Source: Desulfocapsaceae bacterium (GTDB taxonomy: Bacteria > Desulfobacterota > Desulfobulbia > Desulfobulbales > Desulfocapsaceae). From it: 64,000 nucleotides of DNA. Below are positions 1-64,000 of this stretch, in pieces. The position numbers and the translations under genes were made by a program. The stretch lies in assembly GCA_030653035.1 (NCBI GenBank), contig JAUSAB010000030.1:1-64000 (forward strand). Direction: 5' to 3'. The notes under the pieces are model-generated. The model was not told the origin of the DNA. It saw only the letters and a program-made list of their open reading frames with translations, and did not search any database. Within the stretch, counting starts at the first letter, position 1. Every line of letters begins with the position of its first letter.

Positions 1-77
1 ACGTATCTTGGCTATTGTCTCCACTATCAACATCCTCCATTACCTCCGTGATTACATGGTCACGAAGGGGATAACAT

Positions 78-140
78 AGTGGGGTCAATTTTCGACGCTG
101 TTTCTTGCTATAGAGGGGTCATTATTCCACGCTGATCAAC
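78..140. repeat. Pair of imperfect direct repeats, likely IS21-type end remnant
   Basis: Two copies of a unit of about 22 bases reading GGGGTCAwTwTTCsACGCTGwT lie at about 80 and 116, differing at four positions. Multiple short terminal direct repeats are known at the ends of IS21-family elements, and this motif resembles them, but no transposase is in the window. The stretch 1-416 otherwise holds no gene I can support; the two short ORFs there (about 60 codons, opposite strands) look like chance. Confidence 0.35.
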
Positions 141-416
141 AACCGCCCATCACCTGCGCTCCCCGAAAAACGTTAGACGGCTTCTTGTTGTCCTCGAACG
201 GGCCTTACAACGGTCAGAAAAACCTGAGCCATTGAAGAGCCTCCAGAATGAAATGGGGACTTGCGTGAAAAAATCCGCACCAACTACCGGGAAAATCTCT
301 AGAGACGATGTGTTTCATCCAGAATTTCGGGATAATCTTCACGCCAAAGGGAAAGTAGGAACACTCCCCATATTTCCCTTGACTCCCCCCATCCCTACAA
401 GATGGGAAATTCAACT

Positions 417-815
417 TTAAGCAAGGAGGGTTTTTGAATTGATTTCCGCTGCGGCATTGTCAAATGTAATGGTTGTTCCGCAGCCATGAGCAATGTTAAT
501 TTGGGCAATCAGAAAATCGGCAAAATCAGCCTTACCTTTTTGGGCAAGTTTGAGGGCTTTCCATACTACTTGCGGCTCCTGTATCCGAAGTTGCGCAGTT
601 CGTAAAAGTTGTTCAACGACCCGTAATGCTTGAGACATCTCAGTCTTATAACAACGCTTGAGTACCCAGACCAATTCGCATAGCACAATATGGTTAATGA
701 ATCCTGGCAATGCGAATGAACATTTTTCTTCGATGAATTGAGTGGCAAGAGAAGATTGCGCCAAATCGTCCTGGGTGATGTAACGTACCAGGATATTGGT
801 ATCAAGACCGATCAT
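417..815 (-). CDS. vapC: PIN-domain toxin, VapC family
   Basis: A 132-residue PIN-domain protein, expected to be a Mg-dependent RNase acting as the toxin of a type II toxin-antitoxin pair. The acidic residues of the PIN active site are visible: D5 in MIGLDTNILV, E47 in LCELVW, D97/D100 in KADFADFLIA and D119 in TFDN. Length is typical of the family. Its start overlaps the stop of the upstream AbrB-type antitoxin gene by four bases (ATGA), the usual antitoxin-first operon order. The target RNA cannot be told from sequence. Confidence 0.9.
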   Translation of the reverse strand: MIGLDTNILVRYITQDDLAQSSLATQFIEEKCSFALPGFINHIVLCELVWVLKRCYKTEMSQALRVVEQLLRTAQLRIQEPQVVWKALKLAQKGKADFADFLIAQINIAHGCGTTITFDNAAAEINSKTLLA

Positions 816-1054
816 AATTTACCGCCTTCCATGATAATTGCATGGTTCATCTCTTCGATGGAGACCGGCTTGTCAAGTTTGGCGATCATGCCTTTCAGGT
901 TTGTCACATTCTGGGTCACTGGCCAGATAGTGACCACACCTTTATCGTCTTCCATAAATTCTATTTTGTCTCCTATTTCAAGATGGTGCCGAGTCCGAAT
1001 CGTTTTAGGGATAGTGATTTGCCCTTTGCTTGATAGTGTTGACATTGTTGTCAT
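812..1054 (-). CDS. vapB: AbrB/MazE-type antitoxin (VapB)
   Basis: An 80-residue protein with an N-terminal swapped-hairpin AbrB/SpoVT DNA-binding domain (LSSKGQITIPKTIR at residues 7-20) followed by a short tail that would bind and neutralise the PIN toxin. The start is fixed by AGGAGG seven bases upstream of the ATG. It is the first gene of the pair and overlaps the toxin by four bases. Such antitoxins normally repress their own promoter; a small palindrome (TTACAGTAA) lies about 55 bases upstream and is a possible operator. Confidence 0.9.
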   Translation of the reverse strand: MTTMSTLSSKGQITIPKTIRTRHHLEIGDKIEFMEDDKGVVTIWPVTQNVTNLKGMIAKLDKPVSIEEMNHAIIMEGGKL

Positions 1055-1200
1055 GATTTCCTCCTCATATTTCTTTATTCCTTACGTTTCTTTTTATTCT
1101 TTACTTTACAGTAAGGGGATTGGAGAAGCAAGACTGTCATCAGAGAAAAAGAGTGGGAAAAGAGTGTGGACGTTCTTGATATTTTCAGTTTACAAAAGAA

Positions 1201-1368
1201 CTAAAGAAACAAGCACCACTCCGGCCAATCCCCAGAAATGGGATCTTCCGCGATGGCAAGTTGAACAGAAGATTTGATTTTGCCCATCACCTTCTTTCCT
1301 CGGGGAAAAAGGTGATACCAAATTTATTTTTATGGATGTCAAAACTGATATAGTACATAGTATTCATA
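1201..1368 (-). pseudogene. IS110-like transposase remnant (N-terminus only)
   Basis: A 55-codon ORF starting MNTMYYISFDIHKNKF. The ISFDIHKNK stretch matches the start of the RuvC-like DEDD domain of IS110-family transposases, which typically read YIGIDVHKK and carry the first catalytic aspartate. After about residue 17 similarity is lost and the ORF ends, so most of the transposase (about 300-400 residues) is gone. The identification rests on a short motif and on the hairpin region immediately upstream, so it is moderate. Confidence 0.5.
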
Positions 1369-1370
1369 AA

Positions 1371-1453
1371 AGACCTCCTTGTGGCTAATGATTCTGTGCG
1401 GCTTTATGTCGTCACAGCTTGCTCCTAAGCTATTTATACCACAAGGGAGGTCT
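1371..1453 (-). repeat. Inverted repeat upstream of the IS110-like remnant
   Basis: AGACCTCCTTGTGG at 1371-1384 is matched on the opposite strand by CCACAAGGGAGGTCT at 1439-1453, enclosing about 54 bases with a further small inverted repeat. It sits directly upstream of the transposase-like start, where IS110 elements carry their long non-coding left end that encodes the bridge (seek) RNA. It may be that end; nothing in the sequence shows expression. Confidence 0.4.
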
Positions 1454-1489
1454 CTTAGTGTCTCGTTGCCTCTGCTTATACATTCAAAC

Positions 1490-1552
1490 AGAGTAAAATT
1501 AACAGAGAGTCATGCTATGGGTATAATATTTACTCTCCCCCCAATTAACTAA
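1490..1552. repeat. AGAGTAAA...TTTACTCT inverted repeat
   Basis: CAGAGTAAAATTAAC at about 1491 and ATATTTACTCTCCCC at about 1529 form an interrupted inverted repeat. The same GGGGTCAGAGTAAAATT string recurs at 2300, next to hicB. It resembles debris of a small palindromic or IS-derived element. No gene lies between 1369 and 1665. Confidence 0.3.
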
Positions 1553-1665
1553 CACCTGAGCTTTTTGCAGGGAAGAAGAAGCAAGCATGGTCCGTCATGA
1601 CAGAAGAAATAAAATGCTATCACTTAATGATTGCATTTTTCCTGGCATCCTGATATCATTTAACC

Positions 1666-1920
1666 ATGAACAAATCGCTCCGTAATATATTGCTTGCAAT
1701 TTTTACGCTACCGGTTACGGCAACACTGGAATGGCGGAAGGTCGAATCATTATTTGTCGCGCTTGGCGCAAGAACTATTGAAGGCAATGGTTCAAGGGTA
1801 AGATTCGAGCTGAATGGCATTGTCGGCACATTTCACCGACCTCATCCGGCAAAGGAGGCCAAGCCCTACCAAGTTAAAGATGCCAGATTATTTTTAGAAA
1901 ATGCAGGAGTAAAACCATGA
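1666..1920 (+). CDS. hicA: HicA-family toxin
   Basis: An 84-residue protein of the HicA mRNA-interferase family, with the double-stranded-RNA-binding-like fold. Recognisable features are LEWRKVESLFVALGA, the GNGSRVRFEL strand and the FHRPHP motif that carries the catalytic histidine, followed by VKDARLFLENAGVKP at the C-terminus. It is slightly longer than minimal HicA but matches the longer subgroup. The stop overlaps the hicB start by four bases (ATGA). No strong ribosome-binding site is visible before the ATG. Confidence 0.88.
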   Translation: MNKSLRNILLAIFTLPVTATLEWRKVESLFVALGARTIEGNGSRVRFELNGIVGTFHRPHPAKEAKPYQVKDARLFLENAGVKP

Positions 1921-2243
1921 GTACCATGACATTCAAAGAATATGCTGCCAGAATTGAATACAGTGATGAAGATGGATGCTTTGTCGGGCATATTGCCGGT
2001 ATTAAAGATATTATCGGCTTTCATGCCGAAACTGTCAAAGAGCTTCGAGCCGCATTTGAAGAGGCCGTTGACGATTATATCACCACATGTGCGGAGCTTG
2101 GGCGTGCCCCTCAAAAACCTTATTCAGGCAAGCTCATGCTGCGCGTGCCACCTGAAGTTCATGCCCGGGCCGCCATGATGGCGCAAGCTCATGGCGTAAG
2201 TATCAATCAGTGGGCAAGTGATGTTCTGGCCCATGCATCTTGA
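1917..2243 (+). CDS. hicB: HicB-family antitoxin
   Basis: A 108-residue antitoxin with an N-terminal partial-RNase-H-like HicB domain (YSDEDGCFVGHIAGI at about 15-29, then ELRAAFEEAVDDYI) and a C-terminal ribbon-helix-helix segment (LMLRVPPEVHARAAMMAQ then SINQWASDVLAH) for DNA binding and autoregulation. The gene order toxin-antitoxin and the four-base overlap with hicA are normal for this family. Confidence 0.9.
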   Translation: MSTMTFKEYAARIEYSDEDGCFVGHIAGIKDIIGFHAETVKELRAAFEEAVDDYITTCAELGRAPQKPYSGKLMLRVPPEVHARAAMMAQAHGVSINQWASDVLAHAS

Positions 2244-2440
2244 CTGGCTCACACCTAAAAGGAGACTGTGCACAGAAAACAGGGTCTACCAAGGCATTTG
2301 GGGTCAGAGTAAAATTATCCACCCCTTTTTTCTGTATCGGTGAAATCATGGACACTCCCCCTATCCTTCCTTGAACAGAACGCATACAAATAGCCATACT
2401 TTTATATGGAAAATGACGATACAATGTGTAAGTTGATCAT

Positions 2441-2686
2441 ATAAAGAAAATACGGTTTGAGTGGGACGCAACAAAAGACTCTGAAAATCAAAGCAAACAT
2501 GCCATATCATTTTCTCTGGCGCAATATGCCTTCGCTGACCCCGACCGTGTCATTGGCGAAGATCTCATTCGCAGTGAAACTGAAAAACGTTATTTCTTTT
2601 TTGGGTTAGTTGAAGGTGGCGTACTCACCGTCCGGTTTACTTATCGCAGCAGTGTAATTCGCGTTTTTGGCGCCGGCTATTGGTGA
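2441..2686 (+). pseudogene. brnT: BrnT-family toxin ORF without a normal start codon
   Basis: The frame reads IRFEWDATKDSENQSKHAIS from 2450 and continues through FADPDRVIGEDLIRSETEKR to end RVFGAGYW. This matches the BrnT (DUF497) RNase toxin family, including the WD..K...N..KH motif and the C-terminal RVFGA-type strand. Between the upstream in-frame stop at 2429 and the first conserved residue there is no ATG, GTG or TTG; only ATA at 2441 could serve. A small change near 2430-2445 has probably broken the start, so the toxin is likely silent or very weakly made. Confidence 0.6.
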
Positions 2687-2703
2687 AAGGGTAAGGCAAA
2701 TTT

Positions 2704-2829
2704 ATGAGCGCAAGAATCAAGTACACCAATGAACCAATTGAGGCTAAAATTATTCAATATTTTACTCAGTATCAACGAATGATCCGCAAGCTTATTGACA
2801 GTTATGTGGATGTTTATGACAAACCTTAG
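2704..2829 (+). pseudogene. brnA: BrnA-like antitoxin with internal deletion
   Basis: A 41-codon ORF, MSARIKYTNEPIEAKIIQYF then TQYQRMIRKLIDSYVDVYDK. The first part resembles the N-terminus of BrnA antitoxins and the YQRMIRKLIDSYV part resembles the C-terminal end of their ribbon-helix-helix domain, but the middle of a normal 80-100 residue antitoxin is absent. It begins 17 bases after the BrnT-like ORF. I infer a deletion inside the antitoxin, consistent with the toxin having already lost its start. Confidence 0.5.
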
Positions 2830-3249
2830 AACCCACCTCCGTTCAAGCAGAACGAAGTTCGGAAATTCGGGACACTCGCCAAAGGAAAAGGAGTCAGGTC
2901 TTGAAACAAGAAAAAAATGAGATCAGACTCAAAGCATCCTTAATACACTTGGTTCCCGCCTTCTTGACAACACATGGCATTTGCCGTAATCTTTTTTTAA
3001 AGATTAATCTGTTTTTTTGATTGCTATATTCACCATCAGTTTCGGTGCACGTCAATTCCCTGCCATAACATAAAATCGGACCCGCATTGCTTCCCCCTCC
3101 GTATTCAACCTTGTGCGCGTGGATTATGGTACAGTGGTGTGACCAAGTGGGGTCGATATCGCCCCGGAAACACTTTACGACGATTCGGTTTCCCTTGACG
3201 ATTGGTCAGAATAAAAAAAAGTAAAAAAAGACTTTTGTCACCATTACCC
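2830..3249. other. Gene-free stretch with IS-type debris
   Basis: No gene is supported here. GGAGTCAGGTCTTGAAA at 2889 and AGTGGGGTCGATATCG at 3144 resemble fragments of the repeated IS-end motifs seen at 80-140 and 2300. The upstream region of the ABC operon has no convincing promoter match. Confidence 0.3.
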
Positions 3250-3993
3250 ATGATAATCTTCCAGACTGTTTCCAAGAGTTATTCCAAAGAAATTGGCGCC
3301 CCGTCCCATACAGCCCTTGCCAATCTCTCCTTTACCGTTCACAAAGGCGAGACTCTCGGCCTCATCGGTGCCAACGGCGCGGGAAAATCCACCAGCATTC
3401 GTCTGCTCATGGACTTTATCCGGCCGGATACAGGAACCATCCAGCTTTTCAATAGTTCCCCCCGCACCCCCCAGCTCCGCCAACAGATCGGCTACCTGCC
3501 GGAGGTAGCCAATTTCCCGGCCAACCTCACCGTACTCGACTTGCTCGGCTTTACCGGGACCACCTGTGCAGTGCCCAAGGATATTCTACAACAACGCGCC
3601 CATGAGCTGCTGACCCTGCTCGACCTGTGGCAGGTGCGCCGCCGCCCTCTGCGCTCCTACTCCAAAGGCATGCAGCAACGCGCCAACTTCGCCATCGCCC
3701 TGATCAATGATCCCGAACTGCTGATCCTGGATGAACCGATGAGTGGCCTTGACCCCATGGGCCGCAAAAAAATCATTGACCTGATCGGCCAGTTGAAGGA
3801 GGCCGGCAAGACCATCCTCTTCTGTTCCCATATCCTGGAAGATGTCGACCGACTGGTGGATAGCGTCCTTCTTCTCCATAAAGGGAAAAAACTCTTCCAT
3901 GGCCCGCCGGACGTACTGGCCGCCGATGAGAATCAAGCGTCCATGGCCGAGGCCTTTGTCAGCCGGGTCAAAAGGGAGGAAGCGCATGTTTAA
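3250..3993 (+). CDS. ABC transporter ATP-binding protein
   Basis: A 247-residue nucleotide-binding subunit of an ABC-2-type exporter. Walker A is GANGAGKS (about residues 40-47), the signature is YSKGMQQR, Walker B is LLILDEP with the following MSGLDPMG, and the switch histidine is in FCSH. The frame extends upstream to a TTG at 3202, but the domain begins at MIIFQTVSKSYSK, so I choose the ATG at 3250; neither start has a clear ribosome-binding site. It overlaps the permease gene by eight bases. The substrate is unknown. Confidence 0.85.
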   Translation: MIIFQTVSKSYSKEIGAPSHTALANLSFTVHKGETLGLIGANGAGKSTSIRLLMDFIRPDTGTIQLFNSSPRTPQLRQQIGYLPEVANFPANLTVLDLLGFTGTTCAVPKDILQQRAHELLTLLDLWQVRRRPLRSYSKGMQQRANFAIALINDPELLILDEPMSGLDPMGRKKIIDLIGQLKEAGKTILFCSHILEDVDRLVDSVLLLHKGKKLFHGPPDVLAADENQASMAEAFVSRVKREEAHV

Positions 3994-4819
3994 CCCCTTA
4001 CGCTCAATGCGCCGCATCAGTGCCCTGGCCCGCCTCATCATCCTCGATGGCCTGCGCCGTCATGCCCTGATCGGGCTTATCCTCTTTGCCTTGGCCGGAA
4101 CGACCGGCGGCCTGCTCTTTTTTGATTTTATCCCTCGGGATATTGGCCGGGCCGCCAATGATTTTCTCTTTTCTATCACTTGGCTGACCGGTTTCATCTT
4201 TCTGCTGTTTCATTGTGTCCAGGTCATGGCCTGGGACAATGAGCGCGGTGCGCTGCATACCTTTCTCGCCCGCCCCATATCGCGCACCGAATACGCCCTG
4301 GCGCTTTATGCCGGGCTGGCCGTCCTGCTGCTGGCGCTGAACATCATCCTCGGCGGCTTGGGCTGGGGGGTGCTGAAGCTCATCAAAGGTTCAGTGGGAG
4401 CCTCCTACTTTCAGAACTTGTCATTTCCCTTCTTTCTCCTGGCCGGCACTGGGCTGTACTGGATACAACTGATGATCCTCGCCGTAATCCTCCTGTTTTC
4501 AAGCGCTGTACGGGGCAGCTTTCCCGTCCTCCTCCTCACCCTCTGCTATTATTTTATCTGTTCCGGTCTGCCCGTGGTCAGGGAATCGCTCAAACAGAAA
4601 ATTACTGCTGACTCCAATCACTCTCTTGACGCCCTGCTCAAATGGCTCACCGCCATCTTCCCTGATTTTTCCTGGCTGGACTTCAAGACCTTGGCCGCCT
4701 CCAGCGATCTGGCTCCGGTTGCCTCGCAGTTGGCGTTTCCTTTCGCCCTGGCGACACTCTACATCGTCATTGTCCTGTGGCTGGCCTGTGCCATCTATGA
4801 ACGGCGAGACCTGCAATAA
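3986..4819 (+). CDS. ABC-2 type permease
   Basis: A 277-residue integral membrane protein with about six predicted hydrophobic segments (for example ALIGLILFALAGTTGGLLFF, then SITWLTGFIFLLFHCVQVMA and YALALYAGLAVLLLALNIIL). It starts at MFNPLRSMRRIS, within the end of the ATPase gene, which together with the one-base overlap at its 3' end shows translational coupling of the three-gene operon. It would form the membrane channel of the exporter. The frame is open further upstream, but that part is antisense-like noise. Confidence 0.8.
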   Translation: MFNPLRSMRRISALARLIILDGLRRHALIGLILFALAGTTGGLLFFDFIPRDIGRAANDFLFSITWLTGFIFLLFHCVQVMAWDNERGALHTFLARPISRTEYALALYAGLAVLLLALNIILGGLGWGVLKLIKGSVGASYFQNLSFPFFLLAGTGLYWIQLMILAVILLFSSAVRGSFPVLLLTLCYYFICSGLPVVRESLKQKITADSNHSLDALLKWLTAIFPDFSWLDFKTLAASSDLAPVASQLAFPFALATLYIVIVLWLACAIYERRDLQ

Positions 4820-5673
4820 TGATCACAATCGCCCGCACCATCTTCCTTGCCGGACTCATCCTGCTCTATGGGGTTATCTTTACCGTTCAGGAACAAACAG
4901 CCCAAGACCATGAGAGCTCACTCGAAATTGCCCTGCCGGTCAACTTCCACAAGATCACTGCCGGCTATATCAAGCAACTGGCGGCGGAGATGCTCTTTAT
5001 CAAGACCAGCGTTTTTCTCGGCGGCGTCCGCCCCGGTACCCCGCCAACAAGCTACGGCGACGCCCTTGGCAACAATTTTGAAGTGATGACCAAGCTCTAC
5101 CCCCGCTTTATCGACCCCTATTATTTCTGTCAGGCCTTTCTTCCGCCCATTTCACCAGAGGCAGCCGCCAAGGCCAGCACTATTTTTAAAACCGGAATAA
5201 CGGCCTATCCCGATGATCTTGTCCTCCGTTTTTTTCATGGTACCAACTTTTTTCTATCAATGAACGAACCACTTAAAGGCGCTGAGGCCTTTACCGAGGC
5301 AGCTAAGCTCCCCAAGGCCCCACCCCTGTTTGCCCATCTGGCCGCCCTGCTCTCAGCCAAGGGCGGCAATATCACCGCCGGACTGATATCACTGCAGACC
5401 ATGCTGGCAGCGGAAAAAGATGAAGTCGTTCGCACCCGTTACCAACAGGAAATTGTCATTTTCGAGCAGGCACTCAACGTACAGACCGCCCTGAATGCCT
5501 ATACCAGCAAATATGGCAATGCCCCCAAGACCCTGGAGCAGCTCGTCCCAGAGTTTCTTCCGCAACTACCGGAAACAAACGATTTCTTCGTCCTCATTTA
5601 CGACCCGCCCACCCTCCGCCTCCAACGACCTGACAAAAAGAAAAAAAACGAAACCGGCGTGCCCTGGAAATAA
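4819..5673 (+). CDS. Membrane-anchored TPR-like protein of the ABC operon
   Basis: A 284-residue protein with an N-terminal hydrophobic anchor or signal (residues 4-22), then a helical region with TPR-like repeats (FKTGITAYPDDLVLRFFHGT, AEAFTEAAKLPKAPPLFAHL) and a C-terminal part of alternating short helices. The ATG overlaps the permease stop by one base (TAATG), so it is the third gene of the exporter operon and probably an envelope accessory protein. I cannot name a specific function. Confidence 0.65.
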   Translation: MITIARTIFLAGLILLYGVIFTVQEQTAQDHESSLEIALPVNFHKITAGYIKQLAAEMLFIKTSVFLGGVRPGTPPTSYGDALGNNFEVMTKLYPRFIDPYYFCQAFLPPISPEAAAKASTIFKTGITAYPDDLVLRFFHGTNFFLSMNEPLKGAEAFTEAAKLPKAPPLFAHLAALLSAKGGNITAGLISLQTMLAAEKDEVVRTRYQQEIVIFEQALNVQTALNAYTSKYGNAPKTLEQLVPEFLPQLPETNDFFVLIYDPPTLRLQRPDKKKKNETGVPWK

Positions 5674-5689
5674 AAAGCCTGTTGGCTAT

Positions 5690-6374
5690 AAAAATGTGGT
5701 CCCAGGATATCCTTCATTGCCGGGAAAACAACGTGCAGAAAGCTGTTGAGACAATCTGCAAACCGAATGTCGAGTTGCTGGTCAAGAAATTGTTCAAGGC
5801 GGCGGCGTAACCACTCACGATCATTGAGACAGACCTGAATATGGTACGGAAACCATGTTTGCAGCCGGATGTTCATGAAGACAAGCTCAGGGTCATCAAA
5901 GTAATAATACAGGTGGTTGCATCGGGTCTGATAATTCTGTAACTGCGGATACCCTATTGTTGAACAATATCGGGCACGATAGGATGAACCCGCTTCCAGG
6001 CAGGACCATACACCGATCAGTCCACTGGTAAGATGTTCCTGCTGTTGCCGTTCATGAGCCAAGGTCTTTTTTCTCGTCCGCTAGGTTGGAATATGGATAA
6101 CACCATGGCCACAGGTATCTTTTGCATACTGATCGGCATGTTCGATTATGCGCTTTGTCTGGGCCATCATCCACGATTTGTAATCTTTATTGAGAATGCC
6201 TTGAGCTTTGCAAAAATGCATCACGTTACCAGCTGACATCAAGGGAAGGATAAACCCTTTGAAGACAATACGATCGAACCCGCTGATTGTACTCTTGACC
6301 AGACCGGAAAACCTTTCTATAAGTTTCTTTATGAGCTGCTCCCTTTTGTATGGTTTGAAATTTGTCGATATTTT
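5690..6374 (-). pseudogene. Decayed gene of a recurrent mobile-type family
   Basis: The minus-strand frame from 6374 reads KREQLIKKLIERFSGLVKST, FDRIVFKGFILPLMSAGNVM, LNKDYKSWMMAQTKRIIEHA, then a TAG at 6083-6081, then GLIGVWSCLEAGSSYRARYC, YYYFDDPELVFMNIRLQTWF and HIQVCLNDREWLRRRLEQ. I recall this as a conserved family of about 400-500 residues (FDR.IFKG ... RIQTWFPF.IQV..NG.EWL) found in many copies in soil and sulfate-reducer genomes, with no function known to me. Here it lacks a start codon, has one internal stop and is cut off near 5690 by the 3' end of the ABC operon. Confidence 0.6.
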
Positions 6375-7272
6375 TCATTATACAAAAGGAGTGGCTCATA
6401 TTGTATGGATTATTCGGTTGCGGGCTTTTTGCCCGCGTTAGTCTGTTTGTCAGGTACACATCAAAACGGCTGTTTTTCATCTCGATGATATGGGACGGCC
6501 GTCGGGCGCTCAGTTCCGGGGCGCCTTTGGGGCGTTTGACCACTACCCGGTTGCTGGCAATCGTCAGGGCGGTTTCCAGCAGGGCGGCGGCGTCCTGATC
6601 ATCACCTACTAAGGAGCGGATGGTCCGCATCTCCTGTTTGTTGAGGGCGGCGGTGTGGCGATGAGGGTACATGGGGTCGAGGTAGATGGTGGCGGGTTGT
6701 TCGGGCAGACTGGCTATAATCTCGTGGGAGTTGCCGATGAAAAGCTGGAGCCGGCTCATGATATCCTTGGTGGCCGGATGGGACGCAGCCCTTTGCAGCC
6801 CGTCTGCCAGCAGTGCCCCGATCACCGGAGAGCGTTCGATCATGGTGACCTTGCAGCCAAGACTGGCCAGGATAAAGGCATCAATGCCAAGACCGGCGGT
6901 GGCATCGACTATAGTTGGCCGTACGCCAGCTTTCAGGCCTGTGGCCCGGGCCAGAGGTTGGTGGATACCGCCGCCATGGAGCCGGCGGTACCCTGTGTTG
7001 CCATGGACAAAGTCAGTGGTCAGGGTTGTCGTAAAGCGTCCTGTTTCTGGGCCTAAGGTTTGCAACTCCAAGCCTTTGACGGTGTAGACCAGCCGATACT
7101 GAGGGCTACAGGGCGAGGGCGCCTCCTGCAGTTGCGCGCCGCAGGAGGCGCCCCTGAGGTGCAGCTTTTCAGCCAGGGCCTGTGCCTTGAGCTGAAGCGC
7201 ATCGTCATCTTCCGGGATACAGGTCACAGTCAGAGAAAGGGCGATCCCGGTTGGGCAAGAGTGGTCAGTCAT
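6226..7272 (-). CDS. rsmJ: 16S rRNA (guanine1516-N2)-methyltransferase with foreign C-terminal tail
   Basis: The core matches RsmJ (YhiQ), which methylates G1516 of 16S rRNA using SAM: VDATAGLGIDAFILASLGCK (SAM site), VTMIERSPVIGALLADGLQR, IYLDPMYPHRHTAALNKQEM and VVVKRPKGAPELS. Homology ends near residue 274 (SRFDVYL, coordinate about 6451). The last 74 residues have no RsmJ counterpart (the family is about 250 residues) and overlap, in another frame, the decayed mobile-type gene at 5690-6374. The native stop was therefore probably lost when that sequence arrived. Activity may survive because the core is whole. Confidence 0.85.
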   Translation of the reverse strand: MTDHSCPTGIALSLTVTCIPEDDDALQLKAQALAEKLHLRGASCGAQLQEAPSPCSPQYRLVYTVKGLELQTLGPETGRFTTTLTTDFVHGNTGYRRLHGGGIHQPLARATGLKAGVRPTIVDATAGLGIDAFILASLGCKVTMIERSPVIGALLADGLQRAASHPATKDIMSRLQLFIGNSHEIIASLPEQPATIYLDPMYPHRHTAALNKQEMRTIRSLVGDDQDAAALLETALTIASNRVVVKRPKGAPELSARRPSHIIEMKNSRFDVYLTNRLTRAKSPQPNNPYNMSHSFCIMKNIDKFQTIQKGAAHKETYRKVFRSGQEYNQRVRSYCLQRVYPSLDVSW

Positions 7273-7339
7273 AGGTAGCAGTGTGAAGATGAGATATTGA
7301 TAATGAAACCGTTTTTTAACTTATACACCAATTGAAGCT

Positions 7340-8116
7340 ATGGAACCTATAAAAAGTCACAAACCTGCGGTCGTGGCGATCATCCCGGCCCGCTATCTTT
7401 CTAATCGTTTTGAAGGAAAACCTCTGGCCCTGATTGCCGGGAAACCGATGATCCAGCATGTGGTCGAGCGGGCGCGGCAGGTCGCGCTCCTGAGTCGGGT
7501 GGTGGTTGCCACCGATGACACACGGATTGGCGAGTGTGTCGCCTCCTTTGGTGGTGAGTACGTGCTGACCAGGAGTGATCATGTCTCAGGGTCTGACCGC
7601 CTGGCTGAGGCCGCTGAGCTGCTGGATATATCCGAGCATGATGTGGTGGTCAATATCCAGGGGGATCAGCCACTCTTCGACCCGGAGGTGGTGGCCCAGG
7701 TGGCCCAGCCTTTGCTGGACGATCCGGCCCTGCCCATGGCGACGCTTATCTACAAGATTATCCGGCCGGAAGAGATCAACGATCCCAACCATGTCAAAAC
7801 CGTCTTTGATCATAATCATAACGCCCTCTATTTCTCCCGCTCCCCGGTGCCGTTTCAGCGTAATCCCGAGGAAGGGGTATCGCCGACCTATTATAAACAT
7901 CTGGGCTTTTACGCCTATCGCAAGGGATTTCTGCTGACCTTTGTTGCCCTGCCAGAAGGTGAGTGGGAGCGTTTTGAAAAACTGGAACAACTGCGGGCGC
8001 TGGAGTTTGGCTACCGGATCAGGGTGGTCCTGACCGAGCATGATTCCATCGAAGTGGATACCTCCGAAGATCTGCAAAGGGTGGAGGCGTATCTCAAAAA
8101 GTTGAAGGGCGTATGA
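7340..8116 (+). CDS. kdsB: 3-deoxy-manno-octulosonate cytidylyltransferase
   Basis: A 258-residue enzyme that activates Kdo with CTP to CMP-Kdo for lipopolysaccharide inner-core synthesis in the cytoplasm. Diagnostic motifs: AIIPARYLSNRFEGKPL (CTP-binding loop), ATDDTRIGECVASFGG, SGSDRLAEAAELL, VVNIQGDQPLF and YFSRSPVPF. Length matches the family. It is divergent from rsmJ across a 67-base gap and is followed by a strong intrinsic terminator, so it is probably monocistronic. It implies a Gram-negative outer membrane with LPS. Confidence 0.95.
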   Translation: MEPIKSHKPAVVAIIPARYLSNRFEGKPLALIAGKPMIQHVVERARQVALLSRVVVATDDTRIGECVASFGGEYVLTRSDHVSGSDRLAEAAELLDISEHDVVVNIQGDQPLFDPEVVAQVAQPLLDDPALPMATLIYKIIRPEEINDPNHVKTVFDHNHNALYFSRSPVPFQRNPEEGVSPTYYKHLGFYAYRKGFLLTFVALPEGEWERFEKLEQLRALEFGYRIRVVLTEHDSIEVDTSEDLQRVEAYLKKLKGV

Positions 8117-8139
8117 CCTTGATTGGAAGCAGTTTTTGT

Positions 8140-8194
8140 AAAAAGCCGAAAGGGCCTGATTGTTATCAAATCAGGCCCTTTCGGCTTTTTTTTT
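8140..8194 (+). terminator. Intrinsic terminator after kdsB
   Basis: AAAAGCCGAAAGGGCCTGAT and its inverted complement ATCAGGCCCTTTCGGCTTTT form a perfect stem of about 20 pairs around a six-base loop, followed by a run of T. Confidence 0.92.
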
Positions 8195-8270
8195 GTGCCC
8201 TTATGTCCGGGATGGCGAAAGATTGATCGTACAGATTCTTGTCAATCCGGTTCACTGCTGGGGCAGGTTA

Positions 8271-8522
8271 CTATATCTCAATATCTTTCTTCAATTTTTC
8301 CATGATCTTGGGGCCAATTCCTTTTACCTCGCTCAGTTCTTCTTTGGTTTTAAAATTACCATGCTTGGTGCGGTAGTCAATAATGGCAGTGGCTTTTTTC
8401 GCACCAATACCGGGAAGGGCCTCCAATGCGGCCTGGTCGGCTTTATTGATATTAACGGCGGCAAAAGCGGCATTAACAAAAAAAAGTAGAGCAAAAACGA
8501 ACAGTACTGTCTTTTTTAACAT
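8271..8522 (-). CDS. ComEA-like helix-hairpin-helix protein
   Basis: An 83-residue exported protein: signal peptide MLKKTVLFVFALLFFVNAAFA, then a ComEA-type tandem helix-hairpin-helix domain (VNINKADQAALEALPGIGAK, FKTKEELSEVKGIGPKIMEK). The family binds DNA in the periplasm; stand-alone short versions like this are common in proteobacteria and may serve DNA uptake. The ATG at 8522 is chosen because CGGAG lies seven bases upstream and the signal peptide begins there; an in-frame ATG ten codons earlier adds only a charged tail. Confidence 0.85.
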   Translation of the reverse strand: MLKKTVLFVFALLFFVNAAFAAVNINKADQAALEALPGIGAKKATAIIDYRTKHGNFKTKEELSEVKGIGPKIMEKLKKDIEI

Positions 8523-8706
8523 TTTTTTCTCCGTTTCTTTTTCTTTCCTCATTATAAGGAAAAGTGTATCCCTGCCCTGAAGATTTACATCACAATCAAC
8601 AATAACAAGAATGCTTAATTCTGAAAATTGTAGTGGAGGAAAAAATCAAAGTAAAGGAGGAATAGGAAATAAATGCAAAATTGTGGTATTTTTTGATTTT
8701 TGGTGC

Positions 8707-8844
8707 GAGGCGATATCCTTCAGGCAATCAGTCACCCTCCCTGTAGAATTTCAGGGCTTACCAATAAGATGCTGCGCGAGCATTTCTCCGATAAAAGTTT
8801 GGGAGCCCCCCCTGTGTTAGGAAAGATGTCGCCTCTATTTTTTT
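8707..8844 (+). ncRNA. Candidate structured RNA with long rod-like fold
   Basis: GAGGCGATATC at 8707-8717 pairs with GATGTCGCCTC at 8825-8835 (11 pairs including one G-U), and is followed at once by T7. Inside, CAGG/CCTG, GGGCT/AGCCC and CCAA/TTGG can pair in nested order, topped by the hairpin ATGCTGCGCGAGCAT (8777-8791). The overall shape is an imperfect rod with an internal bubble, as in 6S RNA, though it is shorter than typical 6S. No ORF of consequence crosses it. Promoter and identity are unproven. Confidence 0.4.
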
Positions 8845-9134
8845 AATTTGTGTGTTAATATAGGGGCAAGGGGATTAAACGGCTATTTGATATGGGTAAA
8901 ATGACGGGCAGAAGAAATAAAAATAAATATTCAAGCAACATACAAAGACAACCAGAACTCCGTCCACGCAACGCGATCAGACTAGCCCGCCCGCTTCCTT
9001 GCGTCAGATTACTTGTCCCCTTGATTGCACGCCCCTCAAAAAAAACATCGACAAGCCCATATTTCACAGAGACTTACCTGTGGTTTTTAATACCTTCCCG
9101 GTCAAAAATGATCCTGTCTTGCCAGGCTCACCTA
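8845..9134. other. Gene-free stretch
   Basis: No gene, terminator or repeat that I can support between the candidate RNA and the 3' end of the U32 peptidase gene; the 130-codon plus-strand ORF from 8892 runs antisense into that gene and has no recognisable features. Confidence 0.4.
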
Positions 9135-11447
9135 CTACTCCAAAACACCCAGATAATTAAAGGTGGGAAGTTTTGCCACCCGGCCAACCCCGCTGAGCCT
9201 GTCGGTCAGGGCCAGCATATCCTGCTGGCTGGTGGGGAGATTGCAGAGATCAACAACCACATAATCAAGCCCTGCATCCCGTAATTCTCCGAGATACGGC
9301 AACAGCGAGAATGGCCGGCGAGGCACGGTTTTGACCAACCCGTCTTTCTTGTGCATGGTGAACGCTTCTCCCTTGGGGCTGAGCAGAACCCGATCATACT
9401 GAAAATGGCGGGCCGCAATCCTGGCGGTAAACAGGGCCGGAGCGCCATAGACGGTAAGCCCCTTGCGGATATGCTGATAATTGGCCCGGCTGCCTTTAAT
9501 GATATCGGCAAGCAGACTCTGATCTGATTCGATGGACAGTTGGGCCGCCTCCGCCCCCAGATGAATAACTGCGGCCAGGGCCTGATTATTCATGAGACTC
9601 ACGGTATAGTCACAAGACAGGTGGACCCTTTCCCCACGAAACATCCAGGCCTGACTGATGTGACCGATCTGAAAACTTTTAAAACCGGAACGCATGAGAA
9701 GGGTAAGCTGCTTCTGGACCTGGGCCACATCTGACTCAAACAGGACAGGCGGCAAACACCAGGTTATATTGCGGATTCCCTGCCCCATGTAGCGTTTGAT
9801 CTGCCCAACCTGGCTGACAGTGGTTTTATCGAGCGGCACCAGAAAACGGTCCGGGGTAAAAGGCAACCGCTCCTGCAAGACCTTGAGGGAATCCGTCTTC
9901 AGCCACCATTCGAGCGGCAATTTCACCTTGACCGGACCGGTTTTCCGTGGCGTGGCCCGCGGCTTGCCCTCGCCCTTTCCTTTCTTGTCAACTGGTTGCA
10001 ATTTCGCTTCTTTGTCGGCAGTAAAACAGACTTCATTGTGAATAGTCGTAATGCGTCTTCGCTGTGCTTCCTGGATCTTGCCAACAAGATCCTTCATCTC
10101 GCCGATCCCAGGGAGCCCGAATTCTCCATCCGTGACCTGTGGCCGGGTACGAACATCCACCTTGTACAGATCAACCATCCTCGCCCCAGCCGGGACAAGA
10201 TCGGCAGGCAGGGCAATCTGCACCTTTTCCCCTGCCAGGGCCAGCTCGACAGAATCCTTGCCCTTGAGCATCTCCTGCAAGGTGAAACTGTGTCGCGCAC
10301 CCGACGTCTCCAGATGCAGGCGCAACCGGTCTCCGGTCTCCAGTTCATCCTTTAAGGTCAGGGTTCCATAGCAACCATTTTTTTTCTGATTCACCGCATC
10401 CAACCGGCCAAGATGGAGACCAATATTGCCGGAATGATAAGGAGTGATCGCCTCGACAGGTTGCGGAGACAGAAAATAACCGGGGCCGACCTTGCGGCTC
10501 ATGGCCTTCTCCGCAAGCTGCTGGGCCTTTCTCAGAACCAAAGGAAAGCTGCCGGCATCGGCATCCGCCGCCCTTTCGCCGTCCTTGGCTAGGGCGGCAC
10601 GATGGCGTCCATGCCAGTCGATCACCATCCGGTAGGCCTGGACCACATGGGAGACATAATGGGCCGTGCGCAGCCGCCCTTCAATCTTCAGGGAGGCAAC
10701 CCCTGCCTCAATAAGCTGGGGCACGGCCTCCAGCCCGCCCAGATCATTCATGGAAAACAGGTAGCCTCCCTTCCCGCCCTGGCCGCCGGATGGTTCTTTG
10801 CCGCCCTTCTTTCCACCTTTCAGTCCGCTTTTAATTCCACCTTTTGCCTCCCATGTGTACTGGCGCCGACACGGCTGGACGCAACGGCCACGCAGGCCGC
10901 TCTTGCCTCCCAAAAAAGAGGAAAAAAGACAGAGACCCGAATAGGAAAAGCACATGGCCCCATGGACAAAGACCTCGATCTCGGCCTCGGTCTTCTTACA
11001 GATGGCGTTGATCTCTTTTAAGGTCAATTCGCGGGCAAGCACCACCCGCTCAAAACCCATATCGGTAAAGGCACGCACAGCATCAGAATTATGGGCGGCC
11101 ATAAGGGTGGAGGCATGGAGCGGAAGAGCGGGGAAATAATCCTGCACCAGCTTGATCACCCCCAGATCCTGAACAATGAGGGCGTCCGGCTTCAGTTCTT
11201 CGAGGATGGCCAGGGTTTCAATCACCTGGGGCAGATCCTGCTCCCTGACCAGACTGTTGGCAGCAAGGTAAAATTTCAACCCATGCCCCCGACAGTAGTG
11301 GATCATGGCAGCGATCTCATCCAGACGCAGATCACGGGCCAGGTTTCTGGCATTAAAACCAGGGGCGCCGACATACACGGCATCAGCACCGGCATCAACA
11401 GCAGCCCGAAAGGACTCCATATTGCCGGCAGGGGCGAGTAATTCCAT
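9135..11447 (-). CDS. U32 family peptidase / RlhA-like RNA modification protein
   Basis: A 770-residue U32-family protein. The N-terminal TIM-barrel starts MELLAPAGNMESFRAAVDAG and includes GADAVYVGAPGFNARN and VFVHGAMCFSYSGLCLFSSF; the cysteines of this stretch and of GRCVQPCRRQY are those expected to bind an iron-sulfur cluster. Members are linked to prephenate-dependent hydroxylation of rRNA (RlhA) or tRNA (TrhP), and older work calls them collagenase-like peptidases. The C-terminal half is a second barrel-like domain typical of the long subgroup. Oddities: a glycine-lysine-rich low-complexity insert (about residues 205-230) and a basic linker near residue 505. Confidence 0.85.
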   Translation of the reverse strand: MELLAPAGNMESFRAAVDAGADAVYVGAPGFNARNLARDLRLDEIAAMIHYCRGHGLKFYLAANSLVREQDLPQVIETLAILEELKPDALIVQDLGVIKLVQDYFPALPLHASTLMAAHNSDAVRAFTDMGFERVVLARELTLKEINAICKKTEAEIEVFVHGAMCFSYSGLCLFSSFLGGKSGLRGRCVQPCRRQYTWEAKGGIKSGLKGGKKGGKEPSGGQGGKGGYLFSMNDLGGLEAVPQLIEAGVASLKIEGRLRTAHYVSHVVQAYRMVIDWHGRHRAALAKDGERAADADAGSFPLVLRKAQQLAEKAMSRKVGPGYFLSPQPVEAITPYHSGNIGLHLGRLDAVNQKKNGCYGTLTLKDELETGDRLRLHLETSGARHSFTLQEMLKGKDSVELALAGEKVQIALPADLVPAGARMVDLYKVDVRTRPQVTDGEFGLPGIGEMKDLVGKIQEAQRRRITTIHNEVCFTADKEAKLQPVDKKGKGEGKPRATPRKTGPVKVKLPLEWWLKTDSLKVLQERLPFTPDRFLVPLDKTTVSQVGQIKRYMGQGIRNITWCLPPVLFESDVAQVQKQLTLLMRSGFKSFQIGHISQAWMFRGERVHLSCDYTVSLMNNQALAAVIHLGAEAAQLSIESDQSLLADIIKGSRANYQHIRKGLTVYGAPALFTARIAARHFQYDRVLLSPKGEAFTMHKKDGLVKTVPRRPFSLLPYLGELRDAGLDYVVVDLCNLPTSQQDMLALTDRLSGVGRVAKLPTFNYLGVLE

Positions 11448-11469
11448 ATGACCTTCAATAGGATAAATT

Positions 11470-11612
11470 TATAAAGAGTTACTCAGGGGATGGCTAAGCG
11501 AAAAGGCCCAAAGACAAGGCGCGCTAAATCCTGAGGAATGAGGCGTACTTTTTGGTAGACCGCAGTGACGAAGGATGCAACGCAACGCAGTATTTGAAAC
11601 TTTTCACGATGC
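11470..11612. repeat. Probable dispersed intergenic repeat
   Basis: The stretch containing AAGGCGCGCTAAATCCTGAG, GAATGAGGCGTACTTTTTGG and CGCAGTGACGAAGGATGCAA resembles an intergenic repeat class I recall from deltaproteobacterial genomes. Only one copy is in this window, so it cannot be verified here. It fills the gap between pyrR and the U32 gene. Confidence 0.3.
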
Positions 11613-11614
11613 CA

Positions 11615-12157
11615 TCAACTATTCCTCTGGATCACTACTTGATCGTGGCCGCCATGTTCTTTGAGTAACACCTGAATACGCTCATGAGGGAGAACCGTGG
11701 TCTGCATCCCGGTATAATCAGCCTGAATGGGAAGCTCACGGCCGCTGCGGTCAACAAGCACCGCCAATTGAATAGAGTGCGGACGACCATAATCCATAAT
11801 GGCATCCATGGCCGCCCTGATGGTACGGCCGGTGAACAGGACATCATCTACAAGGATAAGCCGGCTGCCTTCTACGGTAAAAGAGAGATCAGTGGTGCGG
11901 ACCACTGGATTCTGCGAAATAATACTCCAGTCATCGCGGTACAGGGTGATATCCAGACTGCCAAAAGGAATATCCACCCCCTCCTGCTCCCGAATAATCT
12001 TTCTGATCCGCTCCGCCAGATCCACCCCGCAGGTATGGATCCCGACAATGGCCAGATCAGCTACCGAATGGTTGTGCTCCAGGATCTGCAAAGCAATCCG
12101 TTTCAAGGCCAGCTCCATTTCCTGGGCCGTAAGGATGATACGTGACTCATTGCTCAT
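11615..12157 (-). CDS. pyrR: Bifunctional PyrR regulator / uracil phosphoribosyltransferase
   Basis: A 180-residue type I phosphoribosyltransferase of the PyrR family. The PRPP loop is RLILVDDVLFTGRTIRAAMD, with LAIVGIHTCGVDLAERI upstream and the DITLYRDDW segment characteristic of PyrR. It can make UMP from uracil and PRPP and, in many bacteria, attenuates pyr operons by binding mRNA. The start overlaps the purN stop by four bases, so it is co-transcribed with purine genes. No pyr genes are nearby. Confidence 0.93.
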   Translation of the reverse strand: MSNESRIILTAQEMELALKRIALQILEHNHSVADLAIVGIHTCGVDLAERIRKIIREQEGVDIPFGSLDITLYRDDWSIISQNPVVRTTDLSFTVEGSRLILVDDVLFTGRTIRAAMDAIMDYGRPHSIQLAVLVDRSGRELPIQADYTGMQTTVLPHERIQVLLKEHGGHDQVVIQRNS

Positions 12158-12735
12158 GACTGCACCCGCTCCCAGAAAAAATCTATCCCTCTGGCATTGA
12201 CCCGGTTGAGGGCCTCAGGAAATGCCTCACACTCGGCGGCAAAGACCTTGGTCGCAATAGTCTCCGGAGTTTCATCATATTCCAGCTCAACGCTCTTCTG
12301 AACAATGATCGGCCCTTCATCATAAATATCACTGGCAAAATGGACGGTACAACCACTGATCAGACAGCCGCGCTGCCTGACCGCCCGATGCACCCGTGAA
12401 CCATAAAAGCCATCACCTGAAAAAGCCGGGATTAGTGAGGGATGAATATTGATCACCGACCTGGCCAGGGCTGGCGGCGGTTCATAGAGTTTCAGGAATC
12501 CGGCCAGGCAGATAATATCAACGTCATAATCCTTCAAGACCGCATTAATCGCCTCATTGCCGGCGGCATGAAAGGCGGGATAGCCATATTTTTCGGCCTT
12601 ACTCAACCCCTGTGCATCACGAACATTGGAAATAACCACCTGAATTTCCGCATCCAGCGTGCCCATGGTAATACGCTCATGAAAATTATCAAGCGTGCGG
12701 CCACTCCCCGACAGAAGAACTGCGATCTTCAACAT
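12154..12735 (-). CDS. purN: Phosphoribosylglycinamide formyltransferase
   Basis: A 193-residue folate-dependent GAR transformylase, third step of purine synthesis. It shows the N-terminal LLSGSGRTLDNF loop, CLAGFLKLYE, and the catalytic NIHPSLIPAF with the Asn-His pair, and the DEGPIIVQKSVE segment carrying the catalytic aspartate. The loop after HPSLIPAF (SGDGFYGSRVHRAV) departs from the commoner PGLxxxxQA form. It sits 12 bases after the IMP cyclohydrolase gene and overlaps pyrR. Confidence 0.92.
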   Translation of the reverse strand: MLKIAVLLSGSGRTLDNFHERITMGTLDAEIQVVISNVRDAQGLSKAEKYGYPAFHAAGNEAINAVLKDYDVDIICLAGFLKLYEPPPALARSVINIHPSLIPAFSGDGFYGSRVHRAVRQRGCLISGCTVHFASDIYDEGPIIVQKSVELEYDETPETIATKVFAAECEAFPEALNRVNARGIDFFWERVQS

Positions 12736-12747
12736 TTCTCTCGCTCC

Positions 12748-13368
12748 TTAAGCAAAATACGGATTGGCCTCGACGTCAACCTTGTCCAGCCAGGCCGAAA
12801 TTGTGGTATCGTATTTCGAGGTCAAGGCAAAGACCTTGGCCGCCAGCCGAAACCGGGTCTTCAGCGTCGTATTCCCTTGCTCTTTGATCTCTTTGAGAAC
12901 CTGCGGATAATCCGCCGGATCAACGATCACAGTGACATCATGAAAATTCTTGGCTGCGGCCCGAAGCATGGTGGGCCCGCCAATATCTATATTTTCGATG
13001 GCATCAGCTAGCGTACAGTTGGGATCAGCAACCGTCTTTTCAAAGGCGTAGAGATTGACGGCAATCAGATCAATGGGTTTCAGGTCGTGCTCCACGCACT
13101 GCCGCTGGTGTTCCGCGTTGTCCCGCTGATTGAGGAGACCGCCGTGCACCTTGGGATGCAGGGTCTTGACCCGGCCATCAAGCATCTCCGGGAACCCGGT
13201 AAACTCGGACACATCCTTGACCGAAATTCCAGCCTCCCGAATTTTCTTGGCCGTGCCGCCGGTGGAAAGGAGTTCCACCCCAAGATCAGCCAGATCTTGG
13301 GCGAACCCCTCAATCCCTGATTTATCGGTCAAACTGATCAACGCTCGTGTTATTTTGTTCATAGCCAA
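12748..13368 (-). CDS. purH: Stand-alone IMP cyclohydrolase (PurH N-terminal domain)
   Basis: A 206-residue protein covering only the MGS-like IMP cyclohydrolase domain of Pur[72 protein letters not shown] and [17 protein letters not shown]. The canonical enzyme is about 520 residues with a C-terminal AICAR formyltransferase, which is absent; the ORF ends cleanly before a normally spaced purN, so it is a true short form and not a truncation. Another protein must supply the formyltransferase step. Confidence 0.92.
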
Positions 13369-13417
13369 CTCCTTCTCACAATGATGTATTCAAAGATATT
13401 CAAGAATCTACGACACC

Positions 13418-13831
13418 TTACAAAGGTTCTTCATCCTTGCGGGTAAATTCCCTGATTTTCCGTCTATCCCTCTTATCAGGCCTTTTGGCAGGCATAGCCT
13501 GACCGGCTGTAAGCAAGGCCCGCATCCTGGCCGCTTCCTGACGCAACTGCACCGACTGTTCAGACTCTTCATACAAAAACCTGGCCTCGGACGCTGGACG
13601 CCGGTACGAGGAAAGGCCAAGGACGGTTATGGTGAACTCGACCACACCCCGTCTAATGCGCAAGATATTACCAAGCTGGACGATCCGTGAGGATCTGGCC
13701 CGGCTATCATTCACCTGCACCTTGCCGCCGTTGACCGCCTGGGCTGCCAGGGTTCGGGTCTTGAAAAATCTGGCCGCCCAAAGCCACTTGTCCAGCCGCA
13801 CCTGCCTGTCTGATTCTGTCACTTCCCTCAT
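13418..13831 (-). CDS. hslR: RNA-binding S4 domain protein (Hsp15-like)
   Basis: A 137-residue protein with an N-terminal S4 domain (VRLDKWLWAARFFKTRTLAA, GKVQVNDSRARSSRIVQLG) and a basic C-terminal tail (RPDKRDRRKIREFTRKDEE), the plan of Hsp15, which binds stalled 50S subunits carrying nascent chains. The ORF stays open upstream, but MREVTESDRQ at 13831 is where the domain starts. It lies 49 bases upstream of the purine genes on the same strand. Confidence 0.85.
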   Translation of the reverse strand: MREVTESDRQVRLDKWLWAARFFKTRTLAAQAVNGGKVQVNDSRARSSRIVQLGNILRIRRGVVEFTITVLGLSSYRRPASEARFLYEESEQSVQLRQEAARMRALLTAGQAMPAKRPDKRDRRKIREFTRKDEEPL

Positions 13832-14060
13832 TTCCACGCACAATTCATTGCAACCAATTGAACACCGGACAGCAACATTAAAAAAAAGAAGTTTACACCG
13901 AATGAGCGGGAAACGCATGAAAAAAGCACGAATCACTCCTTGACAATCCCTGAATTTCCACATTGTCGAACAGCTAAAAAAAGGGTAAACAGAATGATTT
14001 ATCATCTACATACAATCAACATCAACCTCTTTTATCATTTTCACCGAATCAGGGATCTCC

Positions 14061-14951
14061 ATGCTAGTAAAAGACCTTCTTTCCCGACACAAAACCACCT
14101 TCAGCTTTGAATTCTTTCCGCCCAGAGAAGACGCTGGGGCCGATCGTCTCATCACCACCATTGCCAACCTGATGCCGCTGGCGCCCTCCTATGTGAGTGT
14201 AACCTACGGCGCGGGCGGCACCACCCGACACCGCACCCATGATCTGGTCGTCAGGATCAAGAAAGAAACCAACATCCCAGTGGTTTCTCACCTCACCTGC
14301 GTCGGTTCAAGCAGACAGGAGATGCATGGGATTCTTGAAAAATACCGTGAGGCAGGAATTCTTAACATCCTGGCCCTGCGTGGTGATCCGCCGAAGGGCA
14401 TGACTGATTTTGCGCAACCGGAAGACGGCTTCGACCATGCCGTTGATCTTGTGGCCTACATCAAGAAGCACTTTCCGGAGATGTGCGTCGGAGTGGCGGG
14501 ATTTCCCGAAGGGCACCCAGCCACCCCCAATCGCCTGCTGGAGATCGACTATCTGAAGGCCAAGGTGGATGCCGGCGCCGACTTTATTGTTACCCAGCTC
14601 TTCTTTGATAACCGCGATTTTTACGACTATTGCGAACGCTGTGAATTGGCAGGCATCCAGGTGCCGAATATCGCCGGAATCATGCCGGTTACAACCAGAA
14701 ACGGACTTATCCGCACCGCCGAGTTGGCAGGAGGCGCCCATATCCCTGCCCGTCTGCTCAAGGCAGTTTCCCGGGCCGAGAATGATGAGTATGTAGAAAA
14801 GGTAGGCATCCACTGGGCAACCGAGCAGATCCGCGATCTACTGGATCATGATGTCCGCGGGGTCCAGTTTTTCACCCTGAACTGTTCAACTGCAACCCAG
14901 GAGATCTATAAATCCCTGGGAGTCAGCAACTCCCGGCAGCTCAGAAATTAA
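14061..14951 (+). CDS. metF: 5,10-methylenetetrahydrofolate reductase
   Basis: A 296-residue FAD-dependent TIM-barrel enzyme reducing methylene-THF to methyl-THF for methionine synthesis. Diagnostic segments: TFSFEFFPPREDAGADRL, YVSVTYGAGGTTRHRTHDLV, LNILALRGDPPKGM, CVGVAGFPEGHPATPN and FIVTQLFFDNRDFYDYCERC. Length equals that of the bacterial family. folE2 starts four bases downstream, so the two folate genes form an operon. In sulfate reducers the same enzyme can also serve the Wood-Ljungdahl methyl branch; that cannot be decided here. Confidence 0.95.
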   Translation: MLVKDLLSRHKTTFSFEFFPPREDAGADRLITTIANLMPLAPSYVSVTYGAGGTTRHRTHDLVVRIKKETNIPVVSHLTCVGSSRQEMHGILEKYREAGILNILALRGDPPKGMTDFAQPEDGFDHAVDLVAYIKKHFPEMCVGVAGFPEGHPATPNRLLEIDYLKAKVDAGADFIVTQLFFDNRDFYDYCERCELAGIQVPNIAGIMPVTTRNGLIRTAELAGGAHIPARLLKAVSRAENDEYVEKVGIHWATEQIRDLLDHDVRGVQFFTLNCSTATQEIYKSLGVSNSRQLRN

Positions 14952-14955
14952 CTCG

Positions 14956-15723
14956 ATGAGCTCCATCAATATCCAGACCGTTGGCATCAAGGATATCCAG
15001 CTGCCGGTACGTATTCGCGAAAAGAACGGCGGCCTGCAGAACACAGTGGCCACGGTCAGTATGCAAGCATGTATGCCAGGAAGCTATCGGGACAGCTGCG
15101 TCACGGTCTTCACGGAGGCCTTAAACAAATACATGGACGAGATGAGCGTGACCATCTTTTCCACCCTGCTGGAAGAGGTCAGAAGAGCGCTTCAGGCTGA
15201 ATCCGCCAGCATTGTCATGTCCTTTCCCTATTTTATCGAAAAAAAGGCCCCGGTAACCGACACCCGCAGCCTCATGGAGTATAACTGCACATTTACCGGC
15301 AGCATAGCCGGCAGTGTCGGCAGTGAAGGGAAGGATGAAGATTTTATCCTTTCAGTGTTGGTACCGGTCACGACCCTTTGCCCCTGCTCCAAGGAGATCA
15401 GTGCTGCCGGGGCCCATAATCAGCGGGCTGAAGTCAGCCTTAATGTAAAATTCAAAAAATTTATCTGGGTGGAAGAACTGATTGACATGGTTGAGCAGTC
15501 GGCATCCTGTCCCGTCTATGCCCTGCTTAAACGGCCGGACGAGAAATATGTGACCGAACAGGCCTACAACAACCCCATGTTTGTCGAAGATGTGGTACGC
15601 AAGGTGGCCATAGCCGCCCTGGCACACCCGGACATCACTTGGTTTTCCGCAGGTGTAGAGAGCTTTGAATCCATCCACAAGCACAGCGCCTATGCCTATG
15701 TGGACAGTGAGGATATCCGCTAA
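14956..15723 (+). CDS. folE2: GTP cyclohydrolase FolE2 (type IB)
   Basis: A 255-residue member of the FolE2/MptA tunnelling-fold family, which opens GTP to 7,8-dihydroneopterin triphosphate for folate synthesis and works with metals other than zinc. Visible signatures: QLPVRIREKNGG at the start, MPGSYRDSCVTVFTEALNKY, and the metal-site segment VTTLCPCSKEISAAGAHNQR with its conserved cysteine and histidine. Directly follows metF. No zinc-responsive (Zur-type) site was recognised upstream. Confidence 0.93.
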   Translation: MSSINIQTVGIKDIQLPVRIREKNGGLQNTVATVSMQACMPGSYRDSCVTVFTEALNKYMDEMSVTIFSTLLEEVRRALQAESASIVMSFPYFIEKKAPVTDTRSLMEYNCTFTGSIAGSVGSEGKDEDFILSVLVPVTTLCPCSKEISAAGAHNQRAEVSLNVKFKKFIWVEELIDMVEQSASCPVYALLKRPDEKYVTEQAYNNPMFVEDVVRKVAIAALAHPDITWFSAGVESFESIHKHSAYAYVDSEDIR

Positions 15724-15773
15724 GCAAAGACAGCAAGGAAAAGGGTGGGTAGAAGTCATGGCTCATCTTTCTC

Positions 15774-15977
15774 TCATCCTTTTTCCTCCAGGGCCCTGGC
15801 TACTTGGACGAGAAGCGTATTTCTGCCAAGGGGCTTCTGCCGCGCGGCAAAAAACCCTGCCATCTTAAGCTGATCACCATTAAGATTGGAGCTGTAACCA
15901 GAACAAATAATGATCGGCAGGTCCGGCCGAACCTCCAGCACCTTAACCGCCAGCTGATTACCGGTCATCCTCGGCAT
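15774..15977 (-). pseudogene. Truncated response-regulator receiver domain
   Basis: The frame reads LTDQTMPRMTGNQLAVKVLE, DLPIIICSGYSS and AARQKPLGRNTLLVQVARAL, which is the second half of a CheY-like receiver of the type found at the C-terminus of hybrid sensor kinases: the aspartate of TDQTMP, the serine of CSGYS and a KPL motif are present. Everything upstream of the phosphorylation aspartate is missing. It lies between folE2 and the chemosensory operon, and 15724-16105 holds nothing else. Confidence 0.6.
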
Positions 15978-16105
15978 GGTCTGATCGGTAAGGACGGGAG
16001 ACAGCGAAATAACTTCGGGAATAAGAGGTGAAAATGATAAAGGAATCTCAGGGTTGACCTACCCAATACCACATCACTGCCAGGGGAGATAACCGACGGA
16101 ATATT

Positions 16106-16522
16106 TCAGGTGAGCTTGCGCAGGTCGAACATCAGGGTTAGCCCCTCCGTCTCCAGCGCCAGGGCACAAAGTCCCCGTAATCGGGTTCGCGCGGCGACCA
16201 GATCGGGCAGCGGATGGATAGATGCAAGTTCAAGTTTGCTTAATTCTACCGGCACGGCCACAGAAAACTCAACGTCTGATTCGGGTAGACGGATGGTCAG
16301 GATCTGGCGGTGTGAACAGGTATTGTTCAGCTCCGACAGCCCCAGTACAGAGTCAAGCGCCAGATAATTTCTGCCGTCTTCATCAGAGAGCGGCCGTAAG
16401 GCACGCACTTGACGCGCTTCCATGGCACAACGCTGTCCACCGGCGAAAAAAGTCACTACCTCCAGCGTAGTGCTGGAGGCTGACGACAGCACCTGGCCGG
16501 GATCGCCTGACGTCTTACTCAT
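16106..16522 (-). CDS. CheW-like adaptor (short)
   Basis: A 138-residue CheW-fold protein, the last gene of the chemosensory operon. VVTFFAGGQRCAMEARQVRA is the first CheW subdomain strand and LTLMFDLRKL the final one; the central ligand-like segments are degenerate compared with the other CheW. It overlaps the preceding cheW by four bases. By position it corresponds to the second CheW of Wsp-type systems, linking receptor and CheA. Confidence 0.75.
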   Translation of the reverse strand: MSKTSGDPGQVLSSASSTTLEVVTFFAGGQRCAMEARQVRALRPLSDEDGRNYLALDSVLGLSELNNTCSHRQILTIRLPESDVEFSVAVPVELSKLELASIHPLPDLVAARTRLRGLCALALETEGLTLMFDLRKLT

Positions 16523-17037
16523 CCCAATCCTTGGCTGTAATCGGCGAAGATGCGATCCAGATCGAGCACTGTCACCGTTTTTTCCTTGAACCGCAATATA
16601 CCGGAAACAATCGTGCGTAGATGCTCCGGCAAAGTGGTGGGCGGCTTGTGGATATTGCTTAGCGGAACATCAACCACATCGACCACCTCGTCGACACGTA
16701 TACCGCTGCTCATACCAGCGCCGCGCCCGAGCAGGTAAGAGGCCGAAGCCATATCCGCAGATGCGGGCAGCTGCAATAATTCATGCAGGCTGATCACTGA
16801 TTCGATATCGCCACGAACGTTGATGACGCCTTCCAGTGATGGCGGACAACCAGGCACGAAAAAAACATTGACCTGGGACAATATTTCTCTGATTTTGTCA
16901 CCATGGAAGGCAAACCAGTCGCCTTGCAGCTCAAAGATAACCAGCTTTGTCATCGATTCAACCACATTGACAATTCCGCGATTGCTTTCGCGCCGCTGAC
17001 TCAGGACCTGCTCGAGTGTAAGCTCTTGCTGATTCAT
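16519..17037 (-). CDS. cheW: CheW-type chemotaxis adaptor
   Basis: A 172-residue CheW adaptor with a short N-terminal extension. LVIFELQGDWFAFHGDKIRE, VPGCPPSLEGVINVRGDIES and the final TVLDLDRIF are standard CheW elements. GGAGG seven bases before the ATG fixes the start. It would couple the MCP to the CheA-type kinase encoded in the same operon. Confidence 0.9.
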   Translation of the reverse strand: MNQQELTLEQVLSQRRESNRGIVNVVESMTKLVIFELQGDWFAFHGDKIREILSQVNVFFVPGCPPSLEGVINVRGDIESVISLHELLQLPASADMASASYLLGRGAGMSSGIRVDEVVDVVDVPLSNIHKPPTTLPEHLRTIVSGILRFKEKTVTVLDLDRIFADYSQGLG

Positions 17038-17058
17038 CTGGCGTCCTCCGAAATCGAC

Positions 17059-18729
17059 CTAATTATTATTGGCGACCACACAATTGCGGCCGGCATTTTT
17101 GGCTTGGTACAAAGCACGGTCAGCCGCTTCACGCAGGGACTTCATGTCCTTGAATTGCGGAAAGGCGGCAACACCCGCACTAAAGGCACAGGAAAACTCA
17201 ACCTCACCCGCATGAAAACGTATCTTTGCAAAATCCTCACGCAACTGATCGATAATCCGGGTAGCTGCCTCCAACGTAATTTCCTGCAGGATCACAGCGA
17301 ATTCCTCACCCCCATAGCGGCCGACGATGTCGGAGTTGCGTAACCGCTGTTGCAACACCCGCGCCAGTGCCCGCAAGACCTGATCACCCACAGGGTGACC
17401 ATGGGTGTCGTTCACCGTCTTGAAATGGTCAACGTCAATCATGGCAAAACACAGGATCTCATTCTGGCGGCCCGCATGGGCAATGAGGTTCTCAAGCATC
17501 TGGGTGGTCGTGGAGTGGTTAAAAAGGCCAGTCAGGCTATCACGTGCCATCAGCGTGCGCAGCGCCCGCATACGTTCAGCACGAATGGCCACGGCGGCCA
17601 CCAGATCCTCGGGTTGAATCGGCTTGGTGAGAAAGCCTTCGGCCCCTACCCGCATGGCGGAGAATTGCTTGCGTTTGTCGGTTTCACTCGACAGGAAGAC
17701 GATGGGCAACCCGAAATAATCAGGCACCTGGCGCACCAGTTTAGCAAGGTCACGACCATTGCATCCGGGCATGTACATGTCCATCAGCACCAGATCTGGA
17801 CGGAATTCCTCCAGAACGTCGAGCACACTCGCCGGGTTGTGAACCTGATAGGTGATCATGTGCGCTTCCTGCAAGATCAGGCTGTGATACGCGGCAATGA
17901 CCGGTTCATCATCCACCACCAGCACGCGGCAAGGCTCAGGCTTCTTCTGGACGGTCAGTTCATCAATGGTCGTCACCAAATCCAGGGCGTTAACGGGCTT
18001 GTGAAAATAGGCCTCGCCACCGGCCTTGATGGCATTCAGCCGCGCCTTGAAATCGTCGCGCGCAGAGATGAATATGACCGGCACCGGATGATCCATTTGT
18101 CCCTCAATGGCAGCCAGGACATCCGTGCCGCTGACGCCGTTCGGAAAAATGATATCCATGATGACAAGCGACGGTCGCTGCTCCGCCATCGCCGTGTCCA
18201 ATTCGGCGGGATCGGTGAAGGCAACCGTATGGTAACCGAAACATTGCAGTTGCGTAGCCAATTGTTCGACCTGCAGGGGATCGTCGTCGCAGATATAGAT
18301 CAGCCTGCCTCCGGTGCCCTCGCTGTCATCAACCGGTGCCAACTCAAAACGGGGGACATCGTGTTCCGTGGATGACGAGATACCATGCTGACGCAAGGTC
18401 TCAGTGCTCAGGACAATACGGGCCAAGACCTCGGCCAGTTCGTCCCAGAATTCTGTTGAAACATTGGCCGGCATTTCCAATAAACGCGCAGCCAGATGTT
18501 CCCCGCTCGCCGCAATGGCACCGAGTTCCTCAAAACCAAAGGAATTGCCGGTACCCTTGATACTGTGCAGGAAGCGATGCAGGTTTGCCGCCGTGACACT
18601 CTGATTCGGATCGGCGCGCAACGTGGCTAGTTGGTCCAAAGCCTCTTCCACCCGCCCGGGCATTTGCTCGATGAACTTCTCGCGCAGTTGAGCGATCTTG
18701 CTGCGTAAGGAGGGGCGTTGCTGGTTCAT
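17059..18729 (-). CDS. Hpt-REC-REC-GGDEF diguanylate cyclase
   Basis: A protein of 556 residues (numbering here from a GTG nine bases earlier, the alternative start). Domains: Hpt (about 15-110, phospho-acceptor in FLHSIKGTGNSFGF, H58), REC1 (IYICDDDPLQ ... LVIMDIIFPN), REC2 (VLVVDDEPVI ... LVLMDMYMPG) and GGDEF (about 395-555). The cyclase signature is GRYGGEEFAV and an RNSD five residues before it is a product-inhibition I-site. It is therefore expected to make cyclic di-GMP when phosphorylated by the CheA-type kinase of the operon, directly or through its Hpt. Confidence 0.9.
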   Translation of the reverse strand: MNQQRPSLRSKIAQLREKFIEQMPGRVEEALDQLATLRADPNQSVTAANLHRFLHSIKGTGNSFGFEELGAIAASGEHLAARLLEMPANVSTEFWDELAEVLARIVLSTETLRQHGISSSTEHDVPRFELAPVDDSEGTGGRLIYICDDDPLQVEQLATQLQCFGYHTVAFTDPAELDTAMAEQRPSLVIMDIIFPNGVSGTDVLAAIEGQMDHPVPVIFISARDDFKARLNAIKAGGEAYFHKPVNALDLVTTIDELTVQKKPEPCRVLVVDDEPVIAAYHSLILQEAHMITYQVHNPASVLDVLEEFRPDLVLMDMYMPGCNGRDLAKLVRQVPDYFGLPIVFLSSETDKRKQFSAMRVGAEGFLTKPIQPEDLVAAVAIRAERMRALRTLMARDSLTGLFNHSTTTQMLENLIAHAGRQNEILCFAMIDVDHFKTVNDTHGHPVGDQVLRALARVLQQRLRNSDIVGRYGGEEFAVILQEITLEAATRIIDQLREDFAKIRFHAGEVEFSCAFSAGVAAFPQFKDMKSLREAADRALYQAKNAGRNCVVANNN

Positions 18730-18759
18730 AGTCGGCACCAGGTTGTAATCTTCATGTTG

Positions 18760-19119
18760 TTAGCCTCGGGACATAACCTTGTCTATCAACTGGGGCAGGA
18801 GTTCTTCCAGGCTGAAGTCCTTAAACAGACAGGCGTCAAGTTTCGGTTCCTGTGCCCACAAGCCGTCCGGATCATCGCCGGTGAGCAGAATGAAAGGCAA
18901 GACAACTCCCTGGCTGCGTATCTCGCGGAACAAATCAATCCCGCTGATCAAGGGCATGTTCATATCGCTGATCACCAGGTCAAAGCGCCCCTCACCCGCC
19001 AGCATTTCCAGCGCTTCTATACCGTTTTCGGCCAGCTGACAGTCATGGCCCAGATCTTCGAGTACCGCCACAGTCATCTCCCTCGCAAAGGGATCGTCGT
19101 CTACCACCAAAACACGCAT
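18760..19119 (-). CDS. cheY: CheY-like single-domain response regulator
   Basis: A 119-residue receiver: MRVLVVDDDPFAREMTVAVL, the phosphorylation site LVISDMNMP, the switch threonine in ILLTGDD, and a phenylalanine-preceded lysine (CLFKDFS) in place of the usual KP. GGAGGT seven bases upstream favours the ATG at 19119 over one five codons earlier. It lies between the CheA-type kinase and the diguanylate cyclase, and may be a phosphate sink or a step in a relay. Confidence 0.88.
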   Translation of the reverse strand: MRVLVVDDDPFAREMTVAVLEDLGHDCQLAENGIEALEMLAGEGRFDLVISDMNMPLISGIDLFREIRSQGVVLPFILLTGDDPDGLWAQEPKLDACLFKDFSLEELLPQLIDKVMSRG

Positions 19120-19183
19120 CTTATTTACCTCCACTCATTTTTCCGGCAGGTGGAACGTATGCAATTCGACAGCTCACAATTTT

Positions 19184-21397
19184 TTATCCAAGCAAGCTGC
19201 GCAGGGTATCCACCAGACTGTTCTGATCAAATTCACCTTTGACGATGTAGGCATCAGCGCCCACCTGAATGCCGCGTCGCTTGTCTTCTTCCTTCTCCCG
19301 CGAGGTAATAATGACGATGGGCGTGTCGCGGTATTTTTCCTCCTGACGCAGCATCGAGGTCAGGGTGAATCCGTCCATATTGGGCATCTCCACATCGGTG
19401 AGAATAGCGTCGAATGTTCCCGTACGCGCCTGCTGCAAGCCGTCAATACCGTCCTCGGCAAGGGTGACGTGATAGCCCCAGGCCTCGAGAACATCCTTCT
19501 CAATCTCCCGCGTATTGAGCGAGTCGTCCACTACCAGGATCTTGTATACAAATTCCTGTTCCCCGGCATGGTTCGCGGCCTCGGTACGCGACGCCTGACT
19601 ACGCACCTTGCGCGCCAGCTCCAGCAATGCCGGTGCGTGCAGCACACTTACCAGTTCATTTTTACCGGTAATAACCATACCGGAAACCACGGTCAGCCGG
19701 CGCATATGCTCAGGCAGCGGCTTGATTACCATATCGAGCTCATCAAGCAAATCATCCACTGCCAGCGCCAGCTTTTCGTTGCGGACCCGCACAACCACCA
19801 GCAACATGCCACGATCGGATATCCCGGCCTGCGAACGGGTCGTTTTCACCAGACGCTCCGGAACATGCAGCAGGTCGGCCAAGGCCACGACCGGCACAAA
19901 TTCGTTACGGATAATCACCGCCTTTCGTTCTACCACAGTAAGCATTTCTTCATGCGATACCCGGATCAATTCGGCCACATATTGGGCGATGACTCCAAAA
20001 GGCAAACCGTTGACCTCAACCAGCAGCACACGCATCACCGCCAGCGACAGCGGCAGACGCAGGGCAAAGGTCGTGCCCGTTCCCAAGCGGGTTTCCACCG
20101 TCACCTCGCCTTGCAGGTCATCGACGATACTCTGCCTGACCACATCCATGCCGACGCCCCGCCCGGAGATATCAGTGATGATGGTGCTGGTACTGAAACC
20201 GGGCTGGAAGATCAAATCAACCACCTCCTGATCGCTCATCCCGCTCGCCTGCTCCACGCTGATGAATCCCTTGCGCAAGGCCTTCTCACGCACGGCTTCA
20301 ATCGGCACGCCTCCACCATCGTCGGCTACTTCGATCACCACCCACCCACCGTCCTGACGTGCCGAAAGGGTGACGCGTCCCTGCGAAGACTTGCCGGCAG
20401 CCACACGCTCAACAGGCGTTTCCAGGCCGTGGTCGATGGCATTACGCAACAGATGGACGATGGGGTCGCTGAGTTTGTCAATCATTTGCCGGTCGAGTTC
20501 GATCTCCGCCCCGCTCACCACACACGCCACCTCTTTGCCAACGGAGTGCGCAAGGTCGCGCACCACGCGTCCGGCCGAATCGAAAACCATGGACAACGGC
20601 AGCATACGCATGATTAACGCCTTGTCATGCAGTTCATCCATCAGCAATTCCTGGCTCTGCACATCATCACGCAGGGTCAGCCCAAAATGATGCAATCGCG
20701 CCCGATGCTGCACCCAGTGTTCCGGCGAACCATCGCGTTCGATCATCCGGAAATCGAGCAGTCGCTGACGGAGCGTGGCATGGCTGGAAACCACCTCGCC
20801 CATTAATTTGATCAACTCGTCGAGCTTGGCAAGACGCACCCGTACCGTATCGGCCGCATTCAACTTCGCCTGGGATGGGGGTGGCGGCGGGACCGCAAGC
20901 GATGAAGGGATGACTGAAGGGGAAGAAGCCGACTTGACAACAGCTGGCACCCCATCCTTTGCCGGGTCGATGCATGACAACGGAGCCTCTGCGACCGCCA
21001 CCTCTCCTGTCGCCGCCTGCGCCAGGCTGGCACACAGTACCACGTCAACAGGCTGCAGAGTGGCGGGATCACCGCTTGTCGCCAAAGATTCCACCAGCAG
21101 GGCGATGGCGTCCACACTCCGGTACAACAAATTGCCAAGTTCCGGTCTATAGTTCAGACTGCCATCACGCATGGCGCCAAGAACATCTTCGAGCTTGTGG
21201 GCGGTTTCGGTGATGGCGGTAAGTTTGAGCATCCGCGACGACCCCTTGATGGTATGGGCCGAACGGAAAATGGCGTTAATATTTTCGCGATCGCTGCTAT
21301 CACGGCTCAGTGTATCCAAACCTTCACCTAGCCGCTTCACATGTTCGCGGGCTTCTTCAACAAAGCGAGATATGAATTTTTTAATATCGAGTGCCAT
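19184..21397 (-). CDS. cheA: CheA-REC hybrid chemotaxis kinase
   Basis: A 737-residue kinase of the CheA-receiver (WspE/FrzE-like) type. Domains: P1 Hpt (H48 in SAHTIKGSSRML), a proline-rich linker with no P2, P3 dimerisation, P4 ATPase (HLLRNAIDHGLE N-box, VADDGGGVP, GRGVGMDVVRQSI), P5 CheW-like (LLVEVNGLPFGV) and C-terminal REC (KILVVDDSLNTREI, ILTDVEMPNMDG, KGEF region). It would phosphorylate its own receiver, CheB and the operon regulators. Confidence 0.93.
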   Translation of the reverse strand: MALDIKKFISRFVEEAREHVKRLGEGLDTLSRDSSDRENINAIFRSAHTIKGSSRMLKLTAITETAHKLEDVLGAMRDGSLNYRPELGNLLYRSVDAIALLVESLATSGDPATLQPVDVVLCASLAQAATGEVAVAEAPLSCIDPAKDGVPAVVKSASSPSVIPSSLAVPPPPPSQAKLNAADTVRVRLAKLDELIKLMGEVVSSHATLRQRLLDFRMIERDGSPEHWVQHRARLHHFGLTLRDDVQSQELLMDELHDKALIMRMLPLSMVFDSAGRVVRDLAHSVGKEVACVVSGAEIELDRQMIDKLSDPIVHLLRNAIDHGLETPVERVAAGKSSQGRVTLSARQDGGWVVIEVADDGGGVPIEAVREKALRKGFISVEQASGMSDQEVVDLIFQPGFSTSTIITDISGRGVGMDVVRQSIVDDLQGEVTVETRLGTGTTFALRLPLSLAVMRVLLVEVNGLPFGVIAQYVAELIRVSHEEMLTVVERKAVIIRNEFVPVVALADLLHVPERLVKTTRSQAGISDRGMLLVVVRVRNEKLALAVDDLLDELDMVIKPLPEHMRRLTVVSGMVITGKNELVSVLHAPALLELARKVRSQASRTEAANHAGEQEFVYKILVVDDSLNTREIEKDVLEAWGYHVTLAEDGIDGLQQARTGTFDAILTDVEMPNMDGFTLTSMLRQEEKYRDTPIVIITSREKEEDKRRGIQVGADAYIVKGEFDQNSLVDTLRSLLG

Positions 21398-21403
21398 GCC
21401 GGG

Positions 21404-22906
21404 TTATTTCCGCCCTACCATACGTTGTTGGTCGCCTAATTTAGCGAGCTGATGTGCACACAGGAAACGCAATTCAGAATGCACCACTTCCAATGGCAGC
21501 ACCCTGATACCGTTGTCCGGCACCGTCGATTGCGAAAGCAGCTGCAGGACTGCCCTATATTCGCGCCGGGCCTTGTCGGGCTCACCGCCGGCCCGATACA
21601 GTTCGGCCAGGTAATAACGCGCCAGCCAGCATTCGTGGCGGGCATAGACCGCCTGTTTGAACCAGCGCACAGCCTCACCAATAAGCTCACGCCACTTGGC
21701 AGCAAGGCCAAGCAGAACAAAGGCATCGATTGACCAGGGGTCGGTCTGCAGTGCTTGTCGAGCGCTGGTCTCCGCCAGTTCGAACTCCTTACGGTTGAGC
21801 TGGATATGCGCCTTCAGCAACAGCGCGGAGACATCTCCAGGATTACGTTCAAGCAGAACGACGATCATAGCCATCGCCTCATCGTAACGCTTTGCGCTGC
21901 ACTGTTGTTGCACCTCATCAATGCTGAAACAAGGAGCGGGCGACGCCACTGTCGACTCCACACATTCCGGTATCGGTAAAGAAGAGACGACAGGTGTGCT
22001 GTAGCACTCGGTGGACACGTGTTCCTGTGCAGCCACTTTCGACACCACATGCCGGGAAAAATCAAAGGGCGATGCTGTTGCCGGAACAAAAGCAGGATGC
22101 TGTCCCTTGGAAAAATAGAAAAGCCCATCTTCCTCAACCAGAGGAAGCACGCCGAGATCATTGGCGATAGTTTCAGCAGTCCCAATCATCAGGTAGCCGT
22201 TGTCATTCAAGAGGGAGGCCAGATTCTGCTGAATGATGCGCCGCGTCGGCGTATCGAAATAAATCGAGACGTTACGAAAAAAAATGATATCGCAATCATA
22301 CAACGCTGCGGGAAATTCGTCGGCGAACAGATTCATTTCGTGGAATTCAACCTGGTTGCGAATCTCGTCCTTGAGACGATAAACCCAGTCATCATGATCG
22401 AAGTAGCGTGCCTTGATGTCTTCCGCCACGCCACGAAACGAAAATTCGTTGTAACACCCGGAGCGCGCCTTGGCCAAGGCCTGCGTATCGATGTCGCCTC
22501 CGGTGAAGGAGAACAGACTCGACACGTCATCCCCGTATTTCTCGCGCAAGGCCATGACAAGGGAGTAAGGCTCTTCGCCGGTGGAACACCCGGCGCTCAG
22601 GATCCGCAGGGGCTGGTTATCTTCGCGTTGCATCAGCAGACGCGGCACCAGACGCTCGGTCAGCAGGCGCAACTGCTCAACCTCGCGGAAGAAATAGGTC
22701 TCATTGATGGTGAGCAGATTAACCAGGTCCTGAAACTCGTCACTGCTGCCTTGAAGATGGAGATAATATTCAGCGCTGTTGCTCAATCTGGTCACGGTGA
22801 TGCGCTGCGCCAGTACCGTAGCCAGCTTCTCCTCGTCAATCCCTTCGAGAATCAGGCCGCAGCGCTGCTTGATGAGTTTTTGAAATGGTTCCAGGTCAAT
22901 GATCAT
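21404..22906 (-). CDS. cheR: CheR methyltransferase fused to TPR repeats
   Basis: A 500-residue receptor methyltransferase. The N-terminal 270 residues are CheR: INETYFFREVEQL, the SAM motif RILSAGCSTGEEPYSLVMAL, and IIFFRNVSIYFDTPTRR. A proline-rich linker leads to TPRs (about 325-470: FELAETSARQALQTDPWSID, LARYYLAELYRAGGEPDKAR). The TPR fusion is characteristic of Wsp/Frz-type systems. Its ATG overlaps the cheB stop by four bases. Confidence 0.92.
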   Translation of the reverse strand: MIIDLEPFQKLIKQRCGLILEGIDEEKLATVLAQRITVTRLSNSAEYYLHLQGSSDEFQDLVNLLTINETYFFREVEQLRLLTERLVPRLLMQREDNQPLRILSAGCSTGEEPYSLVMALREKYGDDVSSLFSFTGGDIDTQALAKARSGCYNEFSFRGVAEDIKARYFDHDDWVYRLKDEIRNQVEFHEMNLFADEFPAALYDCDIIFFRNVSIYFDTPTRRIIQQNLASLLNDNGYLMIGTAETIANDLGVLPLVEEDGLFYFSKGQHPAFVPATASPFDFSRHVVSKVAAQEHVSTECYSTPVVSSLPIPECVESTVASPAPCFSIDEVQQQCSAKRYDEAMAMIVVLLERNPGDVSALLLKAHIQLNRKEFELAETSARQALQTDPWSIDAFVLLGLAAKWRELIGEAVRWFKQAVYARHECWLARYYLAELYRAGGEPDKARREYRAVLQLLSQSTVPDNGIRVLPLEVVHSELRFLCAHQLAKLGDQQRMVGRK

Positions 22907-23979
22907 GGCTGACTCGCAACACTGCAGGCAGAGGCCATGACGATCATTTCCCGAGCGATTGCATCGGCAGGCAGAACCTTTTGGACACTCCCGCTATCAA
23001 TGGCCACCTTGTTCATGCCAAAAATCACCGAACTGGCTTCATCTTGGGCCAGCGTAGCGCCGCCCGCCTGGAGGATACTCATGATTCCCTGGGCACCATC
23101 GTTGCCCATACCAGTAAGGATGATGCCGATACTCTGATAGCCGTAGACCTCGGCCACGGCGTTGAGCAGGGCATTGCAGCTGGGGTGATAAATATCCGCC
23201 GGCAATTGTTTCCGTAGAGTGATGCGACGAGATGGCGTTACTACGAGGTTGGCCTCCGATGGCGAGATATAAACCACCCCCGGCAAGATGAGCTCGCCTT
23301 CCTGCGCCAAACGCACGCGCACCTTGCACAAATCGGCCAGCCAGTCGGCCATGCCGCCGGCAAAACCGGCGGAAATATGCTGCGCGACCAGTATCGGGCA
23401 AGGAAAATCAGCAGGAAGCTGGGCCAGAACCATCAAAAGAGCCTGTGGCCCCCCGATGGATGAGGCGATGGCAAAAATTCGTGAATAACCGACGGACACA
23501 TTCTCATGTGGCATCAGTAGAGGGGAGTGTGCTGACGGAGAGTGTAGCGCCCTGGAGCTTTCCTTGCCTTTCAAACGGGAGCGAATGTGGGTAATAACCG
23601 GTACCCCGGCCAGCATTTTCACCTTGGCCACGAATTCTGCGGCCGCCTTTGCCTCGTATTCCGGCTTGGCAATCACCTCCAGCGCCCCGTGTGCAACCGC
23701 CTCATAAGCATTATGGGCGTCGGCGACACTACTTACCACCAGAATCGGCACGGCCCTGGTCGCCATGATTTCCGCAATGGCCTGCATGCCGTTCATCACC
23801 GGCATTTCCAGATCCATCGTCACCAGGTTTGGCTTCAACTCGCGCGCCAGCTTAACCGCGTCCCGGCCATTGTCTGCTTCGCCGACAATCTCAATATCCT
23901 CGTCGTCTTCCAGGAAGGCACGCAACAATCCTCGCGTCAGGCTGCTGTCGTCGACCAAGAGCACTCTGATTTTTCCCAT
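22903..23979 (-). CDS. cheB: CheB protein-glutamate methylesterase
   Basis: A 358-residue REC plus methylesterase protein. The receiver shows VLLVDDSSLTRGLL and LVTMDLEMPVMNG; the catalytic domain shows the serine motif IASSIGGPQALL, the histidine in VAQHISAGFAG and the aspartate in LTGMGNDGAQG. It removes methyl groups from the adapting receptor. It starts 24 bases after the MCP gene ends. Confidence 0.94.
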   Translation of the reverse strand: MGKIRVLLVDDSSLTRGLLRAFLEDDEDIEIVGEADNGRDAVKLARELKPNLVTMDLEMPVMNGMQAIAEIMATRAVPILVVSSVADAHNAYEAVAHGALEVIAKPEYEAKAAAEFVAKVKMLAGVPVITHIRSRLKGKESSRALHSPSAHSPLLMPHENVSVGYSRIFAIASSIGGPQALLMVLAQLPADFPCPILVAQHISAGFAGGMADWLADLCKVRVRLAQEGELILPGVVYISPSEANLVVTPSRRITLRKQLPADIYHPSCNALLNAVAEVYGYQSIGIILTGMGNDGAQGIMSILQAGGATLAQDEASSVIFGMNKVAIDSGSVQKVLPADAIAREMIVMASACSVASQP

Positions 23980-24003
23980 GTTGAATTCCAGGAGAAGTAC
24001 GGC

Positions 24004-25734
24004 TTAGTCTAAATTCTCGGCAAGCTTGAACTGCTGCACCGTTGTACCCAGCTCAGCCGACATGACGGTCATATCATGGCTGATCTGGGAGATACGGCCA
24101 ATGGACTGGGCCGCATGAGAGCTGGCATTCACAATCTCACGCAAGGCCACCACCACCTGGTTGCTGGCTGTTTTCTGCTGTTGCGTGGAGAGGGAAATCT
24201 GTTGGGCAGCACTGGATGTGTGGCTAGCGGCATTAACCAGATCGTCGAGGTTCTGTGCCGTCGAGGTACTGGCCTCCATGCCGGAGGCAATGATGGAACC
24301 ACCCTTTTCCGAGGTAATCACCAAACGACTGATGGAATCCTGAATCTCCTGAATCTTGGCCTCGATCTCACCGGTGGAATCGGTCACGCTGTCAGCAAGA
24401 CGGCGGATTTCGCTGGCAACCACACTGAAACGTTTCCCGGCTTCACCGGCGCTTGATGCCTCCAGCGCGGCGTTGAAGGCAATCAGCTTGGTCTGGTCGG
24501 CAATGGTGTTGATAATCTCCATCACCTTGCTGATTTCCTTGGACTTGGCGCCAAGCTCGACGATCTCCTGCAGGCTGTGCTGGTTATCGCTGCGGATATC
24601 TCCCATTCGGACAAGGACAATCTGCATTGCCTCAGAACCGCGTTTGCTGTTTTCCCATGTCTGGTTAGCGATGTCGACCACCGACTTGGAATGCTCAGCG
24701 ATTTGGGTGGAAGAAGCGGACAATTCCTCCATGGTTGAAGTAATTTCTGCCACCGAAGAAGACATCTCCGAAGAGGTGGCAACCTGGTTTTCCACTGCGC
24801 CGGCAATTTCCGTGGCGGCACTGTGCACATTCACGGCATGAGCGTCAATCTTGGAGGCCAGTTCGTGGAGCTGGCGACGCATTTCACGAGCTGCTTCAGC
24901 AAGTTCACCAATTTCGTCTTTTCGTTCTTCAGTGAGATCCTGAGACAGATTACCGGCAGCAATATCCTTAACAAAGTGAACAAGACGTAAGATAGGATTG
25001 CAGATGTTCCGAATGACATAAAAACTCATGGCACCTGCAATAACCAGAAGCAAAATCAGGTTTACGATCAGTATTTTATTGGTAATCTCCCGGAAGATTC
25101 TGGTGGTTGCCTCCTTTTTTTCGGCGACCGCTGCATCAATGGAATTGATATAGGCACCTGTCCCCACAATCCATCCCCAAGGCTCGATTTGTTTGACGTA
25201 CGAAAGTTTGGGCTGCGCCTCAGCTTCACCATTCTTATTCGGCTTGGGCCATAGATAATCAACATACCCCTGCCCATCTTTGGCGCAGACCTCGGCAAAG
25301 GCCTGAAAGAGGTTCTGTTTTTTGCCCAAGGCACAATTATATGCAGGGTCATCCATTTTTTTCCCATTGAGATCAGGTTTGATCGGATGCATGATCATGG
25401 TGGGGATAGGGCGGGAGGTGTCATTGACCCAAAAATAGCCGATATCATTATCATAATGAAGCTTGGCCAGCAGGGAAAGCGCCCGTTTTTGCGCCTCGGA
25501 CTCACTGAGCTGACCGCTTTTGGCAAGTTCAATGTTTGCCAGGATTACACCTTCGGCCACCTCCACCTGATTTTTCAAAGAGATCTTGGTCGCCTCAAAT
25601 TGACTTGACCTGAATGTCTCCAAATCTTTCAGTTCATAGGAGCGCAGCAGCGGATAAGTTGCCAGGGCGGAAAGCAGTGCAAGCACAGAAAGGGCCGTAA
25701 CCAGAAGCAAGGTGATTTTCCAACTTAGTCTCAT
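24004..25734 (-). CDS. Methyl-accepting chemotaxis protein with Cache domain
   Basis: A 576-residue receptor, first gene of the chemosensory operon. It starts at MRLSWKITLLLVTALSVLAL (first transmembrane segment), with GAGG seven bases upstream. A periplasmic single Cache (sCache_2-like) domain follows, with YFWVNDTSRPIPTMIMHPIK and GWIVGTGAYI; then a second membrane segment, HAMP and the signalling hairpin with tip segment around TKLIAFNAALEASSAGEAGK. Cache domains of this type often bind small organic acids; the ligand is unknown. Confidence 0.92.
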   Translation of the reverse strand: MRLSWKITLLLVTALSVLALLSALATYPLLRSYELKDLETFRSSQFEATKISLKNQVEVAEGVILANIELAKSGQLSESEAQKRALSLLAKLHYDNDIGYFWVNDTSRPIPTMIMHPIKPDLNGKKMDDPAYNCALGKKQNLFQAFAEVCAKDGQGYVDYLWPKPNKNGEAEAQPKLSYVKQIEPWGWIVGTGAYINSIDAAVAEKKEATTRIFREITNKILIVNLILLLVIAGAMSFYVIRNICNPILRLVHFVKDIAAGNLSQDLTEERKDEIGELAEAAREMRRQLHELASKIDAHAVNVHSAATEIAGAVENQVATSSEMSSSVAEITSTMEELSASSTQIAEHSKSVVDIANQTWENSKRGSEAMQIVLVRMGDIRSDNQHSLQEIVELGAKSKEISKVMEIINTIADQTKLIAFNAALEASSAGEAGKRFSVVASEIRRLADSVTDSTGEIEAKIQEIQDSISRLVITSEKGGSIIASGMEASTSTAQNLDDLVNAASHTSSAAQQISLSTQQQKTASNQVVVALREIVNASSHAAQSIGRISQISHDMTVMSAELGTTVQQFKLAENLD

Positions 25735-25939
25735 CAGGTTTCCTCTTTTCGTTAAAAAACAAACGATAACCACATGACCATGTCATACCTATCACAGCGT
25801 ATTACTTGTATTACCTTATTGGAAGGGGAAAAAACAAGGGGGGGGGTAAACAACATGCGTAAATGACCATTGCCCCCGCAGGAGTTCATATGACCCTTTA
25901 TAACGGAACTGCGGGATCGTCCGATTGCCCAACAATCTC

Positions 25940-26509
25940 CTATAGACCTTCCTCCGCAGCCCCAATCCGGCGATTCATCTCAAACTGATCAATGGCCGCC
26001 TTGACCATCCTGAACAGCTCACGATAATACAGTTTATTGTGGCTCTTCACATATTGATAGATAGTCTTACGCAGGTCATCTTCATTCAGTCCCTGATATT
26101 TTGCCGCTGCCGAACCCAGGATTTCACTCTGCCAGTCAGGCTCCCACTCGATCTGCAGGGAACGGCAATGCTGGTAGTCTTCCATGGCCTCATTGATCAA
26201 GATATCACGCAGATGCTCCGCCTCGTGGAGCTGATTTTTTTCTTTGAGGTGGGAACCTTTTCGTTTGTTCAAAAAATCGTAGATGGCATCAAGCTCCAGA
26301 CCTTGGCGCAGGATTTTGGAGAGATGCTTCACCTGTCGTTTACGCGCGCCGCCACTCAGTCCCCGAATCGCCTTGATCTCTTCCCGGACACCACTCTCCT
26401 CGGGAAGTTTCTTCAGGTCTTTATCGGTGAGCGCTGCCAGCTCTTCCGCCACGTCCTCTATTCGTTTGAATCTCCGCTTCTGTTCGGATCTGCTGATTGT
26501 CTCATCCAT
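25940..26509 (-). CDS. darP: Ribosome-associated protein DarP (YjgA, DUF615)
   Basis: A 189-residue helical, highly charged protein matching DUF615: ISRSEQKRRFKRIEDVAEEL at the start and RGLSGGARKRQVKHLSKILR in the middle. The family associates with late 50S assembly intermediates. Monocistronic; the 166 bases between it and the MCP gene hold nothing I recognise. Confidence 0.88.
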   Translation of the reverse strand: MDETISRSEQKRRFKRIEDVAEELAALTDKDLKKLPEESGVREEIKAIRGLSGGARKRQVKHLSKILRQGLELDAIYDFLNKRKGSHLKEKNQLHEAEHLRDILINEAMEDYQHCRSLQIEWEPDWQSEILGSAAAKYQGLNEDDLRKTIYQYVKSHNKLYYRELFRMVKAAIDQFEMNRRIGAAEEGL

Positions 26510-26596
26510 AACACATGGTCTCGTTGTTAATATAAAAAATGCTGTTACCCTATTTATCTACATCCTATGAACAATACCATAAAAAGAGCTAATCAC

Positions 26597-27037
26597 CTAT
26601 CTCCCAAATGTAAGACGGTTAAATCCACCTTCAGCAAAATAAGGACGGGTGGCATCCAGACCCTGCAATTCAAAGATAATAACCTCAAGGATAAGATAAA
26701 CCTTGGTATTTTTGCGGATACAAGCCGTCATGGTCTCGCCATGGTGACCCATAGCCGCATGAAGATGGATGCGCGGCTCGTCTGCTTCCCAGTACACCGA
26801 ACCGCTGCCCACCACCTCACGAGCCCCGTCAACCTCGGCCCATACCGGATCCGGCGGCATGGTCGGCTCCTTCGGACCGGTCACAACACCGGCCTGCCGC
26901 ATACCGCCCAGAATCTGAAACCAGCACGCGCGCAGGTTTTCCTTCCGGACCAACTCTTTTAATCCCTCCAGCAGATCATCGCCCTGATCAAATCGTGCTA
27001 ACACCACCCGCCCAAGAGTTCCTGTCTTGTATTCCAT
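26597..27037 (-). CDS. PPC (DUF296) domain protein
   Basis: A 146-residue protein with the plants-and-prokaryotes-conserved (PPC) fold. GRVVLARFDQGDDLLEGLKE starts the domain, and the family metal-binding pattern is visible in RIHLHAAMGHHG. In plants the domain sits in AT-hook proteins; bacterial single-domain members are of unknown role. AAGGAG eight bases before the ATG at 27037 fixes the start; the longer frame upstream lies inside recD2. Confidence 0.85.
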   Translation of the reverse strand: MEYKTGTLGRVVLARFDQGDDLLEGLKELVRKENLRACWFQILGGMRQAGVVTGPKEPTMPPDPVWAEVDGAREVVGSGSVYWEADEPRIHLHAAMGHHGETMTACIRKNTKVYLILEVIIFELQGLDATRPYFAEGGFNRLTFGR

Positions 27038-27077
27038 TTTTTCTCCTTGCCCTCTTTTTATCTTTCTGTCCCCTGTT

Positions 27078-29546
27078 TCAGTCGCGCAGTAAAACAGCCA
27101 GCGCCGTCTGTCTCTTTGCCGTATCCACATTCCTGACCGCCATGGAAAAGGCCTGTCTTGTTCCCACAAAAACAGCCAGTTTTCTGGCCCTTGTTAAGCC
27201 GGTATAAATAAGATTGCGGAAAAGCATCTTAAAATGCTGGCTGACAATGGGGATAATCACACAATCAAACTCACTGCCCTGTGACTTGTGGATGGTAATG
27301 GCATAAGCCAGATCCAGCTCACTGATCTCATCTTTCTGATATTCAACTTCACGGCCTCCCACCAGAAAACGGACTACACAGGTCAGATCAACCGCGTTCA
27401 CCCGGATGATCTGGCCGATGTCCCCGTTGTAGACCCCAAGATCATAGTTGTTCCGACGATGGATAACCCGGTCTCCCACCCTGATGATCCGCTCACCGAG
27501 AACCAGTTGCCCCTTACTCTCCTCACCGGGATTGACTGTTTGTTGTAAAGTGCGATTGAGCGTGGCCGTGCCCAGACTCCCTCTTATCATGGGCGAGAGC
27601 ACCTGGATCTCACACTCTTTGCCAAAATATTTGGGGATCCATTCGGTATAAAGCCTGACGATCACCTCCTGAGCGGTCAATCCGTAATAAAGAGATGACC
27701 AGGGATGCACCTTTTTCAACACCGCCCGCAGTTCATCGGCGCTGTTTTCCGCGGTCTGGAGCAGGCCAAAATTCACATGGCTGTAAGCATCCGGCAGCTC
27801 AAGATCGCCCCTCTTTTTTTGAAATGACAGTTCCTCGTCAATTCCCGTAAAAAGATGTTCCTCGCCGAAATGGGCCTCCACATCCTGAGCCGACAACTTG
27901 AAATGGTCCCGTACCCTGGCAATAACCCGAAGCTGTTCTTTGGTGGCCTCATTGGAATCAAGGAACAGGCAGTCAGCCTTTTCACTCCATAGGCCAGGCT
28001 GTTTAAAAGGTGAGGGGACCTGGGGCACAACGCCTACATTGATGGCATGGGCATAGCGGATGATGGAAGATTCACCGGCCTGCCGGAACACCTTGTTGAG
28101 GGTAAAGAGAGGAACAACCCCGGAAGCGATCAAATCCGCCAGCACATTTCCCGCCCCCACCGATGGCAACTGGTCAGCGTCTCCAATCAAAACAAGCCGC
28201 GCACCCTCAGGAATAGCGGCAAGCAAGGCCGCGGCCAGACTGATATCAAGCATGGAACACTCATCGACGATAAGACAATCAAGCGCTAAAGGCTGTTCCC
28301 GATTACGCTTGAAACCGCCGCCCTGATACTCCAACAAACGATGAATGGTCCTGGCCTCATCACCAATCACCTCCCCCATGCGCTGAGCCGCACGGCCAGT
28401 GGGAGCGGCCAGGGTCACCTCTAGCCCCATGGACTGCAACAACTTGACCAGGGTTCTTGTGGTCGTGGTCTTGCCGCAACCCGGCCCTCCGGTCAGAATC
28501 GCACAACGGCAGGAGGCAATTCCGGCAACAGCATCATATTGCTCGGGGCTCAATTGCAAATTCTGGGTTGCACTGTAGGTCTGCAGCCATTGCTCCACCT
28601 TTTTTTCATCAATAGCCAGAGGAACACACAGTTGCCGCAACCATTCAGCGCAATTCTGTTCATCATAATAAAGGGTCTTGGAATAATAACAAGGGACTGC
28701 GGCAACGCCATCCATTTCCAGGAAACGAGTCTTCAATAGATTATCCCGCTCCATAGCGCCAAGATAGGACTCCAGCCGACCGGTCAGATCCATCGCCAAG
28801 AGTTCCCTGATCTGGGCCAGGATCTGGCCGCTGGTTAGAAAGCAATGGCCCTGCTCCCGGGAAGCCGCCAGGATATGACGGATGGCGGCCATAATCCTGA
28901 GCTCTGAGTCAAGGGGAATACCGAGTGAGAGGGTAACCTTGTCGGCCGAAAAGAAACCGATACCGTAAAAGTCATCCGCCAACCGGTAGGGATTCTCGCG
29001 AACGAGGGCTACAGCCTGGTCCCCATACTTCTTGTAGATACGGACGGCAAAGAGCGTAGAGATACCATGCCCCTGCAGAAAGAGCATCACCTCACGTACC
29101 GCGCGATGCTCTTCCCAGGCCATCTTGATTCCGGCAAGTTTTTTGTGGGCAATACCCGGCACCAAGAGCAGATCCTCAATTCGGTCTTCAAAGACATCAA
29201 GGGTAGTCTTACCAAAATAGCTGACAATCTTGCGGGCGGTCTTGGGCCCCACCCCGTTAATGAGACCGGAGCCAAGATACTTTTCCAAGCCAGCCGCAGT
29301 CGCCGGTTTCTGTTCATCGGCGCGCACTGCCTTAAACTGTCTGCCATAGGTAGAATGGGTGCCCCAGGAACCAAAGAATTTCATGGTCGCCCCGGCAAAA
29401 ACACGGGTCTGGTGCACGGTCACAGTCACAGCCTCATGTTCGTTGAAACACTTCACTCGCAACACCGACCAACCCGATTCGGTATTATGATAGGTGACCC
29501 GCTCGACAATCCCCTGGATCTGTTCTTCGATAAAACCTTTTTGCAT
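27078..29546 (-). CDS. recD2: RecD2-type ATP-dependent 5'-3' DNA helicase
   Basis: An 822-residue SF1B helicase of the RecD2/TraA-like group, which works without RecBC. N-terminal OB-like region, helix-hairpin-helix (LGSGLINGVGPKTARKIVSY), Walker A GGPGCGKTTTTR, Walker B IVDECSMLD, QLPSVGAGNVL, and the C-terminal motif AYAITIHKSQGSEFD with LIYTGLTRARK. There is an insert of about 100 residues between the RecA-like domains (about 570-660) with no recognised motif. Likely acts in repair or replication restart. Confidence 0.93.
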   Translation of the reverse strand: MQKGFIEEQIQGIVERVTYHNTESGWSVLRVKCFNEHEAVTVTVHQTRVFAGATMKFFGSWGTHSTYGRQFKAVRADEQKPATAAGLEKYLGSGLINGVGPKTARKIVSYFGKTTLDVFEDRIEDLLLVPGIAHKKLAGIKMAWEEHRAVREVMLFLQGHGISTLFAVRIYKKYGDQAVALVRENPYRLADDFYGIGFFSADKVTLSLGIPLDSELRIMAAIRHILAASREQGHCFLTSGQILAQIRELLAMDLTGRLESYLGAMERDNLLKTRFLEMDGVAAVPCYYSKTLYYDEQNCAEWLRQLCVPLAIDEKKVEQWLQTYSATQNLQLSPEQYDAVAGIASCRCAILTGGPGCGKTTTTRTLVKLLQSMGLEVTLAAPTGRAAQRMGEVIGDEARTIHRLLEYQGGGFKRNREQPLALDCLIVDECSMLDISLAAALLAAIPEGARLVLIGDADQLPSVGAGNVLADLIASGVVPLFTLNKVFRQAGESSIIRYAHAINVGVVPQVPSPFKQPGLWSEKADCLFLDSNEATKEQLRVIARVRDHFKLSAQDVEAHFGEEHLFTGIDEELSFQKKRGDLELPDAYSHVNFGLLQTAENSADELRAVLKKVHPWSSLYYGLTAQEVIVRLYTEWIPKYFGKECEIQVLSPMIRGSLGTATLNRTLQQTVNPGEESKGQLVLGERIIRVGDRVIHRRNNYDLGVYNGDIGQIIRVNAVDLTCVVRFLVGGREVEYQKDEISELDLAYAITIHKSQGSEFDCVIIPIVSQHFKMLFRNLIYTGLTRARKLAVFVGTRQAFSMAVRNVDTAKRQTALAVLLRD

Positions 29547-29716
29547 GAGCCCGTTTTAATTTTAACCAAAAAAATGCATTTTTATTTTTCAACCAATACT
29601 GTGACTGGGGTTTAATTTGCGCTTAGTGCGGCTGCTGTTTCTTCCGATCAAAGTCTGGATGGAAAGCTGTTTGTGGAATTCATAGCCCTATATATCTTTC
29701 CTATCTTAAAAAAAAG

Positions 29717-29890
29717 ATGCAGGAGAAAAATCTTTTCAAGAGGTACACCATGCTGGAACTTCTTGATAAATTTGACATCATTGAATGCTTCGAGCAGCCG
29801 GGGCATATTCTGCGCGTAAGTGAAGTAACAAAGCGGCAAGTCGAACTTTACGAGGCGATGGAGATCGCACCATCGACCTCGTTACATTAA
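29717..29890 (+). pseudogene. IS4/IS1634-like transposase C-terminal fragment
   Basis: A 57-codon ORF: YTMLELLDKFDIIECFEQPG, HILRVSEVTKRQVELYEAME. The pattern LLDK.D.IE.FE.PG....EVTKRQ..LYEA matches the C-terminal tail of IS4-superfamily (IS1634-like) transposases, about 450-550 residues when whole. Only the last tenth remains. Nothing else is supported in 29547-30027. Confidence 0.5.
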
Positions 29891-30027
29891 GGGCGGGAAT
29901 GCAGGATAAAAGAGATAATTTTATATGTAGTGACTCAGACTCTATGTACAGCATGAAAACGCGGTAGGATAGATAGGGCCTGATCACTGTACTAATGTAA
30001 CGACGATTTGCCTGTGACCAGAACTGT

Positions 30028-31470
30028 TTACGACATATAGAGCTCATCCAGCAGCCTGAAAAGTTCTTTCCTCGCTTTTTCAAAATCACGCATCTTGGCC
30101 TGAGCAGCCTCTGGTTTGTTCTGGTTAAAAAGGCTGACGATTTCTTTGGCACTGGCGTGAACGTTTTTATGCGGGGTTGCGAGTTCCTTGAAGAGCGGAC
30201 TGGAGGTAAAGCTTTCCTTGGTGGTGTCGTACCATTTACCAAAGGCGCAGTTATGATGATCGGTCACATGGTCAGCATGCATCTTTTTACGACCTTCAAG
30301 CACTGCCTCAAGCTGAATCTTCCAGTTGAGATGAGCTGTTTTTATCACGCCGATGTTAAATATTGGTGGATCGATATCAATATGACTGATCGAATCGCTC
30401 ATCAATTTACTCAGATTATTGAGTTCACGGGCATATTCTTTCACTTCTAAGCAGCGATTGGTGATCTGATCAGTGGTGTCGCGTACCGTGGTGATATTTT
30501 TTGTTACCTCTTGATTAACTGACGATGCCTGTGAAATATTTCCACTAATTTCCTGCATACCTGAAGAAGCTTGAGATATATTAATGGAAATCTCACTGCT
30601 GGCAGTGGCCTGCTGTTGTACGGAAGCAGCGATAGTCTCCACCAATTCACTCATCGCTGTAATCGTTTTAGTAATGTTGTTGATAACACCAACAGCCTGC
30701 ATGGTTGCTTGTTGAATCCCCTCAATCTGCTGAGAGATATCCTGAGTTGAATCCCTGGTCTGCTTGGCAAGGACTTTGATTTCATTGGCTACTACGGCAA
30801 AACCTTTGCCGGCCTCGCCCGCCCGTGCTGCTTCAATAGTTGCATTTAAGGCCAACAGGTTGGTCTGTTCGGAAATCTCGGTGATAGTGTCAGTGACTTT
30901 ATTTATTTCCTTAGCCGCTCTACCAAGATCACCGACACTAATAGATGCTTTCTCTGCTTCAGTAACTGCTTCTGCGACGATAATGCGGGCCTTGTCAGAG
31001 TTACTGGCAATTTCGTTAATTGTAGCTGTCATCTCTTCCGTGGCGGCAGCGACCATGGACACATTAGTGTTGGACTGCTCCATTGCGGCAGCTACAGCAT
31101 TCATATTCGAACTCATTTCTTCGGCAGCCACAGCTACTGTGTTAGTTAAAGTATACAAGTTTTTAGCGTCATTGCTTAATTCAGTAGAGGCTGCATTCAT
31201 TGCCTCTGAGGTCGCTTCCAGAGTAGATGTGTTTCCTCGTATCAACCTGAAAGTATTAGACCAATTACAACATAACTGTTTGAGTACTGACCCGAGGATA
31301 TGATGCTTTTTGTCTGCTGGTAGGATTGCCTGGGCTAATTTACCATTGGCAATTGCTTCGGCATTTTTGGTGACTGTGGAAATTTGTTTGGTTACGCGGG
31401 TTGTGTTAAAGAATGAAACTACTCCAAAAAGAGCCCCCAAAAGTCCAAAACTTATAAGTATAGCTTGCAA
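30028..31470 (-). CDS. Chemoreceptor with C-terminal zinc-binding CZB domain
   Basis: A 480-residue MCP with a single N-terminal membrane segment (residues 3-22), a HAMP-like region, no periplasmic domain, and a signalling hairpin with tip [20 protein letters not shown]. The C-terminal 95 residues form a CZB domain: the ligands appear as H in [18 protein letters not shown] (His and Cys) and [12 protein letters not shown] domains sense zinc and oxidants such as HOCl. The start codon is TTG with GAGGTG five bases upstream. It is not next to che genes. Confidence 0.9.
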
Positions 31471-31758
31471 AGGTTCACCTCAATAAATAAATGGATTAAT
31501 TCATGCAGATATTTTTCTATTGACTTTACTCAAATGAACGAGATGTTCCCAATTTGAAAAATGCTGGCGGTGCTATTAATAGCTTTTCAGGATTTTTCTG
31601 CCCCTCCCATGTGTTAAAGTTGTGTTAAGGTTGTGTTAAGAAATGATTAAGATTTATTGTTTAATTGTGTTCATGTTTTTCTTGCTATGTCAAATTTAAG
31701 TTAGGGGGTAGTTGGTTAGGGGCTGTTAAGAAATAACCTTTACTTTTTATCCATTTCT

Positions 31759-31953
31759 TTACGGCCCCTTATGCCGTGAATGATATTGGATTGTATGAGT
31801 TATTTTTGAACGACGGCTTAGCCCCACCTGACTAACTGCCCCAGTTATTTCCTTTAGTACAGCAATCGCTTTCACTTCTCCAAAAATGACAAAAACATGG
31901 CCAACAGGTCCCACATGACCAGTACTTCCTGATGTTGATTGATTATCAGCCAT
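31759..31953 (-). CDS. Small protein, possible fragment of an adhesin retention module
   Basis: A 64-residue ORF with a strong ribosome-binding site (AAGGAG seven bases before the ATG). The N-terminus is glycine-rich (MADNQSTSGSTGHVGPVGHV) and VGHVFVIFGEVKAIAVLKEI weakly resembles the first strand of LapA-type retention modules of giant adhesins. No adhesin follows, so it may be the surviving start of one or an unrelated small protein. The flanks 31471-31758 and 31954-32235 hold no other gene. Confidence 0.4.
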   Translation of the reverse strand: MADNQSTSGSTGHVGPVGHVFVIFGEVKAIAVLKEITGAVSQVGLSRRSKITHTIQYHSRHKGP

Positions 31954-32112
31954 AGCTATCTCCTTTTAAGGTTGAAGTGAATCTTATTCTACTATCTAAA
32001 TAGATAATAACTCTGTTAAATATTTATATCTATTGCACCTTGGTACAGTTTTTAACCCCGCGACAAGTCGCAAAACCAACAACCACAACTAAACAGATTC
32101 CGGTTTTTTCCC

Positions 32113-32147
32113 TTGACATAAATTACATGAGTCCGATAAGAAGGGTA
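32113..32147 (+). promoter_or_regulatory. Possible sigma-70 promoter before the yqeY-like operon
   Basis: TTGACA at about 32114 followed, after 16 bases, by GATAAG. The -35 is perfect and the -10 is weak (consensus TATAAT). It lies about 90 bases before the yqeY-like ATG. Confidence 0.35.
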
Positions 32148-32235
32148 GGGTATCCTAAATAAACAGAACTGAGCCCATTAAGCTTTATCCCATCAACACT
32201 GATTTCATCTGTCACCCTTTACCTGCGAGAGAATA

Positions 32236-32730
32236 ATGAGCAACACAACAGAATTTAGCTGGGACGAGGCCTCTGGCATGCCCCTACTTGCCAAGCTGCG
32301 AAGTGATTTAAAGGCTGCCATGTTGGGTAGGAACGAAGCGGTCAAGGGTGCTATTCGTATTATCATCAGTGAATTTCCTACCAAGATTACCCTGCCGATC
32401 ACCCTGGAAAGCGGCAAAAAGAGCAGCCGTCCCAAACACGATGACGAGATAACAAACGATGAGATAATCACTGTGATCATGGGCCTGTGCAAGTCAGAAA
32501 AACAGACCCTGGAATTCACCAAACAGGCTACTTCTGACTATCTGCAAGTCCTGGAATCATATCTTCCCAAAATGGCCACCGAAGAAGAGATCATGGACTG
32601 GACTAGAGAAAACATTGACCTCTCAAAATTCAAAAGTCCTATGCAGGCCATGGGAACCATCATGAAGCATTTCGGCAAAACCGCTGATGGGAATGCGGTC
32701 AAAAAGGTTCTGACCTCAATAGCCGGTTAA
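32236..32730 (+). CDS. YqeY / GatB-Yqey domain protein
   Basis: A 164-residue helical protein of the YqeY family, which shares the tRNA-binding tail domain of amidotransferase GatB: LLAKLRSDLKAAMLGRNEAV at the start, SYLPKMATEEEIMDWTRENI and SPMQAMGTIMKHFGKTADGN toward the end. The insert SGKKSSRPKHDDEITNDEII replaces the commoner LTDEE loop. It precedes the histidine kinase gene by four bases and is probably co-transcribed; its role is unknown. Confidence 0.8.
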   Translation: MSNTTEFSWDEASGMPLLAKLRSDLKAAMLGRNEAVKGAIRIIISEFPTKITLPITLESGKKSSRPKHDDEITNDEIITVIMGLCKSEKQTLEFTKQATSDYLQVLESYLPKMATEEEIMDWTRENIDLSKFKSPMQAMGTIMKHFGKTADGNAVKKVLTSIAG

Positions 32731-32734
32731 AGAT

Positions 32735-33979
32735 ATGGCAAAAACTTCTATCAAACCAGGATCTACCGCATCGAATAACCTTGAGAATCAGCACATCTGC
32801 CCCACAGGAAAAGACAATGGTGGCGATGAGCTTTTTGATGCCATCCAGGATCTAGTACTGGTTGTTACAATAAACCCGTCAGTTGGGGACACGTCTACAA
32901 GAGTTTTTAATGCCATCCACGATCTAGTACTGGTTGTTACCCCCGAAGGTATTATCATTGACGCCAATCTGGCCGCCATCAATGCTGCCCGCAAGCCAAA
33001 GGATCAGATCCTTGGCAGGGGAATCTGCGAGATTATCCATGGCGGCAGTTCACCTCACTTACAATGTCCACTGGAGTCATTTTTACGTACCTGTACCCCT
33101 CGAGTAGAAGAGACAAGACTGCCTGGCCTTTTTGGAGAGTACCTGCTCACAATTTCACCGGTCAAAGATAGTGACGATATTGTCCGAAAGATATTACTCA
33201 TTGCCCGTGCGCTGACCTCCGATGAGCTGCAGAAAGTCGACTCCATGCGCACAGCAAAACTGGCAGCCATCGGCGAACTGGCAGCAGGTGTTGCCCACGA
33301 AGTCAATAACCCCATTACCGGCATAATCAATTTTGCCCAGCTTCTCCTCGATGACAGTGAAAAAAACTCGCTCCAGGCAGAACTTCTCACCCGCATTATT
33401 AATGAAGGTGAGCGAATCGCGTCCATCATCAAAAATCTGCTCTCCTTTGCCCGGGAAGGAAATCAAGAGAATGAGCCCATCGATATGATCCGGATTATTG
33501 AGGCTAGCTTGTCACTGGTCGAACATCAATTCAAAAAAGATGGGATTCAGATCAGTACAGATTTCTCAGAAGCCCCCTGCCCAATCTATGGAAATTTTCG
33601 CCAACTGCAACAAGTAATCCTGAACATGCTGAGTAACAGCAGATTTGCCTTGAATGAGCGTTATCCCACCACTTCACCAGACAAAAAGATTCTCATTTCA
33701 TGCCACCTCATCACCACTGCGGATGGAACTACCTGTATCCAAACAACCATCCGTGACCTGGGTACCGGGATACCGCAAGGCATCCTTGATCGATTATTTG
33801 ATCCATTTTTCACAACCAAACCTGCGGGTCAAGGTACCGGACTTGGTCTCAGTATCAGCTTCGGGATTATTCAGAATCATGGCGGTACCATCAAGGTCAA
33901 CTCGATAATGCATAAATTCACCGAGGTGCTCATTCAAATCCCCACATGCAGGCGAAAACTATGCAACACAATGACATAG
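32735..33979 (+). CDS. PAS-domain sensor histidine kinase
   Basis: A 414-residue soluble kinase: PAS (about 55-160), DHp with phospho-acceptor H188 in AAGVAHEVNNPITGIINFAQ, and HATPase with N-box LNMLSNSRFAL, RDLGTGIPQ and GQGTGLGLSISFGII. No membrane segment. The N-terminus carries a 24-residue near-duplication: DAIQDLVLVVT (35-45) and NAIHDLVLVVT (59-69), mirrored in the DNA at 32841 and 32913. It overlaps the sigma-54 activator gene and is presumably its partner kinase. Confidence 0.92.
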   Translation: MAKTSIKPGSTASNNLENQHICPTGKDNGGDELFDAIQDLVLVVTINPSVGDTSTRVFNAIHDLVLVVTPEGIIIDANLAAINAARKPKDQILGRGICEIIHGGSSPHLQCPLESFLRTCTPRVEETRLPGLFGEYLLTISPVKDSDDIVRKILLIARALTSDELQKVDSMRTAKLAAIGELAAGVAHEVNNPITGIINFAQLLLDDSEKNSLQAELLTRIINEGERIASIIKNLLSFAREGNQENEPIDMIRIIEASLSLVEHQFKKDGIQISTDFSEAPCPIYGNFRQLQQVILNMLSNSRFALNERYPTTSPDKKILISCHLITTADGTTCIQTTIRDLGTGIPQGILDRLFDPFFTTKPAGQGTGLGLSISFGIIQNHGGTIKVNSIMHKFTEVLIQIPTCRRKLCNTMT

Positions 33980-35781
33980 TAGATAAAAATGCTCGCATCC
34001 TCATTGTTGACGATGAGGCAAGCATTCGTCTCACTTTTGAAATGTTTCTGGCCAGAGATGGTTATGGACCCATCACAACTGCCGCCACCTTTGATGAGGC
34101 CCTGCATATCATCCAGGATCACGAATTCGATCTGATCATCAGTGACGTAGTCCTGGAAGGACCGCGCGGCACTGATATCCTGCGCAAAATTCGCGAGGCC
34201 GGTCTTAAATGCCCGGTGGTCATGATTACCGGATTTCCCAATCTTGATTCCGCCGCCGAGGCCGTCAGATATGGGGCCTTTGATTACATCCCCAAGCCCA
34301 TCAACAAAGAAACGCTGCTCCGATTTGTCCGCCAGGCCTTGCAACACTGGGAGCTTGAAAAGGAAAGAACAACACTCATCAAAGAAAACGAAAAGTATAA
34401 ACGCTATCTGGAGGTGATCTTCAGTTCCGTTCGTGACGCGATCATTACCATTGATAATGACATGAACATTGTCCAACTCAACAATACTGCAAAAAAGTGG
34501 ATGGCCTACGATGAGGCCAATCCTCTGACAAACATAAGAAACTGGCCCGAAGACATGGGCAGGACCTGCATGCAGGAGGCCTTACAGGCATTGAAGGATA
34601 AAAAAGAGGTCAGAGATTATCATTTTGAATGCCATCGACCTGACAACAACATCCGAATGATCAGCATGAATGCCTCCCCTCTTCTGGATGGGCAGGATGA
34701 ATTCAGTGGGGTGGTCATTATCGCCAGAGACATCACTCTGCCGACAGCGGATGAAAACAGCGGCAATCGAAACCAGTTTCACGGCTATGTCGGATCCAGC
34801 CTGGCGATGCAGAGCGTCTATAAACTCATTGAAAATGTTGGCAAGGTAGACACGACCGTCCTGATCTGCGGAGAGTCGGGAACAGGCAAGGAGCTCGCCG
34901 CCGAGGCTCTGCATGCGGAAAGCCCCAGAAGAGACGCGCCCCTCATCAAGATTGATTGCGCTGCCATTCCTGAAGATCTGTTGGAGAGTGAACTTTTTGG
35001 CCATTTAAAAGGCGCGTTCACCGGCGCCGACCGCTATCGACAGGGACGACTCTTGCAGGCTGACCATAGCACATTATTCCTGGATGAGATTGGCGACATC
35101 TCGCCTAGGATGCAACTGCGTCTTCTCCGCTTTCTCCAGGAAAAGATCTTCACCCCTGTCGGCCAGGATACTCCGATAAAGGTGGATGTACGCATTATTG
35201 CGGCAACCAATGTCAACCTCATCGAAAAAGTCAGAACGGGAAATTTTCGTGAAGATCTCTACTATCGCTTGAAGGTGGTAGAAATCAATCTACCACCGCT
35301 TCGTGATCGTATTGGAGGGATCCCTTTATTGGCATATCACTTTCTGTCGTTGTTCCGGGAACAACTCAAAAGGGATATTCACGGGATTTCAAATCAGGCC
35401 ATGAACGCCCTTACCACCTATTACTGGCCGGGAAATGTCAGAGAACTCCGCCATGTCATAGAACGGGCCTGTGTTCTCTGTGAAGGCCCGACCATCTCCC
35501 TTGAGCACTTCCCTAAGGAAATCCGTTCGCAGCAGATGCAGCAGGATATCATCCCTGCCGTGAAACCGGCAGATAATACCTCGGAACAGGCCCTACAATG
35601 TACAACAACCGTGAACGTCAGCCCATTGCCTCCCTATATCAGCGAAAAAGATGAACTCATTGATGCCCTGAAACGGGCCAGAGGAAACAAATCTAAGGCC
35701 GCCCATATACTCGATGTCGATCGAAGCACCCTGTACCGGAAGATGAAGCGCCACGAAATAAAACCCGACGAGTTCATCTAA
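33946..35781 (+). CDS. NtrC-family sigma-54 activator (REC-PAS-AAA+-HTH)
   Basis: A 611-residue enhancer-binding protein. [19 protein letters not shown], phosphorylation site [11 protein letters not shown] (D67). PAS at about 155-265. AAA+: Walker [16 protein letters not shown], the sigma-54-contacting loop [23 protein letters not shown], and the arginine-finger region. Fis-type HTH at the end ([20 protein letters not shown]). An ATG five codons in (33961) is an alternative start. It overlaps the kinase gene by 34 bases. A -24/-12 promoter lies 240 bases downstream of its stop. Confidence 0.94.
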
Positions 35782-35834
35782 CGTTCCCGCCCAAACCCTT
35801 TCAAACTATCGCAGCAGCACACTCAACGCCACAT

Positions 35835-35989
35835 CATTGCAACAGCAATGCGACATTATTGCAACAAACAACAAGCGCGGCAACACTTGTGCAACATGCG
35901 CTGGCGCGCACGCCCCATCCTTGACACACTGACGGGTCGACACCCAATCAACAAAAAAACAAACAACATAACAACAAGTTGCGCACAAA
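35835..35989 (+). promoter_or_regulatory. Repeated TTGCAACA-type sites, candidate enhancer for the sigma-54 activator
   Basis: Four related sites lie 30-190 bases upstream of the -24 element: the perfect palindrome CATTGCaacaGCAATG (35835-35850), ATTATTGCAACAA (35855), TTGTGCAACA (35887) and GTTGCGCACAAAC (35978-35989). Repetition, dyad symmetry and position fit binding by the NtrC-type protein encoded just upstream. The whole 35782-36135 gap holds no ORF of note. Confidence 0.5.
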
Positions 35990-36019
35990 CGTCTCCCCCC
36001 ACCCAACAAAAAACAAATT

Positions 36020-36036
36020 CTGGCACGTCACATGCA
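36020..36036 (+). promoter_or_regulatory. Sigma-54 (-24/-12) promoter
   Basis: CTGGCACGTCACATGCA matches the consensus YTGGCACG-N4-TTGCW, with the invariant GG and GC separated by exactly 10 bases. It lies about 100 bases before the first small membrane-protein gene and directly downstream of the gene for a sigma-54 activator. Confidence 0.8.
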
Positions 36037-36135
36037 TTAAACATGTCAAGTCAGCACACTGGACCTTAACAAAACAACCAGAAAAACATTAGTCGTTTCG
36101 TTAAGAGCTCAAAACAAACTACCTTGGAGCGGGTC

Positions 36136-36348
36136 ATGAAAAACACAACTGGCATGAACAAAAGTCGCTCAGCTAGCACCGCAGCCACCAACGTAAGCAC
36201 AGAAATCTCCAAGACATGCATAACTGCTGTTGGTATCGTTGCCGGTATCATTGGTTGCTGGGCAATTGCCAGCATGATTGCCGGTGTCATCAACAGTGGA
36301 GGCCCAATTGATCTTGCGACCAGCCTCTTTAGGGCAATTAACGGATAA
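36136..36348 (+). CDS. Small membrane protein with SGGP motif (copy 1)
   Basis: A 70-residue protein: hydrophilic Thr/Ser-rich N-terminus, one membrane helix (ITAVGIVAGIIGCWAIASMI) and a short end NSGGPIDLATSLFRAING. GGAG six bases before the ATG at 36136 sets the start; a GTG-type extension upstream is unlikely. It is paralogous to the next gene (shared pattern IG.W.......SGGP.DL..S.F.AI.G). It is the first gene after the -24/-12 promoter. Function unknown. Confidence 0.75.
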   Translation: MKNTTGMNKSRSASTAATNVSTEISKTCITAVGIVAGIIGCWAIASMIAGVINSGGPIDLATSLFRAING

Positions 36349-36455
36349 TCACAGAAAACCAACCAGTTTCTGCAAATAAACACGTAAGCGGATAACAAAA
36401 ATAACAAAACAAACACTCCGCCACATAAAAATCTCATATCTAAAGGAGTTTCACC

Positions 36456-36674
36456 ATGGGAAACACAGCAATCACAAAACAACAAACCAAAGCAACCGCT
36501 CATGATTCCGCCACCGCTGACAGTGAATTGTATAAACTTGGAACCTTTATCACTGCAGCTTTTGCAGGAGCCATCGGGATATGGAGCCTTATCTGTCTCT
36601 CCAGCGCCATGATTTCTTCCGGTGGACCGGTTGATCTTGTTAAAAGCATGTTCACAGCTATTACTGGTAGTTGA
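36456..36674 (+). CDS. Small membrane protein with SGGP motif (copy 2)
   Basis: A 72-residue paralogue of the preceding protein: soluble N-terminus, membrane helix (FITAAFAGAIGIWSLICLSS) and SSGGPVDLVKSMFTAITGS. AAGGAG is seven bases before the ATG. The two share the C-terminal SGGP.DL motif at the same distance from the helix, with unrelated N-termini. Such proteins could be subunits of a membrane complex or substrates/adaptors for the FtsH protease encoded next; this is inference. Confidence 0.75.
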   Translation: MGNTAITKQQTKATAHDSATADSELYKLGTFITAAFAGAIGIWSLICLSSAMISSGGPVDLVKSMFTAITGS

Positions 36675-36750
36675 TTCTTCTTTCAACCTGTGGCCCTTAA
36701 TCAACCGGCCTAAGTAATTATTGTTTTTTGGATAAAAAAGACATAAGTAA

Positions 36751-36786
36751 CAAATAGCCAGGGAGACATATCTCTCTGGCTATTTG
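36751..36786 (+). terminator. Hairpin between the small genes and ftsH
   Basis: CAAATAGCCAGGGAGA and TCTCTCTGGCTATTTG form a 16-pair stem with one G-U and a four-base loop. There is no T run after it, so it may be a weak terminator or an mRNA-stabilising 3' end that keeps the small-protein messages abundant. Confidence 0.5.
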
Positions 36787-36943
36787 TGTGATAGAGTGGA
36801 GTACATTCTTAAACAAAAAATTCTTAAAGGTTCAGCAAAGATTTATTTCTTCGAAATATTTGCCAGAAAGGGTTTAACCCGCCGACCAACCTGCAAGAAT
36901 ACGCTCAGATAATCACACCTTTCTTTATCCAAGGAACTCCTTC

Positions 36944-38848
36944 ATGGCCATTCTTGCTCGTAACCTGTTTATTTTCTTTCTCTTTACCCTCTTTGCCGGC
37001 GGCTGTTATCTCGTATGGACTATTGAAAACCGCCTCCCCGAAAGAAGTTACAGCGAATTTCTCTACTGCCTCAGTCATCATGACATCTCCAACATGACCT
37101 TTACCGGAAACCGGGTGGTTGTCAGTCATCGTGCGGTAGAAACAAGCACAGATCCCGGCTTCACCTATGTCACAACTGTTCCCAAGCCAGAAGAGCTTAT
37201 CGCCGATCTCCTGGACAAAAATATCCGTATCATCTTTAACAAGGATCGCTCTGAGATTATCTTGCAGGGCCTGGCCCTCCTTTTTGTTATTCTGCTCATT
37301 CTTGTCATTGTTCTCTCGCTGAGCAAAATTAAAAAAGAAGAAGAGGAAAGCAAGTTTGCTACCGATAAACTTATCCTTCCCGATGACGGCCACAAGGTTG
37401 TGACCTTCAATGATGTTGCTGGTATCCCTGAGGCCCTGGAAGAACTCCAGGAGATTGTTGCTTTCCTGAAAGACCCGGCCCAATTCACTCAGGTAGGGGC
37501 CACCATCCCCAAAGGAGTTTTATTGCAGGGATCTCCAGGAACCGGAAAGACGCTGCTGGCGCGCGCTATTGCCGGTGAATCGGGAGTGCCGTTTTATAGT
37601 TTCAGCGGTTCTGATTTTGTTGAAATGTTTGTCGGTGTCGGAGCTTCCCGGGTTAGAGATCTCTTTAAGGAGGCCAAAAAAAATGCGCCCTGTATTGTCT
37701 TTATAGATGAAATCGATGCAGTTGGCGGCAGTCGCAGTAGTGGGGCATCTGCCAGTGGTAGTGACGAAAGGAGCCAGACCTTAAATGCTCTGCTGGTTGA
37801 GATGGATGGTTTTGGGACATCGGACAATATCATTGTCATAGCCGCTACCAACAGACCCGACATACTTGACCCGGCCCTCCTCCGCCCAGGAAGGTTTGAT
37901 CGCCAGGTAAATATCCTGCCACCAGATGTTAATGGCCGCGAGAAAATTCTCCATGTCCATGTTACCAAGATAAAAATAGTCCTGGATCTGGATCTGAATC
38001 AGATAGCCTATATGTGCCCAGGATTTACCGGAGCGGAACTTGCCAACTTAGTTAATGAGGCCGCCCTTATGGCGGCACGTAGTAAAAAACAGGCCGTTGA
38101 TCTTACAGATTTTGAACTGGCCCGGGATCGCATCATGATGGGAGTAGAGCGTAAAGGAATGATCATGACCGAAAAGGATCGCACCGTCCTTGCCTATCAT
38201 GAAGCCGGACATGCTATTATTGCCAAAACCCTTCCTGACGCCGACCCTCTCCATAAAATCACCATTATTCCCAGAGGTAGATCCCTGGGACAAACCCAGC
38301 AACTCGCTTTATTCGACCGGCACGCCTACTCTTACATATACCTAAAAAATAGAATCACAATACTGATGGGAGGCCGCGCCGCCGAAGACATAGCCTTCAG
38401 ACAACGCTCCACTGGCGCCCAGGGGGATATTATCCAGGCAACGGAGCTCGCAACCAATATGATCTGCAAATGGGGTATGAATGAGGCTATGGGCCCACAG
38501 GCTTTTATAGTCGACGACAGGGGATTTCTTGGTGGAGCCTCTCAACGTCTGCCCATGGCTGATGACACTGCAAGAGCCATTGACCGTGAGATCCAGAATA
38601 TCTTATCAACTTGCTATGAAGATGCCGTGATCATTCTCTGTCAAAAATTTTATCTCCTAAAGAACCTTGCTGAAATCCTGGTTCAAGCCGAGACTATCGA
38701 CAATGAAGATTTCGATATCATTGTTACCTGTCCCAATATGATAAAAGCTGCAGATGATATTTCCGACAAAAACGACTGCAACAGTTGCCCTGCCGCCCAA
38801 TGCTGCATCCACAGTAAAATCAAAAAATCAACCCCATGTATTCACTAA
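36944..38848 (+). CDS. ftsH: FtsH-family membrane AAA+ zinc protease with Cys-rich tail
   Basis: A 634-residue protease. Two membrane helices (about 7-26 and 106-127) flank a short periplasmic domain; the AAA+ domain has Walker A GSPGTGKT (about 196-203), pore motif MFVGVGA, Walker [11 protein letters not shown] and the arginine region [20 protein letters not shown]; the protease has zinc motif HEAGH (419-423) and [11 protein letters not shown] with a later aspartate in GAQGDII. The C-terminus ends [16 protein letters not shown] and CIH, cysteine-rich and unlike housekeeping FtsH. It overlaps the next gene by 13 bases. Likely a specialised second FtsH. Confidence 0.9.
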
Positions 38849-39741
38849 AGAAAACAGGATACCTGGCCTTTGCCTCAGTTACCTGCCTCCTTGTCTTGGT
38901 AATGCTTCTGGGTATCCGTCAGTACCAGCTCACAGGTCAATATAACAAAATCATCACCCAAAGCGAGGAGTCCATCTTTCAATTTGCTGCCATCCGTGAA
39001 CAGATTACGGCATCATTGATAGAAAAAAACTGGGACAAAGTAGTAGCTGCCTCCAGAGACTTGAAAGATCTCAACTCATCCCTTGTGCGCTTACAAGAAA
39101 ACGACCTCATCCCTGCGGAATACAAACTTGACATGGCCAAACAGGTTGATCTCTCAGGACTTGCCATTTCATCAAAAAATATCATCGCGGCTGAAGACAA
39201 GGTTGCCTACAGCCTTAATCTGCAACGCCAGACGCGAACACTGGCTGATTATCTTCAGCAGTTTGACCGGATCATTGTTAGTCAGATGCGGGCAAAACTT
39301 GTTCATTTTCAAACGATCATGATTGGCGCCCTTGGCAGCATCATCTGCATTATCAGCTTCTCCCTGATTCTTCTCTATCAAAAAACCCTGCTTCCCCTTG
39401 TCCACCTCTCCGAACAGGCCAGAGAACAGAATGTTCTCACCGATGGTTTCAACTTTAGCGCTGATTCATGCATCGAAATCGCAGAACTGGCGGAAGCCGT
39501 CAATGAATTACTGCTACACCGGCAACCTGCGAATGCGGCAAATGAATCTCCAAAGAAATATGACGAACGGCTTGCGGCCATTATTAACGAAGGCACAAAC
39601 CTGTCCAACGGCATTATCAATTATGCACAACTTCTCTCTGACTCATTTCAGAACACAACAGTCAATATGGAAGAAAAAAATATCCTGACAAAAATAATCT
39701 CAGCTGGTGAACGTATTGCTACCATATTAAAAAAAATATGA
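38836..39741 (+). CDS. Membrane sensor-like protein with degenerate, truncated kinase module
   Basis: A 301-residue protein: membrane helix (about 7-27), periplasmic helical domain, second helix (IMIGALGSIICIISFSLILL), a HAMP-like stretch and then a DHp-like segment ERLAAIINEGTNLSNGIINY, QLL ... ISAGERIATILKKI. The same segment in true kinases reads GVAHEVNNPI.GIINFAQLL ... INEGERIASIIKNLL, as in the kinase at 32735. Here the phospho-acceptor histidine is replaced and the protein stops before the ATPase domain. It cannot autophosphorylate. It overlaps ftsH by 13 bases and may act as a signal-blind partner or regulator. Confidence 0.75.
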   Translation: MYSLKKTGYLAFASVTCLLVLVMLLGIRQYQLTGQYNKIITQSEESIFQFAAIREQITASLIEKNWDKVVAASRDLKDLNSSLVRLQENDLIPAEYKLDMAKQVDLSGLAISSKNIIAAEDKVAYSLNLQRQTRTLADYLQQFDRIIVSQMRAKLVHFQTIMIGALGSIICIISFSLILLYQKTLLPLVHLSEQAREQNVLTDGFNFSADSCIEIAELAEAVNELLLHRQPANAANESPKKYDERLAAIINEGTNLSNGIINYAQLLSDSFQNTTVNMEEKNILTKIISAGERIATILKKI

Positions 39742-39863
39742 GAGGATATCAAAATAATATCAGCGGTAAATCAGGGGCCGAACCATGCATTTTGTGCAAA
39801 TACAACGAACATTAATTTTTTCCAATACATTCTCAACAGACATAACTATTCAATAAGTAAAAA

Positions 39864-39957
39864 TAATTTAAAACACGATTATTATCACAACGAAAAGATG
39901 GCCCCTGGAGGTGTCATGCCCCTGAAAACTAATTTAAAACACGATCATTATCACAAC
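39864..39957. repeat. 28-base direct repeat pair
   Basis: TAATTTAAAACACGATTATT followed by ATCACAAC at 39864-39891 recurs at 39930-39957 with one change (ATCATT for ATTATT). The spacing is 66 bases. It lies in the 520-base gene-free gap between the kinase-like gene and the cytochrome gene, which otherwise shows AT-rich sequence and no ORF; it may be a regulatory tandem or an IS scar. Confidence 0.6.
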
Positions 39958-40261
39958 ACCAAAGTTATATTTCTTTATGTGCATTTTTTTATTGCTTAAC
40001 CTCTTTATAGTTGTTTATTTTGCGCCGCTTGATTGTGTTACACGTGTTTCTTTATTTTAAAATTTTCGAGGTCTTGGTAACCATCAATGGCCGACATTCG
40101 GAATAATCCATAAAGAATTTTTGAAGTCTCTCAGATCCATTTATCTGCATTGACATCTCAATATCAGATTTTCCAAGAAATTCAGAAGCCCTTGACAAGT
40201 AAGGTTTCTGAATTATTTCAAGTCACAATTGTTACAAACAAAAGGAGGCAGGAGCACATCA

Positions 40262-40966
40262 ATGAACACAAACAAAGCGTCAACGATCAATCTACTGGCA
40301 TTAGCGGCATTTCTGGCCACATCTCTTCTGGCCAATGCCAGCATGGCGGAAGAAGCATATGATGCCGATAAATATGGCCCACAAGAACCAATTGTCTGGA
40401 CTACGCCGACCAAGGCCACATTCACCCATCAAACCCATACCATGGACGCCGGCCTTGCATGTGATACCTGCCACGACGAGATCTTTGCCATGGAACAGGG
40501 CTCTGCTGAAAAAGCAGGCGATTTTTCCATGAAATCATTCAAGGAAGGAAAGTACTGTGGAAGCTGCCATGATGGCAAAACCGCATTTAATGCTGCCACC
40601 CAATGTGGTTCCTGCCATTCCGCACCCGAAACCCCAATTATCTTTACCGCACCAGTCAAAGCAGTGTCCTTTGAACATTCCATCCATCTCAAAAAAGGCT
40701 GCCTGACCTGTGAAGCATGCCATAAAGATGTTTTTGCCATGAAAAAAGGCGGAGTGGAAGAGGCAGAAAAAACAGGAACAAATCAAGGTGACAAGAGGGA
40801 ATACCTTGAAAAACTCCACAATAAATACTGCGGAACCTGCCATAATGCCTCTCAAGCCTTTGGCTACCTGACCCGCTGTACCGTCTGCCATATTGGCGTA
40901 AAAGGGCAAAATTCCCTGCAAGGTGGTAATCAGAAAAAGCAGGGACATGGTGACAGTAAACACTAA
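40262..40966 (+). CDS. Hexahaem c-type cytochrome (c3/c7-type double domain)
   Basis: A 234-residue exported cytochrome; signal peptide at residues 1-29 ending LLANASMAEEA. Six CxxCH haem sites: CDTCH, CGSCH, CGSCH, CEACH, CGTCH and CTVCH, arranged as two three-haem repeats, each beginning with a FTHQTHT / FEHSIHL histidine pair and containing a G.YCGSCHDGK.AF-type motif, as in c7-type cytochromes. The ATG at 40262 follows AGGAGG. It starts a three-gene redox set with NrfD and an Fe-S protein, and would be the periplasmic electron acceptor or donor. Confidence 0.9.
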   Translation: MNTNKASTINLLALAAFLATSLLANASMAEEAYDADKYGPQEPIVWTTPTKATFTHQTHTMDAGLACDTCHDEIFAMEQGSAEKAGDFSMKSFKEGKYCGSCHDGKTAFNAATQCGSCHSAPETPIIFTAPVKAVSFEHSIHLKKGCLTCEACHKDVFAMKKGGVEEAEKTGTNQGDKREYLEKLHNKYCGTCHNASQAFGYLTRCTVCHIGVKGQNSLQGGNQKKQGHGDSKH

Positions 40967-41044
40967 GAATATCTCTGGATAACTGAAAACTGCAATTTCA
41001 ACAGTTATAATTTTAACTAAAATATTACTTAAGAAGGTGAACAG

Positions 41045-42352
41045 ATGACTGGAAGTATGGTTAATATTTCAAAGAGATGGGGGTATCATGGCCTCGATGC
41101 CCTGAAAAAAGCAAGCCCAGGCTATCTCATGCTCATGGGAGCCTTTGCCCTCCTGGCATTGGCCGGAGTGGCGGTAGGACTTCACGGAATGGTTACCGGA
41201 TATCATTATGTCTATGGTGTAAGCCGTGAAATCTCCTGGGGCATACTGATCTCTGCCTATGTTTTTTGTGTCGTTACCTCGACAGGACTCTGCATTATTT
41301 CTTCCATTGGCCATGTTTTTGGCGGTGAGGCCTTTATGCCCATTGCCAAGCGCGCGGTTTTTATGTCCATAATCTTTATGCTTGGCGGTTTCTGCATCAT
41401 TTTCTTTGACATTGAGAATCCCTTCAGGATGGCTATCTACAACGTGATATCCCCCAACCTGAGCTCAAACATGTGGTGGATGGGAACCTTGTACGGAGCC
41501 TATCTTGTCTTTATGATTATTGAGTATTATTTTCTTCTTGAACAGAACCACAGTCTTTCCCGACTGATGGGATTCTTTGGACTGGTTGTCGGTATCGCCG
41601 CCCATAGTAATCTGGGCGCTGTTTTTGGAATGCTGCATGGCCGTCCATTCTGGTATGGCCCATACCTGCCTATTTATTTTATCTTCTCGGCAGCCATGTC
41701 AGGCGGTTGTGCCATCATGTTCGTCTCTACCCTGGCCTGGAAAATCAACCCTGAGATTATGAATCAGCGCATGGAGCGCTCCATTAAGGCCGTCTGTCAG
41801 GTTACCATCTTCCTGATCTCTACCATCATGTTCTTCACCATCTGGAAAATAGTTACCGGTATGGTGTCTCATGACAAATCCCTCGTTATCATGGCGCTTG
41901 TAAACGGAGATTATGCCATCAATTTCTGGTGTTTTGAGATCTTCCTCGGCATGGTTCTACCTTTGTTTCTCCTTCTTCGTTCACGGGGAAATAATTTCAA
42001 CATGATCATGTGGGCCACTGGACTCATGATGATTGGTATTTTCTTTATGCGTTACGATATTGTAATCCCAGGCCAGATGATCTCCGTTTATCACTCTCTT
42101 GGTGTTGAAGAGGCACTTGATACCATTAAATATACACCGTCATTCCATGAAATCATGGCCGCTCTCTCTGGTCTTGCCGTTATCTGTTTCGCCTATTTTG
42201 CCGGAGAAAAGATGCTCAACGGGCATCAACTGGAAAAACACGAAATCGTGCCAGAAGGCGGATATATCTGTCCTGGTTGTGGAGCCATCCATTTCATGGA
42301 GGAAGGCGAGACTGAGGAAGACGCCATGAAGCGTCACCATAAAATCTGGTAA
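41045..42352 (+). CDS. nrfD: NrfD-family quinone-interacting membrane subunit
   Basis: A 435-residue polytopic protein with about ten hydrophobic segments, matching NrfD/PsrC/HmcC-type subunits that exchange electrons with menaquinone: SREISWGILISAYVFCVVTS, GGFCIIFFDIENPFRM, and SNLGAVFGMLHGRPFWYGP. AAGGTG five bases before the ATG. The C-terminal 40 residues form a soluble tail with one CPGC motif (GGYICPGCGAIHFMEEGE), half of a rubredoxin/zinc-ribbon knuckle, which is unusual for NrfD. Middle gene of the redox set. Confidence 0.9.
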   Translation: MTGSMVNISKRWGYHGLDALKKASPGYLMLMGAFALLALAGVAVGLHGMVTGYHYVYGVSREISWGILISAYVFCVVTSTGLCIISSIGHVFGGEAFMPIAKRAVFMSIIFMLGGFCIIFFDIENPFRMAIYNVISPNLSSNMWWMGTLYGAYLVFMIIEYYFLLEQNHSLSRLMGFFGLVVGIAAHSNLGAVFGMLHGRPFWYGPYLPIYFIFSAAMSGGCAIMFVSTLAWKINPEIMNQRMERSIKAVCQVTIFLISTIMFFTIWKIVTGMVSHDKSLVIMALVNGDYAINFWCFEIFLGMVLPLFLLLRSRGNNFNMIMWATGLMMIGIFFMRYDIVIPGQMISVYHSLGVEEALDTIKYTPSFHEIMAALSGLAVICFAYFAGEKMLNGHQLEKHEIVPEGGYICPGCGAIHFMEEGETEEDAMKRHHKIW

Positions 42353-42393
42353 AAACAGGTACTTGCCTGAGACCATCGAAAGGAACCAATACT

Positions 42394-43221
42394 ATGAATT
42401 TTCCTAAAATAGATTTAAACAAGCTGAAAAACGAGGGTACCGAATCGGTTACCGTCAAAGAAAGACGTAACTTTCTCAAACTGGGCTTTGCCATTACCGG
42501 TGTCTATGCCAGTGGCAAAATACTCTCTTTATCTTCCGTGCTCAATGATGTCGCCTATGCCTCTGGCGGTGCTGATTTTGTGGAGAAATATCCCTATAAT
42601 CCCCATTACAGCATGGTTATCCGTCAATCACTGTGCATTGACTGTGAAAAATGCGTAGAGGCCTGCAACAAGACAAATCATGTCCCAGAATATGGTTACC
42701 GAACCCGTATTCTTACCCGCAAGTATCAAGGGCAACTGGATAAAAAGGTAGAATTCATCCCTGTCTTATGTAATCACTGCAACGATGCCCCTTGCGTCCG
42801 GGCATGTCCAACCAAAGCAACCTATAAAGATGCAGTTACTGGTATCGTTCGCATGGAAAGTAAAAAATGCATCGGCTGCAAAACATGCATGCTGGCCTGT
42901 CCTTATGACGCCCGCTATTTCAGCGCAGAAAGGCATGCCATTGACAAATGTGATTTCTGTTGGGATGAAAGATTATCGAAAGGGGAAACCCAAACCGGTT
43001 GTTCTTCCGCCTGTCCTACCGGCGCGCGGACCTTTGGCAACCTGACCGATCCTGAAAACATTGTCTTCAAACTGGTGCACCAATTAGAAGAAAGCGTTTG
43101 GGTCCTCCGTCCTGAAGATGGGACAAAACCAAATATTTTCTACATGAAGGGAAATATGGTGTCTGTGGATAACATTTTGAAAGGACAGAAATTTATTTAT
43201 ACTGATCCGGCCAAAAGCTGA
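42394..43221 (+). CDS. Tat-exported four-cluster [4Fe-4S] ferredoxin (NrfC/PsrB-like)
   Basis: A 275-residue iron-sulfur protein. The N-terminus has a twin-arginine motif (KERRNFLKLGFAITGVYAS) for Tat export. Four cysteine clusters follow: CIDCEKCVEACNKTNH, CNHCNDAPCVRACP, CIGCKTCMLACPYD and CDFCWDE ... GCSSACPTG, the pattern of NrfC/PsrB/PhsB electron-wire subunits. With NrfD and the hexahaem cytochrome, but with no molybdopterin subunit, it forms a quinone:cytochrome-type module. Followed by an intrinsic terminator. Confidence 0.92.
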   Translation: MNFPKIDLNKLKNEGTESVTVKERRNFLKLGFAITGVYASGKILSLSSVLNDVAYASGGADFVEKYPYNPHYSMVIRQSLCIDCEKCVEACNKTNHVPEYGYRTRILTRKYQGQLDKKVEFIPVLCNHCNDAPCVRACPTKATYKDAVTGIVRMESKKCIGCKTCMLACPYDARYFSAERHAIDKCDFCWDERLSKGETQTGCSSACPTGARTFGNLTDPENIVFKLVHQLEESVWVLRPEDGTKPNIFYMKGNMVSVDNILKGQKFIYTDPAKS

Positions 43222-43245
43222 TTCATAACTTCCATTTTTAAAAAT

Positions 43246-43284
43246 AAAAAAGGGCAAACCCTCACCGGGTTTGCCCTTTTTTTA
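43246..43284. terminator. Bidirectional intrinsic terminator
   Basis: AAAAAAGGGCAAACCC and GGGTTTGCCCTTTTTT form a strong stem with a five-base loop (TCACC), with A-rich sequence on one side and T-rich on the other. It ends the redox operon on the plus strand and the riboswitch transcript on the minus strand. Confidence 0.92.
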
Positions 43285-43312
43285 TTTTATAATATCTGCA
43301 TTCATTGCATTA

Positions 43313-43417
43313 TCAAATCTCACCACGTCGCCAAAGACGCATGACCATCTGAAAACTGTCCCAATCCTTGATCCAAAGAAGCATCATCTTGGTCACCACC
43401 CGTTCCTGTAAAATCAT
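43313..43417 (-). CDS. 34-residue ORF controlled by the cobalamin riboswitch
   Basis: MILQERVVTKMMLLWIKDWD continuing SFQMVMRLWRRGEI. AGGAGG lies five bases before the ATG, a very good ribosome-binding site, and the intrinsic terminator follows 29 bases after the stop. It is rich in Trp, Met and basic residues and could form one amphipathic helix. It matches no B12-related family I know. It could be a real small protein, a leader peptide, or the remnant of a replaced B12 gene. Confidence 0.5.
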   Translation of the reverse strand: MILQERVVTKMMLLWIKDWDSFQMVMRLWRRGEI

Positions 43418-43588
43418 GTGAACCTCCTGTAAAAAAGCAGTTGAGGTCAAGGGAAAAAAATCCCCAGACCGACAAGTTGATGGACCCGCACAGAAACGTG
43501 AAGCCATCAATGTTATCGACCCATGGATGTCCCATTATATCCACAAGATCATACATTCATTACCGATACTCCACGACGGTAGTGATCC

Positions 43589-43612
43589 AGCATGTTCAAA
43601 GATCAACATGCT
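43589..43612 (-). promoter_or_regulatory. Hairpin in the riboswitch expression platform
   Basis: AGCATGTT and AACATGCT form a perfect eight-pair stem with an eight-base loop five bases downstream of the B12 box. No U run follows, so it is not an ordinary terminator. Confidence 0.5.
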
Positions 43613-43616
43613 GACT

Positions 43617-43792
43617 TTTCAGGCAGGTCTTCTGACTTCCGGATCATTCTCTTCATGCGCCTTCCCATCATATTCCGGTTATTCACAGAATATGACAGTG
43701 ACGTTATGCATGATTCGTCCCCGGTTACAGCGGCGGGCCCATCTTCGATTTTCACGAAGTTCCCTTTTACTGTCCTGTAACGGACACCTGAA
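43617..43792 (-). promoter_or_regulatory. Cobalamin (B12) riboswitch
   Basis: Read on the minus strand, the conserved elements occur in order: GGTGTCCG, AAAAGGGAACTTCGTGAAAA (P3-type stem CTTCG/CGAAG), GGGCCCGCCGCTGTAACCGG, GTCACTG, a hairpin ATATTC...GAATAT, TGGGAAGGCGCATG, and the B12 box GGAAGTCAGAAGACCTGCC. This is a full aptamer. It binds adenosyl- or methylcobalamin and normally shuts down B12 synthesis or transport genes. None is encoded downstream here. Confidence 0.95.
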
Positions 43793-43804
43793 ATTATTCT
43801 ATCA

Positions 43805-43833
43805 TGTTTAATAGGCAAGCAGGATTTTGTCAA
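43805..43833 (-). promoter_or_regulatory. Sigma-70-type promoter of the riboswitch transcript
   Basis: TTGACA (perfect -35) at 43833-43828 and TAAACA at 43810-43805 with a 17-base spacer; transcription would begin just before the aptamer. Confidence 0.55.
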
Positions 43834-43987
43834 TAAACAAAAGGAACAATGCACTCTATATTGATGAGCACAACAGCGGCAGACACAACATAAAGCACAA
43901 CCAGTCGCGCCTTCATAAAAAAAGGTCCACCAGACTGCAAGCCTGGCGGACCTCTAAGACAAAAAAGAAAATATTCAGATTATCTTA

Positions 43988-44458
43988 TTATTGAGCAACA
44001 CCGCCTGCAGGGTTTTTAGTGGCTCCAGCGCCCTTCTTATTGGGACCGGCATTCATCATTCCTGGTCCCATGCCACGCCCCATCCCCCGGCAATCACCAC
44101 AACCAATCAAACCCTGAACACCAGCGGCCTCAGCCTTGTCCTGAATGGTAGATCTCAGGTCAAAGAGCTCACCCGCCAACTTGGCAGCTTGGGCGGCATC
44201 AGGATTTGTCGCATTCATCAGTGCAACCTCTTCCGCATGCTTCATAACCATTTGCTTCCGCAAGTCCTTAGTTTCATCATAAAACTTATCAAGCTTGGCC
44301 TTAGAAGCTGCATCCAATTGAGTATAGCCAGGACCTCCTTTTTGACACCAGCCACCCATTCCTGGACCACCGCCCATCCCCTTGTTTGCAGATGCCTGTT
44401 GCCATCCAAGAAATCCCATACTCACAACCAGTGCTGTAATTACCAATGCTTTTTTCAT
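43988..44458 (-). CDS. ZraP/CpxP-like periplasmic protein
   Basis: A 156-residue exported protein: signal peptide MKKALVITALVVSMGFLGWQ then a glycine/methionine-rich mature start (GMGGGPGMGGWCQKGGPGY), a central helical hairpin (LDAASKAKLDKFYDETKDLR, KHAEEVALMNATNPDAAQAA) typical of zinc-resistance-associated periplasmic chaperones, and a Cys/Gly/Met tail (GCGDCRGMGRGMGPGMM) likely to bind metal. AGGAGG before the ATG at 44458 fixes the start. Probably a heavy-metal or envelope-stress protein. Confidence 0.8.
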   Translation of the reverse strand: MKKALVITALVVSMGFLGWQQASANKGMGGGPGMGGWCQKGGPGYTQLDAASKAKLDKFYDETKDLRKQMVMKHAEEVALMNATNPDAAQAAKLAGELFDLRSTIQDKAEAAGVQGLIGCGDCRGMGRGMGPGMMNAGPNKKGAGATKNPAGGVAQ

Positions 44459-44689
44459 TTTATGCCTCCTGAAGAAAATTAAAGAAAAATAAAGAACCAT
44501 CCTTACCATTACCAAAGCAATTGCTATGCCAAGACAAGAGCAATAACACAACATACAGCTTTAACTCGCAAAAGTCATACAACACCCCCAAACAACCCAA
44601 CTACAGAATTCGTAAAGCAGTCTCTTTTTACCCGCTTTTTTGTCCACAGATGGATCATTTTTACCCAAACGCCCCAACAAAGGCCCATA
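44459..44689. other. Gene-free stretch upstream of the ZraP-like gene
   Basis: AT-rich sequence with no supported gene; it should hold the promoter of the ZraP-like gene, but I see no convincing match. Confidence 0.3.
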
Positions 44690-44729
44690 AATAACAAAAA
44701 GGCACCTGCTCATATCGAGCAGGTGCCTT
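44690..44729 (-). terminator. Intrinsic terminator on the minus strand
   Basis: AAGGCACCTGCTC and GAGCAGGTGCCTT form a 13-pair stem with a five-base loop followed (minus strand) by TTTTTG. It lies 236 bases past the DUF4177-type gene; the stretch between holds no gene. Confidence 0.75.
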
Positions 44730-44965
44730 AACGGGAGGGGAAAAATGAAATTTTTCATTTTTCCTTTACATTTCAACAATCATGCCAATAAAGAAAAAAT
44801 ACGTAACACAGCAAAACGATTAACAATTATCAAAAATCACCAACACATGATCAGCAATTCACCTGCCACTTTTTTACCCAATCTTATTCCAGATGCATAT
44901 TTTCTATCCACCTTTATTCACGCCTACCTGGCCAACTATGGAGCTCTCAAACAACAACTCTCAAC

Positions 44966-45343
44966 TCATTCTATCCGAATCCCCCCAACACCTTCTTCTT
45001 TATCCTCTTTTTCCACCGACACAGACACAACTGGTTCCCCGCGTCCTATCTTGCGCTCAATTATCGAATCCGCATCAATCTCTTCCCGACGACCTAAAGT
45101 AAAACGATGCAGGGCAGCGGCGTCCTCAGTAACAGATTTAGGGACTGATGCCACCTTCATTTCCAGCGGTTGCTTAAAAACAGCCATCAACCCATCCTGC
45201 ATACCAAACAATGACACCAATTCCCACCCAGCCAGACCAAATTCATTCAAAGATTGTTCGACTTCCGCCTCATCAAGAAACGAACTTCCCAGCAGGCCCT
45301 CTTTTTTTAATCCAAATTGTACAGTTTTATAACCCCAACGCAT
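44966..45343 (-). CDS. DUF4177-type protein with acidic tail
   Basis: A 125-residue protein. The N-terminal 60 residues match the DUF4177 pattern (MRWGYKTVQF, EVEQSLNEFGLAGWELVSLF, MAVFKQPL), a small alpha-beta domain of unknown function. The C-terminal half is charged and ends VSVEKEDKEEGVGGIRIE with no recognised domain. Ribosome-binding site weak (GGAG 13 bases upstream). Confidence 0.7.
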   Translation of the reverse strand: MRWGYKTVQFGLKKEGLLGSSFLDEAEVEQSLNEFGLAGWELVSLFGMQDGLMAVFKQPLEMKVASVPKSVTEDAAALHRFTLGRREEIDADSIIERKIGRGEPVVSVSVEKEDKEEGVGGIRIE

Positions 45344-45411
45344 GATATTTTGTTCACTCCTAAATTATTTAATAAACATTCACCACACAACAATTCAACT
45401 TCCTCCAACAA

Positions 45412-45621
45412 TCAGGCCGCCCGTTTTGGCAACGAACTACCCCCCTCCCGGTCTGTATTCTTGGGAGCAAACAACTGACACTCCATTCCAGAAGAAGAAT
45501 AAACAACCTGGGCGGGATTATGAGCAGACTTAAATTGCATGGCCCGGCAACCATAAGGCATTCTCGGCTCATGGGTCACATAATAATGAAGACAACGCTG
45601 ACAGACAGGACGTTTAGTCAT
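45412..45621 (-). CDS. Small four-cysteine protein
   Basis: A 69-residue protein with Cys7, Cys10, Cys25 and Cys48 in the pattern CQRCLHYYVTHEPRMPYGCR, then FKSAHNPAQVVYSSSGMECQLF. I recall this pattern (CxxC...YGC.A..FKS......S.G..C..F) from short uncharacterised bacterial proteins; it probably binds zinc or an Fe-S cluster. It lies between the MFS gene and the DUF4177-type gene on the same strand. Confidence 0.65.
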   Translation of the reverse strand: MTKRPVCQRCLHYYVTHEPRMPYGCRAMQFKSAHNPAQVVYSSSGMECQLFAPKNTDREGGSSLPKRAA

Positions 45622-45654
45622 TTACAAAAAAAAAAGATAGAGGGCAGATATGAA

Positions 45655-46905
45655 CTAAGTAATTAAACTAATTTTATCAAAAGAGACAAAGAAAGCAAGA
45701 AGAGCGCCAGCCATCATGGATGTTCCTGTTACCATAAAACCAACACCAATGGAAGTGTAATCCCCTATAGCACCAATCAAAACGGGCAACACCCCACCCC
45801 CCAGCAGAAAGACTACAGGGATACATAAAGAAACGACAAGAGTTGCCTGGTTATCTGGCCCCAGTGTTGACAACACAGCAAAACCAGAAGGAAAAAAGCA
45901 GACAGCGACCATAGGCTGCAAAATCACTAAAGCGATCAACCACGGAGAAGACGAGATCACCCCCAGCAAAACAGTACAGAAGCCAGCAACCAGTAACACA
46001 AACGCCATGACCGATCTATTACCAACCCTGTCGCCAAACCACCCAGCGACTAGAGGCATCGCCAAGGCTGCTATCCTGGAAAACGCCAGAAGCCGATTTG
46101 CCCGTTCCGGGGTCATCCCTTGATCTGAAACGAGAAATAGAGGCAGCATGGCATAAACACCAAGGCTCGAACAGATCGCCAGTGAAAAAAGCAGTGCCAT
46201 AAGCCAAAAATCCGGCCGTGATAAAATCGCCCGAGAAGTCATGACGTCCAGAGATTTTCCCCGGTCATGACAGCCATTACCTACCATGCCGTATAACACC
46301 CCCGCGCCAATCATCAATATCCCCAACCACATCAGGCCCTGCCGCCAGGAACAGCACCTGAATATCATATCGGCCAGGAGCGGGGCGGCGATAAATCCAA
46401 GATTTGGAGCCAGCTCATGCACCGCCATACCTCTGGCCAGATAAGCAGGACTGACCAGACTGCTGATAGAGGCAAGCCCGGATGGCAGATATAAACCTGC
46501 GGCCAGTCCCAGACTAAAAAGACCAATTCGCATCAAAAACAAGGTTGAGCAGAGGCTCAACAACAGCAAGACGATTCCAGAGGCAACAGTGGACAAGACA
46601 ATAGTCTTCTGATGATTGATCCGAGCCGAGACAAAACCGGACAAGAGAATAGAACAAAAATAACCGGCAGAGATCAACAGAAAGAAAGAAGCCGCAGCCA
46701 TATGATCAAGGCCAAACTCACCTTCTATAACAGGCAGGAGCGGTGAGAAAACAACCCGGGCGGTGAAGTTTAAAAAAAACAGACCCACCAGAAAAGACAA
46801 CCCACTGAACACATTGCCGCGAGATCTGTCACCCATGATTTCACCCGCTGTTCCCGAGACAGAAACGTCCTTAGACAGGGGTAACATCTTTTTTGGGATA
46901 ATCAA
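45655..46905 (-). CDS. MFS transporter
   Basis: A 416-residue protein with about 12 hydrophobic segments, for example VFSGLSFLVGLFFLNFTARV and PFLV-like helices, a GDRVGNRSV loop typical of the major facilitator superfamily, and YLARGMAVHELAPNLGFIAA. The substrate is unknown. The ORF start overlaps sixA by 35 bases; an internal ATG at 46836 (MGDRSRGNVFSGL) would remove the overlap and keeps all helices. Confidence 0.85.
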   Translation of the reverse strand: MIIPKKMLPLSKDVSVSGTAGEIMGDRSRGNVFSGLSFLVGLFFLNFTARVVFSPLLPVIEGEFGLDHMAAASFFLLISAGYFCSILLSGFVSARINHQKTIVLSTVASGIVLLLLSLCSTLFLMRIGLFSLGLAAGLYLPSGLASISSLVSPAYLARGMAVHELAPNLGFIAAPLLADMIFRCCSWRQGLMWLGILMIGAGVLYGMVGNGCHDRGKSLDVMTSRAILSRPDFWLMALLFSLAICSSLGVYAMLPLFLVSDQGMTPERANRLLAFSRIAALAMPLVAGWFGDRVGNRSVMAFVLLVAGFCTVLLGVISSSPWLIALVILQPMVAVCFFPSGFAVLSTLGPDNQATLVVSLCIPVVFLLGGGVLPVLIGAIGDYTSIGVGFMVTGTSMMAGALLAFFVSFDKISLIT

Positions 46906-47386
46906 AAAACAGAAGTTTTCCTTCGTTTGCTCTTATCTTCTGCCAGGAGGAACAGGAGAATTCAAGAGCCACGATACCACAGGTAGGGATTAGTCCAATC
47001 TCCGTGTCTCTGCCGCAGTCGATCAGGAAATTGGCAAATTCGGTGATCACCGGATTGTGACCAACCACCAGCAGACGCTTGACCTCATCCGGGCACGATT
47101 TGACCTCAAGCAGCAAATCATTTATCGAACTGGTATAGAGTCGATCACGCAGCTCAATCTCTTTTCGGGGAATTTTCATGGCCTTGGCAAAAGAATGAGC
47201 CGTCTCCGCCGCCCGCCGGGCCGGGCTAGTCCAGAGAGCATCAATCCTGACCTGATGGCCGGCAAGCCTCTGGCCCATAGCCGGGGCATCGCGCAGACCT
47301 CGTTTATTCAAAGGACGATCCTGATCCGCCAGAGACGGGTCAGCCCAACTGGACTTGGCATGGCGGACCAGATACAGGGTTTTCAT
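46871..47386 (-). CDS. sixA: Phosphohistidine phosphatase SixA
   Basis: A 171-residue histidine-phosphatase-superfamily protein with the RHG-type motif at MKTLYLVRHAKSSWADP, ALWTSPARRAAETAHSF and the second catalytic histidine in LLVVGHNPVITEF. SixA removes phosphate from histidine in Hpt domains and in PTS proteins. The ATG at 47386 overlaps the parA-like stop by four bases, so the longer frame upstream is not used. Part of a CHAD-ParA-SixA operon. Confidence 0.9.
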   Translation of the reverse strand: MKTLYLVRHAKSSWADPSLADQDRPLNKRGLRDAPAMGQRLAGHQVRIDALWTSPARRAAETAHSFAKAMKIPRKEIELRDRLYTSSINDLLLEVKSCPDEVKRLLVVGHNPVITEFANFLIDCGRDTEIGLIPTCGIVALEFSCSSWQKIRANEGKLLFFDYPKKDVTPV

Positions 47387-48123
47387 AACTGAGATCCCTT
47401 GCGCCACACCTCCAACCACAACTGTTCATAAGCAATTGCTGCCGCAGAAGTCGGTGCGGTAACCGCCACTGGTTGCCGATAAAGACCCATCTTTTCGACA
47501 TCGGCAAGAGAGGGGATTTCGCTGGCCAGAAAAATCTTTTTCTTGCCAAATTTGGCGATAGTATCAGAGTGCATGTTTTTCCGCCTGTCGACCATAGAAA
47601 AGAAAGCCGCCAGTTTCTTCCGATTGACCTCAAGCTTATCCGCAAGCTTTATCAATTGGGCAAAAGAGAGGATGGAAAGCGTGGTGGGAATAATCGGGGT
47701 TACCACCAGATCCGCCGCCATGATGATATTCTCGGAAAGCAGGGTCATATTGGGTGGACAGTCAAGAATCAAGACATCATACTCATCCTTGACACAGGCA
47801 AAGATCTTTTTAAATTCGCTTGTTGCTCCGCCACGGCCATCAAGGGCAATATCCAGATTACGAAAAGAAAAATGTGTCGGCAACAGATCAAGATTTTCAA
47901 AATCCGTACCCCTGATAAAAGGCGCCAAATCCCCTTTGAGAAACTGCTTTCGATTAAAACTCTCCTTGGGTCTGATCCGGTAATAATACCCCGCCGCGCC
48001 CTGGGGATCCATATCACAGAGCAGCGTCCTTCTTCCACTGCGGGAGCTGCTATATGCCAGATTGACAGCGGTGGCAGTCTTCCCGACACCTCCCTTGCTT
48101 GAATAAATGGCGATAATTTTCAT
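47383..48123 (-). CDS. ParA-family ATPase (orphan)
   Basis: A 246-residue deviant-Walker ATPase: SSKGGVGKTATAVNLAYSSS with the signature lysine, LCDMDPQGAAGYYYRIRP, and DVLILDCPPNMTLLSENIIM. No ParB or centromere repeat is nearby, so chromosome partition is unlikely; such orphans position protein complexes or act in regulation. It lies between the CHAD protein and SixA. Confidence 0.88.
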   Translation of the reverse strand: MKIIAIYSSKGGVGKTATAVNLAYSSSRSGRRTLLCDMDPQGAAGYYYRIRPKESFNRKQFLKGDLAPFIRGTDFENLDLLPTHFSFRNLDIALDGRGGATSEFKKIFACVKDEYDVLILDCPPNMTLLSENIIMAADLVVTPIIPTTLSILSFAQLIKLADKLEVNRKKLAAFFSMVDRRKNMHSDTIAKFGKKKIFLASEIPSLADVEKMGLYRQPVAVTAPTSAAAIAYEQLWLEVWRKGSQL

Positions 48124-48168
48124 TGCAAAAAAGCCCCGTTCAATGCAGCAATAATGGGTTGAAATTCG

Positions 48169-49746
48169 TTAAAAAAGCAAATCAAGCAGATTTCTGTTTT
48201 CTGCGCTGGTAAACTGCACAAATGTTTGTTCAAACTTCTGGCGCACACTTGCCTGCTCTTCATGCAAATGGGTGATCAAGCCGCCAAGCGCGGCAGCTAC
48301 CGGGACAACCTTTTGGGGCTCCCCACCAGCTAATCCATTCTGATACTGTGCCAACATCTTCTGCTGTACTGAGAGATCATTAAAACTCCCCAGATTATCC
48401 TGAAGTTTTTTGAGCGCCTTTACCAAAACATCCATTTCCGATTCAGGGAACAAAGACCGGTAAAACTCCAGCAGATAACGGAGTTTTTTACCCTGTATCC
48501 GCAAATGATGAAGGTCGGTATCAGGACTTTGCGGGCCAATCAAGGCACCATCCTTCATAATACGTTGCAATCGTTTTCTGATCGCCTTCACAGCCACCTT
48601 TTTACAGGGCTTATGACCTGATGCCATCGCAGATGAAAGCAACGAATTTTCCACATAGCCTCGCCACTGTGTCAAATACTGTTGAAAACTCTTGGAACGA
48701 AAAGCCTTCTTCAGCCGTTGTCGCTCCTTGACGCGCTGCCGGGCAAGATCTTTTAAAAAAACAGACAATCCTTCCTGCAGCCCTTCAGGCAACAGGGAAT
48801 GAAACGCATCTTTCTTCAGAAGATACACATCCAGATCACGAACAGGCCCGGTAACAAGGCCGATCTTCTGCAATCCTTGCTGAAAACGACCCACATCGGC
48901 AACAGGCAATCTCTTTTTCATGCTTCCAAGCAAAGCACGAGTCCGACGCAAGGCCACCCGAAAATCATGGAGGAATTCAGAATCAATATCCTCAAGAATA
49001 CCGGGAATATTGCGCTCCATCCCTTCAAGAAGCTGAAGAAAGATTTTTTGCGCCGCCTGCACAACGCTCTCTGTCGGATCCAGGATAATGGAAAATTGAG
49101 AACGGTACTCAAGAGGTTTTCTCCCGCTGGCTACAAGGGCTAGACTCAAAATTCTCTCTTCTGAATATCCGGTTTTCCCCCCTCGACTTTGTACGAGATC
49201 CGCGACCTTGGTCAGGATCTTATCATAGCCACGAACCCCTTGTATCTGCAGGGCACCACCAAGATCTATCGGTTCCCCACCCTGTATCAACAATTGATTT
49301 CGCTCAAGAGAACCAGAAAGGACTATTTTCTGATCCCGGTTAACAAGCTGAAAGGATTGGGACTGCCGGACAATATCGACCAGAGGAAGCAAGGCCCGAA
49401 TCCCTGCCAGAAGACACAGCTTCTCGCCAAGGACACCACCTGTAAAATCCTGGGCAGAGAGTTTTTCAGAAACAGGCCCCTCAGCCTGAGCCCTGAATTC
49501 ACCACTAAAATCAGTCAGAACATAACCCTTCTCGCCCAGACGCAGACAAATAAAGCCCTTGTCATATAAGCGCCAGTCAAAGGTGTCCAGATAACAGAGT
49601 GAAGAAACCGTCGCGCTGTCTTCCTGAAGCGTATATTTTGCAGAAAGTCCAGACAACAGAACCAAAACTTCCATCTGCCCAGACAGGGTATAGGTTCTAC
49701 TGGATTCTTTCATTTTTTCTAAAAATTCAACTCCGGTAATCTGCAT
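48169..49746 (-). CDS. CYTH-CHAD domain protein
   Basis: A 525-residue protein. The N-terminal half is a degraded CYTH-like domain (YLDTFDWRLYDKGFICLRLG), and the C-terminal half is a CHAD domain of conserved histidines and basic helices: FLHDFRVALRRTRALLGSMK, GPVRDLDVYL and DTDLHHLRIQGKKLRYLLEF. CHAD binds inorganic polyphosphate; CYTH members cleave triphosphates, but the ExExK motif is not evident here. M1 overlaps argJ by 20 bases; an ATG at 49713 is an alternative start. Confidence 0.85.
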   Translation of the reverse strand: MQITGVEFLEKMKESSRTYTLSGQMEVLVLLSGLSAKYTLQEDSATVSSLCYLDTFDWRLYDKGFICLRLGEKGYVLTDFSGEFRAQAEGPVSEKLSAQDFTGGVLGEKLCLLAGIRALLPLVDIVRQSQSFQLVNRDQKIVLSGSLERNQLLIQGGEPIDLGGALQIQGVRGYDKILTKVADLVQSRGGKTGYSEERILSLALVASGRKPLEYRSQFSIILDPTESVVQAAQKIFLQLLEGMERNIPGILEDIDSEFLHDFRVALRRTRALLGSMKKRLPVADVGRFQQGLQKIGLVTGPVRDLDVYLLKKDAFHSLLPEGLQEGLSVFLKDLARQRVKERQRLKKAFRSKSFQQYLTQWRGYVENSLLSSAMASGHKPCKKVAVKAIRKRLQRIMKDGALIGPQSPDTDLHHLRIQGKKLRYLLEFYRSLFPESEMDVLVKALKKLQDNLGSFNDLSVQQKMLAQYQNGLAGGEPQKVVPVAAALGGLITHLHEEQASVRQKFEQTFVQFTSAENRNLLDLLF

Positions 49747-50911
49747 TGATCTTCACATAATCAATTGAAAAATCACAGGTATAGACCTCGGCACAACCCG
49801 CTCCATCTTTCAAATCTATAGTCACCACAATATTTTTCTCTTTGAGGATCGCAGTTGCTGCCTTCTCGGCCTCTTTCCCCTGCCCCAGCCCATCCTTGAC
49901 AATCATCACGTCACCGAATGAGATATCGACCCGTTCCGGATAGATGCGAACCCCTGAACGTCCCATGGCGGCAATGATCCGGCCCCAGTTGGCATCTTCG
50001 CCAAAAAAGGCGGTTTTGACCAGATTGGAGTTGGCCACGGTCCGGGCAATCTGCTCACCATCCTGCTCTTCTCTGGCCCCACAGACCCGAATGGTGATAA
50101 ACTTGGTGGCGCCCTCACCGTCCGCCACTATCTGCAGGGCCAGATCCTTGAGCAGATCCCCCAAAGTCTCCTGAAAGATCTGATGATTGCCCGAGGTATT
50201 TTCATCGATCCAGGGATTATCGGCAGCGCCATTGGCCATCACCAGCACCATATCATTGGTGCTGGTATCGCCATCAATGGTAATCCGGTTGAAGGTACGC
50301 TCCACACCCGCGATCAAGGCGCTATGAAGTTGAGGAAAACTGATCTGGGCATCGGTCAGCACAAAGGCGAGCATGGTGGCCATATTGGGCATGATCATTC
50401 CCGCGCCCTTGGCCATTCCCATGAAATTCACCTCCTGTTCACCGATGACGACTGTCCGGTACGCCGTTTTGGGAACGGTATCCGTGGTCATAATAGCCTG
50501 GGCAACCTGCTCAAAATTGTCTGGGGACAATCCGGCCACCAGCCTGGGCATGGCTTTTTTAATGGCGTCTACGTTCAACTGCTCACCAATAACACCGGTC
50601 GATGAGACCTGTACCATCTCATCTGCAATGCCTAAGGCCAATGCAGCACAATTGCTGGTAGCAATAGCTGCCTGCATGCCCGCCTCGCCGGTACAGGCAT
50701 TGGCGCAACCGCTGTTGACTAAAATGGCCTGCGCCTTTCCCTTTTTCAGGCGCTCCATATCGAGGACAACAGGCGCCGCCTTCACCTGATTAGTGGTAAA
50801 GGCCCCGGCAGTGACCGCTGGCGCCTCACTGAAGATAAGACCGAGATCCATTCTATCTGCATATCTGATACCGGCAGCAATTGCCGCTGTTTTAAACCCT
50901 TTGATTTTCAT
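49727..50911 (-). CDS. argJ: Glutamate N-acetyltransferase ArgJ
   Basis: A 394-residue ornithine acetyltransferase that recycles acetyl from N-acetylornithine to glutamate in arginine synthesis. The self-cleavage site lies in MGMAKGAGMIMPNMATMLAF, just before the nucleophilic Thr (NMATM), and TIDGDTSTNDMVLVMANG and GEDANWGRIIAAMGRSGV are family landmarks. Whether it also has N-acetylglutamate synthase activity cannot be judged. The 211-base gap upstream holds no gene. Confidence 0.94.
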   Translation of the reverse strand: MKIKGFKTAAIAAGIRYADRMDLGLIFSEAPAVTAGAFTTNQVKAAPVVLDMERLKKGKAQAILVNSGCANACTGEAGMQAAIATSNCAALALGIADEMVQVSSTGVIGEQLNVDAIKKAMPRLVAGLSPDNFEQVAQAIMTTDTVPKTAYRTVVIGEQEVNFMGMAKGAGMIMPNMATMLAFVLTDAQISFPQLHSALIAGVERTFNRITIDGDTSTNDMVLVMANGAADNPWIDENTSGNHQIFQETLGDLLKDLALQIVADGEGATKFITIRVCGAREEQDGEQIARTVANSNLVKTAFFGEDANWGRIIAAMGRSGVRIYPERVDISFGDVMIVKDGLGQGKEAEKAATAILKEKNIVVTIDLKDGAGCAEVYTCDFSIDYVKINADYRS

Positions 50912-51122
50912 TCTCTTTCTCTTTACATTATTGAATCATTGAGAACATATACTTCTTTTCCCCTCGCCAAAAATATCTCCTTAACAAATAAAGTTACCAC
51001 CCATCCTACCAAATATGCCAGTTAAAAATAAAGAGGTTTCCAGTTTCCCTATTCAAGTGTAGAATTGCAACCGATTATCTTGGGATACATCCTGTCAATT
51101 CCACCTCTACTCACCACCTGCT

Positions 51123-51839
51123 ATGCGGATTCTTCTTCTCTCAGATATCCATGGGAACCTTCCCGCCCTGATTGCCATTGACCGCTTCTTTGCCGATACC
51201 CCCTTTGATGTCATCTGCAACTGCGGAGACTCCACGGTGTATGCACCCTTCCCCAACGAAACATTGCAGTGGCTGCAAGACAGAACGGCCTACTCCATTC
51301 GGGGAAATACCGACGATAAAGTCATAACCCTGCTTCAAGGGGGAACCTTTAAAAAACCCCATAATGAAGAGAAGCGCATCATGTACCGGTCAACGGTGGA
51401 GACCTTGAATGACCAAAGCAAAGAATACCTGCTCTCCCTGAAGGACTCTCAGCGGCTGCATCTAAGCAATTTCACCATCGGTCTTTTTCATGGCAGCCCT
51501 GACCACCCCAGAGAGCTGCTCTTTGCCGATACCCCGAACAGCCGCTTTCAAGAACTCAGCCTGCTGACTGACTGCCGGATCGTTATCACCGGCCATTCTC
51601 ATTCTCCCTACCATAAAAACATTCACGGCACTCATTTTATCAATCCGGGTAGTGCCGGCAGGATGTTTGATGGTAATCCTGCAGCCAGTTGCGCCACCCT
51701 GACCCTCTCCCAACAGGATGTGCAGGTCGATCTCCACCGGATTGCTTATTCGGTGGAAGAAGTGGTAACAGCCTTACACCAGCAGCATCTTCCGGAAATA
51801 TACACGGAGATGTTTCGCCAGGGGCGAAAATTAAATTAA
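51123..51839 (+). CDS. YfcE-type metallophosphoesterase
   Basis: A 238-residue calcineurin-like phosphoesterase with the metal motifs LLSDIHGNLPAL, NCGDSTVYAP, RGNTDDKV, LFHGSPDHP and VITGHSHSPYHK in order. The substrate may be a phosphodiester or cyclic nucleotide. It is 36 bases upstream of rsmA on the same strand. Confidence 0.9.
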   Translation: MRILLLSDIHGNLPALIAIDRFFADTPFDVICNCGDSTVYAPFPNETLQWLQDRTAYSIRGNTDDKVITLLQGGTFKKPHNEEKRIMYRSTVETLNDQSKEYLLSLKDSQRLHLSNFTIGLFHGSPDHPRELLFADTPNSRFQELSLLTDCRIVITGHSHSPYHKNIHGTHFINPGSAGRMFDGNPAASCATLTLSQQDVQVDLHRIAYSVEEVVTALHQQHLPEIYTEMFRQGRKLN

Positions 51840-51875
51840 ATCAAAGACATCTTGACAGCATAATCTGGTAAATCA

Positions 51876-52757
51876 ATGACCACACCTCACAATACCCGAT
51901 CATCCCTTGAGCAATATCAACTGACCCCCAAAAAACGGTTTGGCCAGAACTTCCTTGTCCATGCCGGGACCGCCGAGGCCATTGTCCGGGCGGGCAAGAT
52001 CAGCGCTGATAACATCATCATGGAGGTCGGTGTTGGCCTGGGCGCCCTCACCCGTCCCTTGGCCCACGCCGCCAGACAGGTTATCGGCCTGGAGGTCGAC
52101 AGCGGCCTGATCAGGTTTCATCAGGAAGAAGCTGACCTGCCTGAGAATGTCACCCTGATCCACCAGGATGTATTAAAGGCTGATTTTCATGCCCTCTACG
52201 AGCAGTGTCAGGGGCCGATCATGATCATGGCTAATCTGCCTTACTCCATTTCCAATCCTTTTCTGTTTAAACTGATTGAGAACCAGGAAAAGATGGCCTG
52301 GGCCACCATCATGCTGCAAAAGGAAGTGGCTGACCGGTTGACCGCCCAGCCTGGAACCAAACAATATGGGGTGCCCACGGTTTTGCTCAGTGCCTGCGCC
52401 ACGGTGACACGACTCATGACTCTGAAACCTGCGGAATTTCATCCCCGACCCAAAATTGACTCGGTGGTGGTACGGATTGATTTTGACCGGCAGACCGAGC
52501 GGCTCAAGGCCCTCCCTCCGTATGACCATGCCCTGCTCCATCGCGTCGTCCGCGGCGCCTTCAGCCAGCGGCGCAAGACCCTGCTCAACACCCTGAGCAG
52601 CAGCAAGCTCCTGCCCATGATCGGCGAAGAGGAAAAGGCAACGATCAAATCCCTGACCGAAGTCGTCATCCGCAAGGCCGGCATTGAGCCAACGGCCAGA
52701 GCTGAAGATCTGACCCTTGAGGATTTTGTCCGACTCACCCTGGCATTTGCCGAATAG
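51876..52757 (+). CDS. rsmA: 16S rRNA dimethyladenosine transferase RsmA/KsgA
   Basis: A 293-residue SAM-dependent enzyme dimethylating A1518 and A1519 of 16S rRNA. TPKKRFGQNFLVHAGTAEAI, the SAM loop IMEVGVGLGALTRPLA, ANLPYSISNPFLFKLIE (catalytic NLPY) and FHPRPKIDSVVVRIDF, AFSQRRKTLLNTL are diagnostic. Confidence 0.96.
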   Translation: MTTPHNTRSSLEQYQLTPKKRFGQNFLVHAGTAEAIVRAGKISADNIIMEVGVGLGALTRPLAHAARQVIGLEVDSGLIRFHQEEADLPENVTLIHQDVLKADFHALYEQCQGPIMIMANLPYSISNPFLFKLIENQEKMAWATIMLQKEVADRLTAQPGTKQYGVPTVLLSACATVTRLMTLKPAEFHPRPKIDSVVVRIDFDRQTERLKALPPYDHALLHRVVRGAFSQRRKTLLNTLSSSKLLPMIGEEEKATIKSLTEVVIRKAGIEPTARAEDLTLEDFVRLTLAFAE

Positions 52758-52792
52758 AGCGTCATCTCGCTCCCTTTCAAAACTCACACAGC

Positions 52793-53953
52793 ATGCAAAA
52801 CTTCGTCTTCCATAATCCGACCAAAATCCTGTTCGGCAAGGGTACCATCCCCGCCATCGGCCCTGAAACTGTTGCCTTTGGCACCAGAGTGTTGCTGGTC
52901 TATGGCTCCGGCTCCATCAAACGAAACGGGGTTTACCAACAGGTCACCGACTCCCTGCTCAAGGCCGGGGCTGAGATTGTTGAACATCCGGGAGTCCAAT
53001 CCAATCCTGTTCTCAGCCATGTGCAGGAAGGCATTACCCTGGCCAAAAAGCAGAAGTGCCAGGTTATCTGCGCCGTCGGCGGCGGATCGGTGATTGATGA
53101 GGCCAAGGCTATCTGCGCCGGCGCGGTGGTGAATTATGATGTCTGGAAATTCTTTACCGGCAAGAAATCCGTCACCTGCCCCCTGCCCCTGACCACCGTC
53201 CTGACCCTGGCCGCATCGGGATCGGAAATGAACTCCGGCATGGTCATCACCAACGAAGAGACCAGACAGAAATTCGGTTTCGCCAACAAGAAGCTCTATC
53301 CCAAGACCTCCATCCTTGACCCGGAGGCAACCTATACCGTTCCTGCCGATTACACCGTCTACGGCGCGGTGGATGCCATCGCCCACGTCCTTGAGTTCTA
53401 CTTCACCACTCAAGACCCGGCCACACCGGTTCAGGACCGGCTCATGGAAGGACTCATTATCAACGCCATGGAGAGCTGCGACCGGGTGCTGGCCGACCTG
53501 TACGACTATCAGGGCCGCGCCGATCTCATGTGGACGGCCACCCTGGCCCTGAACGGGCTGACCGCCGCCGGACTTGGCAAGGTAGGATTCCCCATGCACC
53601 TGATCGAACACTCCCTCTCCGCGCTCTACAATGTCCCCCACGGGGCAGGACTCTCAGCGGTCATTTCCGGCTGGATGCGCCTCCAGTGCCAAGCAACGCC
53701 CCAGCGTTTCGCCCAGTTTGCCGAGCGCATCTTTGATCTCAGGAGCGGTAGCACGGAAGAACGAGCTCAGAAAGGGATTGATGCATTGAAGCAATGGTTT
53801 GAGAAGGTGCGCAGCCCCACCTCACTTGCAGCACTAAAAATCCCGGCACAGGACATCCCTAAGATTGCCGAAAATGCGGTCACCCTGGCTAGTGTCTGGC
53901 GGATGCCAGATTATGACTGTGAACGAATCCAGACCATTCTGGCTGGGTGTTAG
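52793..53953 (+). CDS. Iron-containing alcohol dehydrogenase
   Basis: A 386-residue group III dehydrogenase of the YqhD/BdhA subgroup: NFVFHNPTKILFGKGTIPAI, the nucleotide-binding VGGGSVIDEAKAI, and the metal-binding residues in GAVDAIAHVLEFYF, HLIEHSLSALYNVPHGAGLS. Likely an NAD(P)H-dependent aldehyde/ketone reductase. It starts 35 bases after rsmA. Confidence 0.92.
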   Translation: MQNFVFHNPTKILFGKGTIPAIGPETVAFGTRVLLVYGSGSIKRNGVYQQVTDSLLKAGAEIVEHPGVQSNPVLSHVQEGITLAKKQKCQVICAVGGGSVIDEAKAICAGAVVNYDVWKFFTGKKSVTCPLPLTTVLTLAASGSEMNSGMVITNEETRQKFGFANKKLYPKTSILDPEATYTVPADYTVYGAVDAIAHVLEFYFTTQDPATPVQDRLMEGLIINAMESCDRVLADLYDYQGRADLMWTATLALNGLTAAGLGKVGFPMHLIEHSLSALYNVPHGAGLSAVISGWMRLQCQATPQRFAQFAERIFDLRSGSTEERAQKGIDALKQWFEKVRSPTSLAALKIPAQDIPKIAENAVTLASVWRMPDYDCERIQTILAGC

Positions 53954-54034
53954 GAGCGGTTTTCAAAGCATTCTCTATAACTGGTTGAAACTTGCAGGAA
54001 CGACTATTTTTTTTAACTTAAGAGGAGGTTGTAA

Positions 54035-57000
54035 ATGAGGAAAAAGATTTTACGGTTACGTGCCAAAGGTTTTATGTCTTTGGCGATTTTACCACTATTG
54101 CTGTTCTTTGCCGTTACTATTCACGCCGCATCTGTTCTTGATGGCTTCAACCCGAATGCAAACGACAATGTCTCTGCCATCGCCGTGCAGGCCGATGGCA
54201 AAATCCTCGTCGGCGGTAATTTCATCTCCATCGGCGGCCTGACAAGAAACCGTATTGCCCGGCTTAATGCTGACGGCACGGCGGATACAACCTTTGACCC
54301 CAATGCAAATGGCTCTGTCTCTTCCATCGCTGTACAGACCGACGGCAAGATTCTCGTCGGCGGTGATTTCATCTCCATCGGCGGCCTGACCAGGAACCAT
54401 ATTGCCCGGCTTAATGCTGACGGCACGGCGGATACAACCTTCAACCCGAATGCAAACAGCTCTGTCTCTTCCATCGCTGTACAGACCGACGGCAAGATTC
54501 TCGTCGGCGGTGATTTCATCTCCATCGGCGGCCTGTCCAGAAACCGTATTGCCCGGCTCAATGAGGACGGCACGGCGGATTCAACCTTCAACCCGAATGC
54601 AGATAACACTATCTCTACCATAGCCGTGCAGGCCAACGGCAAGATCCTCGTCGGCGGTGCTTTCTCCACCATAAATGGCCAGACCAGAAACTGTATTGCC
54701 CGGCTCAATGCTGACGGCACACTGGATACAACCTTCAACCCCAATGCAAATGGCAATGTCCAATCCCTGGCCATGCAGACCGACGGCAAGATCCTCGTCG
54801 GCGGTGGTTTCACCTCTATCGGCGGCCTAACCAGGAACAATATTGCCCGACTTAATGCCGACGGCACGGCGGATACAACCTTCAACCCCAATGCCGATAT
54901 CTTTGTCTGGTCCATAGCCGTGCAAGCCGACGGCAAGATCCTTGTCGGCGGTTTTTTCACCTCCATCGGCGGCCAAGCCAGGAACAATATAGCCCGACTT
55001 AATGCCGACGGCACGGCGGATATAACCTTTAACCCCAATGCAGATAACATGGTCCTGTCCATAGCCATACAGACAGATGGCAAGGTCCTCGTCGGCGGCA
55101 TTTTTACCTCCATTGGTGGCCAGACCAGGAGCTACATAGCCCAACTCTATGCTGACGGCATGACAGACACAGACCTCAATCCAAGTGCAAATGGTTCTGT
55201 CTATTCCCTGGCCGAGCAAGCAGACGGCAAGGTCCTCGTCGGCGGCGATTTCACTTCCATAGGCGGCCAGGTCAGAAACAGGATAGCCAGACTCAACACT
55301 GACGGCACAGTGGATACAACTTTCAACCCAAATGCAAATAGCTTTGTCTTTTCCATAGCCATACAGACCGACGGCAAGATCCTCGTCAGCGGCAACTTCA
55401 CCTCCATAGGCGGCCAGGCCAGAAACAGGATAGCCCGGCTTAATACTGATGGCACGGTAGATGCAACCTTCAACCCAAATGCAAATAGCTATATCTTTTC
55501 CTTAGCCGTGCAGACTAACGGCAAGATCCTCGTCGGCGGTGACTTCACCTCCATAGGCGGCCAGGCCAAGAATTATATTGCCCGGCTTAATACTGATGGC
55601 ACAGTGGATACAGACTTCAACCCGGATGCAAATAACATTGTCTCTTCCATAGCCATTCAGGCCGATGACAAGATCCTCGTCAGCGGTAACTTCACCACCA
55701 TCAGTGGCCAGGCCAAGAACTATATTGCCCGACTTAATACTGATGGCACGGTGGATGCCGCCTTCAACCCGAATCCAAATAACATTGTCTCTTCCCTCGC
55801 CGTGCAGACTAACGGCAAGATCCTCGTCGGCGGCAACTTCACCTCCATAGGCGGCCAGACCAGGAAATATATTGCCCGGCTTAATATTGACGGCACCGCA
55901 GATACTGACTTCACACCGGATGCAAACAACTCTGTCTCTTCCATAGTCATTCAAGCCGACGGCAAGATCCTTGTCAGCGGCAACTTCACCTCCATAGGCG
56001 GCCAGGCCAGGAACTATATTGCCCGGCTCAATACTGACGGCACGGCAGATATTGACTTCAACCCGAATGCAAATAACTCAGTCTTTTCCATAGTCATTCA
56101 GGCAGACGGCAAGATCGTCGTCGGTGGTAATTTCACCACCATAGACGGCCAGACCAGGAATTATATTGCCCGGTTAAGCGTTGATGAAGCTGCGCTTCAG
56201 AAACTCTCCGTTTCAATAGATGGCACAACTATAAACTGGACAAGAAGTCAGTCATCACCGGAAGTGCATGATGTGATTTTTGAAAAGTCACCTGACAGGA
56301 TCACCTGGACATCATTAGGAATGGCAACTCGAATAAGCGGAGGATGGCAACTCACCGGCCAGACCCTCCTTTTGAGGGAGAATGGCTATGTCAGGGCAAT
56401 GGGCAAGACATATGGCGGTATGTACAATGGATCAACATCATCCAATGAATCAGTGCGCCAGTATTATTTGGACTTCTATACCCTCATGACCAATCAAGGT
56501 GGCACAGGGACAGGCACGGTAACAAGCAATCCCACAGGAATCAGTTGCGGAGCAGATTGTTCAGATTTATATACCACCGGCACCAGCGTGGCCCTTACCG
56601 CTACTTCTGCCACCGGCTCCACCTTCACCGGCTGGAGTGGCGATTGCACGGGGACAGACAACCCCTTTGACGTACTGATCGACACCAATAAAACCTGCAC
56701 CGCAACTTTTACTCTCAATCAGTACACCCTGGCCGTCAACAAAGCCGGGACAGGTGCGGGCACGATCGGTGGCAGCGGAACCTATGATTATGGAACAACA
56801 CACCCGGTAACCGCTACCGCTACCACCGGATCTACCTTCACCGGCTGGAGCGGCGACTGCTCGGGGACAGACAGCCCCTTTGACGTGGTCATCGACGGCG
56901 ACAAAACCTGTATCGCCACCTTCACCCTCAACCAGTATACCTTCATTACCAACATAACAACAGGCACTGGTAGCGGCACGGTAACAGGTGGCGGAATCTA

Positions 57001-57205
57001 TGCTTATGGAACAATAATACAGCTAACCGCAACCGCAGCCCCAGGCTCCATCTTTACCGGATGGAGCGGCAACAACTGCTCAGGTACAGATAACCCGCTG
57101 AGCGTGATTATCGACGGCAGTACAACCTGCATCGCAAACTTTGATTTAGTTCAAAAATTTCCATGGTCGATGTTCTTGCCAGCCATTACCAAAGAAAACC
57201 CTTGA
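54035..57205 (+). CDS. Secreted delta-60 repeat protein with InlB-type repeats
   Basis: A 1056-residue exported protein (signal peptide ending VTIHAASVLD; AGGAGG before the ATG). Residues about 36-715 are 14 consecutive delta-60 repeats of 49 residues, each with VSSIAVQTDGKILVGG, FTSIGG, ARLNADGTADTTF. A beta-domain (about 720-830) follows, then three repeats of the divergent InlB B/Flg_new type (GSTFTGWSGDCTGTDNPFDV, CTATFTLNQYT). Delta-60 repeats are predicted to fold as a beta-propeller or solenoid. A surface or secreted adhesin or matrix protein is likely. Confidence 0.9.
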   Translation: MRKKILRLRAKGFMSLAILPLLLFFAVTIHAASVLDGFNPNANDNVSAIAVQADGKILVGGNFISIGGLTRNRIARLNADGTADTTFDPNANGSVSSIAVQTDGKILVGGDFISIGGLTRNHIARLNADGTADTTFNPNANSSVSSIAVQTDGKILVGGDFISIGGLSRNRIARLNEDGTADSTFNPNADNTISTIAVQANGKILVGGAFSTINGQTRNCIARLNADGTLDTTFNPNANGNVQSLAMQTDGKILVGGGFTSIGGLTRNNIARLNADGTADTTFNPNADIFVWSIAVQADGKILVGGFFTSIGGQARNNIARLNADGTADITFNPNADNMVLSIAIQTDGKVLVGGIFTSIGGQTRSYIAQLYADGMTDTDLNPSANGSVYSLAEQADGKVLVGGDFTSIGGQVRNRIARLNTDGTVDTTFNPNANSFVFSIAIQTDGKILVSGNFTSIGGQARNRIARLNTDGTVDATFNPNANSYIFSLAVQTNGKILVGGDFTSIGGQAKNYIARLNTDGTVDTDFNPDANNIVSSIAIQADDKILVSGNFTTISGQAKNYIARLNTDGTVDAAFNPNPNNIVSSLAVQTNGKILVGGNFTSIGGQTRKYIARLNIDGTADTDFTPDANNSVSSIVIQADGKILVSGNFTSIGGQARNYIARLNTDGTADIDFNPNANNSVFSIVIQADGKIVVGGNFTTIDGQTRNYIARLSVDEAALQKLSVSIDGTTINWTRSQSSPEVHDVIFEKSPDRITWTSLGMATRISGGWQLTGQTLLLRENGYVRAMGKTYGGMYNGSTSSNESVRQYYLDFYTLMTNQGGTGTGTVTSNPTGISCGADCSDLYTTGTSVALTATSATGSTFTGWSGDCTGTDNPFDVLIDTNKTCTATFTLNQYTLAVNKAGTGAGTIGGSGTYDYGTTHPVTATATTGSTFTGWSGDCSGTDSPFDVVIDGDKTCIATFTLNQYTFITNITTGTGSGTVTGGGIYAYGTIIQLTATAAPGSIFTGWSGNNCSGTDNPLSVIIDGSTTCIANFDLVQKFPWSMFLPAITKENP
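54150..56190 (+). repeat. Fourteen 147-base tandem repeats inside the delta-60 gene
   Basis: The DNA unit containing GACGGCAAGATCCTCGTCGG recurs every 147 bases. Units 2 and 3 are almost identical (GACGGCAAGATTCTCGTCGG with a shared CGGTGATTTCATCTCCATCG), pointing to recent duplication; others have drifted. A region prone to copy-number change and assembly error. Confidence 0.9.
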
Positions 57206-57219
57206 TAGAGGAAAAAGCT

Positions 57220-57254
57220 ATGGGCCATCAAGGAGAATTTCCTTGATGGCCCAT
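57220..57254. terminator. Hairpin after the delta-60 gene
   Basis: ATGGGCCATCAAGGA and TCCTTGATGGCCCAT form a perfect 15-pair stem with a five-base loop, 15 bases after the stop. The 3' side is followed by GGAAAAAG rather than T, so on the plus strand it is a weak terminator. Confidence 0.6.
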
Positions 57255-57401
57255 GGAAAAAGTTGAACGCAACCCAAACAGACCTCTTTCGCTATCCCCT
57301 TAAAAATAGGGATCCATATCTGTTAACACCCCAGAAAATACCTGATTCCTGCATACACGAAAGTAACGAAGAGAAACATGAGGGACTGTCGATGTCTCGC
57401 T

Positions 57402-57470
57402 CAGTCAAGTACCACCGGCAAAGCCGGTGGTACTTGACTGATTTTGAACCGCTCGAAGCGGTTCAAAATC
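57402..57470. repeat. Two adjacent perfect hairpins
   Basis: CAGTCAAGTACCACCGGC and GCCGGTGGTACTTGACTG form an 18-pair stem with loop AAA (57402-57440); GATTTTGAACCGCT and AGCGGTTCAAAATC form a 14-pair stem with loop CGA (57440-57470). A related half element (GAGTCCACCGGCAGAGTCGG) recurs at 57511. Likely a mobile palindromic repeat. The 57206-57576 gap holds no gene. Confidence 0.75.
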
Positions 57471-57576
57471 GTGAGACTTCCCCCTTATTCCCGGAATTGT
57501 CAAACTTTGTGAGTCCACCGGCAGAGTCGGTGGTTTACCGTTTTTTATTACATGCAAGAACATCCATGCACATTTT

Positions 57577-58794
57577 TTACTCCTTATCCTTTTTTTCAAG
57601 CATCCGCACCACATGATCCCAGATGAGATCTGCCGTCTGCTCCTTGCTGACCAGAGGTAACGGGCTGGAACCATTTTTATCCAGCAGGGTCACCTGATTG
57701 GTATCCGCTTCAAAGCCGGTATGGGCAGAACCAATATCGTTAATGGCAATCAGATCAAGATTTTTATTCTTGAGTTTCTTTGCTCCCTCCGCCGTATGAT
57801 TTTGGCTCTCAGCGGCGAAACCAACAAGCAGAAATCCAGCCTTCTTCTTACGCCGCCCCAGTTCTTTTAGGATATCCGTGGTCTGCTCCAGCGTCAGTTG
57901 CAGCTCGGCCTGTTCTTTTTTCACCTTCTCAGCAAAGTGCATGGCAGGACGAAAATCACTCACTGCTGCTGCCTTGATAACCACCGAGGCCTGATGACAA
58001 TGTTCCAGCACCGCCTCCTCCATCTCGCGCGCCGTTTCCACCTGCACGCAGGAGACACCCGGTGGACAGGCAAGCTTGGTCGGGCCGGAGATCAGGATCA
58101 CCTCTGCCCCCCGCCTCTTGGCAGTTCTGGCCAGAGCATATCCCATCTTCCCTGACGAACGGTTACTGAGGAACCGGGCAGGATCCAGGGGCTCACGGGT
58201 CGGGCCCGCCGTAATCAAAATTTTCTCGCCAGTAAGATCGGGCACGGCCAGGATCTGGAGCATGACCTCCCGTGCCTGCTCCCATTCCGGCAAACGTCCA
58301 GGTCCTTCCTCCCGGCAGGCCATGCGACCGCTCTCCGGGGTCAGGACCTGACACCCATAGCCCTTGAGTTTTTCAATATTTTCCTGAACTGCTGGATGGC
58401 TGTACATCTGACTATTCATGGCCGGACAAACCAAAACCTTCGCCCTGGTGGCCAGGACTGTACAGGAAAGCAGATCATCGGCAAGGCCATGGGCCAGACG
58501 GGCAATGGTGTGGGCCGTGGCCGGGGCGATCACCACCAGATCAGCCTCCCGCGCCAACTGGATATGGGAAATGACATCGGCTCCCTCCTGCGTAAACAGG
58601 CTGGTATGCACCCGCTCACCGGAAAGGGCGGCAAAGGTCAGGGGGGCGACAAAGCGGCAGGCCGAATCGGTCATCATCACCGCGACCCGCGCCTCTTCCT
58701 TGGCAAGATTGCTCACCCAGCCCGCGACCTTAAAGGCGGCAATACTACCGGTCACCCCGACCACAATTCGTTTTCCCGCAAGTGTTGTATGCAT
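57577..58794 (-). CDS. coaBC: Bifunctional phosphopantothenoylcysteine decarboxylase/ligase
   Basis: A 405-residue enzyme of coenzyme A synthesis. CoaC half: KRIVVGVTGSIAAFKVAGWV, VIAPATAHTIARLAHG, PAMNSQMYSHPAVQ and ESGRMACREEGPGRLPE with the catalytic Cys (the usual ACGDxG is here ACREEG). CoaB half: ILITAGPTREPLDPARFLSN, RSSGKMGYALARTA, KKAGFLLVGFAAES, and LIAINDIGSAHTGFEADTNQ. The ATG at 58794 is the domain start; the ORF upstream is non-coding and contains a hairpin. Confidence 0.93.
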   Translation of the reverse strand: MHTTLAGKRIVVGVTGSIAAFKVAGWVSNLAKEEARVAVMMTDSACRFVAPLTFAALSGERVHTSLFTQEGADVISHIQLAREADLVVIAPATAHTIARLAHGLADDLLSCTVLATRAKVLVCPAMNSQMYSHPAVQENIEKLKGYGCQVLTPESGRMACREEGPGRLPEWEQAREVMLQILAVPDLTGEKILITAGPTREPLDPARFLSNRSSGKMGYALARTAKRRGAEVILISGPTKLACPPGVSCVQVETAREMEEAVLEHCHQASVVIKAAAVSDFRPAMHFAEKVKKEQAELQLTLEQTTDILKELGRRKKKAGFLLVGFAAESQNHTAEGAKKLKNKNLDLIAINDIGSAHTGFEADTNQVTLLDKNGSSPLPLVSKEQTADLIWDHVVRMLEKKDKE

Positions 58795-58853
58795 AAAGAA
58801 AATGTCCTCTCTCAATTCAACAAGAGCTATAAAATCCACATCAGCGGCCAGAC

Positions 58854-58950
58854 GCCGCTTCACCGCAACAGCCGCAGATTGGCTGTTGCGGTGAAGCGGC
58901 ATAAGAATCCGTAAAAAGTCTTAAGCAAAAAAACTTGCTGAAGACTTTAA
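58854..58950. repeat. Tandem hairpins upstream of coaBC
   Basis: GCCGCTTCACCGCAACAGCC and GGCTGTTGCGGTGAAGCGGC form a perfect 20-pair stem with a seven-base loop (58854-58900), 60 bases before the coaBC start. It is followed by an imperfect AAAGTCTT...AAGACTTT hairpin at 58915-58950. Same layout as the pair at 57402-57470 but different sequence. Confidence 0.7.
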
Positions 58951-58962
58951 CGGCTTCCAAAC

Positions 58963-59001
58963 AAAAAGGCATGTCCCGCACCATGCGGGACATGCCTTTT
59001 T
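58963..59001. terminator. Bidirectional intrinsic terminator
   Basis: AAAAAGGCATGTCCCGCA and TGCGGGACATGCCTTTTT form an 18-pair stem with loop CCA. It lies 30 bases after the Bax-inhibitor-like gene on the minus strand. Confidence 0.92.
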
Positions 59002-59030
59002 CTCAATCCTGCCAACAACAATTCCTTCTG

Positions 59031-59738
59031 CTAATTCCTGCTGCCCCCAAAGAATCTGAGCAACATGAGAAACAGATTGATAAAATCAAGATAGAGGGCC
59101 AAGGCGCCCATGATCGAACCCTTCCTGACCATTTCCTCTCCCTGGGTCATGATCCCCTCCTCGCCGATGGTCTTGATCCTCTGCACATCATAAGCAGTCA
59201 GTCCGGTAAAGATCAGCACCCCGGCCATGGAAATCACCCAGGACATGGCGGAACTGTGCATGAACATATTGACCAGCGAGGCGATGATAATCCCGATCAG
59301 GCCCATGAAGAGGAACGATCCCAGGCCCGAAAGATCCCGCTTGGTTACCAGGCCATACACGGCCATGGCCCCGAACATCCCGGCCGTAATAAAAAAGGTG
59401 CCGGCAATAGAGGAACGGGTATAGGCCAGAAAGATAGTTGACAAGGTCAAGCCATTAATGATGGCATAGCCGACAAAAAGCCCGGTGGCTGTCGAGGCCT
59501 GCATTTTATCCACCCGCGCCGAGAGATAAAAGACCATCCCCAGTTCTGCCAGGATCAGAATAATAAACAGGGGGCTGCCGACAATCTGTATAGCCAGTCC
59601 GGATGAAGCGGTAAAAAAGGCCACAATCCCGGTAAGCCCAAGACCGATAGCCATCCAGTTAAAGACTTTGGCCAGAAAGATGGTGGATGCCTCTTGCCGG
59701 GCCTGGGTCAAGGTTATCTGATTTGTATTTCCGTACAT
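59031..59738 (-). CDS. Bax inhibitor-1 / YbhL family membrane protein
   Basis: A 235-residue protein with seven hydrophobic segments and the family hallmarks at the N-terminus (ASTIFLAKVFNWMAIGLGLT) and in the last part (FTGLTAYDVQRIKTI). Family members form pH-sensitive calcium leak channels or act with membrane proteases such as FtsH. AAGGAG before the ATG at 59738 fixes the start. Confidence 0.9.
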   Translation of the reverse strand: MYGNTNQITLTQARQEASTIFLAKVFNWMAIGLGLTGIVAFFTASSGLAIQIVGSPLFIILILAELGMVFYLSARVDKMQASTATGLFVGYAIINGLTLSTIFLAYTRSSIAGTFFITAGMFGAMAVYGLVTKRDLSGLGSFLFMGLIGIIIASLVNMFMHSSAMSWVISMAGVLIFTGLTAYDVQRIKTIGEEGIMTQGEEMVRKGSIMGALALYLDFINLFLMLLRFFGGSRN

Positions 59739-59844
59739 GTCAATTCTCCTTTTCATAGTTTACGTCTGAGCATAAATACGATACATAAGTAGAGTGTATC
59801 TTAATCATTTTGTTTCAGCAAGCAAGGAAAAGAGGACGGGAAGG

Positions 59845-60597
59845 ATGAAGATTGCGATCAGCGGCAAAGGCGGCGTCGGCAAGACCACGATTATGGTCCT
59901 TCTGGCCAATGAGTTCAAGAAAGCCGGCAAGGATGTCCTGATCATTGACGCCGACCCCAGTCCCCATATGGCGGAGACTCTGGGGGTAAAAGATATTGAA
60001 AGGATAAAACCCATTGCCGAGATGACCAAACTTCTGGTTGAACGCTCCGGCAAGGTGGAAGGCTCCCCGTTTTACAACATGAACCCCCAGATAAATGACC
60101 TGCTTCAGGATTTCATGATCAGCCATGAGGGGATGAAGTTGATGGTGCTGGGCGCCATCCAGACCGGCGACAAGGGGTGTGCCTGTCCGGAAAACAATGT
60201 GTTGCGGCGGATGCTGACCAAGCTCCTGCTTACGCCCAATCAGGTGGTCCTGCTTGATATGGAGGCAGGGGTGGAACATCTGGGTCGGGGCACCATCGCC
60301 GGCATTGACCAGCTGCTGATCGTGGTCATCCCCTCCCGCTCTTCCATCCGCACGGCCCTCAAGATCAAGAAACTGGCAGAAGATGTGAAGATCCCCCGAA
60401 TTGATTTTATCGGGAATCTGATTAAAGACGAACAGGACCAGGTGTTTCTGACCGAAGGGCTAGGCATCACGCCCATTGCCTTCTTCGCCGATTCTCAGGC
60501 CATCAGAGAGGCGGAACGGGCTGAAACCCCGCTCACTCATCTTCCTGCCCCGACAGAGGATACTCCGCGACTCCTGATGGAGGCCTTGACCAGATAA
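59845..60597 (+). CDS. cooC: CooC-type nickel/CODH maturation ATPase
   Basis: A 250-residue SIMIBI ATPase: deviant Walker A KIAISGKGGVGKTTIMVLLA, the CooC cysteine motif GDKGCACPENNVLRRML, and VVLLDMEAGVEHLGRGT. CooC loads nickel into carbon monoxide dehydrogenase (or AcsF into acetyl-CoA synthase). No CODH gene is within view. The ATG at 59845 begins the domain; the ORF extends 17 codons further upstream. Confidence 0.88.
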   Translation: MKIAISGKGGVGKTTIMVLLANEFKKAGKDVLIIDADPSPHMAETLGVKDIERIKPIAEMTKLLVERSGKVEGSPFYNMNPQINDLLQDFMISHEGMKLMVLGAIQTGDKGCACPENNVLRRMLTKLLLTPNQVVLLDMEAGVEHLGRGTIAGIDQLLIVVIPSRSSIRTALKIKKLAEDVKIPRIDFIGNLIKDEQDQVFLTEGLGITPIAFFADSQAIREAERAETPLTHLPAPTEDTPRLLMEALTR

Positions 60598-60676
60598 TTC
60601 CCAAGACACACCCTTTGGCACATACCCTTGATGGTCAAGAGACCGCTTCAAGGCGCCTCCCGGATGATTCAAAAAA

Positions 60677-61162
60677 TCAGGGGAACAAGGAGGCGGTTAT
60701 CTCGACCACCTCAAACTCACGGGTTCCGCCAGGGGTCTTGGCGATCACATCATCCCCCACCTCTTTGCCAAGGATACTTCTCCCCAGCGGTGAAAATACG
60801 GAGATAGACCCCTTCTTCACATCAGCCTCTTCCGTACCCAGAAGTTGGTAACAGACCTGATCATCCGTTTCCAAATCCAGCAAGGTCACCACCGTTCCAA
60901 AGACCGCCCGTTGCGTAGGCACCTCCATACAGTTAATCACCTCGGCACGACCCAGCTTATCCTTCAACTCCCTGATGCGCCCCTCAATATGCCCCTGACG
61001 CTCTTTTGCCGCATGGTACTCTGCGTTCTCCTTCAGATCGCCATGGGCGCGGGCAACTTCAATAGCCTTGACCACATCAATCCGATCAACCTTCTCCAAA
61101 CGCCGAAGTTCATCACGCAGCTTCTGATACCCCTGAGTCGACATTGGTACTCGTTCAATCAT
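60677..61162 (-). CDS. greA: Transcription elongation factor GreA
   Basis: A 161-residue Gre factor: coiled-coil N-terminus MSTQGYQKLRDELRRLEKVD, the acidic tip HGDLKENAEYHAAKERQGHI with the D-E pair that acts in RNA polymerase, and a C-terminal FKBP-like domain (SPLGRSILGKEVGDDVIAKT). AGGAGG five bases before the ATG; the long frame upstream is not used. Confidence 0.94.
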   Translation of the reverse strand: MIERVPMSTQGYQKLRDELRRLEKVDRIDVVKAIEVARAHGDLKENAEYHAAKERQGHIEGRIRELKDKLGRAEVINCMEVPTQRAVFGTVVTLLDLETDDQVCYQLLGTEEADVKKGSISVFSPLGRSILGKEVGDDVIAKTPGGTREFEVVEITASLFP

Positions 61163-61322
61163 TCTTTCCTCCTGTTCAAATAAAAAAACCTGCAAATTGT
61201 GACAACAATCCGCAGGGATATGAGTCTTGTTAGCAACCGTTACAAAAAAGTCCTGTCTTTTTGACCAGTTCGTTACTCGTCTTGACCTTCGAAACGACAC
61301 GACGTGGTGACATAACAGGAGC

Positions 61323-64000
61323 TTACCAGCGATACACCAGTGACAGGCCGATATCCTTGCGGACAACCAGCCCCCCCTGAACCATACCGACACTGCTACT
61401 TAATAAGAAATGGCGACTCATTTCAAGATAAATATTGCCGCCAAAGGTATGACTGTTATATCCCCCTTCCTCATAGCCAAAAGAATAATCAAGGGTATAA
61501 TAACTTGGAGCACTCCGGCCCAGCACATCTGCGGCCAATTGATGTTCAAAATGAACAGAGACCTGGTTCTGCCAATATTCATTAGGACTCCAGTATGGAT
61601 GATCACCTGGGGCAAAACCATTTTCATAGGAAAAATCTCTTCCCATATTGCCAACGGCATTATGGGATAATTCCTGGCCATAGGTGACCTGCAGCAGGGT
61701 CGGCTCGCTGTGCAGGATGTAAGAGGCCCAGACATGATACCGATTCTGATGATTGGCATCACTATATTCCCGGAACAGATATTCTCCGCCACAAAACAGA
61801 CGCGGCAGGATGTCCACCCTGACCCCACCTTCCAGATCCCGTTTACTGATCCCCTGTTCCAGGGCCTGCACGGTATCATCAACTACATCCTGCCGCAGAC
61901 GGACAGAACCATGCAGTTCATCCCCTATCCGGCCACGCATCTCCAGATCATAGAGAGGGGTAATATCATAATGAGCATGACCGTCTTTCGCATCAGGTCT
62001 ATCAGCACCGAGCTTGGCAATAAAATCGACATTGGAATGAGGATAAAAAGAATATGCCCCCAGAAGCCTGTTGCGCCACAGTGTCTGGTCCGTCTCCGTG
62101 CCGATGGCATGGAGAGTGCTCCAGCTGACATCCAGCTCCTGACGAAGAGTCGGCAACATCCAGGTACTGGCCCCGCCTCGTGTCTGCTGGATGTCCAGAT
62201 ATCCATTTCTGCCGTTCAGAGAAGAATAGCCAAAATCAATCGTCCCTTTTGGTTTCCTCTTTAAGCTATTACGCTGCACTGCTTCGGCAAGATCCGGATA
62301 GTCAGGATTTTCCCGACTAATCTCATCATACAACAAAGCCTCCTTTCCCAGAAGCCCAAGACGGCTGTAAATCCCGGCAAGATCAAAAAGAGACTCAGGA
62401 GAAGGATCCCTTTCCACGACATCTTGATACTCTTTCATGGCCTGATAATAATCACCCTGCGCCAGTGCCTTCCTGGCGGAGAGCTCTCTAGCTGCCAGTT
62501 GCTGCCAGCGATAGTCCGCATACAAATCAGCGCCAATCCTACCGACCGGCAGTCCACGCTGATTCATGACAAACGAGGGCTCCATCACCACGGTCAGGCG
62601 ATCCGGCTCTGCAGGATGAGTAAAGGTAATCGTGTTCCAAAAGGTTTGCCGCGGAGGAGGGAGGACAAGATGCACCTGTTTTTCTTCTACTTTTTGAGCA
62701 AAAAGCATATCCACAGAGGGTTGCAACAAGGTATTATACACCGTAACCGCCGCCACCCATTGCCGATCAGCCCACAGGGCCCGGGCCAGAATCAGCCTCT
62801 GCCACACCGCCAAATAAGCAGTGTCTGGAAAATCCACAAGACCTTTGCCCAGACCTTTTTGTCTGGCAGGAACCAGATTGTCTATGATCTGCGGAAATGA
62901 TGCCAGCTTGAACTCCATCTCTAATGACTTCCGAGCAAAGCTGAGTTCCGCAGGATAATCCGCAGCAAGGGTCTGTAAAGAGGTAAAAGCCGCCTCTACA
63001 TTCCCCTGATCACGCAGGAGATCTGCCTGCAACACCAAGGCCCCCACTGATTCCGGCACCTCCCGCAAGGCCATTTGCACATGCTGCAAAGCGGCCTCCG
63101 TGTCGCCATATTCCCGCTCTAACTGTGCGACCTGCATCAGACTCAAAAACCTGTTGCCATAGTTTTTACTCAACACCTCATCAACGAGCTTATCCCCCTG
63201 ATTTCCCCCTGACAAACCCGCATCAAGCAATTGTTTAAGGATCAAGGGTTCCAAATCCAGCGGATGCTCCTTGAGGAGTTTCGCTATCAGTTCCCGACCG
63301 TTGTCATATTGTTTATCCTGTAGATAAAACCGGGCCAACACAAGGTCTGCCAGCTCCTTCATCCCGCTCTCTTGCCGGCAATGCTGAACTAGAAAGGTCC
63401 GGTATTCCTGAACACTGTCGATAGCCTTGTCCATTTTCCCAGCTGCGGCCAGCACCCTTGCCCGAAGCAAAACAAGATTTTTTTTGTCATCCAAACAAGT
63501 TGCAGGAACAACAGAATATCCTGGTTGTTCGGATAACAGCGCCCCCCAGGACCAGGCAAGATCAGGTTCTTTGCTCTTCAAGGAAAATTCAACCAATTGG
63601 CGAAGGGTGGATTCAATGGCAACCCCATCCACCAACATCTGCCGCAAGAACTGTTCCGCCTCAAAGGTATTTCCTTCCCTATACAGGGCATCAGCCAGAA
63701 CCAGGCGCGTCTCAGCAATCAGTTCAGCATCCCCCTGACCTGACTCAATCAGTTGTTGACAGATCGTTTTGGCCTGGGTCGCCAATCCGTTTCTCAGCAA
63801 GACCTTGGCATACCGCAGATCCATCTTCATCTGCTCAGCCTCAGACTTTGCCTCCCGACGCTCTGCCTCATAGTATTCCTGATACTGACGAATCAGGCCC
63901 AGCTGTGCCGATAACTCGAGACAACGAAAACGAATAGCCTGATCATCTGGCATCGCGTTCAAATAGCGATTATACCAGACCAGCGCCTGCCCCGAGATTC
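61323..64000 (-). CDS. TPR plus outer-membrane beta-barrel protein (partial)
   Basis: At least 891 residues; the frame is still open at the window edge (upstream residues read ISGQALVWYNRYLNAMPDDQ), so the N-terminus is missing. Many TPR-like repeats (for example ETRLVLADALYREGNTFEAE, EYGDTEAALQHVQMALREVP) lead to a C-terminal barrel of amphipathic strands ending with a terminal aromatic (GLSLVYRW). The plan is that of exopolysaccharide export proteins such as PelB, BcsC or PgaA. Which polymer is unknown. Confidence 0.8.
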   Translation of the reverse strand, partial: ISGQALVWYNRYLNAMPDDQAIRFRCLELSAQLGLIRQYQEYYEAERREAKSEAEQMKMDLRYAKVLLRNGLATQAKTICQQLIESGQGDAELIAETRLVLADALYREGNTFEAEQFLRQMLVDGVAIESTLRQLVEFSLKSKEPDLAWSWGALLSEQPGYSVVPATCLDDKKNLVLLRARVLAAAGKMDKAIDSVQEYRTFLVQHCRQESGMKELADLVLARFYLQDKQYDNGRELIAKLLKEHPLDLEPLILKQLLDAGLSGGNQGDKLVDEVLSKNYGNRFLSLMQVAQLEREYGDTEAALQHVQMALREVPESVGALVLQADLLRDQGNVEAAFTSLQTLAADYPAELSFARKSLEMEFKLASFPQIIDNLVPARQKGLGKGLVDFPDTAYLAVWQRLILARALWADRQWVAAVTVYNTLLQPSVDMLFAQKVEEKQVHLVLPPPRQTFWNTITFTHPAEPDRLTVVMEPSFVMNQRGLPVGRIGADLYADYRWQQLAARELSARKALAQGDYYQAMKEYQDVVERDPSPESLFDLAGIYSRLGLLGKEALLYDEISRENPDYPDLAEAVQRNSLKRKPKGTIDFGYSSLNGRNGYLDIQQTRGGASTWMLPTLRQELDVSWSTLHAIGTETDQTLWRNRLLGAYSFYPHSNVDFIAKLGADRPDAKDGHAHYDITPLYDLEMRGRIGDELHGSVRLRQDVVDDTVQALEQGISKRDLEGGVRVDILPRLFCGGEYLFREYSDANHQNRYHVWASYILHSEPTLLQVTYGQELSHNAVGNMGRDFSYENGFAPGDHPYWSPNEYWQNQVSVHFEHQLAADVLGRSAPSYYTLDYSFGYEEGGYNSHTFGGNIYLEMSRHFLLSSSVGMVQGGLVVRKDIGLSLVYRW

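Follow-up and report, generated by a model that had tools for sequence, protein, structure and literature searches.

Two described systems come close to the locus analysed here. In Mycobacterium tuberculosis, uPPE2 is a short translated upstream ORF which lies behind a B12 riboswitch and before ppe2, with an AUGA overlap; according to the part of the source consulted, uPPE2 is partially conserved and is needed in cis for the expression of ppe2, and the switch is translational (PMC11260477). EutX/Rli55 is a small RNA under the control of a B12 riboswitch, and in the consulted part of its description the RNA sequesters EutV (PMC5821096).

The present locus lies in a window of 64,000 nucleotides, which is the whole stretch of DNA that was analysed, and follows the minus strand in the order probable promoter, cobalamin aptamer, terminator-like hairpin, AGGAGG, 34-codon ORF and strong bidirectional terminator:

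43805..43833, minus strand: probable promoter, TTGACA (-35) and TAAACA (-10) with a spacing of 17 nt, recognised by conservation in the genus
43605..43806, minus strand: cobalamin riboswitch aptamer RF00174 with an intact B12 box (cmscan, 100.5 bits, E 6e-24)
43454..43528, minus strand: expression platform, a long hairpin resembling a terminator, which lies before the ORF and closes with a run of seven T (RNAalifold consensus)
43423..43428, minus strand: Shine-Dalgarno AGGAGG (from the sequence)
43313..43417, minus strand: gene for the 34-aa microprotein MILQERVVTKMMLLWIKDWDSFQMVMRLWRRGEI (profile matches, pN/pS)
43246..43282, minus strand: bidirectional intrinsic terminator that ends the microprotein transcript (16-pair stem with a T run on each strand)

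With uPPE2 this arrangement shares a short ORF behind a B12 riboswitch, and an AUGA overlap recurs in 15 places in relatives where a TonB-dependent receptor gene follows; as far as the consulted part of that source goes, it differs in that the peptide is conserved across the order, the platform is terminator-like and no gene follows in the window. With EutX/Rli55 it shares a cobalamin riboswitch and a terminator in control of a regulator acting in trans, here a proposed one, rather than of a metabolic gene; in the same partly consulted source, however, the product of that system is RNA, whereas the conserved product here is a protein and the transcript is not a non-coding one. Riboswitch targets are usually taken to be transporters or enzymes, but here the steady companion of the switch through much of the order is a small protein of ~30-50 residues, belonging to a family that is undescribed and absent from Pfam and NCBIfam. 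We regard it as reasonably likely that the ORF encodes a dedicated riboswitch-driven microprotein, made when B12 is scarce and acting in trans, probably on corrinoid acquisition.

A first-pass annotation of this DNA had described a full B12 aptamer with its own promoter, reading only into a strongly initiated 34-codon ORF and a terminator, and most of this description stands. The aptamer is complete (model positions 1-189; 100.5 bits by cmscan against a gathering score of 31.5) and nothing else in the window reaches an Rfam gathering threshold. The ORF opens with ATG at 43417 behind its AGGAGG, spans 34 aa and has a stop that ends at 43313; 30 nt past this stop begins the terminator, whose stem is much more stable than shuffled sequences (-25.7 kcal/mol, z -6.8). 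The promoter was upheld by one line of evidence but not by another: TTGACA (43828-43833) is identical in 13 of 13 aligned genus sequences and is followed 17 nt on by a TAnAnA box, whereas a consensus promoter scan gave nothing directly ahead of the aptamer on that strand, so that the case for a promoter belonging to the riboswitch rests on conservation. Upstream on the same strand, the neighbouring gene codes for a Metal_resist-domain protein; a terminator-like hairpin (window 43921-43955, minus strand) stands between it and the riboswitch promoter, so the riboswitch probably has a transcript of its own.

Past the ORF, no same-strand ORF of at least 60 aa was found within 300 nt in the window, and no B12 gene follows the riboswitch and ORF there, as had been annotated. 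The convergence on a redox gene with a shared terminator was likewise confirmed, the neighbour being a 4Fe-4S protein gene (42394-43221, plus strand). Since both transcripts converge on one bidirectional terminator, B12-controlled read-through could in principle yield an RNA antisense to the convergent redox operon, as the annotation had suggested, but the terminator is a strong one, and three of the 12 genus loci (L091, L093, L094) keep riboswitch and ORF without the convergent redox gene, an orthologue of the redox gene being found on another contig in each of these genomes; as a conserved function, antisense control is the least probable of the explanations considered here.

Between aptamer and ORF, the platform hairpin is conserved in the genus, with 23 RNAalifold consensus pairs at -22.3 kcal/mol in 11 of 13 sequences, four of the pairs being changed on both sides; the fold pairs CCCCGGGTCGA...TCGGTTCGGGG around an inner TTGATGG/CCATCAA stem and leads into a T run. 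The simplest reading of this platform, a transcriptional OFF switch, draws on that conservation, because the fold of the window itself (-28 kcal/mol over 104 nt) is no more stable than shuffles, at z -1.0. By a crude rule, 51 of 69 loci have at least one hairpin with a T run before the ORF, mostly some 40-70 nt from the start codon; the rule takes hairpins up to ~41 nt and found no upstream terminator in nine of the 12 genus loci, whose stem is longer. Past the ORF, the same rule finds a terminator in 11 of 12 loci elsewhere in the genus but in only 4 of 20 loci farther out in the family.

To what extent the ORF is itself conserved was gauged from relatives. A search of 58 genomes (the window's own and 57 relatives) with the 34-aa protein gave matches in 12 of the 16 other genus genomes and weaker matches farther out; all translated farther loci listed, except L032, share the motif [K/R/T]DWDxFQ or something very near to it. 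Profile A1, built from 25 microprotein sequences and marked by the motif KDWDxFQ, matches 117 of 257 genomes of the order, or 116 once a spurious match in G056 is set aside, nearly always in single copy, and matches 75 of the 148 well-assembled genomes. The remaining 140 genomes, one of them the same-genus G015, indicate that the microprotein is not essential. Of the 17 genus genomes, 13 have it; there was no match in G001, G007 and G010, which are 55-76% complete, or in G015, which is 94% complete. At the G007 locus with the Metal_resist flank (L285), the sequence stops just past the flanking gene and has no B12 box; in G015 the flanking Metal_resist gene has no match either, so that the region is lost or unassembled. 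Two similar copies of the module occur in each of G211 (L272, L273) and G214 (L163, L252); as contamination estimates for both genomes are 6-7% and the L163 peptide is identical to the L164 peptide from G202, foreign contigs are possible there.

The pattern of change points to coding. For the genus, pooled pS is 0.57 and pN 0.14, giving pN/pS 0.25 (32 codons, 78 pairs), and mean heterozygosity at codon positions 1, 2 and 3 is 0.16, 0.14 and 0.32, respectively, a third-position excess equalled in 3 of 10000 permutations, which ignore relatedness. Across the order, conservation centres on E5 (107 of 111 distinct cores), W19 (110), D20 (108), F/Y22 (110) and Q23 (109), the alignment row of L155, in which W is replaced by G, being shifted one residue out of register. 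D18, D20, Q23 and K10 each use both synonymous codons (GAC 65 and GAT 40 for D18; CAG 86 and CAA 28 for Q23). The start is ATG in 116 of 119 places, and a Shine-Dalgarno-like 5-mer precedes it in 115 of 119 (relatives plus window) against 14 in shuffled leaders, a count in which starts having such a site were favoured wherever several were possible. A chance ORF was rejected on the strength of the matches in relatives, the order-wide profile matches and the genus pN/pS. As judged from sequence variation, the constraint on the ORF acts at the protein level and is that of purifying selection.

These data also bear on what the switch controls, for which the first-pass annotation had offered a small protein, an RNA, or a replaced target gene. 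The small protein is borne out by the conserved residues, the synonymous changes at invariant positions and the retained initiation sites. An RNA as the functional product, a B12-controlled sRNA or sponge, would fit a riboswitch and terminator with no B12 gene downstream, which is the arrangement of EutX/Rli55 in the consulted part of the source (PMC5821096), but changes that gather at third codon positions, different codons for invariant residues, a retained Shine-Dalgarno and start, and a B12 box-to-ORF distance ranging from ~105 to 460 nt make it highly improbable that the RNA is the working product. More improbable still is a decayed operon, in which the original B12 target was lost and the ORF is its remnant: a TonB receptor or CbiK gene does lie directly downstream in deeper relatives, but a remnant would drift, and here 13 of 17 genus genomes and 68 genomes in the family retain the frame, start and protein, with the genus pN/pS given above. 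Position does not support a replaced target either, as none of the 12 other genus loci has a B12 gene here (neighbours judged from sequence); the combination that the annotation had named as refuting its reading, an ORF not conserved beside the riboswitch and an intact B12 gene at this position, was not observed.

The association between ORF and riboswitch was followed at 120 places fetched from 117 genomes, in which the B12 box AGYCAGRAKACCTGCC was sought with up to 2 mismatches. In 118 of the 120 places it lies on the same strand and no more than 600 nt upstream; 2 places have one downstream on the same strand, and none has one within 600 nt on the opposite strand. The upstream box is missing at L067, whose contig breaks off 72 nt ahead of the ORF, and at L275 (G056), an 11-bit spurious match inside a long frame. 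All told, 116 genomes with a profile match have an upstream B12 box. Full covariance searches found RF00174 at 27 of 29 loci, the misses being a contig end (L020) and the chance match L032, which lacks the motif, and at 17 of 18 loci of a second set, where the missed L165 still has a B12 box; at named loci the box was found in 29 of 30, largely the same genomes repeated. Within the order, the linkage of riboswitch and microprotein is near-absolute.

Named records with the microprotein belong to Desulfobulbaceae, Desulfocapsa, Desulfocapsaceae, Desulfurivibrio, Desulfurivibrionaceae and generic Proteobacteria, with single records from Desulfoarculaceae, Desulfobacteraceae, Desulfobacterales and Patescibacteria. 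In a draw across the phylum, 9 of 395 genomes matched at E <= 0.01; five of them are from the order, and the four others, all marginal (E 0.004-0.008), have no B12 box at their loci. Several loci carry more than one riboswitch: at L071 (G049:C53:17005-19170), a stretch of ~2.2 kb contains three cobalamin-riboswitch-like matches, all on one strand, ahead of the microprotein ORF, which is accompanied by a permease-like gene and a gene for CbiK; two divergent cobalamin riboswitches stand ~230 nt apart in G051:C81 (L025:1731-1954, minus strand, and 2182-2377, plus strand); and in G018:C529 a TPP riboswitch (L029:1099-1210, plus strand) lies ~160 nt from the cobalamin riboswitch of a CbiK fusion, on the opposite strand.

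What follows the ORF varies with the lineage. Contexts were scored at 119 places of at least 15 bits, 68 of them in the window's family (f1) and 51 outside, and a same-strand ORF was counted if it was 60 aa long and within 300 nt. The f1 places comprise 45 without a same-strand ORF, 19 with another ORF, 3 cut by contig ends and 1 CbiK fusion, so that 64 of the 68 are stand-alone, having neither a TonB-receptor motif in the next ORF nor a CbiK fusion; among the 19 other ORFs, that of L072 is a GFO/IDH/MocA oxidoreductase, the rest being judged by their first residues. No linked partner gene was found in the window's genus. Outside f1, the next gene is a TonB-dependent receptor in 26 places, the microprotein is part of a CbiK fusion in 5, 2 places are cut and 18 have other contexts. 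Receptors were called by motif, and Pfam confirmed those of L070, L167 and L067 and a farther-downstream receptor in L069 (4 of 4). Read from the sequence, the ORF runs into the receptor gene at 18 places, its stop overlapping the start codon as ATGA in 15, as GTGA in 2 and as TTGA in 1; L177 and L272 are among them.

The association with CbiK (PF06180) takes the form of a single polypeptide, the microprotein sequence forming the CbiK N-terminus behind a B12 box at five places of family f6 and in G018, while most copies, including that of the window, are separate proteins. The five f6 fusions are 47-95% identical to one another and 51-60% to the unfused CbiK of L071, whereas the G018 fusion, known from one genome and cut by a contig end, shares 63-75% identity with the L159 CbiK and ~25-29% with those of f6; by these identities, CbiK fusions probably arose twice. 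Two CbiK groups of ~25% identity exist in the order, and many genomes have at least two CbiK matches in the PF06180 search. Ten genomes with the microprotein (G042, G048, G052, G055, G060, G063, G065, G066, G067 and G153) are among those listed as having no CbiK match, and CbiK was therefore dropped as the single target. As deeper relatives combine the riboswitch and ORF with either a TonB receptor or a cbiK fusion, the ORF is the constant part and the downstream gene the variable one.

An upstream ORF that serves translational coupling must be translated but need not conserve its sequence. The ORF could be such a cis-acting leader peptide, whose translation (by coupling, stalling or polarity) tunes a downstream B12 gene, the stand-alone copies being relics or acting on themselves. 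In the order, it lies directly behind the riboswitch wherever both are seen, and the 18 overlaps with receptor starts recall the arrangement of uPPE2 as given in the consulted part of that report (PMC11260477); in the TonB-receptor contexts the ORF thus has the position of a leader, upstream of a gene that could be controlled, but in the window it does not. Most copies in f1 stand alone, the protein is under purifying selection, a terminator follows soon after in 11 of 12 genus loci, a stalling peptide within CbiK would be odd, and Patescibacteria-like genomes keep the single gene with no riboswitch at the locus, so that we consider a leader peptide unlikely, though the strongest of the alternatives to a trans-acting microprotein.

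The Patescibacteria-like copies are two. One, at L112:6001-6081 (G636:C26:14203-14292), is a free-standing microprotein gene in a record labelled Patescibacteria; the other, L299 (G638:C8:27245-27340), is the sole further match among 197 genomes around G636, G636 included. The proteins, MEQTFCKMTLFLIKDWDSFQTAMRTCL and MEQTFCKITIFLITDWDSFQKAMRKCL, are 27 aa long. L112 is flanked by HIT, phosphoglycerate kinase and triosephosphate isomerase genes, and G638 has the same order of HIT-like gene, ORF and PGK-like gene, as judged by eye. The possibility that L112 is a mis-binned contig is countered by these flanking genes, by the small genome of G636 (~0.9 Mb, with one microprotein copy) and by the second genome; since the gene order is common to both, contamination is disfavoured. 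Transfer between phyla likely lies behind the two copies.

No B12 box was found at either Patescibacteria-like locus, even with 3 mismatches allowed; in 11.4 kb of L112, the only named locus without the box, no cobalamin match was found at E 1, and an RF00174 search of the G636 genome gave no match. The protein can thus persist without a riboswitch or a following B12 gene. No B12-dependent ribonucleotide reductase scored above cut-off in G636 or G638, while the genome of the window has a match; together with the lack of a cobalamin riboswitch match in G636, this weakens the case for a purely B12-related target. Searches of the open-licence literature on Patescibacteria, B12 and Desulfobulb- returned nothing relevant, and the two free-standing copies raise the question of exchange between the Patescibacteria and the bacteria of this order.

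For a trans-acting microprotein, we propose the following course of events. When corrinoid is scarce, the aptamer would be empty, the terminator before the ORF would not form, and the 34-aa, probably helical protein would be made; when B12 is plentiful, transcription would halt before the ORF. The microprotein would then act in trans and most likely bind some part of the machinery that takes up or synthesises corrinoids, such as the TonB-dependent receptor system or CbiK, and its action would help the cell through the B12 shortage. Action in trans is suggested by the stand-alone copies, above all those without any riboswitch, and corrinoid acquisition as the target area by the TonB-receptor operons and the two kinds of CbiK fusion. 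A wider reading, which we advance tentatively and with rather less assurance, is that these are order-wide trans-acting microproteins, a protein counterpart of EutX/Rli55 that is made only during corrinoid shortage and that binds and resets a component common to the uptake of corrinoids or the insertion of cobalt; they would have been recruited repeatedly, as the coupled leading gene of TonB-receptor operons and as the N-terminal domain of two CbiK enzymes, and would have crossed into small-genome Patescibacteria, which keep the protein without the switch, perhaps to act there on the B12 economy of a host. If action in trans holds true, a protein layer of B12 homeostasis has been overlooked in these sulfur-cycle bacteria, because genes so short easily escape notice. 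'Orphan' riboswitches also offer a route to microproteins: the switch shows where a transcript begins, and one can then ask whether the product is conserved.

The protein itself resembles little that is catalogued. Eight microproteins gave no match in Pfam or NCBIfam apart from one insignificant Pfam match (E 0.24), no relatives were found in the PDB, where the best hit was a 10-residue coincidence in Actin-like protein 6A (E 0.12), and a search of the open-licence literature yielded no paper on such a protein by title or abstract start. AlphaFold2 predicted a single helix over residues 2-30 (pLDDT 80, pTM 0.35), and the hydrophobic moment is weakly above that of shuffles (mean z 1.3 for 118 cores).

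The genome of the window has four cobalamin riboswitches, the microprotein gene lying behind the fourth. One of the others precedes a cbiK without microprotein sequence, together with a BtuC-like gene and cbiL; another lies before a TonB-receptor gene accompanied by a BtuF-like one. The matches to BtuC, BtuF and the receptor score below NCBIfam cut-offs. The third precedes a ThiC-family gene that also resembles BzaB (L195:1855-3318 in G000:C67, with the riboswitch at 9177-9389). This gene scores above the ThiC cut-off and reaches 487 bits, which is below cut-off, on the BzaB lower-ligand model; its riboswitch suggests a lower-ligand role.
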